Below, one piece after another: positions 1 through 64,000 of a DNA stretch of 64,000 bases. Under the pieces are notes generated by a model, which ran no database searches, had not been told where the DNA came from, and saw only the letters and a list, made by a program, of their open reading frames with translations. The stretch is from NCBI GenBank assembly GCA_958295465.1, contig OY282353.1, positions 2,595,001-2,659,000 of the forward strand. The letters run 5' to 3'. Each line of letters begins with the position of its first letter. Position 1 is the first letter of the stretch. The position numbers and the translations under genes were made by a program. The stretch is from an uncultured Gammaproteobacteria bacterium. Lineage in GTDB: Bacteria; Pseudomonadota; Gammaproteobacteria; HK1.

Positions 1-1506
1 CTGGATGCGGACCGGCTCCACCATGCCTTTCTCTTCACCGGCACCCGCGGGGTCGGCAAGACGACGCTCGCGCGGATCCTCGCGAAATGCATCAACTGCG
101 AATCCGGCGTCTCCTCGAAGCCGTGCGGCGAGTGTGGCGCGTGCGTCGAGATCGACGCGGGCCGGTTCGTCGACCTGCTCGAGGTGGATGCGGCGTCGCG
201 ATCGAAGGTCGACGAGACGCGGGAGCTGATGGACAACGTCCAGTTCACACCGGCCCGCGGCCGCTACAAGGTGTATCTCATCGACGAGGTGCACATGTTC
301 TCGGAGAAGAGCTTCAACGCATTGCTGAAGACGCTCGAGGAGCCGCCGCCCCACGTGAAGTTCCTGCTCGCGACGACCGATCCGCAGAAGCTCCCCATCA
401 CGGTGCTGTCACGCTGCCTGAAGTTCAACCTCAAGCGGCTGCCGGCCGGTGACATCGGCGCCTACCTCGAAAGGATCCTCGCCGAGGAGGGGATCGAATT
501 CGAGACGTCCGCGGTCGAGCTGGTGGCTCGGGCGGCCGAAGGGAGCATGCGCGATGCGTTGAGCCTCCTCGATCAGGCGATCGCCCATGGAGCGGGGACG
601 GTGATGGAGGAGGAGGCGCGGTCGATGCTCGGCGCCGTGGATCGAAGCCGGGTGATCGAACTGCTCGACGCGGTCGCGGCGCACGATGCGGCCGGCGCTC
701 TGGAGGTCGTCGCCGCGGTCGCGAGCGACGCCGCGGATTACGCGGACGTGCTCGGGGAGCTGGTGAACGTCCTGCACCGGATCGCGGTGCGGCAGGCGGT
801 GCCCGGCGCGGCCGATCCCGATCCGGACCCCGCCGAAGCCTGCACGCGGCTCGCCGGGCGATTCTCTCCGGAGGACGTGCAGCTCCATTACGAGATCGCG
901 CTGAGAGGGCGGCGGGATCTCGCACTCGTTCCGGACCCGAGGCTCGGCCTGGAGATGACGGTGCTGCGGATGCTTGCATTCACCCCTCATGCGGACGGCG
1001 CCGCACCACCGACCGAAACCGGCGCCGGCCGGGCTGGGGGCGCGGCCGTCCCGGCCACGACGTCCATCCGGGCTGCGGCGCCGGCGGCGGAGAGCGCGGA
1101 CGGCCGCCTCGACCCGGCATTGACGACCCCGCAAGGCTGGCGCGACCTGGTGGAGGGGCTGGGGCTGTCGGGGCTCGCGGGCGAGCTTGCGGCACACTCG
1201 GTCCTCGTCGAGTCCGGTGCGCGACGGCTGAAGATCGGGCTCGACCCCGGACACGCGGCACTCGACACCCCCGGTGCGCGCAAGGTGCTTCGTGAAGCGC
1301 TCGCGGCGCGGTTCGGAGGTCCCATCGAGCTCGACGTCGTGCTGGACGTACCGAGCCACGAGACACCGGCGGCGGAGCGCGCGCGAGACGAGGCGAGCCG
1401 GCGTCAGGCGGCGATACGTGCAATTGAAGAGGATCCCCGGGTCCGAACCCTGTGCGAGACGTTCGACACCCGCGTCGACCCCGCTCTCGTCCAGCCCGTC
1501 GATTGA
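1..1506 (+). CDS. dnaX: DNA polymerase III subunit gamma/tau, 5' end outside window
   Basis: Clamp-loader ATPase subunit of the replicative DNA polymerase. The frame is open from base 1, so the start codon lies upstream. Visible motifs are a Walker A (GTRGVGKTT) at about residues 14-22, a four-Cys zinc module just after it (CINC...CGECGAC), a Walker B (LIDEVH) near residue 93, and the sensor/arginine region (LSRC) near 136. After about residue 330 a Pro/Ala/Thr-rich linker leads to a C-terminal tau domain. The stop is followed by 230 bp without a recognisable gene before ybaB and recR, the usual partners of dnaX. I saw no clear A-rich slippery site of the E. coli type, so gamma/tau frameshifting is not supported here. 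Confidence 0.95.
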   Translation: MDADRLHHAFLFTGTRGVGKTTLARILAKCINCESGVSSKPCGECGACVEIDAGRFVDLLEVDAASRSKVDETRELMDNVQFTPARGRYKVYLIDEVHMFSEKSFNALLKTLEEPPPHVKFLLATTDPQKLPITVLSRCLKFNLKRLPAGDIGAYLERILAEEGIEFETSAVELVARAAEGSMRDALSLLDQAIAHGAGTVMEEEARSMLGAVDRSRVIELLDAVAAHDAAGALEVVAAVASDAADYADVLGELVNVLHRIAVRQAVPGAADPDPDPAEACTRLAGRFSPEDVQLHYEIALRGRRDLALVPDPRLGLEMTVLRMLAFTPHADGAAPPTETGAGRAGGAAVPATTSIRAAAPAAESADGRLDPALTTPQGWRDLVEGLGLSGLAGELAAHSVLVESGARRLKIGLDPGHAALDTPGARKVLREALAARFGGPIELDVVLDVPSHETPAAERARDEASRRQAAIRAIEEDPRVRTLCETFDTRVDPALVQPVD

Positions 1507-1736
1507 TCCGTGGCTCCGGGCCGGCAATCCGTCGCGCAAGGCTCGCCACCGGGCCGAGGAGCACATTCGCGTCTCGCGCCTGCCGGATGCACCGCGCATG
1601 TCTCGCCATGCCGCGGGCGGCGCCCGCCGAGCCTTCGGGTTGCCTGGTCAATCGCTGCAACCCATCCTCTCCTTGCGCCGCGGCAGGGCCTGAGCCCCTC
1701 ATGCATTCATTGCGTCGAACCCGGAGGCGATTCCCG

Positions 1737-2060
1737 ATGAAAGGCGGACTCGGTCAATTGATGAAGCAGGCACAGAAGCTTCAGGAGGATCTCCAGCAGG
1801 CACAGAACGAGCTCGCATCGATGGAGGTGGTGGGGGAGTCGGGGGCCGGCATGGTCGCGGTCACCATGACGGGCCGGCACGACGTGCGCTCGGTGCGGAT
1901 CGATCCGGCGCTGATGGGAGAGGACAAGGAGATGCTGGAGGACCTGATCGCGGCGGCGATGAACGATGCGGTCCACAAGGTCGATGCCCGGACGCGGGAT
2001 CGGTTTTCCGGGCTCGGGTCCGCTCTCAATCTTCCGCCCGGCATGAAGCTGCCGTTCTAG
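1737..2060 (+). CDS. ybaB: YbaB/EbfC nucleoid-associated protein
   Basis: Small DNA-binding protein of the YbaB/EbfC family, 107 residues, the usual size. It opens with the family signature MKGGLGQLMKQAQKLQ, a long N-terminal helix, and ends in the typical NLPPGMKLPF tail. The frame is open further upstream, but this ATG is chosen because GGAGG lies 9 bases before it and the protein then matches family length. It lies between dnaX and recR, as in most proteobacteria, and recR begins 11 bases after its stop. Known family members bind DNA as dimers and may assist recombination repair or nucleoid structure. Confidence 0.93.
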   Translation: MKGGLGQLMKQAQKLQEDLQQAQNELASMEVVGESGAGMVAVTMTGRHDVRSVRIDPALMGEDKEMLEDLIAAAMNDAVHKVDARTRDRFSGLGSALNLPPGMKLPF

Positions 2061-2071
2061 CTCCTCGGCCG

Positions 2072-2671
2072 ATGGCGCTGAGCCCCGTCATCAGCCGCCT
2101 CATCGAGGCGCTGCGGTGTCTGCCCGGGGTCGGACCCAAATCCGCCCAGCGCATGGCTTTCCACCTGCTCCAGCGCAACCGGGAAGCGGCGCGCGAGCTG
2201 GCGCGGGTGATCGAGGAGGCGGTCGCCGCGGTCGGACGGTGCGAGTCGTGCCGGACGCTCAGCGAGGGTGCGCTCTGTCCGGTGTGCGCATCGCCGCGGC
2301 GCGACCCCCTGATCCTGTGCGTGGTGGAGACCCCGGCGGACATGGCCGCGATCGATGCGTCCACGGGGTACCGGGGGATGTTCTTCGTGCTGATGGGGCA
2401 TCTGTCGCCGCTCGACGGGATCGGGCCGGCCGAGCTCGGGCTCGATCAGTTCGAGCGGCGGCTCGACGGGGGGGGGATCGCGGAGGTCATCCTCGCGACC
2501 TCCGCGACCGTCGAGGGTGAGGCGACGGCGCACTACCTCGCGGAGATGGTGCGCGAGCGCGGCATTCGGGCGACCCGCATCGCCCAGGGGGTTCCGATGG
2601 GCGGGGAGCTGGAGTTCGTCGACGGCGGCACCCTCGCCCGAGCGATTGCAGCCCGGCGAGACGCGAGCTGA
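2072..2671 (+). CDS. recR: Recombination mediator protein RecR
   Basis: RecFOR pathway protein that helps load RecA on gapped DNA. It has 199 residues, the normal length. An N-terminal helix-hairpin-helix ([14 protein letters not shown], about residues 17-30) is followed by a C4 zinc finger with Cys57, Cys60, Cys69 and Cys72, and then a TOPRIM domain starting near residue 80 (LCVVETPAD) with the late motif [12 protein letters not shown]. It is probably co-transcribed with dnaX and ybaB, and orn starts 2 bases after its stop. Confidence 0.95.
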
Positions 2672-2673
2672 CG

Positions 2674-3222
2674 ATGGCGCGAGACGCTGCGAACCTCGTC
2701 TGGATCGATCTCGAGATGACCGGTCTCGATCCCGATACGGAGCGCATCATCGAGATCGCCACCATCGTGACCGATGCCTCGCTCGAGGTGCTCGCGGAAG
2801 GACCGGAGATCGTGATTCACCAGACCGCCGGCGTCCTCGCGGCGATGGACGAGTGGAACACCGGGCAGCATGGCCGCTCGGGGCTCACCGAGCGTGTGCT
2901 CGCGAGCACCTGCGGGGTGGAAGAGGCCGAGGCGCGCACCCTGGAGTTCGTGAAGCGGTACGTTCCGCCGCAAACGTCGCCGATGTGCGGGAACAGCATC
3001 TGCCTCGACCGGCGCTTTCTCCACCGCTACATGCCGCGGCTGGAGCGCTTCTTCCACTACCGCAACCTCGACGTCAGCACCCTGAAGGAGCTGTGCCTGC
3101 GCTGGGCGCCGGAGAAGGCGCGCGGGTTCGAGAAGCGCGCCGCGCATCGCGCGCTGCTGGATGTTCGCGGCTCCATCGCCGAGCTCCGCTTCTATCGCGA
3201 CGAGTTGCTGCGGCTCGACTGA
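2674..3222 (+). CDS. orn: Oligoribonuclease
   Basis: DEDDh-type 3'-5' exoribonuclease that degrades 2-5 nt RNA and linear di-GMP to mononucleotides. It has 182 residues. The first catalytic motif is [10 protein letters not shown], with Asp12 and Glu14 at the same positions as in E. coli Orn. The ExoIII motif ([16 protein letters not shown]) near residues 150-165 supplies the catalytic His and Asp. The start is 2 bases after the recR stop, so translational coupling is likely. Orn next to nnr and tsaE is a gammaproteobacterial arrangement. Confidence 0.95.
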
Positions 3223-3240
3223 GCCGGCCGCCCCCATCGC

Positions 3241-4746
3241 ATGTCGAGCCACGGGATGCTCCCGACCGCGCTGTACCGGGCCCGTGACGTGCGTGAGCTC
3301 GATCGCCAGGCGATCGAGGCGGGCGGCATCCCCGGCATCGAGCTGATGGAGCGCGCGGGCCTCGAATCCTTCCGGGTGCTGCGTGAACGGTGGCCGGTCG
3401 CGCGCCGCGTGACGGTGGTGGCGGGACCGGGGAACAACGGCGGTGACGGATTCGTGGTCGCGCGGCTCGCGGCAAACGAAGGGCTCCCGGTCTCGGTCAT
3501 CCTGATCGGGGACGCGGCGCGCATCGCGGGCGATGCGCGCACCGCTTACCGGCGCCTGCTGGAGGCCGTTCCCGGTCTGGCCCCGGTCCGGGGCATGGCG
3601 GAGGACACGGAGTGCATCGTCGACGCTCTGTTCGGCACCGGACTCACCCGCGAGGTCTCCGGGGCGGCGGCCGGGGCGGTGCGGGCGATGAATGCTTCCC
3701 CGGCGCCGGTGCTGGCGCTGGACGTTCCTTCGGGGATCCATTCGGACACCGGCCGCGTGCTCGGCGGCGCGGTCCGCGCCACCGTCACCGTGAGCTTCAT
3801 CGGCCTGAAGCAGGGCCTGTTCACCGGGGAAGGACGCGAATGCGGGGGGGAGATCGTGTATCGCGATCTCGGGGTGCCCGACCACGTATTCGCTCGGGTG
3901 AAGGCTTCCGCCCGGAGGACGGCGTACCGGGACTGCCTCGGATTGATCGGCGTTCGCCGCCGCGACGCCCACAAGGGCCGGTTCGGTCACGTGTTGATCG
4001 TCGGCGGCGACCATGGATTCGCCGGCGCGGCATGGCTGGCCGGCGCGGCCGCCGGCCGGACGGGGGCGGGACTGGTGAGCGTCGCGACCCGTCCCGAGCA
4101 CGTCGGGGCGCTGGTGGCTTCGCGGCCCGAGATGATGGTGCACGGGATCGAGTCGCCCGCCGCCCTCGACCCGCTGCTCGACCGCGCTTCGGTGGTTGCG
4201 GTCGGCCCGGGACTCGGGCGGGGCCGATGGGGCGCAACGCTGCTCGATCGGATCGTCTCCACCGATGATCGGGCGCTGGTGATCGACGCCGATGCGATCA
4301 ACCTGCTGGCCCAGGGCTCGGTCGCGTGGCCGGGGACGGCCGCGCGTCCCGTCGTCTACACCCCCCATCCCGGGGAGGCGGGCCGTGTTCTCGGTGAGCC
4401 CGCCGGCATCCTGGAGTCGGATCGATTCGCCGCCGCGCGGGCGCTTGCCGAAGTGCGCCCGGGTACGTGGCTGCTCAAGGGTCCCGGCACCATCGTGGCC
4501 GAGCCGGGAGCGATCCCCCGCGTGTGCGAAGGCGGCAATCCGGGAATGGCGAGCGGCGGGATGGGGGACGTCCTCACCGGGGTCGTGGCAGCGCTGCTCG
4601 CCCAGGGTTGCGGCGGGTTCGATGCCGCGGTGGCGGGTGCGTGCGTGCATGCGGCGGCGGGGGACGCGGCGGCCCGGGATGGAGAGCGCGGCCTGCTCGC
4701 GAGTGACGTGATCGCCACGCTTCGCCCCCTCGTGGATCGGCTCTGA
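3241..4746 (+). CDS. nnr: Bifunctional NAD(P)H-hydrate epimerase / ADP-dependent dehydratase
   Basis: Metabolite-repair enzyme that epimerises and dehydrates damaged NAD(P)H hydrates. It has 501 residues, the full two-domain length. The N-terminal YjeF_N epimerase (about 1-220) contains the loop GPGNNGGDGFV near residue 61 and a conserved DALFGTGL. The C-terminal carbohydrate-kinase-like dehydratase (about 235-500) shows HKGRFGHVLIVGG and the phosphate loop NPGMASGGMGDVLTG near residue 433. A second in-frame ATG five codons downstream (MLPTALY) could be the real start. It is followed by a repeat-filled gap and tsaE. Confidence 0.95.
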   Translation: MSSHGMLPTALYRARDVRELDRQAIEAGGIPGIELMERAGLESFRVLRERWPVARRVTVVAGPGNNGGDGFVVARLAANEGLPVSVILIGDAARIAGDARTAYRRLLEAVPGLAPVRGMAEDTECIVDALFGTGLTREVSGAAAGAVRAMNASPAPVLALDVPSGIHSDTGRVLGGAVRATVTVSFIGLKQGLFTGEGRECGGEIVYRDLGVPDHVFARVKASARRTAYRDCLGLIGVRRRDAHKGRFGHVLIVGGDHGFAGAAWLAGAAAGRTGAGLVSVATRPEHVGALVASRPEMMVHGIESPAALDPLLDRASVVAVGPGLGRGRWGATLLDRIVSTDDRALVIDADAINLLAQGSVAWPGTAARPVVYTPHPGEAGRVLGEPAGILESDRFAAARALAEVRPGTWLLKGPGTIVAEPGAIPRVCEGGNPGMASGGMGDVLTGVVAALLAQGCGGFDAAVAGACVHAAAGDAAARDGERGLLASDVIATLRPLVDRL

Positions 4747-4843
4747 TGCCGGCCGGAGCCAGGGCGCATGGAGACCGCGGCGGCTTCGATGCCCGCCGCT
4801 CCCGCCGGGATGCGCGTCCGATCGAGCCGGCCGCGTATCCATC

Positions 4844-4963
4844 GGCGATTCCCGCCGGGCTCGAAGGTGTCCATTGAACCGCTACGACCGGACGACCGGA
4901 CGGCAGAGCAAGCCGCGAAATCCCGATCAAGCGACCGTGTCCGGGACGTTGGCGGGTATTGAT
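4844..4963. repeat. MITE-like 120-bp element, copy 1
   Basis: First of two tandem copies of an approximately 120-bp unit that repeats at a 132-bp interval. The left end reads GGCGATTCCCGCC and the right end GGCGGGTATT, a slightly decayed inverted match. Interior blocks shared with copy 2 are GTCCATTGAA, CGGACGGCAG, CGCGAAATCCCGAT and AGCGACCGTGTCCGGGACG. It lies in the 374-bp gap between nnr and tsaE and encodes nothing recognisable. Confidence 0.75.
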
Positions 4964-4975
4964 CACGTATCCTTC

Positions 4976-5094
4976 GGCGATTCCCGCCAAGCTCGAAGAT
5001 GTCCATTGAATCCTGCGGCCAGACGCTCGGACGGCAGGGAAAACCGCGAAATCCCGATGAAGCGACCGTGTCCGGGACGTTGGCGGGAATCGCC
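4976..5094. repeat. MITE-like 120-bp element, copy 2
   Basis: Second tandem copy. Its ends are perfect inverted repeats, GGCGATTCCCGCC at 4976-4988 and GGCGGGAATCGCC at 5082-5094, so the transcript could fold into a long imperfect hairpin. A third copy lies inverted at 13827-13946 between aspS and the peroxiredoxin gene. No transposase is encoded, so mobilisation in trans is possible but not shown. Confidence 0.78.
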
Positions 5095-5120
5095 GCGCAT
5101 CCTTCATCGACTCCGGGCGC

Positions 5121-5717
5121 ATGACGCGGACGAGCGCGGCACCGCGGGCACCGGCCACACCACCGATGAGCGAAGCCCGGTCGGCGGCGCCTGACGGCGA
5201 GGTACCCCTGCCCGACGCGGGCGCGACGGAGCGGGCGGGGCAGGCGCTCGGGCGTGCGCTGCAAACGGTCCTTGGGCCGCGACGCGCGGACGGCGCCGTC
5301 GTCGTCGGGCTCACGGGGGGGCTCGGCGCCGGGAAGACCACGCTGGCGCGTGCATCGTTGCGCGCGCTGGGGGTGGTCGGGACGGTGCGCAGCCCCACCT
5401 ACACCATCGCGGAGCCCTACGAGACGCGCATCGGCTGTATCTGGCACATCGACCTGTACCGGATCACGGACCCCGACGAGCTCGAGTTCGTCGCGTTGCG
5501 CGATCTCGTCTCGGAATCCGCCGCCTGCCTGGTCGAATGGCCCGAGCGAGGGCGCGGGGGGCTGCCGGAGATCGACTGCCTCGCAGCCATCGCCCGTCAC
5601 GGGCCCGGCCGCCGACTCCGGATCGGGTGGAACACCGCCCGCGGCCGCGCCATAGGCTCCCGCACGCTCGCCTCGCTACGCCGTGAACACCGCCGTGCGA
5701 GGGCTCCGAAATCTTGA
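5121..5717 (+). CDS. tsaE: tRNA threonylcarbamoyladenosine biosynthesis ATPase TsaE
   Basis: ATPase of the TsaBDE complex that makes the essential t6A37 modification on ANN-decoding tRNAs. It has 198 residues from this ATG, longer than the usual ~155. An ATG at 5166 (MSEARS) would give a more typical size. The P-loop GGLGAGKTT is near residues 66-74, followed by the family motif SPTYTIAEPY and HIDLYRI. The C-terminal tail after the ATPase fold is Arg-rich. It precedes the amidase, matching the gammaproteobacterial nnr-tsaE-amiB order. Confidence 0.92.
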   Translation: MTRTSAAPRAPATPPMSEARSAAPDGEVPLPDAGATERAGQALGRALQTVLGPRRADGAVVVGLTGGLGAGKTTLARASLRALGVVGTVRSPTYTIAEPYETRIGCIWHIDLYRITDPDELEFVALRDLVSESAACLVEWPERGRGGLPEIDCLAAIARHGPGRRLRIGWNTARGRAIGSRTLASLRREHRRARAPKS

Positions 5718-5761
5718 CAGTCTGGATAAAACACTTGCAATAACTCCAAGAAAGTTATAGA
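5714..5761 (+). promoter_or_regulatory. Candidate promoter before the amidase gene
   Basis: An AT-rich stretch overlaps the tsaE stop codon. It contains TTGACA (5714-5719), TTGCAA (5735-5740) and TATAGA (5756-5761). TTGCAA and TATAGA are 15 bases apart, slightly short for a sigma-70 pair. The AT content stands out from the surrounding GC-rich DNA. This suggests the amidase has its own promoter in addition to any read-through. Confidence 0.35.
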
Positions 5762-5794
5762 CCTTCATGGAACGTTCCCAGTCAGGTAACGAAC

Positions 5795-7132
5795 ATGCGC
5801 ATCCTCGCGATTGGCCTCGGATGCCTGATGGCGTTGTCCGTCCGCGCCGCCACGGTCAGCGTCGAGAACATCAGGACATGGCCGGCGCCGGATCACACCC
5901 GGATCGTCCTCGACGTCGATCGCCCCGTGGAGTACGCGCTGTTCGTGCTTCGCGACCCCGACCGGGTGGTGGTCGATCTGCGCGGTGCCAGACTCCTGAA
6001 GAGCGTTCCCAAGGCCCGGTCCGGCGATCGTCTCCTCTCGCGCATCCGGGCCGCGCACCGCAGGCCTTCCAAGCGCCGTGCGCACGACGGGAAGGGGGAC
6101 GATCTGCGGGTGGTGCTCGACATGAAGCGGCGGGTGCGGCCCAAGAGTTTCCTGCTCAAGCCCAATCGAAAGTACGGCCACCGTCTGGTCATCGACATCT
6201 ACCCCGTCGGCGACGGGGTGAAGAAGACCGCGGTGCGCAAGCAGGCCGCAGGCGGCGCCCCCGGGCAGCGGCGCGACGTGGTCGTCGCCGTCGATGCCGG
6301 CCACGGTGGCGAAGACCCCGGTGCGGTGACCCGTTCGGGACTCCGCGAGAAGGACGTGGTGCTCGCCATCGCCCGGGTGCTCGGACGCCGGATCGATCGA
6401 ACCCCGGGCATGAAGGCGGTCCTCATCCGCGACGGAGACTACTACGTCGGCCTCCGGCGCCGAACCGAGATCGCGCGCCAGCATGGCGCACACCTGTTCG
6501 TGTCGGTCCACGCCGATTCGTTCCGCAGCCCGCGGGTTTCGGGGAGCTCCGTATACGTCCTCTCGCGCCGGGGGGCGAGCAGCGAGGCGGCGCGATGGCT
6601 CGCGCAGCAGGAGAACGCATCCGATTTCGTCGGCGGCGTCTCGATCGACGACAAGGACAACGTGCTTGCCTCGGTGCTGGTCGATCTGCAGCAGACCGCG
6701 ACCCGGAGCGTCAGCGCCGAGGTCGGAAGCCAGGTGCTCAAGTCGCTCGGCCAGATCGGAAAGCGGCACAAGCGCCGGGTGGGGCACGCGGGCTTCCTGG
6801 TCCTGAAGTCGCCCGACATCCCTTCGATCCTCATCGAGACCGGCTTCCTCACGAACCCGTCCGATGCGAAGCGGTTGTCCAATCCGAGGCATCAGGAGAA
6901 GGTGGCGCGCGCCATTCTCGATGGAATCCTCCGCCACCTCGACCGCAGCCCGCCTCCCGGCACCGTGTTCGCGGCGGCGCAACGCCACACCATCGCACGC
7001 GGCGAGACGCTGTCCGGCATCGCCGCGAGGTACCGCGTCTCGGTCAAACGCCTGCGGGCCGAGAACCGGATACGCGGGAGCACCATCCGGGTCGGCGACG
7101 TGCTGCGCATTCCCGGGCGTTCGGACGGCTGA
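5795..7132 (+). CDS. N-acetylmuramoyl-L-alanine amidase (AmiB/AmiC type)
   Basis: Periplasmic zinc amidase that cleaves the stem peptide from MurNAc during cell separation. It has 445 residues. A signal peptide (MRILAIGLGCLMALSVRA) is followed by an AMIN targeting domain (about 20-130). The Amidase_3 catalytic domain (about 163-385) has the zinc motif VDAGHGGEDPGA, VSVHADS and the catalytic ILIETGFLTN. A C-terminal LysM module (about 398-443, HTIARGETLSGIAARY) binds peptidoglycan. The downstream gene mnmA converges with a gap of only 14 bases. Confidence 0.93.
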   Translation: MRILAIGLGCLMALSVRAATVSVENIRTWPAPDHTRIVLDVDRPVEYALFVLRDPDRVVVDLRGARLLKSVPKARSGDRLLSRIRAAHRRPSKRRAHDGKGDDLRVVLDMKRRVRPKSFLLKPNRKYGHRLVIDIYPVGDGVKKTAVRKQAAGGAPGQRRDVVVAVDAGHGGEDPGAVTRSGLREKDVVLAIARVLGRRIDRTPGMKAVLIRDGDYYVGLRRRTEIARQHGAHLFVSVHADSFRSPRVSGSSVYVLSRRGASSEAARWLAQQENASDFVGGVSIDDKDNVLASVLVDLQQTATRSVSAEVGSQVLKSLGQIGKRHKRRVGHAGFLVLKSPDIPSILIETGFLTNPSDAKRLSNPRHQEKVARAILDGILRHLDRSPPPGTVFAAAQRHTIARGETLSGIAARYRVSVKRLRAENRIRGSTIRVGDVLRIPGRSDG

Positions 7133-7146
7133 TTCCGCCGCGGGCT

Positions 7147-8394
7147 TCAAGCGCCCCTCGACGCGCCGGCCGGCGGCTTGTCGCCGGCGGATTCGATCAC
7201 GCCGCCGCCGAGGCATTCGTCACCGTCGTAGAGCACCGCGTACTGGCCGGGCGCCGCCGCCCACTGCGGTTGCTCGAAGCGGAGATCGAGGGCGTCCCCG
7301 TCCTCGCCGGGCCGGACCGTGCACGCCTGATCCGCCTGCCGGTACCGGATCTTTGCGTGGCAACGCAGCGGCAGCGGGGGAGCGGCGCCGGCGATCCAGC
7401 GCACGTCGCGTACCCGCAGCCGGCGTGACAGCAACGCGGGATGATCGTGCCCCTGGACGACGATCAGGGCGTTGCGCGCGTGGTCCTTCGCCGCCACGTA
7501 CCACGGGGCCTGTGCGCCGTCATGCCGGCCTCCGATGCCCAGACCCTTGCGCTGGCCGATGGTGAAGAACGCCAGTCCCCGGTGCTCGCCGACGCGAACC
7601 CCGGTCCCGGTCTCGATCGGTCCGGGCGACTCGGTGACGAAGCGGGCGAGGAACGGCGCGAACCGGCGTTCGCCGACGAAGCACAGACCGGTGCTGTCGC
7701 GCTTGTCGTGCGGCGCCAGGCCCGCGCGCCGGGCTATCGCACGCACCTCGCGCTTGTGGAGGTCCCCGAGAGGGAAGACCGCCTGCCCAAGTTGGGTCCG
7801 GTCGAGCGCGTGAAGGAAATAGCTCTGATCCTTGGCGGGATCGGCGCCCTTGAACAGCCGCGGGCCGTCGCCGGCCTGTTCGACCCTCGCGTAGTGGCCG
7901 GTCGCGATGCGTTCGGCACCGAGCCGGCGCGCGTGCTCGGCGAACGCGCTGAACTTCACCTTCCGGTTGCACAGCACGTCGGGGTTCGGGGTCAGGCCGC
8001 CTTCGAGCCCGCGGATGAAGCGCACGAAGACGTCGTTCCAATAGGCGTCGGAACAGTTCACGGCGTGCAGGGGAATGCCGAGCCGGTCGCATACACGTTG
8101 CGCGTCGGCGAAGTCCTCGGCCGCCGCGCAGTAGCCACCCTGATCGTCCTCCTCCCAGTTCTTCATGAACATCGCCTGTACCGGGACGCCCGCTTCGACA
8201 AGGCGCATCAGCGCGACCGCGGAATCGACGCCGCCGGACAGCGCGACCATCGTCGGCGCGGCGTCGACCGCGCGCGGGGGCGGAGTGGCGGGTCCAGCCA
8301 CGTTGCGCCTGCGATGGACCGGCGTTGCCCGTGTGCGGGGCGAGTCGGCGGGGAGGGGGGTCGCGGAGCGCATCGGGTACCGGGTCGAGTGCAC
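7147..8394 (-). CDS. mnmA: tRNA-specific 2-thiouridylase MnmA
   Basis: ATP-dependent enzyme that thiolates U34 of tRNA-Lys, -Glu and -Gln. The PP-loop SGGVDSAVA is near residues 53-61. The catalytic nucleophile Cys is in NPDVLCNRKVKF and the persulfide Cys in STGLCFVGERRF. The C-terminal domain includes APGQYAVLYDGDECLGGGVI. The N-terminus has about 46 poorly conserved residues before the PP-loop. The true start may be the ATG at 8373 or an intermediate codon, and no convincing ribosome-binding site decides it. Confidence 0.92.
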   Translation of the reverse strand: MHSTRYPMRSATPLPADSPRTRATPVHRRRNVAGPATPPPRAVDAAPTMVALSGGVDSAVALMRLVEAGVPVQAMFMKNWEEDDQGGYCAAAEDFADAQRVCDRLGIPLHAVNCSDAYWNDVFVRFIRGLEGGLTPNPDVLCNRKVKFSAFAEHARRLGAERIATGHYARVEQAGDGPRLFKGADPAKDQSYFLHALDRTQLGQAVFPLGDLHKREVRAIARRAGLAPHDKRDSTGLCFVGERRFAPFLARFVTESPGPIETGTGVRVGEHRGLAFFTIGQRKGLGIGGRHDGAQAPWYVAAKDHARNALIVVQGHDHPALLSRRLRVRDVRWIAGAAPPLPLRCHAKIRYRQADQACTVRPGEDGDALDLRFEQPQWAAAPGQYAVLYDGDECLGGGVIESAGDKPPAGASRGA

Positions 8395-8462
8395 GCCGCC
8401 GCGGATTTTAGCCGGGATTTCTCACCAAAAGGGTTGAATGAGGCCGCATCCTGTGTGATGAA

Positions 8463-8493
8463 TGTTGTGTGATCAATTACTTATATCACAACA
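8463..8493 (-). promoter_or_regulatory. Candidate promoter/operator upstream of mnmA
   Basis: An AT-rich island holds the inverted repeat TGTTGTG-N17-CACAACA (arms 8463-8469 and 8487-8493). On the minus strand an extended -10 motif (TGATATAAG, 8488-8480) lies inside it, correctly oriented to drive mnmA. The repeat TGTGTGAT also occurs twice just below. A repressor site overlapping the mnmA promoter would fit, but no regulator is identified. Confidence 0.3.
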
Positions 8494-8586
8494 GGGCAAG
8501 GCCCCATAATTCCGCAGTGTAACGCAACGAAGCTGACATTTTACGAATTGGATTCCCGAGAGGTAGTGGGTCGATTCGACGGGGGG

Positions 8587-10005
8587 TTACACCGGCTGTA
8601 AAGGGGGGACGGGGGCTGCCTGTTCCCCGCGCCTTACCGCCGGGATGTCGATCTCGTGCCTGCCGAGGTCCACGCTGTCGTAGGCCGCACGGTCGTACTC
8701 GGGGGTGTGGGGAAACGGGCGGCACGCATCGAAGCCGACCTTGGTCCCGATGTAGTCGGGGAAGCCGGGGTTCAGGCCGTGGCCGAAGACGTTGTCGATG
8801 CGAATGATGCCGTGGGCCGGGTCGAGCCGGGTGGCCATCGCCCACTCCACGTCCCTGACGTCGCGGATGTCGACGTCGTCGTCGACGACGGTCACCATCT
8901 TGAGCGGCGGGAATGCGGCGAAGGCGGCGAGGATCGCCTGCTTGGACCAGCCCGCGCGTGTTTGCCGGATCGAGACTACCGCGTGGTAGAAGCCACATCC
9001 ACCGTGGCTGAAGTAGACGTTGCGTATCCCCGGCACCTGGCGTTGCAACATGCCGAGGACGTTCGCTTCGCCGAGCAGCCCCACCGAGTTCCAGACCTCC
9101 ACGCCGGAGAGGATGGTCTGGAAGATCGGGTTCGGCCGCACGTGCATCGCCCGCACGTGGACGACCGGGCGCGGGTCCCGGCGTGCGTAGTAGCCGGTGA
9201 CCTCCGCGAAGGGACCCTCCTCGCCGAGCTCGCCGGGAACGATCTCGCATTCGAGCGCGTACATCGCGTTGGCCACCACGTGCACCGGCAACGCCTTGCC
9301 CTCGACGAGCTCCAGGGGGGCTTCGTGGAAGACGCTCGCGATGCCGAGCTCGTCGGTGTCGGCGGGCGCGGCCTCGGCCGGGGTGGCGGCCGCGAAGTGC
9401 AGGCCGGGGCCGACACCGCAGTTGAGCGAGAACGCGAGCGTCTTTCCGCGGGCACGGGCCTTGTCGAGGTAGAGCTCCAGGTGCCGGCCGGCGTCGATGT
9501 TGACGTGCAGGGTGCGTTCGTCGACCACCATGAAGCGCTGGATCGATGCGTTGCGCACCCCGGTGTCCGGGTCGCGGGCGATGACCACGCCGGCGTCGAA
9601 GTACGGCCCGCCATCCCGGAGTGCGTGCACCGGAACGGGGATGCGCCGCAAGTCCACCTCCACGGACTGGCCTTCGTAGACCGATCCGTGCTCGATCATC
9701 ACCGGTGGATCGGGCCGGCTCTGCCACTCCTCGATGCACCCGGAAACGTATTGGGGGAGGGTGTGCTCGTCGCGCTGCATCAGCGCCGCGAGCAGCTCCC
9801 GGGACCAGTACAGGCCGGTCAGCACCGGCGCGTCGTGTCCCTTGACGTTCTCGAACAGCACCGCGCGGGGCCCGCCCTCGAAGCGGGCCGCGACGCCCGC
9901 CAGCTCCAGGTGCGGATCGACCTCGGAGTGCACCCTGACCAAGCGGCCCGTCGCATCGAGATCCTCGACGATGCTCGCCAGATCGCTCAGCCGGTTTCCC
10001 GCCAT
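8587..10005 (-). CDS. UbiD family decarboxylase
   Basis: Prenylated-FMN-dependent (de)carboxylase family protein, 472 residues from the chosen start. The frame is open 29 codons upstream, but the ATG at 10005 (MAGNRLSD) has GGAGG about 9 bases before it and gives the usual family length. Family features are the opening LASIVEDLDATGRLVRV, the GPFAEVTGYYA segment, and the C-terminal NVFGHGLNPGFPDYIGTKVGFDA. It is not next to other ubiquinone genes. The substrate may be ubiquinone precursor, phenolic or heteroaromatic acids, and I cannot decide from sequence. A UbiX-type prenyltransferase is not in the window. Confidence 0.88.
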   Translation of the reverse strand: MAGNRLSDLASIVEDLDATGRLVRVHSEVDPHLELAGVAARFEGGPRAVLFENVKGHDAPVLTGLYWSRELLAALMQRDEHTLPQYVSGCIEEWQSRPDPPVMIEHGSVYEGQSVEVDLRRIPVPVHALRDGGPYFDAGVVIARDPDTGVRNASIQRFMVVDERTLHVNIDAGRHLELYLDKARARGKTLAFSLNCGVGPGLHFAAATPAEAAPADTDELGIASVFHEAPLELVEGKALPVHVVANAMYALECEIVPGELGEEGPFAEVTGYYARRDPRPVVHVRAMHVRPNPIFQTILSGVEVWNSVGLLGEANVLGMLQRQVPGIRNVYFSHGGCGFYHAVVSIRQTRAGWSKQAILAAFAAFPPLKMVTVVDDDVDIRDVRDVEWAMATRLDPAHGIIRIDNVFGHGLNPGFPDYIGTKVGFDACRPFPHTPEYDRAAYDSVDLGRHEIDIPAVRRGEQAAPVPPLQPV

Positions 10006-10409
10006 GCCGTTGCCTCCGCCGCGGAGGGGCGGCAGTGTAGCAGGCTGGCTACGTGTATCGAGGGCCATCGTCGCGATGGCCGACGGATTCAATCACCAAG
10101 GGACCGACTGAACACGAGTGCGGATTGGTGCAGTGCCCGCAGGAAGCACGGACGTCCCGCTTGAATTGCCGTTGCAGGTTCCGGAAACGCGGGCATCAGA
10201 CCCCCGGGGCGCCGCCCCACCGCCTGCATCCGCGAGTTGGGGCTGACGCCCAACTCCGGCCCGGGAACGGCCAGGGCGTCAAGTGCCGGGGTCGGGGCGG
10301 ATGCACGTCGGAAAAGTGAGATTTGCCTGATGGTGCGGGCCTGCGCCGACTCGCCGGCCTGGGATACCATGCCCTGATGCTCGGACCGTAGCGGAACGAG
10401 GAGCAGACA
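10006..10409. other. 404-bp gap with no gene recognised
   Basis: Between the divergent decarboxylase and methyltransferase genes. Only the GAGGAG ribosome-binding site of the downstream gene (10398-10403) is recognisable. No tRNA, terminator or conserved reading frame was seen. Confidence 0.5.
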
Positions 10410-11330
10410 ATGCCGCAAGCGTCGGCAAACATGCCGCAGGCACCGGTCAATCGCGCTCGCGCCCGCGGAAGCCGCACCGCCGAGCTCGTGGCGGTGAGCC
10501 GCGCGAGACACCTTCTCAGGCACGACAGACCCTACGTGCTCGAGGATCCCTACGCGATACATTTCGTCGGGAACCGATGGCGCCGGGTCCTCGACTCGCT
10601 TGTGCTCGACGCCCTGTTCGCGAAGGTCCTGGTGAGGCGGCTCATGCCGATCACCACCCAGCACCTCACCCGCGCCCGTTTCGCCGAAGACTGCCTGGAA
10701 GAGGCGGCGAGGAACGGGGTGACGCAATACGTGATCCTCGGGTCCGGCTTCGATACGTTCGCCTGCCGCCGTCCGGACCTCGGCCTGACGGTGTTCGAGG
10801 TCGATCTGGCCGCCACCGTCGATTTGAAGAGAGAACGCCTTGCGAACGCGGGCATGGCGTGTCCCGACTCTCTGCGGTTCGTCCCCTTCGACTTCGAGAA
10901 GGACGAGCTCGGGACGAAGCTCCTCGCCGCGGGGTTCGATTCGGGAAAGGTGTCCTTTTTCAACTGGATGGGGGTCACCTACTACCTCACCAGGGGCGCC
11001 ATCCTGGACAGCCTGGACCGTCTGGCGGCGGTCGGGGCGCCGGGTTCGGAGGTCGTATTCGACTATCTGATCGCGGATGCGTGCGTGCCCCCGGAAGATC
11101 GGGCGCTCTTCGCCTCCATGATGGCGTTCGTGGAGAAACGGGGCGAGCCCATGATCTCGCGGTTCGATCCAGCCGAGGCCGGTACCGTCCTGAACCCCCG
11201 TGGCGTCTGGGAGGTCGTCCGCAACGAATCGCCGGCGGAGCACCGCCGGCGCTATCTGGGAGAGCGAACCGACGTGCCTCCCCTTGCACCCATTACCTGG
11301 TCCCTCCACTTGCGGAGGAGGAAACCCTGA
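10410..11330 (+). CDS. Class I SAM-dependent methyltransferase (leucine carboxyl methyltransferase-like)
   Basis: Protein of the LCMT/TIGR00027 methyltransferase family, 306 residues. Recognisable pieces are RTAELVAVSRARHLL near residue 25, EDPYAIHF near 45, the SAM-binding strand QYVILGSGFDTFACR near 108, the acidic end of strand 2 (VFEVDL), and FFNWMGVTYYLT near 190. Well-known relatives methylate carboxylates of small molecules or polyketides, but this substrate is unknown. GAGGAG 6 bases before the ATG supports the start. It stands alone, with a decayed transposase fragment downstream. Confidence 0.85.
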   Translation: MPQASANMPQAPVNRARARGSRTAELVAVSRARHLLRHDRPYVLEDPYAIHFVGNRWRRVLDSLVLDALFAKVLVRRLMPITTQHLTRARFAEDCLEEAARNGVTQYVILGSGFDTFACRRPDLGLTVFEVDLAATVDLKRERLANAGMACPDSLRFVPFDFEKDELGTKLLAAGFDSGKVSFFNWMGVTYYLTRGAILDSLDRLAAVGAPGSEVVFDYLIADACVPPEDRALFASMMAFVEKRGEPMISRFDPAEAGTVLNPRGVWEVVRNESPAEHRRRYLGERTDVPPLAPITWSLHLRRRKP

Positions 11331-11444
11331 TCCACCCGGCCGTTCATGACGCCGGCTGTGTACGGATCCCCCGCTTGTCCGGCCAGGGGAACGGCGATAC
11401 GCGGCAAACCCGGAAGACGGCCATCATCCAGTGCAAGGTGGCCG

Positions 11445-11640
11445 GCGAAGCCAGCCTGTTTCACCCACTGCCGCGTGCGCTCCGAACGCATCGGCGCCAA
11501 GGTGCGCCAACGCATCCTGCTCATCACCAACGCCCGTGCGAGAGCGGCGAGAGTGCGAACCGGACCACCATTCGACGAATCCTGGAAGGCCGGCAGCGCA
11601 TCATCGCCACCTGCCGCCGTGCCGACGTGCGCACGCTGCA
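11445..11640 (+). pseudogene. IS1634-like transposase N-terminal relic
   Basis: A stretch translating as CFTHCRVRSERIGAKVRQRILL matches the start of IS1634-type (IS4 superfamily) transposases as I remember them. A second piece in another frame (RILEGRQRII) fits the next conserved segment. The reading frame is broken at least once and the catalytic domain is absent. No terminal inverted repeats were found. The rest of the 578-bp gap (11331-11908) before aspS holds nothing recognisable. Confidence 0.5.
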
Positions 11641-11908
11641 CGGTGCCGCAAAGCGACCCGCGCCGAAGCGCCTCGGCAAGCCATCTACGACGCCCCGGGC
11701 GTCGCCCCGGTCCCGGGAGGTATCCGCAAGAGCATTGCGCAGAGGACCCGTTGGAAGGCGGTTGTAGTGCCACTCGCGCGTTTCTGAAATCGTAACTTGC
11801 TTATGTAGAACGAGTTTGTTTACAGGTAGGTTGAAAATCGGGCTTGTCGACCCGGCCGAGCAACTCGTGGGGTCTTCGTAAGGGGTATGCGCGCGAGTGG
11901 CCGCTCGT

Positions 11909-13684
11909 TTACCCCCCTGGTGTGTCGAGCACGCGGATCTTCAGCTCTCGAAGCTGTCGGGGCTCGGCGAAACCGGGCGCGCCGGTGAGCGGGTCGTTCG
12001 CGGTCTGGGTTTTGGGGAAGGCGATGACGTCGCGGATCGAGCTCGATCCGGTCATCAGCATCGCAATCCGGTCGAGCCCGAACGCGATCCCGCCGTGGGG
12101 CGGACAACCGAACTCCAGCGCATCGAGGAGGAACCCGAACTTCTCGCGCGCCTCGTCCTCGCCAATGCCGAGCACCCGAAACACCGCCTGCTGGATCTCA
12201 CGACGGTGAATGCGCACCGATCCACCGCCGATCTCCGAGCCGTTGAGCACCATGTCGTACGCGCGCGACTTCAGGGCGGCGGGATTCGATTCGATGGCGG
12301 CGAGGTCTTCCGTATCCGGCGCGGTGAACGGATGGTGGAGCGCGGAATGACGCCTCTCGCGGGGGTCCCACTCGAACATCGGGAAGTCGACCACCCATGA
12401 CACGCGCCAGCCGTCCTCGACGAGGCCCAGATCCTCGCCGAGCTTCACCCGGAGCGCTCCGAGCGCATCGTTGACGATCTTCGACGCATCCGCACCGAAG
12501 AATACGAGGTCGCCGTCCCTGGCGGCGGTTCGCTCCATGATTCCTTGCAGCGCATCGTCGGAGAGGAACTTGACGATGGGCGATTGCAGCCCGCCCCGTC
12601 CCGCGGCGAGGTCGTTCACCTTGATGTAGGCAAGCCCCTTCGCGCCGTAAGTCCCGACGAAACGGGTGTAGTCGTCTATCCCCGAGCGGGGCAGCCCGCC
12701 CGCGCCCGGCGCCTTGAGCGCGGCCACCCGGGCGCCGGGATCGCTGGCCGGCCCGGCGAAGACCTTGAACTCCGCATCCGCGACGAGATCGCCCACCTCC
12801 ACCAGCTCCAGCGGGTTGCGCAGATCGGGCCGATCGGTGCCGAAGCGCGCCATCGCCTCCTCGCAGGTCATGCGGGGGAAGGGGTCCGGCAGCGCGACGC
12901 CGAGCACGCGCTCGAAGACGTGGCGCATCAGCGATTCCATGAGCCCGGTGATGCCGTCGAGATCGAGGAACGAGGTCTCGACGTCGAGCTGGGTGAACTC
13001 CGGCTGCCGGTCCGCGCGCAGGTCCTCGTCGCGGAAGCAGCGCACGATCTGGTAGTAGCGCTCGAACCCCGACATCATCAGGAGTTGCTTGAAGATCTGG
13101 GGCGACTGCGGCAGCGCGAAGAAATGGCCGGGGTGGGTGCGGCTCGGCACGAGGTAGTCGCGCGCGCCTTCCGGCGTCGCCTTCGTGAGCATCGGGGTCT
13201 CGACGTCGATGAAGCCTTCGGCGTCGAGGAACTCCCGCATCGCGCGGGTGATGCGCGCCCGGGTCTCGATTCGCGCGAACATCTCCGGGCGGCGCAGATC
13301 GACGTAGCGGTACCGGAGCCGCGTTTCCTCTCCGACGTCGGCCTCGTCGAGCTGGAACGGGGGGGGCCGCGCGGGGTTCAGGACCTCGAGGCTCTGCCCG
13401 AGGACCTCGACCGCGCCGGTCACCATCTCGGGGTTGAGGGTCCCCGGCGGCCGCTCGCGCACACGGCCCACGGCACGCAGCACGTACTCCGGACGCACCT
13501 GCTCGGCGGTATCGAACGCCTCCACGGTATCGGGGTCGTACACCACCTGCACGAGTCCGGTGCGGTCGCGCAGATCGATGAATATCACCCCTCCGTGATC
13601 GCGACGCCGATGCACCCAGCCACAGAGCGTCACGCTCTCGCCGACGAGATCCTCGGTGACGGTGCCGCAGAAATGGGAACGCAT
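11909..13684 (-). CDS. aspS: Aspartyl-tRNA synthetase (probably Asp/Asn non-discriminating)
   Basis: Class IIb synthetase, 591 residues, bacterial type. It has an OB-fold anticodon domain (about 1-110), class II motif 2 ([18 protein letters not shown]), the bacterial GAD insertion (about 290-420), and motif 3 ([11 protein letters not shown]) near 535. Residue 30 is His (RRRDHGG) and a Gly follows RERPP near residue 81. These match the His31 and Gly82 reported to relax tRNA specificity in Pseudomonas aeruginosa AspRS, so this enzyme probably charges both tRNA-Asp and tRNA-Asn and needs GatCAB. fmdB, a usual aspS neighbour, lies 3.7 kb away across inserted genes. Confidence 0.95.
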
Positions 13685-13826
13685 CGGATTGAAGCCGGGG
13701 AGAAGAAGCGCGCGATGGTAAGGATCAGCGTTTCGCCTCGCAACCGTAGCGTTCAGCCTGGGCCGAGTCGAAGACGGCGTCGGATCACGCAGACGCCTCC
13801 GGCGTCAAGTCTTCCCCGAAGCTGAC

Positions 13827-13946
13827 AGCCATTTCCGCTAACGCCCCGAACTCGATCGCATGACCGGGATCTCGCGGCCATCCCGGCCGCCTGGGCATTT
13901 GATCGTTGTGGTTCATGGGACGTTTTCGGGCTTGGCGGAAATTGCT
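13827..13946. repeat. MITE-like 120-bp element, copy 3 (inverted)
   Basis: Inverted and more diverged copy of the element at 4844-5094. Its ends (AGCCATTTCCGCTAACG and CTTGGCGGAAATTGCT) form an imperfect terminal inverted repeat of about 22 bp. Interior blocks ACCGGGATCTCGCGG and TTCATGGGACGTTTTCGGGC line up with the other copies after reverse complementing. It lies between aspS and the peroxiredoxin-like gene. Nothing else was found in this 320-bp gap apart from the downstream ribosome-binding site. Confidence 0.65.
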
Positions 13947-14004
13947 GCGAAGCTGAGAGTGGTATCCTGACGTCGGAATTCAACTCGATGTGGAGGACAT
14001 TGGA

Positions 14005-14652
14005 ATGAGTCTGGCTCAAAAGCTCGACGCCATCCGCGAAGCGGGGGCAAAACGGATTCCGGCGGAGAAGCGTGCGGTGATGGGCGCGGCCACGCGGGCG
14101 TTGCGTGAATCGGGCATTGCGGACGGCTTCATCAAGGTGGGCGACCCTCTCCCCGAGTTCGCGCTCCGGAGCGCTCGGGGTCAAGTGGTGCGTTCAGCGG
14201 ATCTGCTCAATCGAGGCGCGGTGGTCCTTACCGTATTCCGCGGCCACTGGTGACCCTACTGCAATGCAGAGCTGTACGCTTTGCAGGCAGTCGTACCGGA
14301 ATTGGAGAAGCTCGGCGCGAGCCTCGTTGCCTTCACGCCGCATAAGGCCGCGAAGAGCCTTCAGATGATCGAGCGGCACAAGCTCGGCTTCGAGATGTTG
14401 TCCGATCCCGGAAATGCATATGCCGCGCGACTGGGGCTGCGCTTCCAGGTTCCGGATGAGTTGAAGGAGAGCTACCTGAGCCTCGGGATCGATCTCGAGG
14501 AGTCGAGCGGCTCTCCGGACTGGACGCTGCCGGTGCCGGCTAGAATCGTCACCGACCGAACCGGGGTGGTTCGGGCGACCGACATCGACGTGGACTACAC
14601 CCGCCGTCCGGAGCCCGAGAAGACGATCGCGGACGTGGCGGCACTCGCGTGA
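14005..14652 (+). CDS. Peroxiredoxin-like selenoprotein candidate (in-frame UGA, U83)
   Basis: AhpC/TSA-like thioredoxin-fold protein. A frame of 216 codons is interrupted only by TGA at 14251-14253, exactly where family members have the first Cys of WCPYC (VFRGHW-UGA-PYCNAEL). Reading UGA as selenocysteine gives a 215-residue protein with Sec at 83 in a UxxC redox motif, and everything on both sides aligns with the family (SDPGNAYAARLGL, LPVPARIVTD, DYTRRPEPE). The start ATG has GGAGG 8 bases upstream. A hairpin with bacterial SECIS geometry begins 11 nt after the UGA. The expected role is thiol or peroxide reduction in the cytoplasm. The alternative is a recent nonsense mutation. No selA/B/C/D is in the window. 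Confidence 0.8.
14265..14285 (+). promoter_or_regulatory. Bacterial SECIS-like hairpin
   Basis: Within the peroxiredoxin-like gene, 14265-14272 pairs with 14278-14285 to give an 8-bp stem with one G-U wobble (UGCAGAGC with GCUUUGCA), closed by the 5-nt loop UGUAC with G at the second position. The stem starts 11 nt after the UGA, the spacing known for E. coli fdhF. Such hairpins bind SelB to place Sec-tRNA at the ribosome. Function is inferred. Confidence 0.65.
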
Positions 14653-14733
14653 GTTCCGCGACGAAACCATTGATCTGACGGGATCACCCCTTCCCAGGGT
14701 GGGAAGGGGGTTACTCTGCAAGGAATCCGAGGG

Positions 14734-15198
14734 TTACTCGCGCTCCATCCGCCGGAACTCACGGTTGAGGCGGAACTCCTCCGAGGCGACGAACTCCTCG
14801 ATGGCGCGAGCGCGGCGCTCGATCCTCTCGAATCGCCGGGAGAGGGCGTCGGGGTCGATCGTCGGACGTGATGGCTCTTGTGGCTCGCGGCCCGGACCGC
14901 CGCTGCTTCCTCGTCGCCCCGGACCCGAAGCGACGCGCCGGAGTCGGTCTGCCGCCCGCTTGAGGGAATCATGTGCGGCACCCATCCGGCGACGCGTGCG
15001 CTCGGGGTGGTCCACCCAGTACAGCGCGGCGAGGAACACGAGGAGGGTCAGCAGCGGAGCAAAGACGAACCCGAGTACGAATCCGGCGATGACCACGCCG
15101 CGCGGGATGTCGAAAGCGTCGGCCAGACCTCGTATCACACGTTTGATCGGCCCCCGGCGGCGGCCGGACCTCCGGCCATGAGAGTGACGGCGGCTCAT
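14734..15198 (-). CDS. pspC: PspC-domain phage-shock membrane protein
   Basis: Third gene of a psp operon, 154 residues. The N-terminus is basic (MSRRHSHGRRSGRRRG), followed by the PspC core IRGLADAFDIPRGVV and one or two membrane segments (about 33-62). A charged, helix-rich tail to the end could form a coiled coil. The tail is longer than in E. coli PspC. The ATG at 15198 overlaps the pspB stop as ATGA, so this start is preferred over one four codons upstream. PspC senses envelope stress and recruits PspA. Confidence 0.8.
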   Translation of the reverse strand: MSRRHSHGRRSGRRRGPIKRVIRGLADAFDIPRGVVIAGFVLGFVFAPLLTLLVFLAALYWVDHPERTRRRMGAAHDSLKRAADRLRRVASGPGRRGSSGGPGREPQEPSRPTIDPDALSRRFERIERRARAIEEFVASEEFRLNREFRRMERE

Positions 15199-15449
15199 CG
15201 TGTTCTCCACTCGGGTGCTTCCGCATCGAGGATCGTCTCCAGGGATTCGATCCGTTGCTCGAGCTGCTCACCGAGCCTGCGCATCCGTTCGAGCTCCGCG
15301 CGTTCGATCACGACCCTGCCGGGGCTGGCGGCCCCGGCCCGCAGGCGCATCCACACGGTGATGTAGTGATACGTTATCCAGAGGGGAACGATGAAGACGA
15401 CGAAGATGATTCCGGGCACCGCCAGCGCCCACGGAAAGGTCATGTCCAT
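15195..15449 (-). CDS. pspB: Phage shock protein B
   Basis: Small inner-membrane protein of 84 residues. One N-terminal membrane helix (ALAVPGIIFVVFIVPLWITYHY) leads to a cytoplasmic coiled coil (ELERMRRLGEQLEQRIESLETIL) and ends DAEAPEWR, as PspB does. The ATG at 15449 has CGGAG about 7 bases upstream. PspB works with PspC to relieve PspA inhibition of PspF. Confidence 0.88.
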   Translation of the reverse strand: MDMTFPWALAVPGIIFVVFIVPLWITYHYITVWMRLRAGAASPGRVVIERAELERMRRLGEQLEQRIESLETILDAEAPEWRTR

Positions 15450-15498
15450 TGTGATCTCCGCGTGTAGTCGACGATTCGCGTGAAGGTCACACCGCGCA

Positions 15499-16170
15499 TC
15501 AATCACGACCCTCCGCCGCGACCCGCGCCTTGAGCCGGGCGAGATCCTCGGCGATGTCGGCCTCGACCTCCAACTCGGCGAATTCCTGCTCCAGCGTCTG
15601 CGCCTTGCCCATATCGTAGACCTCGGCGCCCGCGTCCAACTCGTCGATCCGGCGCTCGAGAGATCCGTACCGCTTCAGCGCGTCCTCGACGCGGTCATCG
15701 TGCAACGCGCGTCTCACGCGGACGCGGCCCTTCGCGGTCTTCATCCGCAGCTCGATGGAGGACTTGCGCGCCTTGGCTTCGTCGATCTTCGCTTGCAGCT
15801 TGGCGAGGTCCTCGTTGTGGCGGGCCAGGCTGCCATTGACGAGCACGAGCTCCTCGCGCAGCAGCGTGGCCTGATCCTCGAGCTTGCGCTTGACCACCAG
15901 CGCGCTCCTGGCGAGATCCTCACGGCCCTTGCCGAGCGCGAACGCCGCCTTGTCCTCCCACTCCCGCCCGTTGGTCTCCAGACGTTCGAGCTTGCGTTCG
16001 ATCTCGCGCCTGTCGGCGATGGCCCGCACCGATTGGGAACGCACCTCGACCAGGGTGTCCTCCATCTCCTGGATCATGAGCCGGATCATCTTCTCCGGAT
16101 CCTCGGCGCGTTCGAGCAAGGCGTTGATGTTCGCGTTGATGATGTCGGTGATGCGCGAAAAAATGGTCAT
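15499..16170 (-). CDS. pspA: Phage shock protein A
   Basis: Peripheral membrane ESCRT-III-like protein that stabilises damaged inner membrane and inhibits PspF. It has 223 residues, the normal size, starting MTIFSRITDIINANINALLERAED-type (amphipathic helix) and almost entirely coiled coil. AGGAGG 9 bases before the ATG at 16170 fixes the start, although the frame is open upstream. The gene is divergent from pspF and preceded by a sigma-54 promoter. Confidence 0.93.
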   Translation of the reverse strand: MTIFSRITDIINANINALLERAEDPEKMIRLMIQEMEDTLVEVRSQSVRAIADRREIERKLERLETNGREWEDKAAFALGKGREDLARSALVVKRKLEDQATLLREELVLVNGSLARHNEDLAKLQAKIDEAKARKSSIELRMKTAKGRVRVRRALHDDRVEDALKRYGSLERRIDELDAGAEVYDMGKAQTLEQEFAELEVEADIAEDLARLKARVAAEGRD

Positions 16171-16218
16171 GGCGGTCGGCCTCCTGGTTGTCGAAAGGGG
16201 AATTGCAGACGCGCCGAT

Positions 16219-16234
16219 TGCGAACGGCGTGCCA
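16219..16234 (-). promoter_or_regulatory. Sigma-54 promoter of pspABC
   Basis: On the minus strand the sequence TGGCACGCCGTTCGCA fits the -24/-12 consensus TGGCACG-N4-TTGCW with one mismatch and keeps the invariant GG and GC dinucleotides at the right distance. It lies about 50 bases before the pspA start in the pspA-pspF divergent region. PspF would bind further upstream, in the region that also holds the pspF promoter. Confidence 0.75.
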
Positions 16235-16342
16235 ACCCGCAAGTCGTTGATCTCTCGCGATACGAGACGGATCGATCCGGGGGTTAGCGAATCCAAATCG
16301 CAAAAATCGCCACAAATAGGCGAATTCCCGTATCATTGGACA

Positions 16343-17374
16343 ATGGCCGATCCACCATCAATCCTCGGTGAAGACCCCGCCTTCCTGGAAGTCGAGGAGC
16401 AGATCTCCCGCCTCGCGGCCATCGACCGACCGTGTCTCGTGATCGGTGAGCGAGGCACCGGCAAGGAGTTGCTCGCGACCCGCCTGCACTACCTCTCGCC
16501 CCGTTGGGACGGCCCGCTCGTCAAGGTCAACTGCGCCGCGCTCGCCGAGTCGCTGCTCGACACGGAGCTCTTCGGTCACGAAGCGGGGGCATTCACCGGC
16601 GCACAGCGCCAGCACGTGGGCCGCTTCGAGCGTGCGGACGGCGGAACCCTGCTGCTGGACGAAATTGCGAGTGCTTCGGCCGCGGTGCAGGAAAAGGTGC
16701 TCCGGGTCATCGAGTACGGCGAGATGGAGAGGGTCGGCGGGCGCCGGACCATTCGGCTCGACGTGCGGGTGGTCGGTGCGGCGAACGTCGATCTGCCGTC
16801 GCTCGCCCGAGGTGGGGCGTTCCGTGCCGATCTGCTTGACCGGCTCGCATTCGAGGTGGTGACGATACCGCCGCTTCGCGCCCGGCCGGCGGACGTCATG
16901 ACCCTCGCGAATGCGTTCGCCCTGGAGATCACCCGCGCCCTGGGCAAGGACGTCTTCCCCGGGTTCAGCCCCCGCGCGGAGGGGCTGCTGCTCGGATACT
17001 CGTGGCCGGGAAACGTGCGGGAGTTGAAGAACGTCGTCGAGCGGGCGGTCTATCGCTCAGCGTCATCCGATGCACCGATCGACACGGTGGTCATCGATCC
17101 TTTCGACAACCCGTGGCGTCCTCTTCCGGAATCAGCCGGCGCCGATGCCGGCCGCCGGGTGTCCACCGGGCGGGCAGAGACCTCCGAGCCCGCCGGGCCC
17201 CCCCTGCCTGCCGGCGCTCCGGGCGACTTCATGGCCGAGGTCGCACGATTCGAGCGCGGCCTGCTTGAACGCGCACTCAACGAGGCCCGGCACAATCAGG
17301 GCGATACCGCACGTGCCCTGGGGCTCGGGTACCACCAACTCAGAAGACTGCTGAAGAAGCACGCCCTCATCTGA
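16343..17374 (+). CDS. pspF: Sigma-54 activator PspF
   Basis: Bacterial enhancer-binding protein that activates pspABC with sigma-54 RNA polymerase. It has 343 residues with no N-terminal receiver domain, as expected for PspF. The AAA+ domain spans about 8-240. Motifs are Walker A (GERGTGKE), the sigma-54-contact loop GAFTGAQ, Walker B (GGTLLLDEI) and the arginine region (FRADLLDRL). A Pro-rich linker leads to a C-terminal Fis-type helix-turn-helix (NQGDTARALGLGYHQLRRLLKK). The ATG is chosen because the protein then starts at the AAA+ domain like E. coli PspF. Confidence 0.92.
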   Translation: MADPPSILGEDPAFLEVEEQISRLAAIDRPCLVIGERGTGKELLATRLHYLSPRWDGPLVKVNCAALAESLLDTELFGHEAGAFTGAQRQHVGRFERADGGTLLLDEIASASAAVQEKVLRVIEYGEMERVGGRRTIRLDVRVVGAANVDLPSLARGGAFRADLLDRLAFEVVTIPPLRARPADVMTLANAFALEITRALGKDVFPGFSPRAEGLLLGYSWPGNVRELKNVVERAVYRSASSDAPIDTVVIDPFDNPWRPLPESAGADAGRRVSTGRAETSEPAGPPLPAGAPGDFMAEVARFERGLLERALNEARHNQGDTARALGLGYHQLRRLLKKHALI

Positions 17375-17408
17375 GGGCCGATGTGTCGGGCTGTCGGGCC
17401 GCGTCCTC

Positions 17409-17774
17409 TCAGGCGGCCCGCGATGAATCGCCGGAGCTGCCGGCGGTCTTCGATTCGTTGCCGCTCTTCGAGCCCGTGGACTTGGAATCGGCAGACTTCG
17501 ATTCGGAGGGCTTCGTGTCGGATTTCGAGTCGCCTGCGCTTTCGGCGGAGTCCGATCCCCCCTTGTCCTTATCCTTGTCCTTGCTCTTGCCCTTGTCGCG
17601 AAAGTCGGTGACGTACCACCCATCGCCCTTGAGATGAAATGCGGCGGCGCTGATCAGCTTCTTGAGTCTGAGCTTCCCGCAGGACGGACACTTGCGCTTC
17701 GGGCCGTCGCTGAACTTCTGGATGAACTCGTGACGCTCACCACACCCTCTGCATTCGTATTCGTAGATCGGCAT
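17409..17774 (-). CDS. FmdB family zinc-ribbon protein
   Basis: Small putative regulatory protein, 121 residues. The N-terminal zinc ribbon MPIYEYECRGCGE...CPSCGK has the usual four Cys. From about residue 70 the tail is almost only Lys, Asp, Ser, Thr and Gly in short repeats (SKDKDKDKGG, SKSADSKSTGSKS). Such tails are common in this family. The ATG at 17774 matches the invariant MPIYEY start. fmdB usually sits next to aspS in gammaproteobacteria. Confidence 0.85.
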   Translation of the reverse strand: MPIYEYECRGCGERHEFIQKFSDGPKRKCPSCGKLRLKKLISAAAFHLKGDGWYVTDFRDKGKSKDKDKDKGGSDSAESAGDSKSDTKPSESKSADSKSTGSKSGNESKTAGSSGDSSRAA

Positions 17775-17861
17775 GCTCACCGCCCCCTTCAGCCACTCCG
17801 CCGGTTTCGCCGAAATAAGGTCGCGTATCGCCGATATCAAGAGAAGCGCGCCGCGTGCCGG

Positions 17862-18794
17862 TCATCTTCGCGACCCTCGCCGGTCGGATCCGTCGGCGAG
17901 CGATCGCAGTCCCATGACCGCCTGCGCGATCACCGCCGAGAGCACGATGCCGCCTCCCGCCAGGGTGAGCAGGGCGGGGACCTCGCCGACGCCGACCCAC
18001 ACCCAGATGGGCGCGAGCACGATCTCCGTCAACGACAGCAGCGCGACCTCGGCGGCGGGAAGGTAGCGCGCCCCCAGGGTGATGAGCACGAACCCGCCCG
18101 CGTACTGGAAGACTCCGAGAAACAGGCAGAGCGCAAGATCGTGGCGAGAGAGGACGAGGCTGTCCGACATCGCCAGTCCGAGCCCCGCCCCGATGAGACC
18201 GGCGAGGCAGATGGAGGGAATCATGTCGCGGTCACCCGCGCGGCGAAGCGTCACGAGCATGATCGCGAAGCCCACCGGGGTGCCGAGCGCGACGATGTTG
18301 CCGAGCAGCCGCCCGCTCTGGATCCCGTTGAAGATCATGATCGAGATGCCGGCGAGCGCGATCGTCATCGTGATCCACGTCGCCGCCCCGACCCGCTCGC
18401 GCAGCACGATCCAGCCCAGAACGGCGGCCATGAACGGGGCGGAGCTGATGAGGAAGAGCGCGTTCGCGACCGTGGTCAGCAACAGTGCGAACACGTAGCA
18501 CGCCGATCCGAGTCCGAGGCTCAGTGCGACGACGAGGCCGGGCCTTCCCACTGCGACGAACGCGCGAACCGTGCGAGCGCGATAGCGGAACGCGACATAG
18601 AGGGCGAGCACGATGGAGAACGCCAAGGAGCGATAGAAGAGGATCTGCCCGCCACTCGCCGTTTCCATGTGACGCAGCGTGATCCCCGCCACGCTGAGCA
18701 CCACCCCCGCGATGAGCACGAGCGCGACGCCGGTCGCATGGCGTCGATGGCGGATACGCGCCGCCGGGGCGTGCGTATCGTTCGATGGAGTCAC
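17862..18794 (-). CDS. DMT superfamily (EamA) transporter
   Basis: Inner-membrane drug/metabolite exporter, 310 residues with about ten hydrophobic segments and two EamA repeats. Internal marks are GGQILFYRSLAFS in helix 2 and VALLSLTEIVLAPIWVWVGVGE in the second repeat. A similar protein is at 32345-33259. Substrate unknown. It diverges from the glutaredoxin gene with about 210 bases between. Confidence 0.85.
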   Translation of the reverse strand: MTPSNDTHAPAARIRHRRHATGVALVLIAGVVLSVAGITLRHMETASGGQILFYRSLAFSIVLALYVAFRYRARTVRAFVAVGRPGLVVALSLGLGSACYVFALLLTTVANALFLISSAPFMAAVLGWIVLRERVGAATWITMTIALAGISIMIFNGIQSGRLLGNIVALGTPVGFAIMLVTLRRAGDRDMIPSICLAGLIGAGLGLAMSDSLVLSRHDLALCLFLGVFQYAGGFVLITLGARYLPAAEVALLSLTEIVLAPIWVWVGVGEVPALLTLAGGGIVLSAVIAQAVMGLRSLADGSDRRGSRR

Positions 18795-19006
18795 CCGGGA
18801 ACGCTCGGCGGAACGTGATTGGCGCGGGCGATGCGTCGGGGCGATTCGATGATCCGTCGCCCGACGACCCTATGCGCGATCGGCAAGAGCAATGCGCAGG
18901 CGAGATCCGCTCGACGCTCGCAGCAGCGTGGGCTCGAATCCGATTGACGCCTTTCGGTGCACGGGCTTACTTTTGCAACATCGGAGACAAGTACCGGAGA
19001 GGTGCG

Positions 19007-19636
19007 ATGACGACGCAAGCGGTGCGGCTGACCCTGTACCGGTGGGCGGGCCGGTGGGGGCCGTTCAGGGTCAACATTCCCTGCGGTGAATGCTCCCTCA
19101 CCGTGGACGTCATCAACGACACCCTCGCCAACGAGCTCGACGGCATCCCGGTCGAGGTCGATGTCCGGGAATGGCTGACCGAGTGGTGGAAACCTCTTCC
19201 GAAAGGCGGCTGGCATGCACCGATCGTGATGGTCGAAAGCAAGGTGGTGAGCCAGGGGCATGCGCTGAACCGCGGAGTCCTCACCGAGGCGATCATCGCC
19301 GCGCACGTGGAGCGCGCCGGGGTGTCCGGCAACCATCTCTACGGCAAGGCGACCTGCCCGCATTGCGCGCGGGCGAAGGGGTATTTCGCCGAAGCCGACA
19401 TCGATTACGTGTATCACGACGTGGTCAAGGACCCGCGCGCCCTCTACGAGATGATCGGCAGGGTCAAGCCCATCGTCGGGCCGAAGACCCCGATCACCGT
19501 TCCCCAGATCTGGATCGACGGAAAGTATATGGGAGGCGCCGACCAGCTCGGCCGGTTCCTGGGGCTGCACGTCGAGCCGAATCCCGAGCGCGGCCAGAAC
19601 TCCATGACCGCGAAGCCGAATCTGGCGAGTTCCTGA
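19007..19636 (+). CDS. Glutaredoxin-domain redox protein
   Basis: 209 residues in two halves. Residues 1-115 contain an IPCGECSLT motif in a possible thioredoxin-like fold. Residues 116-200 are a glutaredoxin with active site CPHC (LYGKATCPHCARAKGYF), the cis-Pro VPQIWIDG, and the GGADQLGRF glutathione-binding end. GGAGAGGTG before the ATG supports the start, though the frame is open upstream. Natural partner unknown. The gene converges on ilvE across a hairpin. Confidence 0.82.
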   Translation: MTTQAVRLTLYRWAGRWGPFRVNIPCGECSLTVDVINDTLANELDGIPVEVDVREWLTEWWKPLPKGGWHAPIVMVESKVVSQGHALNRGVLTEAIIAAHVERAGVSGNHLYGKATCPHCARAKGYFAEADIDYVYHDVVKDPRALYEMIGRVKPIVGPKTPITVPQIWIDGKYMGGADQLGRFLGLHVEPNPERGQNSMTAKPNLASS

Positions 19637-19638
19637 GC

Positions 19639-19670
19639 GTGCCGGGGCGGGCCGCACCGCGGCCCGGCAC
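19639..19670. terminator. GC-rich hairpin between convergent genes
   Basis: An almost perfect palindrome (outer arms GTGCCGGG and CCGGCAC, inner arms GGGCCGC and GCGGCCC) starts 2 bases after the glutaredoxin stop. There is no T-tract, so it would be an atypical terminator. It could serve the glutaredoxin gene or, on the other strand, ilvE, whose stop is 160 bases away. Confidence 0.4.
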
Positions 19671-19829
19671 ATCGCGCATGCTGCCGGATGGCGAAGGACG
19701 ATATGCAATGTCGAAGTGTGCGCGGAGCCGGCCTTCGGCGAGGCGAGACGCGAGGTCCTCGCATGGTTCCGGGAACACCTCCCCACCCGCTTGAGCGGCA
19801 GCCCGGCCAGCGCGTCGTCCGGCTCCGGC

Positions 19830-20936
19830 TCAGCCGCTCACGGAAGCACCGCCCATGCCGGCCGGCGCCACTTCGTGGATCCAGCCGAACGGGTCCGGCC
19901 GCGTTCCGTACTGGATGCCCATCAGCTCATTGAAGAGCCGTTCCGCAAACGGCCCGGTGCCGGCGTTCGCGACGTGGAGGGTCCGGCCCTTGTAGTCGAG
20001 CGAGCCGACCGGGGAGATGACCGCGGCGGTTCCCGCCCCGAACACCTCTTCGAGGCTTCCGTCCGCGTGGGCGTCGAGCACTTCTTCGATGGTGATGGGC
20101 CGTTCCTCCACCGGCACGTCCCATTGCCCGAGCAGTTTCAGCACCGAATCCTTCGTGATGCCGGCGAGGATGGTTTCGCCGACCGGCGGGGTGACCACGG
20201 TCCCTGCGATCTTGAACAGGATGTTCATCGAACCGACTTCCTCGACGTACCGGCGCTCGGCCGCGTCGAGCCAGAGGACCTGGGTGAAGCCACGGGCGAG
20301 TGCCTCCTTCTCCGCCTTGAGGCTCGCCGCGTAGTTCGCAGCCGTCTTGGCCGATCCGAGCCCCCCCGGCCCGGCCCGCGAGTACCGATCGGACACCGTG
20401 ATCCTCACCGGATTGAAGCCCTCGGGGTAATAGGCGCCGACCGGTCCGGTGATCACGAAGAAGAGGGCCTCGTGGGTGGACTTGAGCCCGATGTAGGGTT
20501 CGGTCGCCACCATGGTGGGCCGCACGTACAGGGACGTTCCGTGCGAACGAGGGATCCATTCGTGGTCGAGCTCGAGCAACGCCTCGATCGCCCCGGTGAA
20601 GATGGCAGGGTCGACCTCGGGCAGGTCGAGGCGCACGGCGGAGCGGTTGAAGCGTGCCGCGTTGTCGGCCGCGCGGAACAGGTTCACCGTTCCCTTCCGG
20701 TTCCTGTACGCCTTCAGCCCTTCGAAGATGGTCTGTCCGTAATGCAGGACCAGGGAGGCGGGCGACAGCTCCAGATTGGCGAACGGCTTCACCGCGGGAT
20801 CGTCCCAGCCGCCGTTCGAGGTCCAGCGCATGGTGAACATGTGATCGCTGTAGATCTTCCCGAAGCCGAGTGAGCTTTCGTCTGTCGGCTTCGGTCGCCG
20901 TTGCTCCGGCGGCACCGTCTCGATCCGGAAATCCAT
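19830..20936 (-). CDS. ilvE: Branched-chain amino acid aminotransferase
   Basis: PLP enzyme for the last step of Leu, Ile and Val synthesis, fold type IV, class IIb (longer type). It has 368 residues. Landmarks are YSDHMFTMRW, HYGQTIFEGLKAYR near residue 80, the PLP Lys region (GSAKTAANYAASL) and EVFGAGTAAVISPV near 310. The ATG at 20936 (MDFRIETVP) is preferred over the longer frame for family length. It is monocistronic, with the lactate-racemase-like gene 243 bases past its start. Confidence 0.93.
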   Translation of the reverse strand: MDFRIETVPPEQRRPKPTDESSLGFGKIYSDHMFTMRWTSNGGWDDPAVKPFANLELSPASLVLHYGQTIFEGLKAYRNRKGTVNLFRAADNAARFNRSAVRLDLPEVDPAIFTGAIEALLELDHEWIPRSHGTSLYVRPTMVATEPYIGLKSTHEALFFVITGPVGAYYPEGFNPVRITVSDRYSRAGPGGLGSAKTAANYAASLKAEKEALARGFTQVLWLDAAERRYVEEVGSMNILFKIAGTVVTPPVGETILAGITKDSVLKLLGQWDVPVEERPITIEEVLDAHADGSLEEVFGAGTAAVISPVGSLDYKGRTLHVANAGTGPFAERLFNELMGIQYGTRPDPFGWIHEVAPAGMGGASVSG

Positions 20937-21055
20937 CGTGTGTCGAAGCCCCCGCCCCGATCCTGTGCGGCAAAGACCGGCTGCTCCCATCGGCCGGCCG
21001 GTGAGTGCAATCTAGGGAGCCGCCCGCGGCAAAGTCAAGGACACCGCGCCCGGTC

Positions 21056-21096
21056 CGGCGGTTCCCGCCAACGCCACGACACGCGACATCACGATG
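21056..21096. repeat. Possible half copy of the MITE-like element
   Basis: GGCGGTTCCCGCCAACGCC followed by ACGACACG resembles one end of the 120-bp element (GGCGATTCCCGCCAACGTC...GGACACG). Only this end is recognisable, in the gap upstream of ilvE. Weak evidence. Confidence 0.3.
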
Positions 21097-21233
21097 CGAT
21101 ACCGCGCCGGTTCCGATGGCTGGCGAGGCTCCGCCTCGGACCGACGAGGCATGAACGGGACCACGGGCGAAGTCTCCCCGGAGTGCGGGCGTCTCGCGTA
21201 AATTCGGCTCCATATGTAGAGATGATGGCGCCT

Positions 21234-22637
21234 CTAAGGATTCCGGAGCGCCTGATCGTGCCGGGTCTCCGGGACGTTCTCCCGCTTGGCAGGCATTGCC
21301 GCGCCTGGCCGCACGCCGCCGCGTGCATTCCAAGGCGGCGTCATCGCGAGGGCGCCATCGAAGGCGAGCGGCACGGGTTCGGAGAGGATTTCGATGCGCG
21401 GGTCGGCGCGCGCTTCGTCGAGCAGTGCTTCGGACGCCCACAGCTCGTCGAGGATCGACGTGTTGCGGATCCACGCGAGCCGCAACGACGCCGGATCCTC
21501 CTCGGCGCGAAAATTGAGCAGAATCTGCATCGCCTGCAGCTCGTTTTCCACCAGCATCGGGAGCTTGCTGATCCACAGGCGCTTCGCGGTGAACGCGTTC
21601 ATGTACGTCGAATCGAGATCGACGCCTTCGAGCAGCGAGCGCGGCATGAGGTCGGCGTTGCCGAGCCCGACCGCGTTGCCGTGGGTTCTCCGGGTGAGCC
21701 CGCGCACGTAGATGGCGCCGATCCGGGGTGTGGTGAGCCCCTCCTTCTTCCCGATGACGTTGGTGTCCATGCCCGACCCGCTCACGTCCTTGCCCATCTC
21801 GTCGACCACGAGTGCGTCCAGATCATCGAAGGGAAGCCGCGGGAGGAGTGCATGGGCCCGTTCGAGCAGCGCGCTCTCCGCCTCGATGAGCGCTTCGTAG
21901 CTCCCGACGGGGATACCCTGAACGACAGCGGTCTCCTTGAACGCGTTCTCGACGAGGGCGATGGCTCCGATGAGCCGCGGACGAGCCGATTCGACGACGA
22001 TGCGCGACGCTTCGAGCACGAGCCGCCCCATGCCCGCGCGTAGCGCCTGGTGGTGGATCTTCGATGCGCCGGCCTGCTTGCCCATGCCGATCACGAGCAT
22101 CTTGCAGATACCGCTCTCCACCCGCCCGGTGAAGCCCGTATGTGGCTTGACCCGGTTGACCGCAAGCACGCCGTCGGCCTCGTGGCAGAACCGGTCCTGG
22201 AATACCGGAAAGCCGGTGCCGGTGGTCCCGATCCGCACCACCTCCATGCTCGATTCGATCCGGCACCCGACGTTCTCCTCGGTGATGCCGTTGGTGTCGT
22301 CGAGCACGCGGACCTGCCCTTCGGGCGTCGCGCCGCCGTGGCTGCCCATGGCGGGGATGACGAAGGGCTCGGCCCCGGCCTCGCGCAACGCGCTTGCGCA
22401 TTCGCGCACCACGAGTGCGAGGTTCGCGATCCCCCGGCTCGACCCGGTCACCGCGATGCGCTGGCCCGCCTCGACGCCCGCGAGAATCGGCGCGATCTCG
22501 CGCCGCACCGCGGCCGCGACATCCGGCTCGACAGGGCGGGGGAACCGCTGCCGGAGCTTGAAGACGGCGGGGACGTCGTCCCGGCCGACCCCGGCGTGGG
22601 ATTCATCGAGAAGGAAGCGGGTGGCGTTCGGCATCAT
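21234..22637 (-). CDS. Lactate racemase-like (LarA/DUF2088 type) protein
   Basis: 467 residues, related to the N-terminal domain family of nickel-pincer lactate racemase. Segments include IPAMGSHGGATPEGQ near residue 95, DGVLAVNRVKPHTGFTG near 155 and SGICKMLVIGMGKQAGA near 175, typical of uncharacterised family members. The residues that carry the nickel-pincer cofactor in LarA could not be confirmed, so racemase activity is uncertain. A sugar-acid or hydroxy-acid substrate is possible. The last ~25 residues are not conserved-looking. Confidence 0.75.
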   Translation of the reverse strand: MMPNATRFLLDESHAGVGRDDVPAVFKLRQRFPRPVEPDVAAAVRREIAPILAGVEAGQRIAVTGSSRGIANLALVVRECASALREAGAEPFVIPAMGSHGGATPEGQVRVLDDTNGITEENVGCRIESSMEVVRIGTTGTGFPVFQDRFCHEADGVLAVNRVKPHTGFTGRVESGICKMLVIGMGKQAGASKIHHQALRAGMGRLVLEASRIVVESARPRLIGAIALVENAFKETAVVQGIPVGSYEALIEAESALLERAHALLPRLPFDDLDALVVDEMGKDVSGSGMDTNVIGKKEGLTTPRIGAIYVRGLTRRTHGNAVGLGNADLMPRSLLEGVDLDSTYMNAFTAKRLWISKLPMLVENELQAMQILLNFRAEEDPASLRLAWIRNTSILDELWASEALLDEARADPRIEILSEPVPLAFDGALAMTPPWNARGGVRPGAAMPAKRENVPETRHDQALRNP

Positions 22638-22786
22638 GCTGCCTCCAATCCGTACCGCGGGCGCACGGGCGATTGTTCGCCACCACGCGCGTTCGTTTCA
22701 ACCGAGGCGTGCGCCGTTCTTCATCGTCATCGTGGCGATCCGCGCAGGCAACCGGCTTTTCGGGCGGCTCGCGACGGTAGCACGCC

Positions 22787-22813
22787 TTGATTATTAACCT
22801 TTGACGTTATTAT
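22787..22813 (+). promoter_or_regulatory. Candidate promoter of the HigA-like gene
   Basis: TTGATT (22787-22792) and TATTAT (22808-22813) with 15 bases between, in an AT-rich stretch that stands out here. The start codon is 86 bases further on. Confidence 0.4.
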
Positions 22814-22898
22814 CTCTGGCCGTCGAGGAGGTGACGACCAAGACGGATACTCAAGCACTCTACAGTCTTCACTACACGTTATTTTTGGAGTTACAGAT

Positions 22899-23180
22899 AT
22901 GACCACCGATCCGATTCATCCTGGAGAGCATCTGGCGGAGATCCTCGACGAGCTCGGGATCAGCCAGTACCGCCTGGCGAAGACGATCGGCGTGCCTCCG
23001 CGCCGCATCAACGAGATCGTCCACGGCCGCCGGTCCATCACCGCGGACAGCGCGGTACGGATTGGACGGGCTCTCGGCATGACCCCCGAGCTCCGGATCA
23101 ACCTGCAAGGTCTGTACGATATCGCTCTCGTTCACTCCTCGACCGACATGGGGGGCATCGAGCCGCTTGTTGCCGCGTAG
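22899..23180 (+). CDS. HigA/VapI-like antitoxin, orphan
   Basis: 93-residue XRE-type helix-turn-helix protein (ISQYRLAKTIGVPPRRINEIVHGRRSIT) with the HigA family start (PIHPGEHLAEILDELG) and the tail RINLQGLYDIALV. Family members neutralise a HigB RNase and repress their operon. No HigB-like frame exists in the 260 bases upstream or directly downstream, so it is an orphan or has lost its toxin. TTTTTGGAGT before the ATG is the likely ribosome-binding site. Confidence 0.85.
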   Translation: MTTDPIHPGEHLAEILDELGISQYRLAKTIGVPPRRINEIVHGRRSITADSAVRIGRALGMTPELRINLQGLYDIALVHSSTDMGGIEPLVAA

Positions 23181-23379
23181 CCGGCACCCTTGGCCGGCGC
23201 TCCAGGCGGCTCGACGCGGTGCGATATGAGCTCGAGCCGCAATCGTGACCACCCGCCGGGTGACGCCCTCGACCGGCTCGGCCTTTCCCCGGGGGTCTGC
23301 GCCGTAGATCATGGTGCGACAGCGGCCGGGTTACGCTGCTCCGGCCATATCGAGTCGGCAACCGTCGAGGGAGACCACC

Positions 23380-25425
23380 ATGCCGGACCCGTTCCCGTAC
23401 CTGTTCAGCCCCATCACCGTCGGGCCGTATACCCTCAGGAACCGGATCATGAACACCGGTCATGCCGCGCACTTCCAGACCGGCGACGGCCTTCCGACCC
23501 AGCGCTACGTGGATTACGTCGGCGAGCGTGCGAAGGGCGGCATCGGCATCGCGGTGACCGGGCATACCGTGCCGTACCACGACGGCGATGCAGCGCTCTC
23601 GCTCGCGAGCTACGACGACCGCATCGTACCGATGTACCAGCGGATGGCGGCGGCGACCCATGCGCACGACGTGCCGCTGCTCGCCCAGCTCGGGCATCGC
23701 GGGCGCCGGGTCGCGGACGGGGCGGCGTTTCTCGGGCGGCCGTCCAAGGCGCCTTCGGCGGTGCCGCCGCCCGATTTCTCCGCTCCGCAGCTCGTACCCC
23801 ACGCGATGACCCTCGCCGAGATCGAGGAGACCCTCGATCAGTTCTCGGCCGCGGCGCGACGGACGATGGCGGGGGATCTCGACGGAGTCGAGCTCTCCAT
23901 CGGAATGGACTACCTCTTCCCCAACTTCCTGAGCGCGCAGGCGAACCGCCGGGAGGACCGCTACGGCGGCGCGACCCTCGAAGAGCGGATGACGTTCCTG
24001 TACGAGACGGTGGACGTGGTGCGCGACGCGATCGGGCGCGGGCGCATCCTGGGCATCCGGATGTACGACGATCACGAGGACTACAGCCTGCGGCTCGACG
24101 ACTACAAGCAGGTCGCGCGCCTGCTGGAAGCGCACGGCAAGGTCGATTACTTCAACATGTGGCAGGGCATCGTGCCGAGCCCGCGCAGCGGACGCACCCA
24201 CTGGCCCGCGCACTACTACCCGCCCGGCGCCTTCGCGCACCTGCCGCGCGGCATCAAGGAGTACGTGTCGTTGCCCGTGGTCGGGGCCGGTCGGCTCGAC
24301 TCGCCCGCCGTGGCGGAGCGGTTCATCGCGGAAGGCACCGCGGATCTCGTCGGGATGGCGCGCGCCCTCATCGCCGACCCCCACCTGCCGAACAAGGCCC
24401 GCGAGGGCCGCACCGGCGACATCCGCACCTGCATCGCGTGCACGCAGAGCTGCGTCGGACACGTCTACGTGGGGATGGGCGTGGGGTGCATCTACAACCC
24501 GGTCACCGGGCGCGAAGGCGAGTGGGCGGTGCTGCCGCCGGCCACGGAGCGCTGCAAGGTGGTGGTCGCCGGCGGCGGTCCGGCGGGGATGGAGGCCGCC
24601 CGCATCGCGGCCGAACGCGGACACGAGGTCGTCCTGTTCGAGCGCGAGGCGCGCCTCGGCGGGCAGGTGAACCTCGTGATGCGGACCCCGGCCCGAGACA
24701 ACTTCGAGGAGATCATCCTCTTCTTCGAGCGCCAGCTTGCGAAGCTCGGGGTCGAGGTGCGGCTGCGCACCGAGGCGGGGGCCGGCGACATCCTGGCCGA
24801 GCGCCCGGACGCCGTCGTGGTGGCCACCGGATCCAGCGCGTTCCGCCCCGAGGTCATCGGCAACCACCGGCGCTACGTGCTCACCGCGCGCGAGGTGATT
24901 CAAGGCAATGCCGCGGTCGGGGAGAACGTGCTCGTCGTCGACACCCTCGGCCGTGCCGAAGCTCCCACCGTGGCCGAACTCATCGCGGACATGGGCCGCA
25001 AGGTCGAGATCGTCACCGGCCTCGCCTACGTCGGCTGCGAGATGCCGCCGCCGGCCTGGCACAACCTGATGGAACGCCTGCTCGACAAGGGCGTCACCCT
25101 CACCCCCTTTACCGGCGTATGGGAGATTGAAGACGGCTCGGTCGAGGTCTACAACGTCATCTCCTGGCAGCCGAGGACGATGGAAGGGATCGACACCGTG
25201 GTGCTCGCATCGGGCGGCATCCCCGCCGACGCGCTCGCCGCGGCGCTCTCGGGCAAGGTCGCGGAGATCCACGTGATCGGGGACTGCTACCAGCCGCGTG
25301 ACATCGAGGTCGCGGTGGTGGACGGGCACCGCGCGGGCCGGGCGATCGGGGCTGAAGGCGCTGGCAGCATCGACGATCCCTTCCCGGACGAGGTTTCGAT
25401 CGAAGCCCGAGGCATATCGCGATGA
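23380..25425 (+). CDS. OYE-type NADH:flavin oxidoreductase with FeS and FAD domains
   Basis: 681-residue enzyme of the 2,4-dienoyl-CoA reductase / trimethylamine dehydrogenase / N-methylproline demethylase family. An FMN TIM barrel (about 1-335) is followed by a 4Fe-4S motif C-x2-C-x3-C-x11-C (CIACTQSC...GC, about 352-371), then a FAD/NAD-binding domain starting KVVVAGGGPAGMEAARIA near 394 with a second nucleotide site near 535. The ATG at 23380 is family-like (MPDPFPYLFSPITVG). It overlaps the aldo-keto reductase by ATGA, so the two form an operon. Context with choline and C1 genes favours N-demethylation over fatty-acid metabolism, but this is inference. Confidence 0.88.
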   Translation: MPDPFPYLFSPITVGPYTLRNRIMNTGHAAHFQTGDGLPTQRYVDYVGERAKGGIGIAVTGHTVPYHDGDAALSLASYDDRIVPMYQRMAAATHAHDVPLLAQLGHRGRRVADGAAFLGRPSKAPSAVPPPDFSAPQLVPHAMTLAEIEETLDQFSAAARRTMAGDLDGVELSIGMDYLFPNFLSAQANRREDRYGGATLEERMTFLYETVDVVRDAIGRGRILGIRMYDDHEDYSLRLDDYKQVARLLEAHGKVDYFNMWQGIVPSPRSGRTHWPAHYYPPGAFAHLPRGIKEYVSLPVVGAGRLDSPAVAERFIAEGTADLVGMARALIADPHLPNKAREGRTGDIRTCIACTQSCVGHVYVGMGVGCIYNPVTGREGEWAVLPPATERCKVVVAGGGPAGMEAARIAAERGHEVVLFEREARLGGQVNLVMRTPARDNFEEIILFFERQLAKLGVEVRLRTEAGAGDILAERPDAVVVATGSSAFRPEVIGNHRRYVLTAREVIQGNAAVGENVLVVDTLGRAEAPTVAELIADMGRKVEIVTGLAYVGCEMPPPAWHNLMERLLDKGVTLTPFTGVWEIEDGSVEVYNVISWQPRTMEGIDTVVLASGGIPADALAAALSGKVAEIHVIGDCYQPRDIEVAVVDGHRAGRAIGAEGAGSIDDPFPDEVSIEARGISR

Positions 25426-26387
25426 AATATCGACCCCTGGGACGGACCGGGGTGCAGGTCTCGGAGCTCTGCTTCGGCACGATGCCGTTCGGCAGCGACG
25501 CCGACGAGGAGGCTTCGGCCCGGATGTATGCGGCCGGCTGCGACGCGGGCATCAACTTTTTCGACACCGCCGACACCTACGGCGGCGGCGAGTCGGAGCG
25601 CGTCCTCGGCCGGTTGATGAAGGGGCATCGCGACGAGCTGGTGATCGCGACCAAGTGCTACAACCCCTGGGGCGACGACGTCAACGCCCGGGGAGCGTCA
25701 CGCCGTCACGTCGCGCGGGCGGTGGAGGCGAGCCTCCGGCGGCTCGGCACCGACCGGGTGGACGTGCTGTTCCTCCACCAGTTCGACGCCCGCACCCCCA
25801 TCGACGAGCAGATGCGCGGGCTCGAAGATCTCGTGCGCTCGGGCAAGGTGCTCTACCCCGCCGCCAGCAACTACGCCGCGTGGCAGACGGTGGCGGCGCT
25901 CGCGGCTCAAGAGCGCCACGGCTGGGCCCGGCTCCAGGTGGTCGAGCCGATGTACAACCTCGTCAAGCGCCAGGCGGAGGTGGAGATCCTCCCGATGGCG
26001 CAGGCCCTCGATCTCTCGGTGATCCCCTACAGCCCGACCGGTGGCGGCCTGCTCTCCGGGAAGTACGCCGGCGGGGGCGAGAACCGGGGCCGGCTGCATA
26101 CCAACGAGATGTACACGGCGCGCTACGGCGATGAATGGATGCACGACGTCGCGATGAAGTTCGCGGCGTTCTGCAATGAGCGCGGGTTGCATCCGGTGAG
26201 CGCCGCGGTCGCCTGGGTGGGCGCGCATCCGGCGGTCACCGCCCCGATCGTCGGCGCGCGCAACGTCGAGCAGCTCCGGGCCTCGCTCGACTCGGTGTCC
26301 ATCGACATGACCCCGGAGCTGAGAGCGGAGATCTCCGCCCTCTCGCGCACCCCCCCGCCCGCGACGGACCGATCCGAGGAGATATAG
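25422..26387 (+). CDS. Aldo/keto reductase
   Basis: 321-residue NADPH-dependent TIM-barrel oxidoreductase. The first signature is MKYRPLGRTGVQVSELCFGTM. Catalytic Asp and Tyr are in FFDTADTYGGGESE, the Lys in VIATKCY, and the His in DVLFLHQFD. The C-terminal cofactor region has APIVGARNVEQL. Translation is coupled to the preceding flavoenzyme by a 4-base overlap, so both probably act in one pathway. Substrate unknown. Confidence 0.9.
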   Translation: MKYRPLGRTGVQVSELCFGTMPFGSDADEEASARMYAAGCDAGINFFDTADTYGGGESERVLGRLMKGHRDELVIATKCYNPWGDDVNARGASRRHVARAVEASLRRLGTDRVDVLFLHQFDARTPIDEQMRGLEDLVRSGKVLYPAASNYAAWQTVAALAAQERHGWARLQVVEPMYNLVKRQAEVEILPMAQALDLSVIPYSPTGGGLLSGKYAGGGENRGRLHTNEMYTARYGDEWMHDVAMKFAAFCNERGLHPVSAAVAWVGAHPAVTAPIVGARNVEQLRASLDSVSIDMTPELRAEISALSRTPPPATDRSEEI

Positions 26388-26390
26388 ACA

Positions 26391-26690
26391 TCACGGATTG
26401 ACCTGCCCAGGCCTCGACACACGTGGGTCATGTTTCGGGGTCAGGCGCCTTCGACGCGGAGCCACGACGAATCCGTGGGTGGGTTCGAGGTCGAGGGAGG
26501 GGGTCTCGTCGTCGCGGGTCGACAGTCCCTGCTTCTCGAGGGCGCGGGTGGCGATGGTGCGGAGCAGGCTCTGGAGTTCAGGCTGCACCGGGGCGGAACC
26601 GCGGTGGAAGCGTGGCCGTTCATCTTCGAACGTACAGCCTCCGTCGACGAAGAGCATGTGCAGGCGGACGAAGTGCGAGTCAATGCGAAC
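26391..26690 (-). pseudogene. IS91-family transposase fragment
   Basis: About 100 codons open on the minus strand read like the middle of an IS91/ISCR-type Y2 transposase: HFVRLHMLFVDGGCTF, then RFHRGSAPVQPELQSLLRTI, ATRALEKQGLS. The family has the same pattern (LHMLFLDGVY ... LARRIGRFLERQGLL). Neither the catalytic Tyr pair nor the zinc-binding N-terminus is present, and the end runs into unrelated residues. It fills the gap before the choline-dehydrogenase-like gene and its 3' flank ends within a few bases of that start. Confidence 0.6.
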
Positions 26691-28398
26691 TGAAACGTAC
26701 GACTATGTGATCTGTGGCGCCGGTTCGGCAGGCTGTGTGCTGGCAAACAGGCTGAGCGTCGAACCCGGCGTCCGGGTGCTGGTGCTGGAAGCCGGCCCCA
26801 TGGACCGGGACCTGATGATCCATATCCCTGCCGGTGTCTACGCCGTCTACACCGATCCCGAAATCAACTGGAACTATGAGACCGAAGATGAACCCGAGCT
26901 GAACGGCCGAAACGTGTATACGCCACGCGGCAAGGTCGTCGGCGGTTCGTCGTCGATCAACTCCATGGTCTACATGCGAGGCCATCCCAGGGATTACGAT
27001 CGTTGGGCCGGCGAATACGGGCTCCGGAAATGGACCTACGACCAGTGTCTGCCCTATTTCAAGGCAGGTGAGGCAAGCGATCGCGGCGCCGACGACTGGC
27101 GCGGGGCCGACGGCCCGCTCGGCGTCACGCAAGGCCGTCTCCGGAACCCGTTGTTCGATGCCTTTCTCGACGCGGGTGAGCAGGCAGGACAGGGGCGCTC
27201 GGACGATCTCAACGGCTACCGGCCGGAGGGTGTCGCCCGGCTGGACAGCACAAAGAAAAACGGCCGGCGCTGCAGCGCCGCGGTCGCCCACCTCAGGCCC
27301 GCGATGAAGCGGAAGAACCTGTTCCTCGAAACGGGCGCCATGGCCCGCCGCATCGTCATCGAGGGCAATCGCGCCGCGGCGATCGAGTATCAACGCCATG
27401 GCGAGGTCCGCACAGCCCGCGCGGAACGGGAGGTCATTCTTTCCGGCGGCGCCATCAACTCGCCCCAGTTGATGATGATCTCCGGCATTGGACCGGCCGA
27501 CCATCTGCGGTCCGTCGGCATCGAACCGAAGCTGGACCTGCCGGGCGTCGGCCGAAACTTGCAGGACCATCCGACGATCGTCGTCCAGGTCGCGTGCACC
27601 GAGCCGGTCAGCATCGATTGGATCGCGAAGCCCCACCGCAAGCTCCTGGCCGGCGTCCAGTGGCTGCTGTCGCGTTCCGGTATCGCGACGTCGAACATCT
27701 GGGAGGCGGGCGGCCTGGTGTTCGGAAATCGCGACGTCTCGTATCCGAACCTTCAGTACCATTTCGGCCCCGTGGGTTTTTCCTGCGAGGGCGGCGACAT
27801 CAAGCTGCATCAGGCGTTCGCCATCCACATCGATCAGTTGCGTCCGACGAGTCGCGGCCGGATCGACCTCAAGTCGGCCGACCCGTTCGAGAAGCCGGCG
27901 CTTCATTTCAATTATCTCGCGACCGAGCACGATCGGCGGGAGCTGACCGAGGGTATACGCGCCGCGCGTGACCTGATCCGCCAGCCGGCGTTCGACGCCT
28001 ACCGTGGCGCCGAGATCCTGCCGGGCGACGACGCTACCAGCGACGCGGACATCCTGGCCTTTCTCCGGAGCGCGGTGGAGACCGATTATCATCCCTGCGC
28101 GACCTGCCGCATGGGCACCGACGAGATGGCGGTTGTCGACGGCGAGCTCCGCGTGCACGGGATTGAGGGTTTGCGCGTCGTCGACGCCTCCGTCATGCCT
28201 CAGGTGATCAGCGCCAATCTCAACGCGCCGACGCAGATGATTGCGGCTCGTGCGGCAGACTTCATTCTCGGCAATGAGCAACTCGCACCGTTCAAGGCGC
28301 GCTTCCATTTCTCGGACGACCGGATTCCCGTTCACCTTCCTTTCGATGCTGTTCATCGCGATGACCACGGACCGCAACTTCCAGGCGATGAGCCATAA
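26683..28398 (+). CDS. GMC oxidoreductase, choline dehydrogenase-like
   Basis: 571-residue FAD enzyme. The Rossmann motif is YVICGAGSAGCVLANRL at the N-terminus. GMC signature 1 (GKVVGGSSSINSMVYMRGHPRDYDRWA-type) is near residues 82-105 and signature 2 (SGGAINSPQLMMISGIG) near 250. The catalytic His region DYHPCATCRMG and NLNAPTQMIAARAADFI are at the C-terminus. After ADFI a tail of about 35 residues extends past the usual end. The gene overlaps an IS91 relic at its start and no strong ribosome-binding site is visible. Base composition is less extreme than its neighbours, consistent with transfer. Likely substrate is choline or another primary alcohol. Confidence 0.87.
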   Translation: MRTETYDYVICGAGSAGCVLANRLSVEPGVRVLVLEAGPMDRDLMIHIPAGVYAVYTDPEINWNYETEDEPELNGRNVYTPRGKVVGGSSSINSMVYMRGHPRDYDRWAGEYGLRKWTYDQCLPYFKAGEASDRGADDWRGADGPLGVTQGRLRNPLFDAFLDAGEQAGQGRSDDLNGYRPEGVARLDSTKKNGRRCSAAVAHLRPAMKRKNLFLETGAMARRIVIEGNRAAAIEYQRHGEVRTARAEREVILSGGAINSPQLMMISGIGPADHLRSVGIEPKLDLPGVGRNLQDHPTIVVQVACTEPVSIDWIAKPHRKLLAGVQWLLSRSGIATSNIWEAGGLVFGNRDVSYPNLQYHFGPVGFSCEGGDIKLHQAFAIHIDQLRPTSRGRIDLKSADPFEKPALHFNYLATEHDRRELTEGIRAARDLIRQPAFDAYRGAEILPGDDATSDADILAFLRSAVETDYHPCATCRMGTDEMAVVDGELRVHGIEGLRVVDASVMPQVISANLNAPTQMIAARAADFILGNEQLAPFKARFHFSDDRIPVHLPFDAVHRDDHGPQLPGDEP

Positions 28399-28404
28399 AC
28401 GGCA

Positions 28405-29343
28405 TCAGACGCCCTTCAATCCTTCTGCGAGCGCACGTATGTGCTCGACCCCTACACCGCAGCAACCGCCGACGATCGCGGCCCCGGCTTCAACCCAGCG
28501 TCCGGCGCCGGCCAGGTACTCATCCGGTGAGAGCTGATCGATGAACACCCAGTTCGGCCGTTCCCAGTAACCGGCATTGGGATAAGCACCCACCGGCCCC
28601 GAGTAATTCTTGCGCATGATCCTCACCGCGTCTTCGGTCACGTCGAAAGCCGAGTGCATCATCAACAGCGCTGAGCCCCCCACCGCCATCACGTCACGAA
28701 TCGCCTCATCGAACGCCCCATGTTCCCGCGTCGGGGAGTTCGCCTCGCGACTCTCCTCGATACCGAACATGAGCGCACCGGTTTCACGGTTGCGGGCACA
28801 GCTCAGCGATACCCAGACCGGCACGCCGAGGTCCAGGGTGGCGGCCACCATGGCCTTGACGACTCGCGCCCTGGAACCCAGCGTCTCCAGAATCAGCAGA
28901 TCGACGCCCTCGCCGACCAATATCCCGGCCTGGGCCCGGACATGCCCGGACAGGACGTCGTCGTCGAGCCTGTCGAAATCGCCATAGCTGCTGACCGAGC
29001 CGGCGACGGCAATCGCATCCGCACGTGACGACTTGTCGCGCTCCTCGCGGGCGATCCGAGCCGAGCACCGATTCCAATCCTCGAACCGTGCCGCCAGCCC
29101 GTAGCGCTGCATCGCCACGCGGGTGGCGGAAAAACTGTTCGTGGTGATGACGTCGGCGCCGGCCTCGATGTAGCGCCGGTGCACCTCATGGACCACCTCG
29201 GGGTTGTCCTCGAGGGCGCGGGCACACCAGAGGGCATCGTCCATGCGGGCGCCCAGACGTTGGAGTTCGCTTCCATTGGCGCCGTCGAGAATGATCGGTC
29301 CGCCCGCCTGCGCGCGGGCTTCGAGCTGCTTGATGGGCGCCAT
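28405..29343 (-). CDS. Homocysteine S-methyltransferase family protein, altered zinc site
   Basis: 312 residues in a (beta/alpha)8 fold. The N-terminal GGPIILDGANGSELQRLG and C-terminal zinc ligands GGCCGVG are present. The first zinc Cys, in the GVNC motif of MmuM/BHMT-type enzymes, aligns with LLMMHSAF, so that Cys is missing and His or Ser stands near it. The gene converges on the choline-dehydrogenase-like gene 6 bases apart, which suggests a methyl donor such as glycine betaine. The ATG at 29343 has GAGAGG upstream. An earlier start at 29406 is possible. Methyl acceptor and donor are unproven. Confidence 0.8.
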   Translation of the reverse strand: MAPIKQLEARAQAGGPIILDGANGSELQRLGARMDDALWCARALEDNPEVVHEVHRRYIEAGADVITTNSFSATRVAMQRYGLAARFEDWNRCSARIAREERDKSSRADAIAVAGSVSSYGDFDRLDDDVLSGHVRAQAGILVGEGVDLLILETLGSRARVVKAMVAATLDLGVPVWVSLSCARNRETGALMFGIEESREANSPTREHGAFDEAIRDVMAVGGSALLMMHSAFDVTEDAVRIMRKNYSGPVGAYPNAGYWERPNWVFIDQLSPDEYLAGAGRWVEAGAAIVGGCCGVGVEHIRALAEGLKGV

Positions 29344-29568
29344 TCCTGACCTCTCGGGGTGGGATGCACAGGAGGGAGAATCATCGGGTGAAGAGGCCTG
29401 TGTCAACCGTGCCGCCCGATGAGGCGGCGAATCGTGATGACGACGGCGGACGAAGATTCGTTCGCCGATCGGCGTCTGGCCGGCCTCTGGTTCCGGCCAT
29501 GCCGGGCCGGGGGCGGTACGTGGCGCGCACCCGGTCGGATGCGGGCCGATCGGCCCCCGGGCGCCCGG

Positions 29569-30813
29569 CTACCGGTCGTCCATCTCCCGTTCATCCGGGT
29601 CGAAGCGTTCGAGAAACCGGAGCAGGACCCGCGCCGCGACCTCCGCATCCGCCGCGGTCATGGATTCCGCCGGGTGGTGGCTGATCCCCTCCTTGCAGCG
29701 TACGAACAGCATCCCGATGTCCGTGAGGCGGGCCATCGCCATGGCATCGTGGCCCGCACCGCTCGGCAGCCTGCGCACCTCGATCCCTTCCGCTTCGACC
29801 GCCTCGCCCAGGCGCCGCATGAGCCGCGGACTGCACCGGCGAGCGCCGGTCTCGTGGACCGGCACGCAGTCGAACAGCACACCGCGCCGACCCGCGATTT
29901 CCGCGAACGCCTCGTCGATGCGATCCAGCGCGACGCGGCGGCGGCCGTCGCTCTCGCCCCGGACGTCGATCGTGAACTCGACGACCCCCGGAATGACGTT
30001 GACCGCACCCGACACGGTCCTGAGCATTCCGACGGTGCCGACCGTGCCGGGTGTATCGAGACAGATCCGTTCGACCGCGATCACCGCCTCCGACGCGGCC
30101 GCCAGTGCGTCGCGGCGGAGATTCATGGGGACGGTCCCCGCGTGGCCCGCCCGCCCCATGACCTCCACCCGAAGCCGGACCGCGCCGGCGATGGAGGTCA
30201 CCACTCCAACCGGCCGGTTCTCCGCTTCGAGCACCGGACCCTGCTCGATGTGCACCTCGACGTAGGCGGCGACCTCGTCCGGGCGGTAGCTGGCTTCGCC
30301 CACCGCGTCCGGGTCGAGTCCGAACTCGCGCATCGCCTCCTCAAGGCGCACGCCGTCATCGTCGACGGCGGACAGCATGGTCAGGTCGAGATCACCGGCG
30401 ACGGCCTGGCTGCCGATCAACGTCGCCTGGAACCTCACCCCTTCCTCGTCGCCGAACGCGATCACGTCGATCGGACAGTCGAACCGCCGGCCGCGCTCGT
30501 GCAGCCACCGAAGGCAGGCGACGGGCAGCATCACCCCGAGCGCGCCGTCGTACTTCCCCGCGTTTCGCACCGTATCGAGGTGGGAGCCCAGGATGAGCCG
30601 GCGCGCACCGGGCCGCCGGCCGGGGAAGTGGCCGACCACGTTGCCGACCGCATCGAGCCGGGCGCCCATGCCCGCCTCGCGCATTCTCCGCATGACGAGC
30701 TCGGCCGCCTGGGCGTGCTCCGGGGTCAGGTAACGGCGTGTGAGCTCGGCGGGGTCCTCGCTGCATTCGGCGAGCTCGTCGAGCCACTGCATGATCACGG
30801 GTCCGAGATCCAT
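29569..30813 (-). CDS. M20 family amidohydrolase (allantoate / N-carbamoyl amino acid type)
   Basis: 414-residue dinuclear zinc hydrolase of the AllC/HyuC group. Metal-site motifs are GSHLDTVRNAGKYDGALGV near residue 78, FGDEEGVRF near 122, and YVEVHIEQGPVLE near 182. The dimerisation domain contains GRAGHAGTVPMNLRRDAL near 222. The last ligand His is in GISHHPAESM near 380. AGGGTG before the ATG at 30813 sets the start. Possible substrates are allantoate, ureidoglycolate or N-carbamoyl amino acids. A hydantoinase-A remnant at 40.2 kb hints at past hydantoin-type metabolism. Confidence 0.88.
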   Translation of the reverse strand: MDLGPVIMQWLDELAECSEDPAELTRRYLTPEHAQAAELVMRRMREAGMGARLDAVGNVVGHFPGRRPGARRLILGSHLDTVRNAGKYDGALGVMLPVACLRWLHERGRRFDCPIDVIAFGDEEGVRFQATLIGSQAVAGDLDLTMLSAVDDDGVRLEEAMREFGLDPDAVGEASYRPDEVAAYVEVHIEQGPVLEAENRPVGVVTSIAGAVRLRVEVMGRAGHAGTVPMNLRRDALAAASEAVIAVERICLDTPGTVGTVGMLRTVSGAVNVIPGVVEFTIDVRGESDGRRRVALDRIDEAFAEIAGRRGVLFDCVPVHETGARRCSPRLMRRLGEAVEAEGIEVRRLPSGAGHDAMAMARLTDIGMLFVRCKEGISHHPAESMTAADAEVAARVLLRFLERFDPDEREMDDR

Positions 30814-30842
30814 GCGTTCACCCTGTAGCCGTCCCGGCCCGG

Positions 30843-30986
30843 TCATTGCGCGGCATGCGCCCCGATTCGGTTCGCCACGAGCCAGTACGTCCGCTTCGCG
30901 ACCCACGCGGCGGCGACCAGGGTCGCGAATCCGATCATGCCGATCAAGAGCGGCCCGCCGTCGGTGCGGAAAGCAATAACGTGCAT
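30843..30986 (-). CDS. Small single-pass membrane protein, possibly frameshifted
   Basis: A 47-codon frame (MHVIAFRTDGGPLL...) with one clear hydrophobic helix (LLIGMIGFATLVAAAWVA) and a basic end. Just upstream in another frame lies MKLLFALFIAGCTLLLSA, which looks like a first membrane helix. A two-helix protein broken by one frameshift would therefore be an equally good reading. No strong ribosome-binding site for either start. Not recognised as a family. Confidence 0.35.
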   Translation of the reverse strand: MHVIAFRTDGGPLLIGMIGFATLVAAAWVAKRTYWLVANRIGAHAAQ

Positions 30987-31055
30987 CCTGCGATGAACAG
31001 CGCGAACAGAAGCTTCATTCCGACCCGGCTCCGATGACGCGGGATTGCGCGTGTG

Positions 31056-31458
31056 TCACCCGCCCATCTCTCGCATCAGGTGCCGATTCACGACCACATC
31101 CGGGTCCAGCCTGCCGTCGAAGCAGTCGAGGACGTTGCGCACCGAGTATTCCGCCATCCGCATCGACGACTCGATCGTCACTCCGGCGCAATGCGGACTC
31201 ACGATGACGTTGTCGAAGGCGAGCAGCGGATGGCCGGGACGCGGCGCCGCCGGCTCGGATTCGAACACATCCAGGCCGGCGCCGCCGATCCGCCTTCCTT
31301 GGAGCGCATCGGCCAGCGCGCCCTCGGCCACCACGCCGCCTGATCTCGGCCGGGTCGCGGCCGTCGTAGAATCTCGACCTCGACGTCGCCGCGGTTCGCG
31401 GCGAGGGCGTAGCCGCGGTCGTGGACGCGCTGGATGAAAAGGAGCTTCTTCGCCGTCA
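31056..31458 (-). pseudogene. D-2-hydroxyacid dehydrogenase, internally deleted
   Basis: A GTG at 31458 begins VTAKKLLFIQRVHDRGYALAANRGDVEVEIL, the start of a D-isomer 2-hydroxyacid dehydrogenase. About 35 codons later and in another frame the sequence jumps to the C-terminal third (ALQGRRIGGAGLDVFESEP ... DNVIVSPHCAGVT) with the catalytic His in SPHCAG. Some 200 residues, including the NAD-binding Rossmann motif, are missing. It sits beside the RraA gene, a frequent partner. Confidence 0.78.
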
Positions 31459-31598
31459 CTCGGCAAACCTCCGCGGAACCGCCTGTCACATGCCTGTGAT
31501 GGCGCGTTCGGTCTGTTGATGCCGAACCCTCGGCGCGTACCACGGTGGAGATTGCCGCCTGCGCATGACCGGACGAGCGGAGCACCCTGCACCGGCGC

Positions 31599-32300
31599 TC
31601 AATGGATCTCCGCCGAGTCGGCCATGGCACGCTTCAGCACACCGATGTCGAACCCGCCGGTGCGCGCCGCGTCGAGGATCACCGCCTCGCGCCGGGTGAG
31701 GAGGTCCACCGCCTCGGGGAGCTTCGCCACCACCTCGCGGGGGACGATCACCGCGCCGTGGCGGTCCGCGTGCACGACGTCGCCGTCGTTCACCGTCATG
31801 CCGGCCACGTTCACCTGTACCCCGAAATCGACGACGTGCACGTGCGCGTGGCTCGGCCCGATCTTGCCGGCCAGAAGCTGAAAGCCCGGCGCGCAGTCGC
31901 CGAGGTCGCGCATCGATCCGTTCGTCACGCAGCCGAGGACGCCGAGCCCCTTGTGGATCGCGGTATTGACCTCGCCCCAGAACGCGCCGAACCCGGGATT
32001 GGGGTCGAGGTCCTGGATCACCACCACGCTCGGACCCGGCCCCGCCGCAACGTATTCGTAGTACGCGGCGCGTTTCGCCTTGACCTCTTCGGGCGGCAGC
32101 GGCGACGGCTCGACGGCACGAACCGTTGCGGTCCGCGCGTAGCCGACGATCGGCTTCAACGCCGGATCGAGGCAGTGCAGGTGTTCCACCGTGAAACCGG
32201 TGGCCCGCCGGTAGGGCGCCACCACCTCCAGCGCGTTGCAGATCGTCGGCGTGTCCCATGCACGCAACGCGGCCAGCGCCGCCGGGTCGATGTCGATCAT
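31599..32300 (-). CDS. RraA family protein (aldolase / decarboxylase-like)
   Basis: 233-residue member of the RraA-like fold, which includes HMG/CHA aldolases and oxaloacetate decarboxylases. The N-terminus has LRAWDTPTICNALE and the core contains GAFWGEVNTAIHKGLGVLGCVTNGSMRDL, with the Arg-Asp motif typical of the catalytic members, and VHADRHGAVIVP near the end. The ATG at 32300 with GAGAG upstream is preferred to a start overlapping the next gene. It stands with a broken hydroxyacid dehydrogenase and a DMT exporter, a set typical of aromatic or sugar-acid catabolism. Confidence 0.83.
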   Translation of the reverse strand: MIDIDPAALAALRAWDTPTICNALEVVAPYRRATGFTVEHLHCLDPALKPIVGYARTATVRAVEPSPLPPEEVKAKRAAYYEYVAAGPGPSVVVIQDLDPNPGFGAFWGEVNTAIHKGLGVLGCVTNGSMRDLGDCAPGFQLLAGKIGPSHAHVHVVDFGVQVNVAGMTVNDGDVVHADRHGAVIVPREVVAKLPEAVDLLTRREAVILDAARTGGFDIGVLKRAMADSAEIH

Positions 32301-32344
32301 CGCCGCTCTCTCGTGTGGGGGAAGTGTGGGATCCGGCTGCGTTT

Positions 32345-33259
32345 CTACGCGCAATGGCGAGTGCGCTCAACCGGGGCGCCGGAATCGGCGCTCCGCGTTT
32401 CCTTCCGGAAGCTCAGGATCGCCCGGCTCGCCACCGAGGCGATGACCAGCGCGCCGCCGATCAGGGTCGCCGGGCTCGGTTGCTCGTCGATGACCAGCCA
32501 GACCCACATCGGGGACAGGATGAACTCGATGAGGATGAGCAGCGTGAGCTCCGCCCCCGGCACGTGGCGCGAGCTCCAGGTGAAGATCACGTGTACGGCG
32601 CCGGACAGAACCGCGCCCCAGAGGAACAGCAGCGTGGCGTCGTGGAACGGGATCGAGAGCGCGAAGCCGCTCATGAACGCGGCGTTGAGCGCCCCCAGCG
32701 CCGTGCCGAGGATGACCACCGGCAGCATGTTCACGCCGCGTCCCTTGCGCAGGACCACCACGAAGCTCCCGAAGCTGAACGCGGCGAGCAGCGCGAGCGA
32801 GTTGCCGAGCAGGGTGCCCGCGCCGAGTCCGTCCCACACCATCACCACGATCCCGGCGAGGGCCATGCCCATCGCCGCCCACACCCCGCGCTCGACGGTC
32901 TCGCCCAGCACGATCCAGCCGAGCAGCGCAGCGAAGAGCGGGGCTCCGCTCAGGACGAACATGGTGTTCGCCACCGTGGTGTAGGTCATGGAGAGGATGA
33001 AGCAGGTGTTGACCGTCGCGACGGCCAGGCTGCCGAGCAACGCCCACGGCCGCAGCTCCCGCAGCGCGGGCCGCACCCGCCCGCCGCTTTGCACGACGAA
33101 GACGATGCAGAGCGCGCCCGCGAGAAAGCAGGACCGGTAGAAGACGATCTGCCAGCCGCCGGCCGCGTCCATGGACCGCACGATGAGCCCGTTCGCGGAA
33201 TTGGCGACCGCGCTCGCGATCACCAGCAACAGGGCCAGCCGGTAGTAGCGTGTCTGCAC
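32345..33259 (-). CDS. DMT superfamily (EamA) transporter
   Basis: 304-residue inner-membrane carrier with about ten helices and two EamA repeats. It shares many positions with the protein at 17862-18794 (GWQIVFYRSCF, TTVANTMFVLSGAPLFAALLGWIVL, ELTLLILIEFILSPMWVWL), so the two are paralogues. The stop is 44 bases from the RraA start, so one transcript is likely. The 251 bases upstream contain only short direct repeats (CTCGACGTG, ACATGTCC types). Confidence 0.85.
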   Translation of the reverse strand: MQTRYYRLALLLVIASAVANSANGLIVRSMDAAGGWQIVFYRSCFLAGALCIVFVVQSGGRVRPALRELRPWALLGSLAVATVNTCFILSMTYTTVANTMFVLSGAPLFAALLGWIVLGETVERGVWAAMGMALAGIVVMVWDGLGAGTLLGNSLALLAAFSFGSFVVVLRKGRGVNMLPVVILGTALGALNAAFMSGFALSIPFHDATLLFLWGAVLSGAVHVIFTWSSRHVPGAELTLLILIEFILSPMWVWLVIDEQPSPATLIGGALVIASVASRAILSFRKETRSADSGAPVERTRHCA

Positions 33260-33510
33260 TCCTCACCGATGCGCGATGCGCGCTTGATGTCAGGGCGTCA
33301 CGTCCGGACGCGGTCGACCGGAAGAAGACGTCGACGATGCGGAAGCGGCAACCGGCGTTCGATCCGCCGGCGAGCCCGGACTCGACGTGTCCGAACTCGA
33401 CGTGCCCCGACCCGACATGTCCGGCCCCAGGAGCCCGCTCATGAATGTCTTCGACGCTCTACCGCACGATAGGCAGAGATTCGATCGTATAGGACTCGAT
33501 CGGCAGGGGA

Positions 33511-34653
33511 CTACCTCGTGAACGACTCGTGCATGGTGACGAATTCGGACAGATCGTCGATGGGCGACTCGATGCCGATGCCGGGGGCGTCGATCATGTG
33601 GAGCCTGCCTTCGAAGATCCCCGTCGCGGGCTCGACGACCCGGGTGCGGAGCGGATTCGGGTTCGCATCCACCTCCAGCAGGCCGTCCCCGCCCACCGCC
33701 GCGAGCAGGTGCGCGGAGTGCATGAGCCCGACCCCGCCCGCCAGCCAGTGCGGGCAGTAGGTGCAGTTGTGCTTGAGCGCGGCGCGGGCGATGGCGAGGC
33801 AGCCGTCGACCCCGCCCCACTTGCCGACGTCCGGCTGCACGAACGCGAGCCAGGAGAACGCGGTCCGGAATGCGTCCATGTCGCGCAGGTTCTCCCCGCC
33901 CGCCAGCGGGAGCAGGGTCGAATCGCGCAGCGCGCGCCAGTCGTTGGCCGGAGCTTCCGCGAGCATCGGCTCCTCCCACCAATCGACCTCCATCTCCTCG
34001 AGCATCGTGATCCGTCCAAGCGCCTCGCCGAGCGACCAGCGCTGGTTCGCGTCCACGAACAACCGCTCACCCCCCTTCATGGAGAGCCGGAGGCCCTGGA
34101 GGTTGCGGCGGTCGATGTCGTCGCCGAACCCGATCTTCTGCTTGAACGCCCGGTGCCCGGCCTCTCTGGCGCGTACCGAGACTTCCACGGAGTCGGTCGG
34201 GTTGAGCCCGCTGGCGTAGACCGGCACCGTCTCGCCCGCCTCCTCGTTCAGCGCACGGCGTAGCGGCAGGGCTTGGCGCCGCGCCGCGAGATCCCACAGG
34301 GCCTGGTCGGTGGCCGCGAGCACCGCGGAGATCGGCCCCGGCTCCGCCGCCTGCACCGCGAGCACCCGCAGCTTGTCCGCAAGCCGGATGCAGAACGTAC
34401 CCGGCGTCTCCACCGCCGCCCCCAGCAGCGGATCGGGCAGCACCCGGCAGGCCAGCGCCGCGCGGTATGCGCAGGTGATGTTCGGGAAGTTGCCCCAGAT
34501 CTCGCCCCAGCCGGAACAGCCGTCGGTATCTTCGATGCGCAGGAGGGCGGAGACCCGGGCCGGGATCGAGCCGAACGAGGTCGTCACCGGGGTGTCGATC
34601 TTCGCCTCCAGCGCGTACACGTCGAGCCGTGCGATCTCGAAGGCGTCGCTCAT
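33511..34653 (-). CDS. Mandelate racemase / muconate lactonizing enzyme family protein
   Basis: 380-residue enolase-superfamily enzyme. The catalytic Lys pair is KQKIG near residue 168. The metal ligands are Asp in FVDANQRW near 196, Glu in WWEEPM near 224 and Glu in LAGGENL near 250. The catalytic His lies in YCPHWLAGGVG near 302. The ATG at 34653 is preceded by a strong GGAGGGGAGG. The substrate is probably an acid sugar or aromatic acid, not determined. Confidence 0.88.
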   Translation of the reverse strand: MSDAFEIARLDVYALEAKIDTPVTTSFGSIPARVSALLRIEDTDGCSGWGEIWGNFPNITCAYRAALACRVLPDPLLGAAVETPGTFCIRLADKLRVLAVQAAEPGPISAVLAATDQALWDLAARRQALPLRRALNEEAGETVPVYASGLNPTDSVEVSVRAREAGHRAFKQKIGFGDDIDRRNLQGLRLSMKGGERLFVDANQRWSLGEALGRITMLEEMEVDWWEEPMLAEAPANDWRALRDSTLLPLAGGENLRDMDAFRTAFSWLAFVQPDVGKWGGVDGCLAIARAALKHNCTYCPHWLAGGVGLMHSAHLLAAVGGDGLLEVDANPNPLRTRVVEPATGIFEGRLHMIDAPGIGIESPIDDLSEFVTMHESFTR

Positions 34654-34767
34654 CGTCCTCCCCTCCTCCCGCGATGGAGGAAACGATCGGCAAAGGCACC
34701 GGGCCGTCCGGCGGATGCGGGACTGCTGCATTCACCCGCCGGGCGGTCTCGAATTCGGGCCGCTGCT

Positions 34768-34981
34768 TCAGCGGTCTCCGAGCTCCTCCGGCAATCGTTT
34801 GCCGGCGGCGTTGAATCCGCTCAGGGAGCCTTCCAGCCGAAACGTGTCGCCCACGGTCGCGGCCCGACACCTCCTTCTTCAGCGTCCCCCGAGACGACGA
34901 ACTGAAGTCGGCTTCGTACCACGTCACTTCAGCCCTGCACGTCCACACGTAGACGTCGTCCCTCGACCAGGCGCCGGACAC
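34768..34981 (-). pseudogene. Decayed reading frame, family unknown
   Basis: Two frames together read as one protein end: RDDVYVWTCRAEVTWYEADF, SSSSRGTLKKEV, then after a frame change ATVGDTFRLEGSLSGFNAAG and KRLPEELGDR with a stop at 34768. The residue choice looks protein-like but I do not recognise the family. It may be the tail of another internally deleted gene. Confidence 0.35.
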
Positions 34982-35299
34982 CCCCGCGCCAGCGCCCGAC
35001 AGCCTGATGCCTCCCCGCGTGACACGTCCGCCGATTCAAGAACCATCCTGGCGTTCATCGGTTTTCGTCCTCGATAGCATGAGGCCAGTATCTCATTCCC
35101 GGCGGGATCCGACAGCTACACGATCCGATCGTCGCGCACCGATCGAGGCTTCGGTTCTGCACGTTTCGAGGCGGAGGTCGTTATCGGCCGATGCGCGGGT
35201 ACATCGACAACGGCCCGCGGCTCGGCTGGCCGATGGCCGGTTCCGATCCTGGGAACGCGGATGTCCCGTCCGCAAACGGGCTCCGTCCGTTGACCGGAC
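34982..35299. other. 318-bp gap with no gene recognised
   Basis: Lies between the decayed frame and livM. No tRNA, conserved frame or clear hairpin seen. Confidence 0.4.
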
Positions 35300-36583
35300 T
35301 CACCGCGGGCCGACCTGTTCGTGCCTCGGCGCCCGTTCGGGCAACACCCCGCGGGGCGCGAAGCGCAGCACCAGGGTGATGGTGAGCCCGATCACGAACA
35401 CCCGCATCTGCAAGGCGCGGCTCTGGAGGTCGGACGGCGCATCCCATCCGAACCAGGCGTCGCCGAGGTCCCGCAGGGCGTCGAAGAGGAGCAGCGCGGC
35501 CGGCTCGGACAGGGTCCAGATGATGTAGACGAGCAGCGCGCCCACGATGGCCCCGAGGTTGTTCCCGCTGCCGCCCAGGATCACCATCACCCAGACGAGG
35601 AAGGTGTAGTTCAGGGGCAGGAAGCCGGCGGGGTCGAAGATGCGCACGAAGCTCACCAGCGCCGCCCCCCCGATCCCGATGAGGATCGAGCCGAGGACGA
35701 AGATCTCCAGCCGCCGGCGGTTGACGTCCTTGCCCATCGCGGCGGCCGAGACCTCGTTGTCGCGGATGGCGCGCATCATCCGCCCCCACGGCGCTCGGTA
35801 CGCGCGTTCGAGCAGGACGTAGATGGCGACGACCATGGCGGCGGTCAGGCACAGGTAGCCGGCACGGGCCCACACGAAACCGACCTCGTCCGGTGTGGGC
35901 ACCGGCCAGGGCAGCGGCGAGACGGTGAGCGTGCCGCGCGTGAGCCAGTCCGCGTTCTTGAGGAACGCCTTGATGATCTCCGCGATCCCCAGGGTCGCGA
36001 TCGCGAGGTAGTCGCTGCGAAGGCCCAGGCAGATGCGTCCGATGGGCCAGGCGACGAGCCCCGCCAGCGCCCCGCCCGCGAGCCATCCGGTCCACGCAGG
36101 CAGCCCGAGGCCCCCGACGAACCCCGCGTTGGCCTCGATCTCGCCGGCCACCGGGTCCAGCGCGGTGGTCACGACCAGGTAGACCGCTGCCGCCGCGGCG
36201 ATGGTGGCGGCGGTGCATAGCCCACGCGGCACGCCGAGGCGGTGGAGCCGGCTGATCGCGAACACGACTGCGATTCCCAGCACGGCGTAGAGCCCCACCC
36301 GGGCCAGCTCCGCCGCGCTCCCGGAATTCAGGAAATCCTCGTTGACCGGATAGGAGAGCAGCACGCTCGCGAACCCCCCGAGCGCGACGAAGCCCACCAC
36401 CCCGACGTTGAACAATCCCCCGTAGCCCCACTGGATCCCGAGCCCGAGCGCGAGGATCGCGTAGCAGCTCGCCTCCACCAGCATCCGCAGGGTATAGGCC
36501 GTCCCCAGCCACGCCTGGATGAGGCCCACCATCACCACGAGCCCGGCCAGCAGCGCGAGTTCCCGAACCGCGAGCCGGTTCAC
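35300..36583 (-). CDS. livM: Branched-chain amino acid-type ABC permease LivM
   Basis: Inner-membrane permease of a HAAT-type ABC importer, 427 residues. Many hydrophobic segments. The family motif GYGGLFNVGVVGFVALGGFAS is near residue 62. The EAA-like loop GRMMRAIRDNEVSAAAMGKDV is near 270. GTG at 36583 is chosen because GGAGAGG stands before it and the protein then starts at the first membrane helix. It is last in the livGFHM order of transcription. No periplasmic binding protein is present in the window. Confidence 0.9.
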   Translation of the reverse strand: MNRLAVRELALLAGLVVMVGLIQAWLGTAYTLRMLVEASCYAILALGLGIQWGYGGLFNVGVVGFVALGGFASVLLSYPVNEDFLNSGSAAELARVGLYAVLGIAVVFAISRLHRLGVPRGLCTAATIAAAAAVYLVVTTALDPVAGEIEANAGFVGGLGLPAWTGWLAGGALAGLVAWPIGRICLGLRSDYLAIATLGIAEIIKAFLKNADWLTRGTLTVSPLPWPVPTPDEVGFVWARAGYLCLTAAMVVAIYVLLERAYRAPWGRMMRAIRDNEVSAAAMGKDVNRRRLEIFVLGSILIGIGGAALVSFVRIFDPAGFLPLNYTFLVWVMVILGGSGNNLGAIVGALLVYIIWTLSEPAALLLFDALRDLGDAWFGWDAPSDLQSRALQMRVFVIGLTITLVLRFAPRGVLPERAPRHEQVGPR

Positions 36584-36713
36584 CGTATCCTCTCCCGGGC
36601 CTTGGGAACGGCGCATCCTGCGAACGTGAGCGTGCCGCCGGTGGCCGGAAACCTCTCCGGCCCGGCGCTGGCGATCATCGCCGCCCGCGCAAGCTCCCGG
36701 CCCGCGAGCCACT

Positions 36714-37718
36714 TCACAGCACACGCCCCCGGAAGATCCCGGTCGGGCGCCAGACGAGCACCACCACCAGGATGAAGAACGGCACCACGATCTTGTACTC
36801 CGGGGGGACGAAGGCGAGCTTGGTGGGTATCTCGACGGTCTCCGGCAGCACCGGCGCCAGCACCCGCAGCAACACCGACCAGTTGAACACCGAGAGCGTC
36901 TCCGCGAAGCCCACCAGGAACCCCCCGGCGATCGCCCCGTAGGGCTGGCCCACCCCGCCGACGATGGCGGCGGCGAAGATCGGCAGCAGCAGGCTGAAGC
37001 TCAAGTCCGGCTTCAGCGTCACGTCCAGGCTGAGCATGGTGCCCCCGGCCGCCGCGAGCCCCCCGGCGATGATCCACGTCGTCCGCGCCACCAGCTCGGT
37101 GTCGATGCCGGAGACGCGGGCGAGATCGGCGTTGTCCGACGTCGCCCGCATCGCCTTGCCCAGGCGCGACCGGGTGAGGAAGTAGTGCAGTGCGACCACC
37201 GCGGCGGCGGTGAGCAGCACCAGCAGGACCTGCGGCTCGGTGACGATGATCGGCCGGTCCGCGAGGTCGAAGGGCAGCGCGATGTGGAAGATGTCCTTGC
37301 GCTCCCCGGTGAAGAAGCTGCGCGGCGCGGTGCCGGCGAACAGGCGCACCAGCCCCTGGAGCATCAGGGTGACTCCGATGGAGGCCATGACCAGCACGAT
37401 CGGCCGCGCCCCGCGCTCGCGCAGCGGCCGGTAGAACGTCCGGTCGAGACCCATCGCGAGCAGCGCGGTGGCGATCATCGCCAGCGGCAGCGCCACGAAG
37501 CCGATCGGCAGGGGCGTACTCACGCCGAGCGCGTGCAGCCCCGCTGCGCCGGCCAGCGCCGCGAAGGCGCCCGCGGTCATCAGGTCCCCGTGGGCGAAGT
37601 GGGCGAAGCGCAGGATGCCGAAGACCAGGGTCACGCCGACCGCGCCCAGCGCGTAGATGCTGCCGATCACGGTACCGGCGACGAGCACCTTGTTGACGAA
37701 GAAGACCAGCTCGTTCAC
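36714..37718 (-). CDS. livH: Branched-chain amino acid-type ABC permease LivH
   Basis: 334-residue permease with about nine helices. Family marks are GSIYALGAVGVTLVFGILRFAHFAHGDLM at the N-terminus (in parts) and the cytoplasmic loop GKAMRATSDNADLARVSGID near 190. It is separated from livM by 130 bases and from livF by 21. The substrate may be amino acids, amides or urea-like compounds. Confidence 0.9.
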   Translation of the reverse strand: MNELVFFVNKVLVAGTVIGSIYALGAVGVTLVFGILRFAHFAHGDLMTAGAFAALAGAAGLHALGVSTPLPIGFVALPLAMIATALLAMGLDRTFYRPLRERGARPIVLVMASIGVTLMLQGLVRLFAGTAPRSFFTGERKDIFHIALPFDLADRPIIVTEPQVLLVLLTAAAVVALHYFLTRSRLGKAMRATSDNADLARVSGIDTELVARTTWIIAGGLAAAGGTMLSLDVTLKPDLSFSLLLPIFAAAIVGGVGQPYGAIAGGFLVGFAETLSVFNWSVLLRVLAPVLPETVEIPTKLAFVPPEYKIVVPFFILVVVLVWRPTGIFRGRVL

Positions 37719-37739
37719 GGCGGGGGCATCAACGTGCCT

Positions 37740-38441
37740 TCAACCCCCGAGGAAGCTGCGGGCGACCTCCGGGTCGGCGAGCAGCTTCTGGCCGGTGTCG
37801 GTGAAGCGGTTGCGGCCCGAGGCGAGCACGAAGCCCTTGTGGGCGATGCCGAGCGCCTGCCTGGCGTTCTGCTCCACCATCAGCACCCCCACCCCGGTGG
37901 CGTTGACGGCGAGGATCTGCTCGAAGACCTGGGACATGAACAGCGGCGAGAGCCCGGCGGTGGGCTCGTCGAGCAGCAGGAGCCGGGGCTCGACCATCAG
38001 GGCACGGCCCATCGCGACCATCTGCCGCTGGCCGCCGGAGAGCTCGCCGGCGGGCTGGCCGCGCTTGTCCCGGAGCGGGGGGAACAGCGCGTAGATCCGC
38101 TCGACGAGGTGCCGGTAGTCGTCGCGGCGCACGAAGGCGCCCATCTCCAGGTTCTCCTGCACCGTCAGGGTCTCGAAGACGTTGCGCTCCTGCGGCACGA
38201 AGGACATGCCCCGCCGGACCAGCGACTCCGGCGTGGCGTTGGTCACGTCCGCGCCGTCGAAACGGACGCTCCCCTCGCTCACCCGGAGCAGGCCGAACAG
38301 CGCTTTCAGCGTGGTGGACTTGCCCGCCCCGTTGGGGCCGATGACGACCCCGATCTCCCCCGCTTCCAGCGCGAGCGACACACCGTCGAGGATGTTCATC
38401 TCCCCGTAGCCGGCGTGCAGGTTCGCCGCTTCGACGAGCAT
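37740..38441 (-). CDS. livF: ABC transporter ATPase LivF
   Basis: 233-residue ATPase. Walker A is GPNGAGKST near residue 36, Q-loop FVPQERNVFETLTV near 82, signature LSGGQRQ near 136, Walker B LLLLDEPTAGLSP near 154. The switch His position reads MVEQN, typical of LivF. It sits directly before livH. The partner livG lies upstream across an unusual 408-bp spacer. Confidence 0.92.
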   Translation of the reverse strand: MLVEAANLHAGYGEMNILDGVSLALEAGEIGVVIGPNGAGKSTTLKALFGLLRVSEGSVRFDGADVTNATPESLVRRGMSFVPQERNVFETLTVQENLEMGAFVRRDDYRHLVERIYALFPPLRDKRGQPAGELSGGQRQMVAMGRALMVEPRLLLLDEPTAGLSPLFMSQVFEQILAVNATGVGVLMVEQNARQALGIAHKGFVLASGRNRFTDTGQKLLADPEVARSFLGG

Positions 38442-38654
38442 GTCAGCCCCGACGGCCGCCGGGCGGCCCCGCTGTCGCGCATGAAACGTTCCGGACGTTC
38501 ATTCGAGGCCGAACGCTGCGGACGTCGCCCGCGCCATCCGCGGCGCGGAGCCGGGTGCCTGAACCTCGCTCTCGCGTCTGCGGAACAGGCCGCCCGAGTC
38601 TAAGAAAATGTATCCGTAAATTCAATGTGTTAAATGATTTTACGTACAAGGACA

Positions 38655-38830
38655 AGCCTCCGGCGATGCCCGGCTCGTCCAGCCTGCCTGCCGGAAGGGC
38701 GGCCCGGCAGCGCCGGCGTTCCCCGGACAGGTTTCCGGCGGCGTCCGGCCTGCCCACCGGACGGACGGCCCGATGACGCCGACGCCCATTGGACGGGTTT
38801 CTCGCCATATCCGGCCTCCCCGCCGGCGGC
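38655..38830. repeat. 66-bp tandem repeat between livG and livF
   Basis: About 2.6 imperfect copies of a 66-bp unit (blocks GGCCGTCCGTCCGG, GGAAACCTGTCC and GAAACCCGTCC on the minus strand). The 408-bp spacer 38442-38849 also has an AT-rich stretch at 38600-38645. No gene was recognised in it. livG and livF are normally adjacent. Confidence 0.5.
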
Positions 38831-38849
38831 GCGCTCGCATCGGCCGTGA

Positions 38850-39638
38850 TCATCGCCTTGCCCCGCCGCCGTTCGAAGCGTCCCCAAAATAGGCCGCGAC
38901 GACCTCCGGATTGGCCTTTGCCTCGTCCAGGGCGCCCTCCATCAGCACCCGGCCCTGCGTCATCACGATCACCGGATCGCAGAGCCGGGCGATGAGGTCC
39001 ATGTCGTGCTCGATCACGAAGAAGGTGTAGCCGTGCTCCCGGTTGAGGCGCTCGATGTTGTCCAGCAGCTTGTTGAGAAGGGTGCGGTTGACCCCGGCGC
39101 CGATCTCGTCGAGCAGCACGACCTTGGCGTCGGCCATCATCGTGCGCCCGAGCTCCAGGAGCTTCTTCTGTCCGCCGGAGAGGTTGCCCGCGAGCTCGTT
39201 CTTCACGTGGGCGAGGCCGATGAAGCCGATGACCTCCTCCGCCCGCGCCCGGATCCGCCCCTCCTCGCACCGCACCCGGCCGCGCCTGAACCAGGCCGCG
39301 TCGAGATGCTCGCCCGACTGGTTCGCCGGGACCACCATCAGGTTCTCCAGCGCCGACATGCGGGCGAACTCGTGCGGGATCTGGAAGGTGCGCAGCAGGC
39401 CGAGGGCGAAGCGGCGGTGGGCGGGCAGGCGGGTCACGTCCCGGCCGTCGAACAGGATGGCCCCGCCGTCGGCGGGCCAGGCGCCCGTCACCATGTTGAA
39501 CAGGGTGGTCTTGCCCGCTCCGTTCGGGCCGATGAGCCCGGTGACGGAGCCCGCCTCGACCGTCAGGCTGCACCGGTCGACCGCGCACAGCCCGCCGAAA
39601 CGTTTGACCGCGTCCCGGACCTCGATGATGGCAGGCAC
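38850..39638 (-). CDS. livG: ABC transporter ATPase LivG
   Basis: 262-residue ATPase with all motifs: Walker A GPNGAGKTT, Q-loop LLRTFQIPHEFARMS, signature LSGGQKK, Walker B VVLLDEIGAGVN and switch VIEHDM. Walker B has IGAG where many have PxAG. The C-terminus has the LivG helix (NPEVVAAYFG). GTG at 39638 gives a family-like start (VPAIIEVRDAVKRFGGL). An ATG at 39677 adds 13 residues. Confidence 0.9.
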   Translation of the reverse strand: MPAIIEVRDAVKRFGGLCAVDRCSLTVEAGSVTGLIGPNGAGKTTLFNMVTGAWPADGGAILFDGRDVTRLPAHRRFALGLLRTFQIPHEFARMSALENLMVVPANQSGEHLDAAWFRRGRVRCEEGRIRARAEEVIGFIGLAHVKNELAGNLSGGQKKLLELGRTMMADAKVVLLDEIGAGVNRTLLNKLLDNIERLNREHGYTFFVIEHDMDLIARLCDPVIVMTQGRVLMEGALDEAKANPEVVAAYFGDASNGGGARR

Positions 39639-39810
39639 GCTCTCCCCCGGATGCGAAGTCCCGAATCCACGCGCCAATCCATGCCCGGGATTCGCCGGGG
39701 AAGCCTACTACGCCGTGGGGCGGTATGGATCGGTGCGGATCACACCCTCACCCGGGTGCGGACCGCGGGCGAGGGCGAACACTACGCCGGGGATGGCGTG
39801 GATCGGTGCG

Positions 39811-40157
39811 GACCACCGGGACGGCCTCCCGGAACGGACCATCGGGACAGACTACCGGAACGGACCACCGGGACAGACCACCGGGACAGACCACCGGGAC
39901 AGACCACCGGGACAGACCACCGGGACAGACCACCGGGACAGACCACCGGAACGGACCACCGGAACGGACCACCGGAACGGACCACCGGAACGGACCACCG
40001 GAACGGACCACCGGAACGGACCACCGGAACGGACCACCGGAACGGACCACCGGAACGGACCACCGGAACGGACCACCGGAACGGACCACCGGGACAGACC
40101 ACCGGGACAGACCACCGGAACGGACCACCGGGACAGACCACCGAGACAGACCACCGG
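39811..40157. repeat. 13-bp minisatellite, about 27 units
   Basis: Exact head-to-tail array with unit GACCACCGGGACA or GACCACCGGAACG. From 39811 every thirteenth base begins a unit up to the partial unit at 40149. The two variants form blocks: mostly the first at 39863-39940, the second at 39941-40084, then a mix. Units 2, 3 and 4 carry point changes. Because 13 is not a multiple of 3, each frame reads the same 13-residue peptide and none is closed. It starts where the hydantoinase relic ends. Confidence 0.97.
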
Positions 40158-40372
40158 CGTCTCCGCACCCTGCCGGCCAGCCTCGAACATCAGGGCGCCG
40201 CCGGCGTCCACCTCGATCGTCCAGCCCGGCGGCGCCACCGTGGCGCCGCCCGCCTCTTCGATGATGGCCGGCCCTTCGATCCGCCGGCTCCGTACGCGAT
40301 GAGGCCGGTGAACGTTCCGCCGACGTCCACCCCGACACGACAGGGTCCCTGGGAACCGGTCATCGTCGCCAC
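40158..40372 (-). pseudogene. Hydantoinase A / oxoprolinase (HyuA), internally deleted
   Basis: The first piece reads MATMTGSQGPCRVGVDVGGT then FTGLIAYGAGG, the N-terminal phosphate-binding loop of HyuA-type ATPases with the usual Asp of GGTFTD changed to Gly. In the next frame it passes straight to the C-terminus (EGPAIIEEAGGATVAPPGW, then TIEVDAGGALMFEAG). More than 500 residues are missing. The remnant ends at the minisatellite. Confidence 0.8.
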
Positions 40373-40447
40373 CGTTCCGCCGTCACCGCCGCGTCGATCC
40401 CGGCGCCGGACTTCAGCGGACAGGCCGCGATGCCGGTGAGGACGAGC

Positions 40448-41080
40448 TCATCCGTCGCCGTCCACCCGCGACCATCGCGTCTTCAGCGACGGGTAGTGGC
40501 GCGCGATCCACTGGAGCGCGATGATCGTCTTGGCGTTGACGATCCTGCCTTCGTCGAGCAGCGCCACCGCGTCCGGTACCGGCATCACGGCAACTCGGAT
40601 GTCCTCGCCCTCCTCGGCCAGTCCGTGCAGCCCGCCGACTCCTTCGCTGTCCACCTGCCCGCAGAACAGGCGCACCGTCTCGGTGGTCGCGCCGGGGCTC
40701 GTGAGGAACGTCGCGATGGGAACGAGATCGGTGACGACGCAGCCCGCTTCCTCCAGCGCCTCGCGGCGCGCCAACGCCTCCGGGGTCTCTCCGGGCTCCA
40801 TGACCCCGGCCACGCATTCCAGGAGCCACGGCTCCCGATCCGCGGCCCATGCGCCGGGCCGGAACTGCTCGATGAGCACGACGCGGTCCCGCACGGGGTC
40901 CACGGGAAGCACCGCGGCGACCCTGCCGCGTTCGAGGATCTCGCGTGTGACCACCGGCCCGAGGCCGCCCGCGAACTGCCGGTGTCGCAAGCGGTAGCGA
41001 TCGAGACGGAAGTAACCGTCATGGACGACCTCCGCCCCGATCAGTTCGACGTCTTCGTCGGCCACCTCGCGACCTCCCAT
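40448..41080 (-). CDS. NUDIX hydrolase, ADP-ribose pyrophosphatase-like
   Basis: 210-residue NudF-like protein. The Nudix box is GVMEPGETPEALARREALEEAG near residues 93-114, preceded by the substrate loop EQFRPGAW. The C-terminus (AKTIIALQWIARHY) matches ADP-ribose pyrophosphatases. The ATG at 41080 is used. An earlier start would overlap the TPR gene. Transcribed just downstream of the TPR protein. Confidence 0.87.
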   Translation of the reverse strand: MGGREVADEDVELIGAEVVHDGYFRLDRYRLRHRQFAGGLGPVVTREILERGRVAAVLPVDPVRDRVVLIEQFRPGAWAADREPWLLECVAGVMEPGETPEALARREALEEAGCVVTDLVPIATFLTSPGATTETVRLFCGQVDSEGVGGLHGLAEEGEDIRVAVMPVPDAVALLDEGRIVNAKTIIALQWIARHYPSLKTRWSRVDGDG

Positions 41081-41103
41081 CCCACCGGCGTCCCCGAAAG
41101 GGG

Positions 41104-42045
41104 TTACCCGGACTGGCGTTGTGCGGTGACCCACAAGAGTCGCTGCACCCGATACGCCGCCTCCGGGTCGATCCTTGCCACCGCCGGCACCAGCTCGCTC
41201 GCGGCGCGAAGCTCACCGGCGCGGACGAGCAGGGTGGCCGCGCCTTCGAGCGCATACGCAGCCTCGGGCCAGCGCCGCATCGCCCACAGCACGTTGCCCA
41301 TTTCGCCCCAGACGACATGAAGGTCCGGCTGGATACGTGCGGCGGCGCGGTAATGGGCGAGGGCATCGACGAGCCGTCCTTCCCACGCCGCCCGGCGGGC
41401 CACATTGATCGCGTCCGCGACGGCGTTGTCGTCCACCGCCGCGCTGCCTGGGCGGGCCGGCGGAGGAGGACGCGAGAGCGGATGCTCGAACCATGGATCC
41501 GGCGGTGGGGGGATGCCGGAGTCATCCGCGCTTGCCCGGGTGCTGCCCGTTTCGGGGGCTCGTGGAGGGATCGGAGCGCCGGGCGCCGGCCCTGCGCCGG
41601 TCCCGGCGGCATCGGAGGCCGTCGCGCCGGTGGGTGTGGTGGTGGGTGCGGCAGGACCGGAGGGTACGGAATCACCGCTCGCGGGCGCCATTGCGATGCG
41701 CGCGCCGTCGCCGGTGGCGGCAGAGGCGGGCGCCGGGGCCGTCCCGGTGATGCCCGCCGAGCCGGTCCGGAGCGACGGGCTCCCGGCTGCCGCATCGGGG
41801 TTCGGCGACGTGGCCGGGAGCCGGTCCGCCGCTGCCGGGGGAACGGATGCGGCCGTGGTCTCGATACCGGTGGATCCGCTCGCACCGGCGCCGGACCCGG
41901 CCGTCGCGCCGGTGGGTGCCGGGGCCGCCGCCGTCTCCGTCGCCGCCGGCGTTTCCGTCGGGGGCGGGGCGTCGAAGATCCATACCGCGAGCGCCCACAG
42001 CACGGTGCCCAGAATGAGAAGCCTGATTCCGGAAAGTCGAGTCAT
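41104..42045 (-). CDS. Membrane-anchored TPR protein with Pro/Ala-rich linker
   Basis: 313 residues. One N-terminal membrane anchor (IRLLILGTVLWALAVWIF), then about 170 residues dominated by Ala, Pro, Thr, Gly and Ser, then TPR-like helices (ARRAAWEGRLVDALAHYRAAARIQPDLHVVW, in parts) from about residue 212. It probably acts in the periplasm as an adaptor. No specific partner can be named. The low-complexity part is part of a local cluster of such expansions (with the amidohydrolase and glyS). Confidence 0.7.
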   Translation of the reverse strand: MTRLSGIRLLILGTVLWALAVWIFDAPPPTETPAATETAAAPAPTGATAGSGAGASGSTGIETTAASVPPAAADRLPATSPNPDAAAGSPSLRTGSAGITGTAPAPASAATGDGARIAMAPASGDSVPSGPAAPTTTPTGATASDAAGTGAGPAPGAPIPPRAPETGSTRASADDSGIPPPPDPWFEHPLSRPPPPARPGSAAVDDNAVADAINVARRAAWEGRLVDALAHYRAAARIQPDLHVVWGEMGNVLWAMRRWPEAAYALEGAATLLVRAGELRAASELVPAVARIDPEAAYRVQRLLWVTAQRQSG

Positions 42046-42229
42046 GATGTCGTGGTTCGCGACCGGCCCGGGTGCCGGTGGTCATGATAGCCCGATCGGC
42101 GGGTGATGCGCCCGCGCCGCGGCTCTTGCGCCGTTGTCTTGCGGGCTGCCGGGCGAGGCCGGTTCGGTCAACCGCCGCCGTGGATGCGGCGGAAGGCGTC
42201 GTGCCCCTCTCCGTCCGGCGCGCATCCAC

Positions 42230-42994
42230 TCAGCCAGCGCTGCGGATGCGGCGGAGGGTGTCGTCGATCCACTGCTCGGCGATCCGGTTGACCTCCGCCG
42301 CGCTCCGCCCGGCAGCTTCGATCGGTGTGCCGATGACCACGCGGATGGTCCCGGGGAACTTGAAGAAGCTGTTTTTCGGCCAGCAGTCCCCGGCATTGTG
42401 CGCGACCGGAACCGCGGGGCGGCCGGTGTGGACGGCGAGGCGGGCGCCGCCCTTCTTGAACGGCCGCCTCACGCCCGCGGGGGTGCGGGTGCCTTCGGGG
42501 AATACGACCACCCAGCATCCGCTCGCGAGCCGCTCCGCGCCCTGGGAGAGCATCTGCTCGAAGGCGTCGAGCCCGGCGCCGCGGTCGATCGCGATCGGGC
42601 GCATCGTCGCGAGCCCCCACCCGAAGAAGGGGATGCGGAGCAGCTCGCGTTTCAGCACCCAGACCTGCGGCGCGAAGTAGCGTTGCAGGGCCAGCGTCTC
42701 CCAGGCGGATTCATGCCTGGCGAGGACCACGGCAGGTTCGGCCGGAACGTTTTCGAGGCCCTCGACCTCGCAACGCACGCCGCACGTCACCGAGAGCCAG
42801 TACACGTTGAAGCGGCTCCACCGCGTGACCGCGCGCCAGCGAAACCGGTAGGGCAGCAACGTCGAGGCCAGCGCGATCGGGGTGAAGACCAGGGTCGAGC
42901 ACACCAGGCCGAGCGCGAACAGGGAAGAGCGGACGAACACGCCGGGCGTCACCATCCGTCCGGTGGGGGCACCGCCCGCACCGTGCGCGGTCAC
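42230..42994 (-). CDS. plsC: 1-acyl-sn-glycerol-3-phosphate acyltransferase
   Basis: 254-residue phosphatidic-acid-forming enzyme. An N-terminal membrane segment is followed by the catalytic HX4D-type motif, here HESAWE with Glu in place of Asp, as in many beta/gamma proteobacterial homologues. The FPEGTRTP motif (near residue 165) and IVIGTPI-like end are present. plsC near glyS/glyQ is the usual order. The amidohydrolase lies between. Confidence 0.88.
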   Translation of the reverse strand: MTAHGAGGAPTGRMVTPGVFVRSSLFALGLVCSTLVFTPIALASTLLPYRFRWRAVTRWSRFNVYWLSVTCGVRCEVEGLENVPAEPAVVLARHESAWETLALQRYFAPQVWVLKRELLRIPFFGWGLATMRPIAIDRGAGLDAFEQMLSQGAERLASGCWVVVFPEGTRTPAGVRRPFKKGGARLAVHTGRPAVPVAHNAGDCWPKNSFFKFPGTIRVVIGTPIEAAGRSAAEVNRIAEQWIDDTLRRIRSAG

Positions 42995-43211
42995 CGGAGC
43001 GCTCCCGGCCTGTCCGGTGCGATCAACGCCGGTGCATTGCCGTCACACCATCGCATCAACGGATCACCACCACGCTTTCCGCCGCCTCGTTGGCTCCTCT
43101 CCGGACCGTCCGACGACCCTGAGCGGCGACCGCCGGCGCAGTCGCCGTTCGCATCCCGGCTGGTGGATCGCATCGCCCTGTCGATGGTGGCTCCGGTTGC
43201 CGCGATTCATC

Positions 43212-44687
43212 TCATTGACCGGCCGGCGGCTTGGTCGGCGGATCGAGGTGTCGTGCGGTCTCGAATATGCGCGGGGAGAAACGTGCCCCATGCCGGCTCA
43301 CAGTGCGCTTGAGCACGAAGTCGAACATGAGGGGGTTGTGGTCCTGGATCGCTTCGAGCACCGGCACGGCCTCCGCCGCCAGGAAGCCGAGACCGGCCAT
43401 TTCGTCGAGGTCGAACAGGGCCGGAACGCCGGGCAGAGGATAGTCGGAGCCGTTGAGCAGCCGATCGTGCCAGTCGGTGCGCTCCAGGACCTTGCCGAGC
43501 GCGCCGGGGAAACGGTTCGCCTGGGTCAGGGCGGAGACGTCACCCATGAGGAGATGCTCGTAGCGGGGATCGTCCATCAGCCTCGCGAAGAGGTCGACGT
43601 TGGGCACGACCGGACCACCGGGACCGGCATCGAGATCGACCCCGGCTCCGAACGATGCGCAGTGCGCGACGATCACCCGGACCCCGTGATCGAGAGCCCG
43701 TCGCACTCGGAGCGGGTTCCCGAGGGTGTCGTCGCCTGTGCCGCGGACCGCGCGCTCCCTCCCGCCGTGCGTGAGCAGGGGGATGCGGTGCCGGGCGAGC
43801 GCCCGGTAGAAGGGGTCGCATCTCGGCGAGGCAGGATCGATCCCCATCGCGTTCGGGAGCCACTTCACCGCCCGCGCGCCGCCCGCGACTGCCGCGTCGA
43901 GCGCCTCCGCCGCGTCGGCGCGGTACGGATGCACGGACGCGGCCCACGCCAACTCGCCAGGGTAGCGCGCGGCGACGGTCCGGGCATACGTATCGGGGAC
44001 GTGGAAGGCGCTCGCCTCCGGACGGGCCTGCCCGCCGGCGTCGTAAACCTGGTCGAAGGCGAGCAGCATCAGGCGAGAGCCGGGCGCGGTGGCGCGATGA
44101 CACGCGAGGAGGCGGTCGAGGAATGCACGGCTGGCGTCTCCGTCCTCGCGGCGGACGCAGCTCGCATTGAGAAAGACGCGGTAGCGCGCGTACTGGAGCG
44201 GATTGCGCAGCGGCGATCGCATCTGTTCGCCGATCCAGGGACCGTCCTCGCCGTCGTTGTCCATGCCGGTACCGCCGCTCGTCCCATTGCCGGCGACGGC
44301 CCCGCGGCCCCCGTCGTCGGTGCCGGTCCCACCCGTCTCACCGCCGGTCCCCCTCACCCTGCCCTCGGTCCCGTTCGCCCCGCGGTCGTCACCGAGCAGG
44401 TGTACGTGGGCGTCGATGACCTTCGTGGGGTCGATGCCGTCGAACGCGCGGGCAACGATTTCGTGCGATGCGAGCGGTTCGGGGAGATCGGCGGCCAGGC
44501 AGGGGTTGAAGAGTCGCAGGGCGCGTGCATTCGCCGGTGCGAAGGCAGCCACGGCCGCGAGGCCGGCGAGCATCCGGCGCCTTGGAAAGCAGCGGGATCT
44601 TCGCCGCCGGTCACCGTGCATCGGCGCAACGTCCGTGACGCCGGGTTCCGCCGTGGGCGCGGCGGGAAGGGGCTCGCCGGCGCTCAC
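43212..44687 (-). CDS. Amidohydrolase_2 family metal-dependent hydrolase, exported
   Basis: 491-residue TIM-barrel protein. A basic, twin-Arg-like leader (PRRRMLAGLAAVAAFA) suggests Tat export. The first metal motif is IDAHVHLLG near residue 91 and a C-terminal Asp is in LLNGSDYPLPG near 415. A ~45-residue Gly/Thr/Asn/Asp-rich insertion interrupts the domain just after HVHLLGDD, right beside the active site. The start overlaps the glyS stop (ATGA), so translation is coupled. Substrate unknown. Confidence 0.78.
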   Translation of the reverse strand: MSAGEPLPAAPTAEPGVTDVAPMHGDRRRRSRCFPRRRMLAGLAAVAAFAPANARALRLFNPCLAADLPEPLASHEIVARAFDGIDPTKVIDAHVHLLGDDRGANGTEGRVRGTGGETGGTGTDDGGRGAVAGNGTSGGTGMDNDGEDGPWIGEQMRSPLRNPLQYARYRVFLNASCVRREDGDASRAFLDRLLACHRATAPGSRLMLLAFDQVYDAGGQARPEASAFHVPDTYARTVAARYPGELAWAASVHPYRADAAEALDAAVAGGARAVKWLPNAMGIDPASPRCDPFYRALARHRIPLLTHGGRERAVRGTGDDTLGNPLRVRRALDHGVRVIVAHCASFGAGVDLDAGPGGPVVPNVDLFARLMDDPRYEHLLMGDVSALTQANRFPGALGKVLERTDWHDRLLNGSDYPLPGVPALFDLDEMAGLGFLAAEAVPVLEAIQDHNPLMFDFVLKRTVSRHGARFSPRIFETARHLDPPTKPPAGQ

Positions 44688-47257
44688 TCGTTTGCCGGTT
44701 GCAGCAGCGAGATGTCCGCCGTCTCCATGAACAGGGCGCCGATCCGGGCGAGCAGCGCGAGCCGGTTGCCGCGCAGCTTCTCGTCCTCGTCCATCACCTT
44801 CACGGTGTCGAAGAAGGCGTCCACACCATCGCGCAGGCCCGCGAGGCTGGTGAGCGCGCCGGTGTACTCGCCCGCGTCGAGCATTCCGCGGGCGTGCGGT
44901 TCGATTTCGGCGAGCATCGCCGCGAGGTTCCGCTCCGCGTCCTCGCGAAGGAGCGAGTCGGCGACGTCGGCGGAGCCTGCCCCTCCCCGCGAAAGCATGT
45001 CCTCCGTCGTCATTTCCGCGGAAGCGGGAAAAGCGGGGGGCGGGGACCCGGCCGGGGAGCCTGCCCCTCCTCGCGAAAGCGGGGACCCGACCGGGGAGAT
45101 GCCGATCCCCGCCTGCTCCGCTTGGCGCAGGATGTTGCGGATGCGCTTGTTGGCGGCGGCGAGGCTCGCCGCCTCGGGGAGGGCACGGAACGCCTCGACG
45201 GCACGCACCCGGTGCGCGAAGTCGAGCGGACGCGCCGGCTGCTTCGCGAGCACCGCGTTGAAGACGTCGGCCGGGATCGAGCGGTCCGCGAACCAGGCGC
45301 GCAGCCGCTCGATCATGAACCGGCGCACCTCCGCTACGTCGCCGGGCGGGTGGGTGGCGGTCGGGACGGTTGAGCGGCCGGGGCGGTCCTCCCGCACCGC
45401 GCCGCCGTGTGCTTCGGTGGCTTGTCCGCCGGCGGGTTCCGCGGCCCCCGCCCCGGTTTCCGCTACGCTGTCTTGCGCTCTGGAAGCCTGTGCCGCGGTC
45501 GCACCGGTGTCAGGTCCGGTGTCCCGTACCGTGCCACCGTGTGCTTCGGTGGCTTGTCCACCGGCGGGTTCCGCGGCCCCCGCCCCGGTTTCCGCTACGC
45601 TGTCTTGCGCTCCGGAAGCCTGTGCCGCGGTCGCACCGGTGTCAGGTCCGGTGTCCCGTACCGTGCCACCGTGTGCTTCGGGACCTTCACCGGCGTAGCC
45701 CGCGAACGCGGCTTCGATCATCTCGTCGAGATCGAGGTCGAGTTCGGCCTCGATGATGATGCGCAGCACCCCGAGGGCGGCGCGGCGCAGGGCGTAGGGG
45801 TCCTTGTCTCCGCTCGGCGCCTGCCCGATACCGAAGATGCCGGCCAGCGTGTCGAGCTTGTCGGCGATCGCCACCGCGCGCCCGGCCGGAGTGGCGGGGA
45901 TGGCGTCGTCCGCGAAGCGCGGCATGTAGACCTCGCCGATCGCGGCGGTCACCGCCTCCGGCTCGCCGTCGCGGCGCGCGTACTCGCAGCCCATCCGGCC
46001 TTGCAGCTCCGGGAACTCGCCGACCATCTCGGTGAGGAGATCGCACTTCGAGAGCAGGCCGGCCCGCCGGGCGTGCAATGCCTCGACCGCACGACCGGAC
46101 CGACCCATCGCCTCCGCCACGCGCCCGGCGAGCACCGACACCCGCTGCGCCTTGGCGCGTAGCGTGCCGAGCTTGCGCTGGAAGACGACGTCCTTGAGCC
46201 CGTCGAGGCGTGACTCGAGACTGCGCCGGCGGTCGGCGTCGAAGAAGTACGCGGCGTCGCTCAGCCGGGGCCGGATGACCCGCTCGTTGCCCTTGCGCAC
46301 CGTCTCCACGTCGCGGCTTGCGATGTTGCTCACCGCGATGAAGTGCGGCATCAGCGCGCCGTCGTCGCCGGCGACGGGGAAGTAGCGCTGGTGTCCCTGC
46401 ATCGTCGCGGTGAGCACTGCATCGGGCAGCGCGAGGAAGGTCGCGTCGAAGTGGCCGGCGACCGCGACCGGCCATTCGACGAGCGCGGTATTTTCTTCAA
46501 GGAGCTCCGGGTCGATGAGCGCCCGTCCGCCGAGCACCCGCGCTTCGCGTTCGACCTGCTCGCGGATGATCTCCATGCGCGTCTCGAACCCGGCCACCAC
46601 GCGGCCTTCGTCGCGGAGCGCCGCCTCGTATCGCCCCGCGTCTTCGAGTGCGATGCCCCCCGTCCGGCGGAAGTCGTGGTGGAAGCGGTGCCCGCGGGTG
46701 ACGCGCCCGGAGCGGACCCCGAGGATCTCCGCCTCGACGACCTCCCCGCCGTGCATCAGCACCACCCAGTGCACGGGGCGTACGAACTCGGTGTCCCGAT
46801 CCGCCCACCTCATGCGCCGCGGCGCCGGCAGGCGTTCAAGCGCGCGCTCCAGCATTCCGGGCAGCAGCGAGGCGAGGGTCGCGCCGGTCTCGGTGAACCG
46901 GTGGGCGAGCCATGCGCCTGCCCCGGTTTCGAGCCGCACGAGCCGATCCACTTCGACCCCGACCGATTTCGCGAAGCCGAGGGCGGCCCGCGTCGGTGCG
47001 CCTTTGTCGTCGAATGCGTGTGCGAGCGGCGGCCCGCGCCGTTCGACGTCGCGGTCGGGCTGGGTGCCGGGCACGCCGGGCACGAGGACCGCGAGCCGGC
47101 GCGGGGTGGCATACGGGACCGGGACGCCGTGGGCGAACCCCGCCGCGTCGAGCTCCGCCGCGATCCCGGCCGCGAACGCATCGGAGAGCTTGCGTAGCGC
47201 CTTCGGCGGCAGCTCCTCGGCGCCGATCTCCACCAGCAGATCGTGGGCGCCGGTCAT
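44684..47257 (-). CDS. glyS: Glycyl-tRNA synthetase beta subunit with in-frame repeat insertions
   Basis: Beta chain of the alpha2beta2 GlyRS, 857 residues against the usual ~690-700. The N-terminus (DLLVEIGAEELPPKALR) and HD-like core are normal. Two insertions explain the excess. Insert 1 is two and a bit copies of a 44-residue Ala/Gly/Thr-rich unit near 545-640, encoded by a 132-bp tandem duplication. Insert 2, about 45 residues near 740-785, comes from palindromic repeats and reads LSRGGAGS twice. Both keep the frame. The C-terminal tRNA-binding end is intact. GlyRS is essential, so both inserts must be tolerated. Confidence 0.92.
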   Translation of the reverse strand: MTGAHDLLVEIGAEELPPKALRKLSDAFAAGIAAELDAAGFAHGVPVPYATPRRLAVLVPGVPGTQPDRDVERRGPPLAHAFDDKGAPTRAALGFAKSVGVEVDRLVRLETGAGAWLAHRFTETGATLASLLPGMLERALERLPAPRRMRWADRDTEFVRPVHWVVLMHGGEVVEAEILGVRSGRVTRGHRFHHDFRRTGGIALEDAGRYEAALRDEGRVVAGFETRMEIIREQVEREARVLGGRALIDPELLEENTALVEWPVAVAGHFDATFLALPDAVLTATMQGHQRYFPVAGDDGALMPHFIAVSNIASRDVETVRKGNERVIRPRLSDAAYFFDADRRRSLESRLDGLKDVVFQRKLGTLRAKAQRVSVLAGRVAEAMGRSGRAVEALHARRAGLLSKCDLLTEMVGEFPELQGRMGCEYARRDGEPEAVTAAIGEVYMPRFADDAIPATPAGRAVAIADKLDTLAGIFGIGQAPSGDKDPYALRRAALGVLRIIIEAELDLDLDEMIEAAFAGYAGEGPEAHGGTVRDTGPDTGATAAQASGAQDSVAETGAGAAEPAGGQATEAHGGTVRDTGPDTGATAAQASRAQDSVAETGAGAAEPAGGQATEAHGGAVREDRPGRSTVPTATHPPGDVAEVRRFMIERLRAWFADRSIPADVFNAVLAKQPARPLDFAHRVRAVEAFRALPEAASLAAANKRIRNILRQAEQAGIGISPVGSPLSRGGAGSPAGSPPPAFPASAEMTTEDMLSRGGAGSADVADSLLREDAERNLAAMLAEIEPHARGMLDAGEYTGALTSLAGLRDGVDAFFDTVKVMDEDEKLRGNRLALLARIGALFMETADISLLQPANE
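44972..45098. repeat. Palindromic (REP/BIME-like) insert inside glyS
   Basis: GGAGCCTGCCCCTCC occurs at 44972-44986 and 45056-45070, 84 bp apart (28 codons), each followed by CGCGAAAGC. GGGGACCCG and TTTCCGCGGAAGCGGGAAA-type palindromes lie between. The same motif (GAGCCTGCCCC) is found in two IS3 relics at 50999 and 54051, so it is a dispersed repeat. Confidence 0.65.
45407..45670. repeat. 132-bp direct tandem duplication inside glyS
   Basis: Copies 45407-45538 and 45539-45670 differ at about two positions. A truncated third copy begins at 45671. Unit length is 44 codons, so the frame is unaffected. The high identity points to a recent event. Confidence 0.93.
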
Positions 47258-47542
47258 GGTCCGATCTCGTTTCCGTTTCCGGGAAAGGCCCGGACCCCTT
47301 GATGTTCATCACCGGTCATCTATCGTCCCTTGGCTCCGGCCATGCCGAGTCGAGGCATGATGGTACAGATTGGCGGGTGGTGTGGGATCAGGTATCAGGG
47401 CCGTCCCGGGTTGCCCGCGTGGCCGGACGGCACCTTTCCATGCCCCAATGCCTTCCACAAGCGCCCGCCCGTTCGCCCGTCTGATTACGCCACATTCGCG
47501 CGACCGGAGGTTGGCGATTGTGACGCCGGCAGGCATCTTGTC

Positions 47543-47564
47543 TTTCGTACCGAAAGGTACGAAA
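47543..47564 (+). promoter_or_regulatory. Perfect inverted repeat upstream of hicA
   Basis: TTTCGTACC-GAAA-GGTACGAAA, arms of 9 bp, 8 bases before the hicA ATG. As DNA it is a good operator for the HicB helix-turn-helix. As RNA it would be a 9-bp hairpin closed by a GNRA tetraloop (C-GAAA-G) next to the start codon. No other site of this kind was seen in the island. The gap 47258-47542 holds nothing else recognisable. Confidence 0.7.
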
Positions 47565-47572
47565 CTGAGTCC

Positions 47573-47779
47573 ATGAACGGAACCGATTTCATCAGGCGCG
47601 CCAGACGCCACGCCAAGAGAACCGGGAAGGTGTTTCGTTTTGATCCGCGCCACGGGAAGGGCAGCCATGGAGTCCTCTACGTCGGCGACCGCCGCACGAT
47701 CGTCAAACGCGGCGAACTGAAGTCCGGCACCTTTCGAGGCATGCTGAAGCAACTGGATATTCCGAAGGAGGATTTCTGA
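47573..47779 (+). CDS. hicA: HicA mRNA interferase toxin
   Basis: 68-residue double-stranded-RNA-binding-fold RNase. The catalytic His is in KGSHGVLY near residue 27, followed by the VKRGELKSGTFRGMLKQL end typical of HicA. The frame is open upstream, but this ATG follows the operator palindrome and gives the correct size. The stop overlaps the hicB start by one base (TGATG). It is intact. Confidence 0.9.
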   Translation: MNGTDFIRRARRHAKRTGKVFRFDPRHGKGSHGVLYVGDRRTIVKRGELKSGTFRGMLKQLDIPKEDF

Positions 47780-48210
47780 TGCGATACGCCTATCCCTGCG
47801 TGCTGACCCCCGAGGAAGACGGCGACGGATTCTCCGTCTCTTTTCCGGACGTGCCCGAAGCTCTCACCTGCGGCGATGATCGTGCCGAAGCGCTGGCCAT
47901 GGCCGAAGACGCCTTGGCGGCCGCCTTGAGCGCCTGCGTCCATTGTGGCGAGGACATCCCGGCTCCAAGCTCTGCCGCCGGTGGTCAGGAACTCGTCGCC
48001 GTTCCATCGCTCGTCGCGGCCAAGCTGGCCCTGTACTCGGCGATACGCGCTCAAGGCATCACCAAGGTCGCTCTCGCCGCTCGCCTGGGTGTGAGCGAAG
48101 GCGCTATACGCAAGCTTCTGAACCCCGACCACCGCTCCCATATCAGCCAGGTCGAGAAAGCCCTGCGAGCCATCGGACACGGCCTGGTGCTCGAGGACAG
48201 GGCGGCGTAG
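47779..48210 (+). CDS. hicB: HicB antitoxin
   Basis: 143 residues. The N-terminal partial RNase-H fold (MRYAYPCVLTPEEDGDGFSV, then SFPDVPEALTCGDD) neutralises HicA. A C-terminal XRE-type helix-turn-helix (ITKVALAARLGVSEGAIRKLL) binds the operator. Together with hicA this is a complete type II toxin-antitoxin module inside the glyS-glyQ island. Confidence 0.9.
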   Translation: MRYAYPCVLTPEEDGDGFSVSFPDVPEALTCGDDRAEALAMAEDALAAALSACVHCGEDIPAPSSAAGGQELVAVPSLVAAKLALYSAIRAQGITKVALAARLGVSEGAIRKLLNPDHRSHISQVEKALRAIGHGLVLEDRAA

Positions 48211-48291
48211 TCCGATCCGCTGGTACGCGAACCGGTAGCGCGGGGAAGCACTACGCATCGGCGCCTTGGTCCGACAGGCCACACAAGGAAC

Positions 48292-48322
48292 TGAACCGCC
48301 CCGGGAATTCCGGGGCGGTTCA
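48292..48322. repeat. 31-nt palindrome after hicB
   Basis: TGAACCGCCCCG-GGAATTC-CGGGGCGGTTCA, 12-bp arms. It resembles either two abutting insertion-sequence ends (TGAACCGCCCC is a common IS terminus) or a terminator stem for hicAB. There is no T-tract. Confidence 0.55.
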
Positions 48323-48372
48323 CACTCACATCGGTCATCTGGTCGGACTTCTCGGACCCTCTCCCCTGTCCC

Positions 48373-48483
48373 GCGCGCCATTGCGCACTCCGGTGCCCCG
48401 GCGTTCGTGTCCATCTCCGCATCGAATCCGGCCCATCCATCCGCTTGTTCGTCTTGAACTATCTTTCTGCGGCGCAGACTCCT
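48373..48483 (-). repeat. 111-bp dispersed repeat, copy A
   Basis: About 91 percent identical (some 10 differences) to 57375-57485 in inverse orientation, beginning AGGAGTCTGCGCCGCAGAAA and ending CAATGGCGCGC. It fills part of the 540-bp gap between hicB and the ATPase gene. Both copies lie next to mobile-element debris. Differences would mostly change amino acids, which argues against coding. Confidence 0.8.
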
Positions 48484-48750
48484 GGCCGATGTTCTTCCTG
48501 GTGCTGCATCACCGGCAACGTGGGGCGCCTTGCATTTCGAACGTCGCGGTCCGAACCGTCCCACTGCCGTGCAGCCCGGTCGAGAACCAGGCGCACTTCA
48601 GCGAACGCCGACGTTGCAGATTCCGACGCCCCGTGGATCGCCAATAGAGGCATGGGCCGGTCGGGTGAGCCAATCTCGTCGAATCGTCCGCTTGACGCAC
48701 GGATCGGGCCGCGGCTAAGGTGCTCCGTGGACGCCGAGAGGGTGTGCCGA

Positions 48751-49941
48751 ATGCTTGATCATCTGTCCGTCAGAACCTTCAAGTCCCTGGATGACGTCAC
48801 GGTTGACCTTGGACTGGTCAATGTTTTCATCGGCGCCAACGGAAGCGGAAAGAGCAATTTGCTGGAAGCCCTGGGGATTCTCTCCGCGGCGGCAGACGGC
48901 AAGGTTGACGACCAGGCCTTGCTGGCTCGCGGCGTCCGTCCCGGTCTTCCCGCACTGTACAAGTCCGCCTTTCCAGCCAGACCCGGAAGGCGTATTCCTC
49001 CTCATCTGTATTTCGGCGCACGCAGCGTGCAAGCCAGATACGAAGTCTCGCTACACAATCCCTTGAAGGATCCGGCGCCCGCCTGGAGATTCAAGACGGA
49101 GTTATGGGAAGACGGTGACGGCAGGCTGCTCGAACGCTTGCCTGTCAAGGTAAACAGGACCAATCCTGAGCGAGGATTGGCTGCGTTGAAGGCAGTGGAG
49201 GCCCCTGCGGGAGCCGCGCTGGATCTCTTGAGATTGCTGCAAGGCTACGTCATATTTTCCCCGACGACCGCCGTCTTGCGTGGTATTGCGCCCGAAACAC
49301 AGCCAAGACAGCCGGTGGGCCTGTCCGGTGGAAACCTTCCGCGAGCAATTCTGGATCTGCTCAGGCAACGCAAACGGGATGATCGCAGTCTGCGAATTTG
49401 CCGGGAGGTGCGGGGACTTCTTGATTGGGCTAAGGGTTTTGGTTGGACCCCCTCCGACCGACTACCGCTCTCCCCGACTGCCGCCGCTTCAAAAGACGTC
49501 ATCCGGTTTCGTGATCGATTCATGCGCAAGGACCGAAACGTCTTGTCCGGCTATGACGCTTCCGAAGGCGCCTTGTACGCCCTGTTTCTCGCGGTGGTTG
49601 CCGGACACGAAGCGAGTCCCGCCCTTTGTGCCGTGGACAACGCGGATCATGGATTGAATCCCAGGCTGGCCCGGTCTCTGATGAGGTACCTGTGTCAATG
49701 GTATCTGGGATCGAGCGAGCCACGCCAGATCCTGCTGACCACGCACAATCCATTGGTTCTGGATGGTCTGCCATTGCAAGATGATCGCGTGCGATTGTTT
49801 ACCGTTTCCAGGACCGGATCGGGCCGTACTTCGGCCGATCGTGTGGTCGTCGATGACAATCTGTTGGAGAGAGCGGAGCAGGGTTGGTCCTTGTCCCGAC
49901 TGTGGGTGATGGGACACCTTGGAGGTGTTCCCGATGTCTGA
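48751..49941 (+). CDS. AAA (ABC/SMC-like) ATPase of a two-gene module
   Basis: 396 residues. SMC/RecF-type start LDHLSVRTFKSLDDVTVDLG with Walker A GANGSGKSN near residues 29-37. A signature-like LSGGNLPRAILDLL is near 190. The Walker B region is CAVDNADHGLNPRLARSLM near 295, with Asn and Asp where most ATPases have Glu-Pro-Glu. The switch region LLTTHNP follows near 332. Topology matches OLD/AAA_21-like defence ATPases. The stop overlaps the next gene by 8 bases (ATGTCTGA), so they are coupled. GAGAGG before the ATG supports the start. A role in phage defence is inferred from architecture and island context. Confidence 0.75.
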   Translation: MLDHLSVRTFKSLDDVTVDLGLVNVFIGANGSGKSNLLEALGILSAAADGKVDDQALLARGVRPGLPALYKSAFPARPGRRIPPHLYFGARSVQARYEVSLHNPLKDPAPAWRFKTELWEDGDGRLLERLPVKVNRTNPERGLAALKAVEAPAGAALDLLRLLQGYVIFSPTTAVLRGIAPETQPRQPVGLSGGNLPRAILDLLRQRKRDDRSLRICREVRGLLDWAKGFGWTPSDRLPLSPTAAASKDVIRFRDRFMRKDRNVLSGYDASEGALYALFLAVVAGHEASPALCAVDNADHGLNPRLARSLMRYLCQWYLGSSEPRQILLTTHNPLVLDGLPLQDDRVRLFTVSRTGSGRTSADRVVVDDNLLERAEQGWSLSRLWVMGHLGGVPDV

Positions 49942-50643
49942 GCCGTTACGTATCGCGGCCGCCGTCGAAGGACCAACCGACGCAATCGTGCTTCAAGCGA
50001 TCCTGAGAGCCTTGCTGCCGGATACGGATTTCAAGTTTCGGATGTTGCAGCCGGAGGGATCCGATGCTTTCGACTCTGCACAGTCCAGCAGCACGGGCGT
50101 AGGATGGGTTGGAGTCTATCGTTGGAGCCGTCAATTGCTCCGTGAGGGCGGCGGCTCGGTGTCCGGTTCTTCGGCACTGTCGTTTCACGACGTGTTGATC
50201 GTACATGTAGATGCGGACGTGGCGGGCAGGAAGTACACCGATGGCAGTATTCGCGATGCACCGTGCGCAGACTTGCCTTGTGAAAACCCTGTCCGCCGCC
50301 GGATAAAACTACCAACGCCTTGCGAGCGGTGGTTCTCAATTGGCTTGGTGAGCATGAATGTCCGCCACGGATTGTCTTGTGCACGCCTTCGAAGAGCATC
50401 GAAGCCTGGGTGCTTGCCGCTATCTGGCCGGAAAACAACGTGGTTCAGCGAGACGATTGGGAGTGCCACCGCAACCCGGAACGCCAGCTCGCAGCCTTGC
50501 CCAAACCCCGGCGGTTCGAGAAACACCCGGATGACTATCAACGTAAGCAAAGTGAGATAGAGAAAGCGTGGCCGCAAGTCTCCGCAAGGTTGACGGAGGC
50601 GGCGCGCTTCGAAGAGGAATTTCTTGCCGCTATTCGTGCTTGA
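49934..50643 (+). pseudogene. TOPRIM-like (DUF4276-type) partner, one frameshift
   Basis: Second gene of the ATPase module. Frame 1 (MSEPLRIAAAVEGPTDAIVL ... DVLIVHVDADVAGRKY) gives TOPRIM-like Glu and Asp-x-Asp metal motifs. Around 50282-50290 (GAAAACCC) the protein continues in the -1 frame (PPDKTTNALRAVVLNWLGE ... KSIEAWVLAAIWPE) to a stop at 50643. Adding one A restores a 236-residue protein. Cause could be a real inactivating deletion, a sequencing error in the A-run, or less likely programmed slippage. No strong slippery heptamer is seen. Probable function: a nuclease-like effector paired with the ATPase. Confidence 0.65.
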
Positions 50644-50780
50644 ACCTGCCAAGTGTATAAAATTTCTACCCATACATGCGTTCGCTGCACAAATACAGGG
50701 TTTTTAGAACGAAGCAGCGTGTGGTTCAAGTTCACTGCCAGTGAGGATAAGTCACACGCGCTAATGGTTTTCTTCAGGCT

Positions 50781-51096
50781 GGAGTCGCCCTGTTTCAGAG
50801 GACAGTGAAGGGCTTGGGTTTCATGCAGCTTCGTGGTCGCTCGTCACGCTCGGCCTGCGCGACCCAGTTGCGAATCGCCTGGGCGGTGGGTTCGAACTGT
50901 CTCCCTTCGGCAGACAACAACACCGCCGTTCACGAGCTGATTCCTCCGGAATCCGTCCGGTGCGAACCAGCTCGACCATCTGGCGCCGGAAGGCCGGCGG
51001 AGCCTGCCCCTGTGAAAACGGGGGGCGGTCTCGATTTCGGCATGGTGGATACCTCCTCCCCAAAGGGTCGGGTGTCCACGAAATCGAGGCAACTCC
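50781..51096 (-). mobile_element. IS3-family relic A (orfA start joined to the 3' end)
   Basis: A 316-bp internally deleted insertion sequence. Terminal repeats are GGAGTTGCCTCGATTTCG at the right edge on the minus strand (51096-51073) and GGAGTCGCCCTGTTTCAG at the left edge (50781-50804). orfA begins at 51043 (MPKSRPP, with GGAGG upstream) and fragments (FRRQMVELVRTGRIPEE, FEPTAQAIRNWVAQAERDE) lie in three frames. The sequence then passes directly to the orfB tail (GAGCGACCA...GCATGAAACCC), so nearly all of orfB is gone. A palindromic GAGCCTGCCCC insert sits in orfA. The small gap to glyQ is empty. Confidence 0.8.
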
Positions 51097-51129
51097 GGTT
51101 TCGGCGAACGCACCGGTAGAAATTCCGTC

Positions 51130-52080
51130 TCACTGGCGCTCAACGTGAGGACCGGACTCCCGTGTCCGCGCAGGACGCGCCGCGCCCAGCGGAAAGCCCA
51201 CCGCCTCGCGCGAGGCGTAGTAGCACTCGGCGACGGCGCGGGCGAGGGAGCGTACCCGCAGGATGTACCGCTGGCGCTCGGTCACCGAGATCGCGTGCCG
51301 CGCGTCGAGGAGGTTGAAGGTATGCGAGGCCCTGAGCACCTGCTCGTAGGCCGGAAAGCTCAAGCCCTCGCCGGCGAGCTTGTTGCACTCGCGCTCGCAG
51401 ACGTCGAACTGCGCGAAGAGCGCCTCGACGTCCGCGTGCTCGAAGTTGTAGGCGGACATCTCGCGCTCGCTCTGGTGGAAGACGTCGCGGTAGGTCACCC
51501 GGCCGAGCGGGCCGTCGGTCCAGACCAGATCGAACAGGTTGTCCACGCCTTGCAGGTACATCGCGATGCGTTCGAGCCCGTAGGCCATCTCCGCGGTGAC
51601 CGGCCGGCATTCGAGTCCGCCGACCTGCTGGAAATACGTGAACTGGGTGATCTCCATCCCGTTCAGCCAGACCTCCCAACCGAGACCCCAGGCTCCGAGG
51701 GTGGGGGACTCCCAGTTGTCCTCGACGAACCGGACGTCGTGCTCCTCGGGGTCGAACCCCAGCATCGCGAGCGAGCCGAGGTACAGCTCCTGCACGTCGA
51801 GCGGGGAGGGCTTGATGACCACCTGGTACTGGTAGTAGTGCTGGAGCCGGTTCGGGTTCTCGCCGTAGCGCCCGTCGGTGGGGCGCCGCGAGGGCTGCAC
51901 GTAGGCGGCGCTCCACGGCTCCGGCCCGATCGCGCGCAGGAACGTCGCAGGATGGAACGTGCCCGCCCCGACCTCCATGTCGAAGGGCTGCTGCAGCACG
52001 CAGCCCTGCCGGGCCCAGTAGTCCTCCAGGGCGAGGATCAGGCCCTGGAAGGTCCGAAGGTCGAAGCCGCGTCCCGACAC
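51130..52080 (-). CDS. glyQ: Glycyl-tRNA synthetase alpha subunit
   Basis: 316-residue catalytic chain of alpha2beta2 GlyRS, class II. It begins with the family signature ([17 protein letters not shown], then [17 protein letters not shown]) and has [19 protein letters not shown] near residue 66 and TYFQQVGG near 160. The C-terminus includes [17 protein letters not shown]. It should be followed directly by glyS, but a 3.9 kb accessory island separates the two. They may therefore be transcribed separately. Confidence 0.95.
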
Positions 52081-52148
52081 CGTCCCGTTCTCCGTCGCGA
52101 GCGAGCGCGGGAGTATAGCGATTCGCCGTCATGCGAGACGCGGGCGGT

Positions 52149-52287
52149 GCGGGAGCGGCGCCGTCATGCGATTGGCCGCGGGGAGAAGGCCGCTGATGCG
52201 CAGATCGCGCGGGAGCGGCGCTGTCCTGGATGCGGTGAAGGGACTGCCGCCGGCACCTGCGCGGACCGCGCGGGAGCGGCGCCGTCT
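52149..52287. repeat. Three short repeats at a 60-bp period
   Basis: GCGGGAGCGGCGCCGTC (one copy CTGTC) begins at 52149, 52209 and 52270. Only this 17-18 base core is conserved. It lies upstream of glyQ, so it could affect its expression. The remainder of the gap to 52685 has no recognisable gene. Confidence 0.5.
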
Positions 52288-52685
52288 CTCGGGCCGGTCG
52301 GGTGTCGAGGAAATTGAACGGCGGACCGGGCCGCGGCCGGTCCATCGCGACGAGACGCCCCTCCCATTTCATTTCCCACACCCTCCGATCACGGCGCTCC
52401 CGTGAGAGGGTCACGAAGCGGCTGCGAGATGAGGGCCTCCGAAGCAGGTGGTGGTGCAGGAGTCGTCGAATTCGACGAACTCCACGTCCCGCCGCCCGGG
52501 CTCGCCACCATACGGCCCCCGATCCGTGAGTTTTCGTGCAGAATGGCGAAGAATCGCTGCCGACCCCCGGCCCCCGCTTCGCCGGCTTGCCGCCGCCCGC
52601 CCTCCGACCGAATGAATCCCCGGCTTCGGACGACCGGAGACCGTGGCCGGAAGGCAAGGCGCGCCCCTCACTCGGACCGGATGCA

Positions 52686-53918
52686 ATGGACCCGCGATAT
52701 CTGGTGGTCTTCGGTGCCTGCGTGACGCAGTTCACGATCGTGGGCCTGCTGTTCTCGGTCGGACTGTTCTTCAACGTCCTCGAAGAAGAGCTCGGCTGGT
52801 CGCGAACGCTGTTGTCGGGCAGCACCTCCCTCGCCTTTCTGGTCATGGGCGTGCTGGCGTTCTTCGTCGGGCGCCTGAGCGACCGGTACGGGCCGAGCGT
52901 GGTGCTCGGCACGACGGGGCTGCTGTACGGGATCGGCTACGGGCTCATCTCGGCGGTCGGCGAGCCTTGGCAGCTCGTTGCGCTGTTCGGGGTCTTCATA
53001 GGTCTGGGCCTGAGCGCCCACGACGTGGTGACGCTCTCGACCATCGCGCGCTGGTTCGAGCACAGGCGCGGAATGATGACGGGGGTGGTGAAGGTCGGCA
53101 CCGCGGCGGGTCAGATGGTGCTGCCGCCGCTGACCGCGCTTCTGATGGCCGGCCTGGGATGGCGCCACGCGGTGCTGGCGCTGGGCGCCGCGGCGGCCGT
53201 GCTGCTGCTGGTCGCCGCCCTGTCGATGAAGCGCCCGCCCGACAGCCGCTTACCCGACGGCCGCCTACCCGACAACCGCTCGTCCGACAGCCGCCCGCCC
53301 GGCCCGCGCACCGGCGGGGCCGGTGCCCCGGAGTTTGCCGAGGTCCGCCGCAGCCGCGTGTTCTGGACCCTGTGCGCCACCCAGTTCCTGTTCTTCCCGT
53401 CCCTGGTGACGGTGCCGCTGCACATCGCGATGCACGGCATGGACCTGGGGTTGACCCATGCGACGGCGGCGACGCTGCTGACCGTGATCGGCGGGGCGAG
53501 CATCGCCGGCCGACTGACGGTCGGCGCCTCCGTCGACCGGATCGGCGGAAGGAACGCCTACGTACTCTGCTTCGTGCCGCTGCTGATCGGTCTGCTCTCC
53601 CTGCTGGTGGTCGAGACGCCCTGGCTGCTGTTCCCGGCCGTCGCAGTGTACGGCTTCGCCCACGGGGGATTCTTCACCGTCGTCTCGCCGACTGTCGCCG
53701 AGCTGTTCGGCATCCGCGCCCATGGCGCGATCTTCGGGGGGATCGTGTTCTTCGGCACGATTGGCGCAGCGGTCGGCCCGATCCTGGCGGGGCGGGTCTT
53801 CGACGTGACCGGCAGCTATGCCTGGGCCTTCACCGGCCTTGCCGTGATGGGGGCGCTCGGACTGGTCCTGGCCATCTCGCTGCCGCTTCGCCGGCCGGCG
53901 CCGCTCGCTCGTCCTTGA
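52686..53918 (+). CDS. MFS transporter (monocarboxylate / OFA-like)
   Basis: 410-residue, 12-helix carrier. The first helix follows MDPRYLVVFGACVTQF. The loop 2-3 motif is GRLSDRYGP and its second-half counterpart is GASVDRIGGRNAY. The central cytoplasmic loop (about 183-210) is a short Asp/Arg/Pro repeat (PDSRLPDGRLPDNRSSDSRP). ATG at 52686 is preferred to upstream in-frame starts since it begins at the first helix. Organic anions such as oxalate or pyruvate are typical substrates of the group. Confidence 0.85.
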   Translation: MDPRYLVVFGACVTQFTIVGLLFSVGLFFNVLEEELGWSRTLLSGSTSLAFLVMGVLAFFVGRLSDRYGPSVVLGTTGLLYGIGYGLISAVGEPWQLVALFGVFIGLGLSAHDVVTLSTIARWFEHRRGMMTGVVKVGTAAGQMVLPPLTALLMAGLGWRHAVLALGAAAAVLLLVAALSMKRPPDSRLPDGRLPDNRSSDSRPPGPRTGGAGAPEFAEVRRSRVFWTLCATQFLFFPSLVTVPLHIAMHGMDLGLTHATAATLLTVIGGASIAGRLTVGASVDRIGGRNAYVLCFVPLLIGLLSLLVVETPWLLFPAVAVYGFAHGGFFTVVSPTVAELFGIRAHGAIFGGIVFFGTIGAAVGPILAGRVFDVTGSYAWAFTGLAVMGALGLVLAISLPLRRPAPLARP

Positions 53919-53937
53919 CTCGGGACTCGCGCGGTCT

Positions 53938-54240
53938 GGAGTTGTCCCGATTCAGTGGGCGGTGAAGGGCTTGGGTTTCATGCCGCTTCGCGGCTGAACA
54001 CGTCGAACACGCTGGCCAGGGACAGGAATCCCGTCAGGGTCGGCTACGTAGAGCCTGCCCCGCAGTGGGAAGCGGGGGTGATGTCGGCCACCCACCGCCG
54101 GTCCGGGGCGTCGGCGTGGAACTCGCCCTTCCAGGCGTCGCCGGAAACGGGGCCAACCTCGCACGACACGGCAGTTCTCGACGTCTCGTCGGCCGGGAGC
54201 CCGGCGGAATTGCACGACGCCGTCATGCGCCTTGATCCCG
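53938..54240 (-). mobile_element. IS3-family relic B (orfB piece joined to the 3' end)
   Basis: The IS 3' end is GGAGTTGTCCCGATTCAG (53938-53955, read outward) followed by the orfB tail ending EAA-stop. Upstream on the minus strand DRRWVADIT marks the first catalytic Asp of the DDE domain, then after a small indel LYVA and LTGFLSLASVFDVFSR run straight into EAA. The rest of the DDE domain is missing. The left IS end was not found. A GAGCCTGCCCC palindromic insert lies at 54051. The gap 53919-54279 holds nothing else. Confidence 0.75.
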
Positions 54241-54279
54241 GGACCGGCGGATGCGGATGATGGGGCGGAGGCCGCACGT

Positions 54280-55272
54280 TCAGCGGAAGTGCGGCCGGAT
54301 GATCCGGTCCATCCACAGCTCGACCTGCTCCATCTCCGGCGCCGCCGGCTGGATGGTCACGTGCTCGATCCCCGCCTCTTCCAGCGCCTTGAGCTTGGCG
54401 ACGACGTCGCCGACGCTGCCGAGCAGGTAGCACCCTTGCAGATGCTCCCAGGAGCGGTTGGTGCCCATGATGGTCTCCATGGGTTTGCGCTGGATGGAGA
54501 GCGCCTTCTCGGTGTCGTCGGTATCGACGACGTAGCCTGCCTGCACGTGCGCGATACCGAGGGTGCCCGGGTCGCGGCCGACGCTCGGCAGGTACTCGCG
54601 CATCGTCCGGATGTCACGCACCACCCATTCGAGCTTGCCCGAGGCGCGCACCGTGAACACGTCGGCATGCTTCGCGATGCGGTGCATCACCGACTTCACC
54701 ATGTACGGCTTGTCCGGCGAGAGGGCGTCGGGGACACGCGAGCCGCCGGCCACCCACACCGTGAAGTACCGCTCGGGGCGGGGCTCGATGGTGACGTCCT
54801 CGAACTGCCAGTACCGGCCCTGGAACGAGACGTTCTCCCCGGTGAGCAGCAGCTTCACCGCGTCCAGCACCTCGTCGGTGCGCCGGCCGCGCTCCTTCAT
54901 CGGGATCCCCATCGCGGTGAATTCGGGCTCGTTCCAGCCCGGCCCGACCCCGAAGAAGAAGCGCCCCTCGGACATGTGGTCCAGGGTCGCCAGCTCCTTC
55001 GCGAGCAGCACCGGGTGGCGCAGGGGGACGACGAGGATATGGGTGCCGAGCGCGATCCTCTCGGTCGCGCCGGCCACGCAGCTCAGCACCATCAGCGGGT
55101 CCATCCACGAGCCGCCGTAGAGTCCCGGGGCGCTCAGGAGATGGTCCCATACGGTGATCGAGTCGTAGCCGAGCCGCTCCGCGCGTTGCGCCATGTCCCT
55201 GGTGACGAGGCGGGCCATCTTCCGGTCCAGGCCGGGCCAGGTGAACGTGGGAACCGTCAGTCCGAATTTCAT
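54280..55272 (-). CDS. LLM class flavin-dependent oxidoreductase
   Basis: 330-residue luciferase-like monooxygenase fold protein, F420 or FMN dependent. It starts MKFGLTVPTFTWPG and has YDSITVWDHLL near residue 38, RIALGTHILVVPLRHPVLLAKELATLD (in parts) near 75-100, and RFFFGVGPGWNEPEF near 105. The usual central segment YFTVWVAGGS is near 170. No partner flavin reductase is adjacent. Divergent from the ABC exporter gene. Substrate unknown. Confidence 0.85.
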   Translation of the reverse strand: MKFGLTVPTFTWPGLDRKMARLVTRDMAQRAERLGYDSITVWDHLLSAPGLYGGSWMDPLMVLSCVAGATERIALGTHILVVPLRHPVLLAKELATLDHMSEGRFFFGVGPGWNEPEFTAMGIPMKERGRRTDEVLDAVKLLLTGENVSFQGRYWQFEDVTIEPRPERYFTVWVAGGSRVPDALSPDKPYMVKSVMHRIAKHADVFTVRASGKLEWVVRDIRTMREYLPSVGRDPGTLGIAHVQAGYVVDTDDTEKALSIQRKPMETIMGTNRSWEHLQGCYLLGSVGDVVAKLKALEEAGIEHVTIQPAAPEMEQVELWMDRIIRPHFR

Positions 55273-55493
55273 GGATGTCTTCTCCGGGTATGCCTGCGGG
55301 TCTGTCGCCGGATGTTGTCGCCGGATGGTGCTCGATGCGGGCGCGGCGGGCGCTCGCCGGGGCTCGGGGTTGCAGGCCGCGAATTCTCGTCGAGTATCTG
55401 CATACGGGTCTGCGTCTGCGGTAGTCTGCGCCCGCCGCCGGCCCTCGCCGATGACGCCGGCCGGCAGGATACACCGTGTAAGGTGGCGAAAAG

Positions 55494-56420
55494 GTGGTGG
55501 CGTTGAACACGGACACGTACGTGATCGATGCGCAGGGGCTCCGCAAGCGCTTCGGTGACGAGACCGTGGTCGACGGCATCGATCTCCGGGTGCCCCGGGG
55601 CGGGTGCTTCGGGCTGCTCGGGCCGAACGGCGCGGGCAAGACCACCACGCTTCGCATGATCCTGGGCCGGGCCGTGCCGAGCGGCGGCGCGCTGACCGTG
55701 CTCGGCGAGCCGATGCCGGCCGCGGGCCGCCGGGTGCGGGCCCGGATCGGGGTCGTCCCCCAGGACGACAACCTCGATCCCGACTTCACGGTGGTGGAGA
55801 ACCTGCAGGTCTACGCCGGCTACTTCCCGCGCCCGGCCCGCCGGCCCTTGCGGCCCTACCTCATGTCGCTCCTGGAATTCGTCGCCCTCGCGGACCGGGC
55901 CGGCGACCGGGTGCAGGACCTGTCGGGCGGCATGAGGCGGCGGCTGGTGATCGCCCGCGCCCTGGTGAACGACCCCGAGCTGCTCATCCTCGACGAGCCG
56001 ACCACCGGCCTCGACCCCCAGATCCGCCACCTCATCTGGTCGCGCCTGCGCGAGCTCAAGGATCGCGGGACCACGGTGCTGCTCACGACCCACTACATGG
56101 AGGAGGCGGAGCGCCTGTGCGACCGGCTCGCGATCATCGACCGGGGGCGCATCCTGGCCGAGGACACCCCGCGCGCGCTGGTGGCGGGGGAGGTCGAGCC
56201 GAGCGTGGTGGAGGTCCGGGCGGGGTCCAGGACCCCTCCGCCGGAGATCGTCCGCCAGGCCCGGGTGGAAACGATAGACGGCGTATGGCACTGCCATACG
56301 AGGGTCCCGAACGCGGTGCTGGCGAGCCTCCAGCAATATCCCGGTCTCGAATACCTGCACCGGCCCGCGAACCTGGAGGACGTGTTCCTGCGCCTGACCG
56401 GCCGCGAGCTGCGGGATTGA
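55494..56420 (+). CDS. ABC exporter ATPase (NodI/DrrA type)
   Basis: 308-residue ATPase. Walker A GPNGAGKTT near residue 44, Q-loop VVPQDDNLDPDFTV near 86, signature LSGGMRRR near 143, Walker B LLILDEPTTGLDP near 162, switch LTTHYMEEAE near 196. The C-terminal extension resembles NodI. Partner permease starts 131 bases downstream, across a direct repeat. Exported molecule unknown. Confidence 0.9.
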   Translation: MVALNTDTYVIDAQGLRKRFGDETVVDGIDLRVPRGGCFGLLGPNGAGKTTTLRMILGRAVPSGGALTVLGEPMPAAGRRVRARIGVVPQDDNLDPDFTVVENLQVYAGYFPRPARRPLRPYLMSLLEFVALADRAGDRVQDLSGGMRRRLVIARALVNDPELLILDEPTTGLDPQIRHLIWSRLRELKDRGTTVLLTTHYMEEAERLCDRLAIIDRGRILAEDTPRALVAGEVEPSVVEVRAGSRTPPPEIVRQARVETIDGVWHCHTRVPNAVLASLQQYPGLEYLHRPANLEDVFLRLTGRELRD

Positions 56421-56453
56421 GGGGCGGGACGGCGTGACGGCAGGGTTCGCGGG

Positions 56454-56562
56454 CCACAAGGCATCGGGTGTGATCCGATGAATGCGACGCGCGGGCGGGG
56501 GGAGCTGCGCGATGACAGCACCGACCGCCACAAGGCATTGGATGTGATCCGATGGATGCGAC
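56454..56562. repeat. 35-bp direct repeat pair before the permease gene
   Basis: CCACAAGGCATYGGRTGTGATCCGATGRATGCGAC at 56454-56488 and 56528-56562, about 91 percent identical, 74 bases apart. The second copy contains the permease start codon. The first contains an ATG that opens a 30-codon frame. It looks like a duplicated translation-initiation region. Confidence 0.75.
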
Positions 56563-57376
56563 GAGCGTGACGGATACGGCGGACGTGATGGAACCCGCCC
56601 GGCACTGGCGTCTCCCGGCGCCGAGGCCGGTGGCGTTCGCGGTGTGGCGCCGCAACGTCCTGGTGTGGCGCCGGCTGATGCTGCCCAGCCTGCTGCTCAA
56701 CTTCGGTGAGCCCTTCCTCTATCTGCTCGGCCTCGGGTTCGGGCTCGGGCGGTTCATCGGCGAGATGGACGGGATCGGTTACTTCGCGTTCCTCGCCTCG
56801 GGGCTGGTCGCCTCGTCGAGCATGATGACCGCCTCCTACGAAGGGGTCTATTCGGTGTACACCCGGATGGTCCCCCAGAAGACCTACGACGGGATGCTCG
56901 CCACACCGGTCGAGATCGACGACGTCGTCGCGGGGGAGATGCTCTGGTGCGCGACCAAGGGCTGCCTCTCCGGAATCGCGATCCTGATCGTGGCCACCCT
57001 TCTCGGAGCGGTCGGGAGCGTGTACGCGCTGCTCTGCATTCCGATCCTCTTCCTGATCGGGCTCGCCTTCGCCGGACCCGCGCTCGCGGTGAGCGCCGTC
57101 GCCCCCTCGTATGATTTCTTCAGCTACTACATGACGCTCGTGATCACCCCGATGTTCATCCTGTGCGGCGTGTTCTATCCGATCACGTCGATGCCGGAGG
57201 CCGTCCAGCACGCGGTGCTGGCGCTGCCGCTGACCCACGCCGTCGCCCTCGTGCGCCCGCTGGTCACCGGCGCTCCGGTCGAATATCCGCTCGTGCACCT
57301 CGCGGTGCTGGCCGGATTCGCCGCGGTCGGGTTCTACGTCGCGGTCGCCCTCGTGCGCCGCCGCTTCATCGTCTAG
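56552..57376 (+). CDS. ABC-2 type permease (NodJ type)
   Basis: 274-residue, six-helix permease that pairs with the preceding ATPase. Marks are VWRRNVLVWRRLMLPSLLLN, EPFLYLLGLGFGLG near residue 53, and ITPMFILCGVFYPITSMPE near 195, as in NodJ. The stop codon overlaps the first bases of a 111-bp dispersed repeat, so an insertion event occurred just at the 3' end. The encoded C-terminus still looks complete. Confidence 0.88.
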   Translation: MDATSVTDTADVMEPARHWRLPAPRPVAFAVWRRNVLVWRRLMLPSLLLNFGEPFLYLLGLGFGLGRFIGEMDGIGYFAFLASGLVASSSMMTASYEGVYSVYTRMVPQKTYDGMLATPVEIDDVVAGEMLWCATKGCLSGIAILIVATLLGAVGSVYALLCIPILFLIGLAFAGPALAVSAVAPSYDFFSYYMTLVITPMFILCGVFYPITSMPEAVQHAVLALPLTHAVALVRPLVTGAPVEYPLVHLAVLAGFAAVGFYVAVALVRRRFIV

Positions 57377-57636
57377 GAGTCTGCGCCGCAGAAAGATGGC
57401 TCAAGACGAACAAGCGGATGGACGGGCCGGATTCGATGCTGGGATGGGCACGAGCGCCGGGACACCGGAGTTCACAATGGCGCGCAGGGCAATCTTCGAG
57501 TTCATCGAGGGGTGGTGTGACCCGTATCGTCGTCACCAGGGCCTCGGTCGGCAATCCCCGACGTCCTTCGAGAGGAGCGACCAGGAAGCGGCATGAAACC
57601 CAAGCCCTTCACTGTCCACTGAAACGGAGCAACTCC
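57375..57636 (+). mobile_element. IS3-family relic C with 111-bp repeat (copy B)
   Basis: 57375-57485 is copy B of the repeat also found at 48373-48483. It is followed by the orfB C-terminus (RRAIFEFIEGWCDPYRRHQ, GLGRQSPTSFE, stop at 57594-57596), the conserved ending of IS3 transposases. The 3' terminus (TGTCCACTGAAACGG...AACTCC, 57613-57636) matches those of relics A and B. The orfB catalytic residues are absent, apart from the terminal part. Confidence 0.75.
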
Positions 57637-57681
57637 ACACCGGGACCAGAGGCGATTTCGAGACCATTCGGAGAACGAAAC

Positions 57682-58599
57682 ATGAGAATCATCGTGCATG
57701 GCCAGCAGGCGTTCGGGAAAAGCGTGCTGGAGGCGCTGCTCGAGCGCGGAGAGGACGTCATCGGGGTGTACTGCGAGCCGGACCGGGAAGGCCGGCCCCC
57801 GGACCCCATCAAGCAATGCGCGATGATGCGCGGATTGCCCGTCTTCCAGCCCAGGTCCTGCCGCAAGCCGGAAACGGCCGGGCAGATGGCCTCCCTTCGG
57901 CCGGATCTGTGCGTCATGGCTTACGTCACCCTGTTCGTGCCCGAGGAGGTGCTGAACGTCCCCGTGCACGGCTCCATCCAGTACCACCCCTCCCTGCTGC
58001 CCCGGCACCGGGGCGGCAGCTCCATCAACTGGCCCGTCATCTGGGGCGAGACCCGGACCGGGCTCTCCATCTTCTGGCCGGACGCCGGGCTCGACGAAGG
58101 GCCGATCCTGATGCAGAAGGAGGTGGAGATCGCCGATGACGACACCCTCGGCAGCCTCTACTTCGACAAGCTGTTTCCCCTGGGGGTCGAGGCGATGGTG
58201 GAGAGCGTGGACCTGGTGCGCGAGGGCCGGGCGCCGAAGATCCCGCAGGACCACTCGAAGGCCACCTACGAGGGCTGGTGCCGGGCCGATCTGGTGCGCA
58301 TCAACTGGCACCTGCCCACGCGGACGACCTGGAACCTGATCCGCGGCTGCAACCCCGCGCCGGGCGCCTGGACCACCTGGGAGGGGGTCAAGGTCGCCGT
58401 CTTCGACAGCGCGCGGGTCCCCGAGGCGAGAAGCGTCCAGCCCGGCCAAGTCACCCGCGTCGGGGAGGAGGGCGTGCAGGTGGCGACCGCGGACGGACAG
58501 ATCCTGGTCAAGCGCGTGCGTCCCGAGGGAGGAAAGAAGGCGCCCGCGGCCGACTGGGCGAGGGAGGCGGGGCTGGCCGCGGGGGCGCGCTTCGCATAG
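57682..58599 (+). CDS. Formyltransferase-fold protein, ALDH1L N-terminal domain-like
   Basis: 305 residues with Formyl_trans_N (about 1-200) and Formyl_trans_C (about 205-305). The active-site stretch HGSIQYHPSLLPRHRGGSSI and NW, and SIFWPDAGLDEGPILMQKE, match the hydrolase domain of 10-formyltetrahydrofolate dehydrogenase (ALDH1L1) more closely than methionyl-tRNA formyltransferase. The catalytic His and Asp are in place, and the Asn of Fmt is replaced (Gln next to YH). The expected reaction is formyl-THF to THF plus formate. It lies before glyA and formate dehydrogenase genes. A role in formylating sugars or amines is the alternative. Confidence 0.82.
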   Translation: MRIIVHGQQAFGKSVLEALLERGEDVIGVYCEPDREGRPPDPIKQCAMMRGLPVFQPRSCRKPETAGQMASLRPDLCVMAYVTLFVPEEVLNVPVHGSIQYHPSLLPRHRGGSSINWPVIWGETRTGLSIFWPDAGLDEGPILMQKEVEIADDDTLGSLYFDKLFPLGVEAMVESVDLVREGRAPKIPQDHSKATYEGWCRADLVRINWHLPTRTTWNLIRGCNPAPGAWTTWEGVKVAVFDSARVPEARSVQPGQVTRVGEEGVQVATADGQILVKRVRPEGGKKAPAADWAREAGLAAGARFA

Positions 58600-58680
58600 C
58601 TCCACGCCGCGAAGGCCGGTCGGGCAATGGGGGCTGATCGACGAGACCGGTCGCGCCGTCCGTACAAGGCGCCCCCGCCT

Positions 58681-59293
58681 TCAATCGAACGTCGGCGCGA
58701 CCCCTGGCGGGACCGAGAACCCCAGGTCGCCGCGGGCGATGACCGCCTCGCGCCCGCCGTTCGCGGCCGGCAGCTCCGCCTGGCGCGCCTTCGCGCGGGC
58801 GTCCACCGCCACCGGGTCGAGCATGGTCCGGAGCCTTCCCGGGGCCGGCCATGCCGGACATCTTCCATGCGCCCTTGCGCTCGGGCAGGGCCTCGCGGAT
58901 GAGGCCGAGGAGATCGCCCTTGCCCTCCACGACGTGCATCGGGAGGTGCTCGGCGCAGAACCCGTTGTCGTCGCCGGTCGAGCGGAAGTGCAGCTTGCCG
59001 ATCGCCTCCACCCGGTGCCCGCGCCCGCGCAGGTGGTGGTGCCAGGAGGGGACGGACCCTTCGTAGGGGTCCGCGTTGTCCCAGTAGCCGATCCGGTGCG
59101 TGTACATCCCCGTGGCGAACGTCGCACGGGCGGGGATGCACACCGGGTTGCAGCAATAAGCGCTCGCAAAGCGCGTGCCGCGCGCCGCGAGCGCGTCGAT
59201 GTCGGGGGTGTGGGCGATGGGGCTACCGTAGCAACCGAGCGTCTTCACGCTGTGCTCGTCGGACATGAGGACGAGGAGGTTCCGGGGTTTCAC
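58681..59293 (-). pseudogene. Sulfatase (choline-sulfatase-like), internally deleted
   Basis: The N-terminus is normal for a type I sulfatase: NLLVLMSDEHSVKTLGCYG and the formylglycine motif CIPARATFATG, with metal-binding residues in order. After about 150 codons the frame breaks, and the C-terminal tail of a sulfatase (DPVAVDARAKARQAELPA, then GGREAVIARGDLGFSVPPG) appears in another frame up to 58681. About 300 residues are missing between. Confidence 0.8.
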
Positions 59294-59380
59294 GCGACCC
59301 CATGTCCTTTCAGGCCGCCGGAGCGCGGACGTTCGTTCCCGGATGCCACGGAGCGGCCGCCTCGCGTCACCGTCTCGACT

Positions 59381-60724
59381 TCAGGCCGCGGGGCCGCGGA
59401 CGTTCATCCCCGGATAGATGGGGAAGCGCCGGCAGAGCGTTTCCGCGCGGCGGAGCACCTCGGTCTCGGCCGCGGTGTTGTCGCCGGGGTGCCGCGCCAG
59501 CCCCTCCAGGACCCCGGCGATCAGGTCGCCGACCTCCCTGAACTCCGCGACGCCGAATCCCCGGGTGGTGGCCGCGGGGCTGCCGAGGCGGATCCCCGAG
59601 GTGATGGTGGGCTTCTCCGTGTCGAAGGGGACGCCGTTCTTGTTGCAGGTGATGCCGGCCCGGTCGAGGCTTTCCTCCGCCGCCTTGCCGGTGAGGCCCT
59701 TGGGCCGCAGATCCACCAGCATGAGGTGCGTGTCGGTGCCTCCGGAGACGATGCCGAAGCCGTGGCCGAGCAGCGAGTCCGCGAGCGCCCGGGCGTTGTC
59801 CACGACCCGTTGCGCATACCCCTTGTACGTCGGCTTCAGGGCTTCGCCGAAGGCGGCCGCCTTGCCGGCGATCACGTGCATCAGCGGACCGCCCTGCAGG
59901 CCGGGGAACGCGGCGGAGTTGATCTTCCTGCCCAGCGCCTCGTCGTTGCCGAGGATCAATCCTCCACGGGGGCCGCGCAGGGTCTTGTGGGTGGTGGAGG
60001 TGACCACGTGCGCGTGCGGCAACGGGCTCGGGTGGACCCCGGCGGCGACCAGTCCCGCGAAATGCGCCATGTCCACGTGCAGCCACGCCCCCACCTCGTC
60101 GGCGATGGCGTGGAAGCGCTCGAAGTCGATGATCCGGGGATAGGCGGAGCCGCCCGCGATGATCAGCCTGGGCCTGTGCTCGCGCGCAAGCGCGGCGACT
60201 TCGTCGTAATCGATCCGGCCGTCTTCGCGCCGGACCCCGTACTGCACGGCGTTGAACCACTTGCCCGAGAGGTTCGGCGCCGCGCCGTGGGTCAGGTGCC
60301 CGCCGGCGGCCAGGGACATGCCGAGGATGGTGTCCCCCGGCGCGAGCAGGGCGAGCATCACGCACTGGTTGGCCTGGGCTCCGGAATGGGGCTGCACGTT
60401 GGCGAACGCGCAGTCGAAGAGCTCCCTGGCGCGGGCGATGGCCAGACTTTCGGCGACGTCGACGTACTCGCAGCCACCATAGTAGCGCCGCGCCGGATAG
60501 CCCTCCGCGTACTTGTTGGTGAGCACCGAGCCCTGGGCTTCCAGCACCGCGCGGGAGACGATGTTCTCGGAGGCGATCAGCTCGATCCGATGCTGCTGGC
60601 GATGCAGCTCGTCCTGGATGCTCCGCGCGAGCACGTGATCGGTCTCCGCCAGCGTGGCGCCGAAGAATGCCGCCTGGTTCGCCGGATCGTGGGATTCGGT
60701 GACGAGTTCTTCCGTTGCTTGCAT
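59381..60724 (-). CDS. glyA: Serine hydroxymethyltransferase
   Basis: 447-residue PLP enzyme that interconverts serine and glycine with methylene-THF. Marks: [20 protein letters not shown] near residue 52, YYGGCEYVD near 83, the PLP-Lys in [16 protein letters not shown] near 250, and [15 protein letters not shown] near 355. It carries a ~20-residue N-terminal extension seen in some alpha/gamma proteobacteria. ATG at 60724 has GGAG upstream. Divergent from the CoA-ligase genes with 165 bp between. Confidence 0.95.
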
Positions 60725-60889
60725 GGTGGTTCTCCGTGTCGTGGTTCTCCGTCGGCGGGCAAAGCCGCCGTCCGGGCGGCGCGATGGGGCGGCTCCGTTC
60801 CCGCTCGGAGCGCACGGCATTATATTGTCGGGACCGGCCGCTTGGCATATCGTAATTTCCGGAAACCTCCACCGCCCCCGGTCCCGCCG

Positions 60890-62056
60890 ATGGACATCCA
60901 CGAATACCAGGCCAAGCAGCTCCTGCGCCCCTACGGGCTGGCATCGCCGCCCGGCGAATGCGCGTTCACCGCAGAGGAGGCCGAGCTGGCCGCCCGCCGG
61001 ATCGGTGGTTCCCGCTGGGTGGTCAAGGCCCAGATCCTCGCCGGCGACCGCGGCCTGGCCGGGGGCGTGAAGATGGTGGCCTCCGAGCCCGATGTCCGGG
61101 AGGCCGCGCGCGCGATGCTCGGATCGAGGCTGGTCACGCCCCAGACCGGCGGCGAAGGCGAGCCCGTGCGCCGGGTGTACGTGGAAGCCGTCTGCCAGGC
61201 CGCGAGCGAGCACTACCTCGCCCTCGGCCTCGACCGCACCGCATCGCGCGTCACCCTCGTCGGCTCCGACGCCGGCGGGACGGCCATCGAGTCGGTGGCC
61301 GGACGGCAGCCGGAGCGGATCTCCCATGTCGCCGTCGATCCGGTGGACGGGGTGAACGCCGCCGATGCCCGGCGTCTCGCCACGGACATCGGGCTCGGCG
61401 GGGAGCACGCGGCGGAGGCCGAGCGCCTGATGATCGGGCTCTATGACGCCTTCGTCGCCTACGACGCCTCGCTCATCGAGATCAACCCGCTCGCGCTCAC
61501 CCGGGACGGCGCGCTGCTTGCCCTCGATGCGAAGATGAGCATCGACGACAACGCCCTGTTCCGCCACCGCGACATCGAGGATCTGCGCGAGCGCGAGCAC
61601 GAAGGCAGGCTCGACCGGGCGCGCCACGGGTTCAACTACATCGCCCTCGACGGCGACGTCGGCTGCGTGGTGAACGGCGCCGGTCTCGCGATGGCCACCA
61701 TGGACATCCTCAAGCTCCACGGCGGGGTGCCCGCGAACTTCCTCGACGTCCCGCCGGCGGCCGGGCGCGACCGGATCACCGCGGCCTGCCGCCTCGTCCT
61801 CGAGAACCCCCGGGTCAAGGTGATGCTCGTCAACGTCGTGGGGGGCGGGATCACCCGTTGCGACGTCGTCGCCGAGGCGCTCGCATCCGCGTGCCGCGCC
61901 GCCGGGCGGCCGGTTCCCATCGTCGCCCGCTTCGAAGGCGTGAACCGTGAGCTCGCACGCAAGGTCCTGCGCGATACCGGGGTCCGTGCGGTGCACGCGG
62001 AGTCGTTCGGCGACGCCGCCGCCCGGGCGGTACGGGCCGTGGCGGGAGAGCGGTGA
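60890..62056 (+). CDS. Malate- or succinate-CoA ligase subunit beta (MtkA/SucC)
   Basis: 388 residues. ATP-grasp domain start [17 protein letters not shown], with [17 protein letters not shown] near residue 45, [13 protein letters not shown] near 200, and [17 protein letters not shown] near 318. It lies directly before its alpha subunit. In serine-cycle bacteria the same pair is malate thiokinase (mtkAB), and placement beside glyA favours that. Sequence alone does not separate malate from succinate. Confidence 0.88.
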
Positions 62057-62931
62057 TGGCCATCCTCGTCGACGCCGGCACCCGGGTCATCGGCCAGGGC
62101 ATCACCGGCAGGCAGGGGACGTTCCATGCGGAGCAGTCCATCGCCTACGGCACCCGGTTCGTCGCGTGCGTGACCCCGGGCAAGGGCGGCAGCCGGCACC
62201 TGTACCTCCCCGTCTACGATCGGGTCGCGGACGCGGTGGAGGCGACCGGGGCGGACGCCTCGGTCGTCTACGTCCCGCCCGAGCGCGCGGCCGATGCGAT
62301 GCTGGAGGCGATCCATGCCGGCGTGAAGCTGGTGGTATGCGTCACCGAGGGGATCCCGGTGCTCGACATGGTGCGCGTCAAGCGCGCACTCGAAGGAACC
62401 TCCACGACGCTCCTCGGCCCGAACACCCCCGGCATCATCACCCCCGGCGCGTGCCGAATCGGCATCATGCCCGGACTCATCCATCGGCGGGGACGGATCG
62501 GCATCGTCTCGCGCTCCAGCACCCTCACCTACGAAGCCGCGGCCCAGTGCACCGCGACCGGGCTGGGGCAGAGCACCGTGGTGGGGATCGGCGCGGATCC
62601 GGTGCACGGCATCGGCTTCGTCGACTGCCTGAAGCTGTTCCTCGCCGACGACGAGACGGACGGAATCATCCTCATCGGCGAGATCGGAGGCGTCGAGGAG
62701 GAGGCGGCGGCCACGTTCCTCGGCGAGGCGCGTCCGTCGAAGCCGGTGGTGGGCTACGTCGCGGGCACGACGGCGCCGGCCGGCCGGCGCATGGGGCACG
62801 CCGGCGCGATCATCGCGGGAGGCCGCGGCAGCGCGCGGGAGAAGCTCGATGCGCTACGCGGGGCCGGGGTGATCGTCCCCGATTCCCCGGCCGAGATCGC
62901 GCGGGCGATGGCGCAGGCGTTGCGGACATGA
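62053..62931 (+). CDS. Malate- or succinate-CoA ligase subunit alpha (MtkB/SucD)
   Basis: 292 residues, overlapping the beta subunit stop by 4 bases (ATGA). The CoA-binding Rossmann part has [17 protein letters not shown] near residue 14. The phosphorylated His is in [14 protein letters not shown] near 250. The segment [20 protein letters not shown] is typical. The 3' end overlaps an antisense HicB-like gene. Confidence 0.9.
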
Positions 62932-63088
62932 GGCGGTTCAGCTCCAGCGCTTCGCGCAACGTCACCTCGATCGTTTCCAGCAACGCTTCCTTCGTGCGTT
63001 CCTGACAATTCACGCCGGGAACCTCCTCCACCCAGCCGATCCACCAGGAGCCGGACCGTTTCATGACGGCGGTGAACCTTTCCTTCAT
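62810..63088 (-). CDS. HicB-like antitoxin, orphan, antisense overlap with ligase gene
   Basis: About 92 codons. The first 50 read like a HicB-family antitoxin ([54 protein letters not shown]). The last ~35 codons run antisense into the mtkB/sucD gene and look unconserved, so the real gene may be truncated here. No HicA-like toxin is adjacent. The ATG may be at 63088 or two codons later. Confidence 0.6.
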
Positions 63089-63261
63089 CGTCATCCGGCC
63101 TCGTTTCGATAGCGTGAAATCGCCCTGGCCACCGGCGGGCATCGTTCCTGTTCCTCCTGTTTTCATGGCAACATCCCGCCGCGCCGGGGACGTACCGGCT
63201 CTGAAAACCACACGGGCTCGTCACCGGTCTTCCCGAACCGGCCCCCATCACCGGAAACCGC

Positions 63262-64000
63262 ATGTCCACGCATACCGAACCGAACACCGAAACGCACCCT
63301 CGCCCCTCGAAGCGCCGCCACCCCGGCTCCGGCCGGGGCGAGGGCCGCCGCCGGCCGAAAGGGCGGCAGGTCGAGCCGGAAGCGCTCGACGAGGTCTGCG
63401 CCCTGCTCGGGGATCGCCCGCGCGACCGAGACCTGCTCATCGAGCACCTGCACCTGATCCAGGATTCCCGGGGCTGCCTCTCCGCCCCCCATCTCGCCGC
63501 GCTCGCGCACGAGATGCGCCTGCCGATGGCCGAGGTCTACGAGGTCGCGACCTTCTACGCGCACTTCGACGTGCTCGCCGAGGGCGAGGCGCCCCCGCCG
63601 CCGATCACCGTGCGCGTCTGCGATAGCCTCTCCTGCGAGCTGGCCGGCGCCCGCGCGCTGCTCGAATCGCTCCCCCGCGCCCTCGGCGAGGGCGTGCGCG
63701 TGGTCCGTGCCCCCTGCATGGGCCGATGCGACACCGCCCCGGTGGCCGAGGTCGGGCATCGCCACCTCGACCACGTGGACGAGCCGGCGGTCCGTGCGGC
63801 CATCGAGGCCGGCGACTTCCATCCCGTCATCCCCGAATACCGCGCGCTGGATGCCTGCGAGCGCGAGGGCGGCTACGCGCTGCTGCGCGCCTGCCTCCGG
63901 GGCGAGTACACGTTCGAGGACGTCGCCGCCAAGCTCGACGCCGCGGGGCTGCGGGGCCTGGGCGGGGCCGGGTTCCCCACCGGGCGCAAGTGGCGCATCG
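63262..64000 (+). CDS. NAD-dependent formate dehydrogenase flavoprotein subunit (NuoE-NuoF fusion type), 3' end outside window
   Basis: Open frame of 246 codons running off the window. After a basic N-terminal stretch (about 1-40) a NuoE-like 2Fe-2S domain shows Cys pairs VCDSLSC and PCMGRC, spaced C-x4-C and C-x3-C. The NuoF-like part begins near residue 200, ending here at GLRGLGGAGFPTGRKW, the FMN/NADH loop. The fusion is seen in Fds/Fdh1-type formate dehydrogenases and some NAD-reducing hydrogenases. The context (glyA, CoA ligase, formyl-THF hydrolase-like) favours formate. Confidence 0.85.
   Translation, partial: MSTHTEPNTETHPRPSKRRHPGSGRGEGRRRPKGRQVEPEALDEVCALLGDRPRDRDLLIEHLHLIQDSRGCLSAPHLAALAHEMRLPMAEVYEVATFYAHFDVLAEGEAPPPPITVRVCDSLSCELAGARALLESLPRALGEGVRVVRAPCMGRCDTAPVAEVGHRHLDHVDEPAVRAAIEAGDFHPVIPEYRALDACEREGGYALLRACLRGEYTFEDVAAKLDAAGLRGLGGAGFPTGRKWRI

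Follow-up and report, generated by a model that had tools for sequence, protein, structure and literature searches.

An interrupted peroxiredoxin-like gene of an uncultured gammaproteobacterium is strongly supported as a selenoprotein gene with a UxxC active site

Results

A single in-frame TGA lies at the active-site motif of a peroxiredoxin-like gene

The window analysed here is a stretch of 64,000 nucleotides from the genome of an uncultured Gammaproteobacteria bacterium (assembly GCA_958295465.1, contig OY282353.1, positions 2,595,001 to 2,659,000). Between aspS and a psp cluster, its forward strand carries a peroxiredoxin-like frame that runs from an ATG at 14005-14007 to a final TGA at 14650-14652. 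The features at the locus are as follows:

11909-13684, minus strand: aspS
13992-13996, plus strand: ribosome-binding site GGAGG, 8 nt 5′ of the ATG, from the sequence
14005-14652, plus strand: CDS of a peroxiredoxin-like (AhpC/TSA, PF00578) selenoprotein, 215 residues plus stop if TGA 83 is read as Sec
14251-14253, plus strand: TGA of residue 83, the putative selenocysteine codon, first position of U-P-Y-C
14260-14262, plus strand: TGC of the partner Cys86, aligned to the PrxQ/Bcp peroxidatic Cys and to the second Cys of the thioredoxin-type CxxC
14265-14285, plus strand: bacterial SECIS-type hairpin, 8-bp stem and 5-nt loop UGUAC with G at loop position 2, the loop 19 nt after the UGA
15195-15506, minus strand: pspB
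15499-16224, minus strand: pspA

Codon 83 is the sole stop inside the frame. A preliminary description of this DNA had spoken of a 216-codon frame closed only by one TGA; the single internal stop stood, while the count has to be read as including the final stop codon. The homologue alignment placed this TGA at the first Cys position of the W-C-P-Y-C motif of the family, as had been proposed, and the flanks proved free of other damage, with no further in-frame stop. The read-through protein matched the Pfam AhpC-TSA family at 80 bits (gathering cut-off 26) and also matched Redoxin. In the NCBIfam profile search none of the models reached its cut-off, and membership in the SelL-related, ResA, PrxQ and Bcp families was rejected on score.

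Mechanical ORF calling splits the gene into 13990-14253 and 14281-14652, as if the locus encoded two proteins, an N-terminal peptide of 82 residues and a C-terminal piece starting from an internal TTG at 14281. Such a split would, however, cut through one thioredoxin fold at the active site of the predicted structure, and would leave out residues 83-92, which rank among the best-conserved positions in the family. We consider two separate proteins extremely unlikely.

The genome encodes the complete selenocysteine machinery

A search of the genome for selA, selB, selC and selD had been suggested as a check, and all four were present above the curated cut-offs in the single 5.68 Mb contig. In the coordinates of this contig they are:

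184722-186062: selA, 574 bits (cut-off 268)
from 186098: selB, 403 bits (cut-off 242)
188267: tRNA-Sec (selC), anticodon TCA, directly after selB
1640262-1641215: selD, 292 bits (cut-off 125)

At its 3′ end the selB frame runs about 48 nt into the tRNA-Sec gene (L010:6099-8315 and 8268-8363; the two together at about 186098-188362 of the contig, G000:C1), and selC genes embedded in or overlapping selB have been described for Alpha- and Gammaproteobacteria (PMC13188914). The selD match lies at the C-terminal end of a long frame (L020:1390-3924, minus strand), the N-terminal part of which resembles the Ndh-SelD fusion of one of the relatives (L046). The SelD part of this frame presents a CGGC motif, and CxxC is the motif of Ndh-SelD fusions at the corresponding site (PMC2398784). 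A second match to tRNA-Sec, at G000:C1:435404, was actually a tRNA-Ser with anticodon TGA.

The same TGA recurs in relatives and the codons on both sides of it are constrained

Besides the window genome, 12 others from the Gamma- and Alphaproteobacteria carried TGA at the position of codon 83, and the remaining homologues carried TGC or TGT. This is the outcome of a comparison of homologue codons that the preliminary description had also recommended. Three of the 12 belong to the same genus, two to another family of the class, six are Gamma- and Alphaproteobacteria that came from a genome-contig scan, and one (G511) is from the same phylum. In the genus, the relatives were 83-88% identical to the window protein; the other sequences that tblastn scored reached about 55-64%. 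The UxxC motif, second Cys included, was kept in every Sec copy. The relatives are mostly metagenome-assembled genomes. One Sec copy, from a contig titled as a Klebsiella pneumoniae MAG (L048, CAMCBY010000378.1), groups with MAGs of Gammaproteobacteria, and its species name looks doubtful. The genome G328 carries a second Sec copy (L150, G328:C87:91908-92321) in which the TGA and a 9-bp hairpin are kept and the frame is lost after about 138 residues; this is either a duplicate in decay or a fault of the assembly. Viral contigs yielded 38 pattern matches and no relatives among them, and carriage by phages was thus not indicated.

Because the window organism and most of its relatives are known solely from assembled genomes, a sequencing or assembly error could be invoked for the TGA. 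The codon nevertheless turned up independently in separate assemblies of 13 genomes, and even the relatives in the genus differ from the window gene at 35-48% of synonymous sites. This independent recurrence ruled out an error, the probability of which we regard as negligible.

The TGA co-occurred with selA. Every one of the 13 Sec genomes carried this gene, whereas just one did among the 18 whose homologue has Cys (Fisher p = 7e-8). The exception, G042, bears selA together with a Cys homologue; therefore, the Cys form can coexist with the Sec machinery. Some other members of the genus and the family (G001, G005, G006 and G012) carry selA and lack the Sec gene, and so presumably contain other selenoproteins.

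In a tree of 45 sequences the Sec forms clustered together. The main Sec clade comprised 12 Sec sequences (94/88), and a Cys sequence, L050, branched at its base; the Sec sequence L151 fell outside both, with support of 100/94 for all 14. L050, the nearest Cys relative, has TGC and no stem, and comes from a genome without selA. A reversion from Sec to Cys in L050 after the loss of the machinery would fit the absence of selA, while the tree itself is compatible with a change in either direction, Cys to Sec or Sec to Cys.

Between the window gene and those of the three relatives from the genus, dS was 0.47-0.76, and dN/dS within the genus was 0.10-0.26 on the 5′ side of the TGA and 0.13-0.17 on the 3′ side. 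The low ratio downstream of the TGA indicates that this part is translated and constrained as strongly as the upstream part. These values bear on whether the locus is a pseudogene, in which a nonsense mutation has turned the Cys codon of a normal peroxiredoxin-like gene into a stop. TGC or TGT, each one base away from TGA, is indeed the codon of most homologues. Against such a mutation, the same TGA is present in 13 genomes, dN/dS remains low 3′ of it across the relatives of the genus, the frame shows no further damage, the codons of the hairpin are conserved and selA accompanies the gene in all Sec genomes. A pseudogene was ruled out on the conservation of the TGA across genera and the purifying selection downstream, and we hold it to be very unlikely.

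A conserved SECIS-type hairpin follows the UGA

The hairpin at 14265-14285 has the sequence TGCAGAGC-TGTAC-GCTTTGCA and forms 8 bp, one G-U pair included. The stem starts 11 nt after the UGA and its bare energy is -10.2 kcal/mol. The published bacterial SECIS model (PMC13188914) allows a loop of 3-9 nt, a stem of 4-16 bp, a G in loop positions 1-2, a distance of 16-37 nt between UGA and loop, and an MFE of at most -7.5 kcal/mol, and the window hairpin agrees with it in every respect. Stem, loop and spacing had been given exactly in the preliminary description, and the hairpin check that it advised around 14240-14300 gave a structure within this model. An outer extension of 5 bp (14258-14262 with 14287-14291) was rejected as part of the SECIS, as it was not kept in relatives.

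To judge the hairpin against chance, the peptide was recoded at random with synonymous codons drawn according to the local usage. An uninterrupted stem of the SECIS model with E <= -7.5 kcal/mol appeared in 1.9% of these recodings, and a stem as stable as the observed one in 0.145%. By itself the hairpin stands out only moderately (z about -2), and it is the conservation in relatives that makes it convincing. Of the 14 Sec copies, which include the damaged second copy of G328, 13 satisfied the SECIS model, each with a spacing of 19 and a loop of 5 nt. Among the Cys copies, 14 of 121 satisfied it when hairpins were counted anywhere in the allowed range. The sole Sec copy that did not was that of L151, the most distant Sec relative, which has an uninterrupted stem of 4 bp (-3.6 kcal/mol) in a genome with selA.

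All 12 aligned Sec sequences form the seven inner pairs (columns 16-22 with 28-34), and just 53% of the stem cells pair in Cys homologues; as the Sec sequences are related, the stem cell counts do not represent independent events. All changes in the stem among Sec sequences were compatible with pairing (A-U to G-U, G-U to G-C), and covariation was one-sided only. The codons of AELYAL, which lie in the hairpin (residues 88-93), were identical at 0.76, compared to 0.45 at other invariant residues (permutation p = 1.6e-4). Across the 12 aligned Sec sequences Glu89 was always GAG, Leu90 always CTG and Ala92 always GCT, and the core of the SECIS in the W-U-P-Y-C clade was strongly invariant (GAGCUGUAYGCU). 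Since the protein alone does not require these invariant codons, selection acts on the RNA.

The TGA could also be read as an amino acid other than Sec, by recoding to Trp or Cys or by near-cognate readthrough, and readthrough of the TGA occurs in either case. However, TGA also ends the same gene normally, the genome holds the full Sec machinery, outside the Sec copies the position of codon 83 invariably encodes a catalytic Cys, and a hairpin of the SECIS type lies 3′ of the TGA. We consider such a reading exceedingly improbable. The preliminary description had held a random nonsense mutation together with this hairpin to be unlikely, and its reading of the locus was supported. The signs that the preliminary description had named as speaking against a selenoprotein, namely a genome without sel genes, or relatives with TGC, an unconserved hairpin and relaxed selection downstream, did not appear.

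The predicted structure places residues 83 and 86 at a thioredoxin-type active site

The predicted structure has a peroxiredoxin/thioredoxin fold (mean pLDDT 94.4), and its best matches in the PDB were PrxQ/Bcp and AhpE proteins. In this model U83-P-Y-C86 occupies a thioredoxin-type active site, and helix 84-94 has Sec83 at its N-terminus. When aligned to solved PrxQ proteins, Cys86 corresponds to the peroxidatic Cys and Sec83 to the Thr of TxxC; in the sequence alignment with proteins of the thioredoxin family such as 3hdc, positions 83 and 86 correspond to the CxxC pair.

Discussion

The frame, the conserved TGA, the hairpin, the Sec machinery, the purifying selection on both sides of the TGA and the class of the fold were established by computation. 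Altogether, the reading of 14005-14652 as a selenoprotein gene is strongly supported. We assign a probability of about 0.96 to its product being one peroxiredoxin-like selenoprotein of 215 residues with Sec at UGA 83. In the cell, SelA and SelD would provide Sec-tRNA and selenophosphate, and SelB charged with Sec-tRNA(Sec) would bind the hairpin just 3′ of UGA 83 in the same mRNA, upon which the ribosome would insert selenocysteine at this codon. Such an insertion is strongly supported by the genomic comparisons, from which we infer it. In the finished enzyme, the active-site helix would carry Sec83 at its N-terminus, and Cys86 would follow after one helical turn. An oxidised substrate would be reduced through a Sec83-Cys86 selenenylsulfide, which thioredoxin or glutathione/glutaredoxin would in turn re-reduce. 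Judging from the fold and the motif, the enzyme is most likely a selenothiol oxidoreductase/peroxidase of the thioredoxin type; by family resemblance, a disulfide or a peroxide as substrate and a reductant of the thioredoxin or glutaredoxin type are likely.

Prx-like selenoproteins had been said to be known from metagenome surveys, and the literature agrees. UxxC members were reported from the Sargasso Sea (22 genes; PMC1088965), from bacterial genome sequences, where Cys-to-Sec changes had occurred independently (PMC1794560), and from the GOS survey as 'Prx-like 1' (PF00578, UxxC, 225 genes; PMC2398784). A catalogue lists Prx-like thiol:disulfide oxidoreductase selenoproteins (PF00578, UxxC/UxxU, with WP_010940744.1 of Geobacter as example) and a 'peroxiredoxin-like family protein' of cd02970 with UxxS (example MDX2448127.1; Table 1, PMC13188914).

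The window protein resembles Prx-like 1 in having Sec first in a thioredoxin-type UxxC motif of PF00578, a bacterial SECIS and many Cys homologues (PMC1088965, PMC2398784, PMC13188914); the W-U-P-Y-C branch was compared to Prx-like 1 and WP_010940744.1 by features and description. It shares with the cd02970 selenoprotein the AhpC/TSA family and the Sec at the first motif position; unlike the UxxS of that entry, all W-U-P-Y-C copies are UxxC, a distinction drawn from the listed motif. Selenocysteine peroxiredoxin (Prx, TxxU) belongs to the same superfamily and has the same fold, but its Sec occupies the peroxidatic position, where the window protein has Cys86 and carries its Sec three residues earlier, at the Thr position. 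To the SelL-related redox proteins (NF040769) there was a weak match of 28.5 bits versus a curated cut-off of 120, and the window protein has no UxxU. Because the features of the PF00578 UxxC entry that can be tested are all found in it, the window protein is, on its sequence features, assigned to the known UxxC Prx-like kind, catalogued since 2005, as a new and well-supported member or branch, which is present in at least 13 genomes of proteobacteria. It is conceivable, though in our opinion rather unlikely, that the W-U-P-Y-C clade (13 genomes) constitutes a distinct subfamily which published tables and curated models have left within the generic UxxC Prx-like proteins; a role near selenium metabolism might then follow, given the invariant SECIS core and the position of the gene next to selABC and selD in one of the lineages.

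These results correct the annotation of a gene in a group of uncultured proteobacteria, in which ordinary calling splits the enzyme in two. They also offer a clean case of Cys/Sec exchange, made up of a Sec clade, a Cys relative without hairpin and machinery, and a selA-bearing Cys genome (G042). The known picture of selenocysteine decoding is unchanged.

No functional partner was suggested by the neighbourhood in the window, and none was consistent among relatives except in L046. In that lineage (L046:3-5896) the order is selA, selB, tRNA-Sec, the Sec Prx-like gene and then a converging gene for an Ndh-SelD fusion, a cluster that ties the Sec Prx-like gene to the use of selenium in at least one lineage. 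In the window, the psp cluster directly downstream (14734-17371) contains, in addition to pspB and pspA, a probable pspC on the minus strand and a divergent sigma-54 activator on the plus strand. About 4 kb from the Sec gene, at 18785-19636, lies a gene for a protein whose residues 185-248 form a glutaredoxin domain (PF00462) and whose N-terminal part is not of the glutaredoxin type; this protein is a possible candidate for the reductant of the Sec enzyme.
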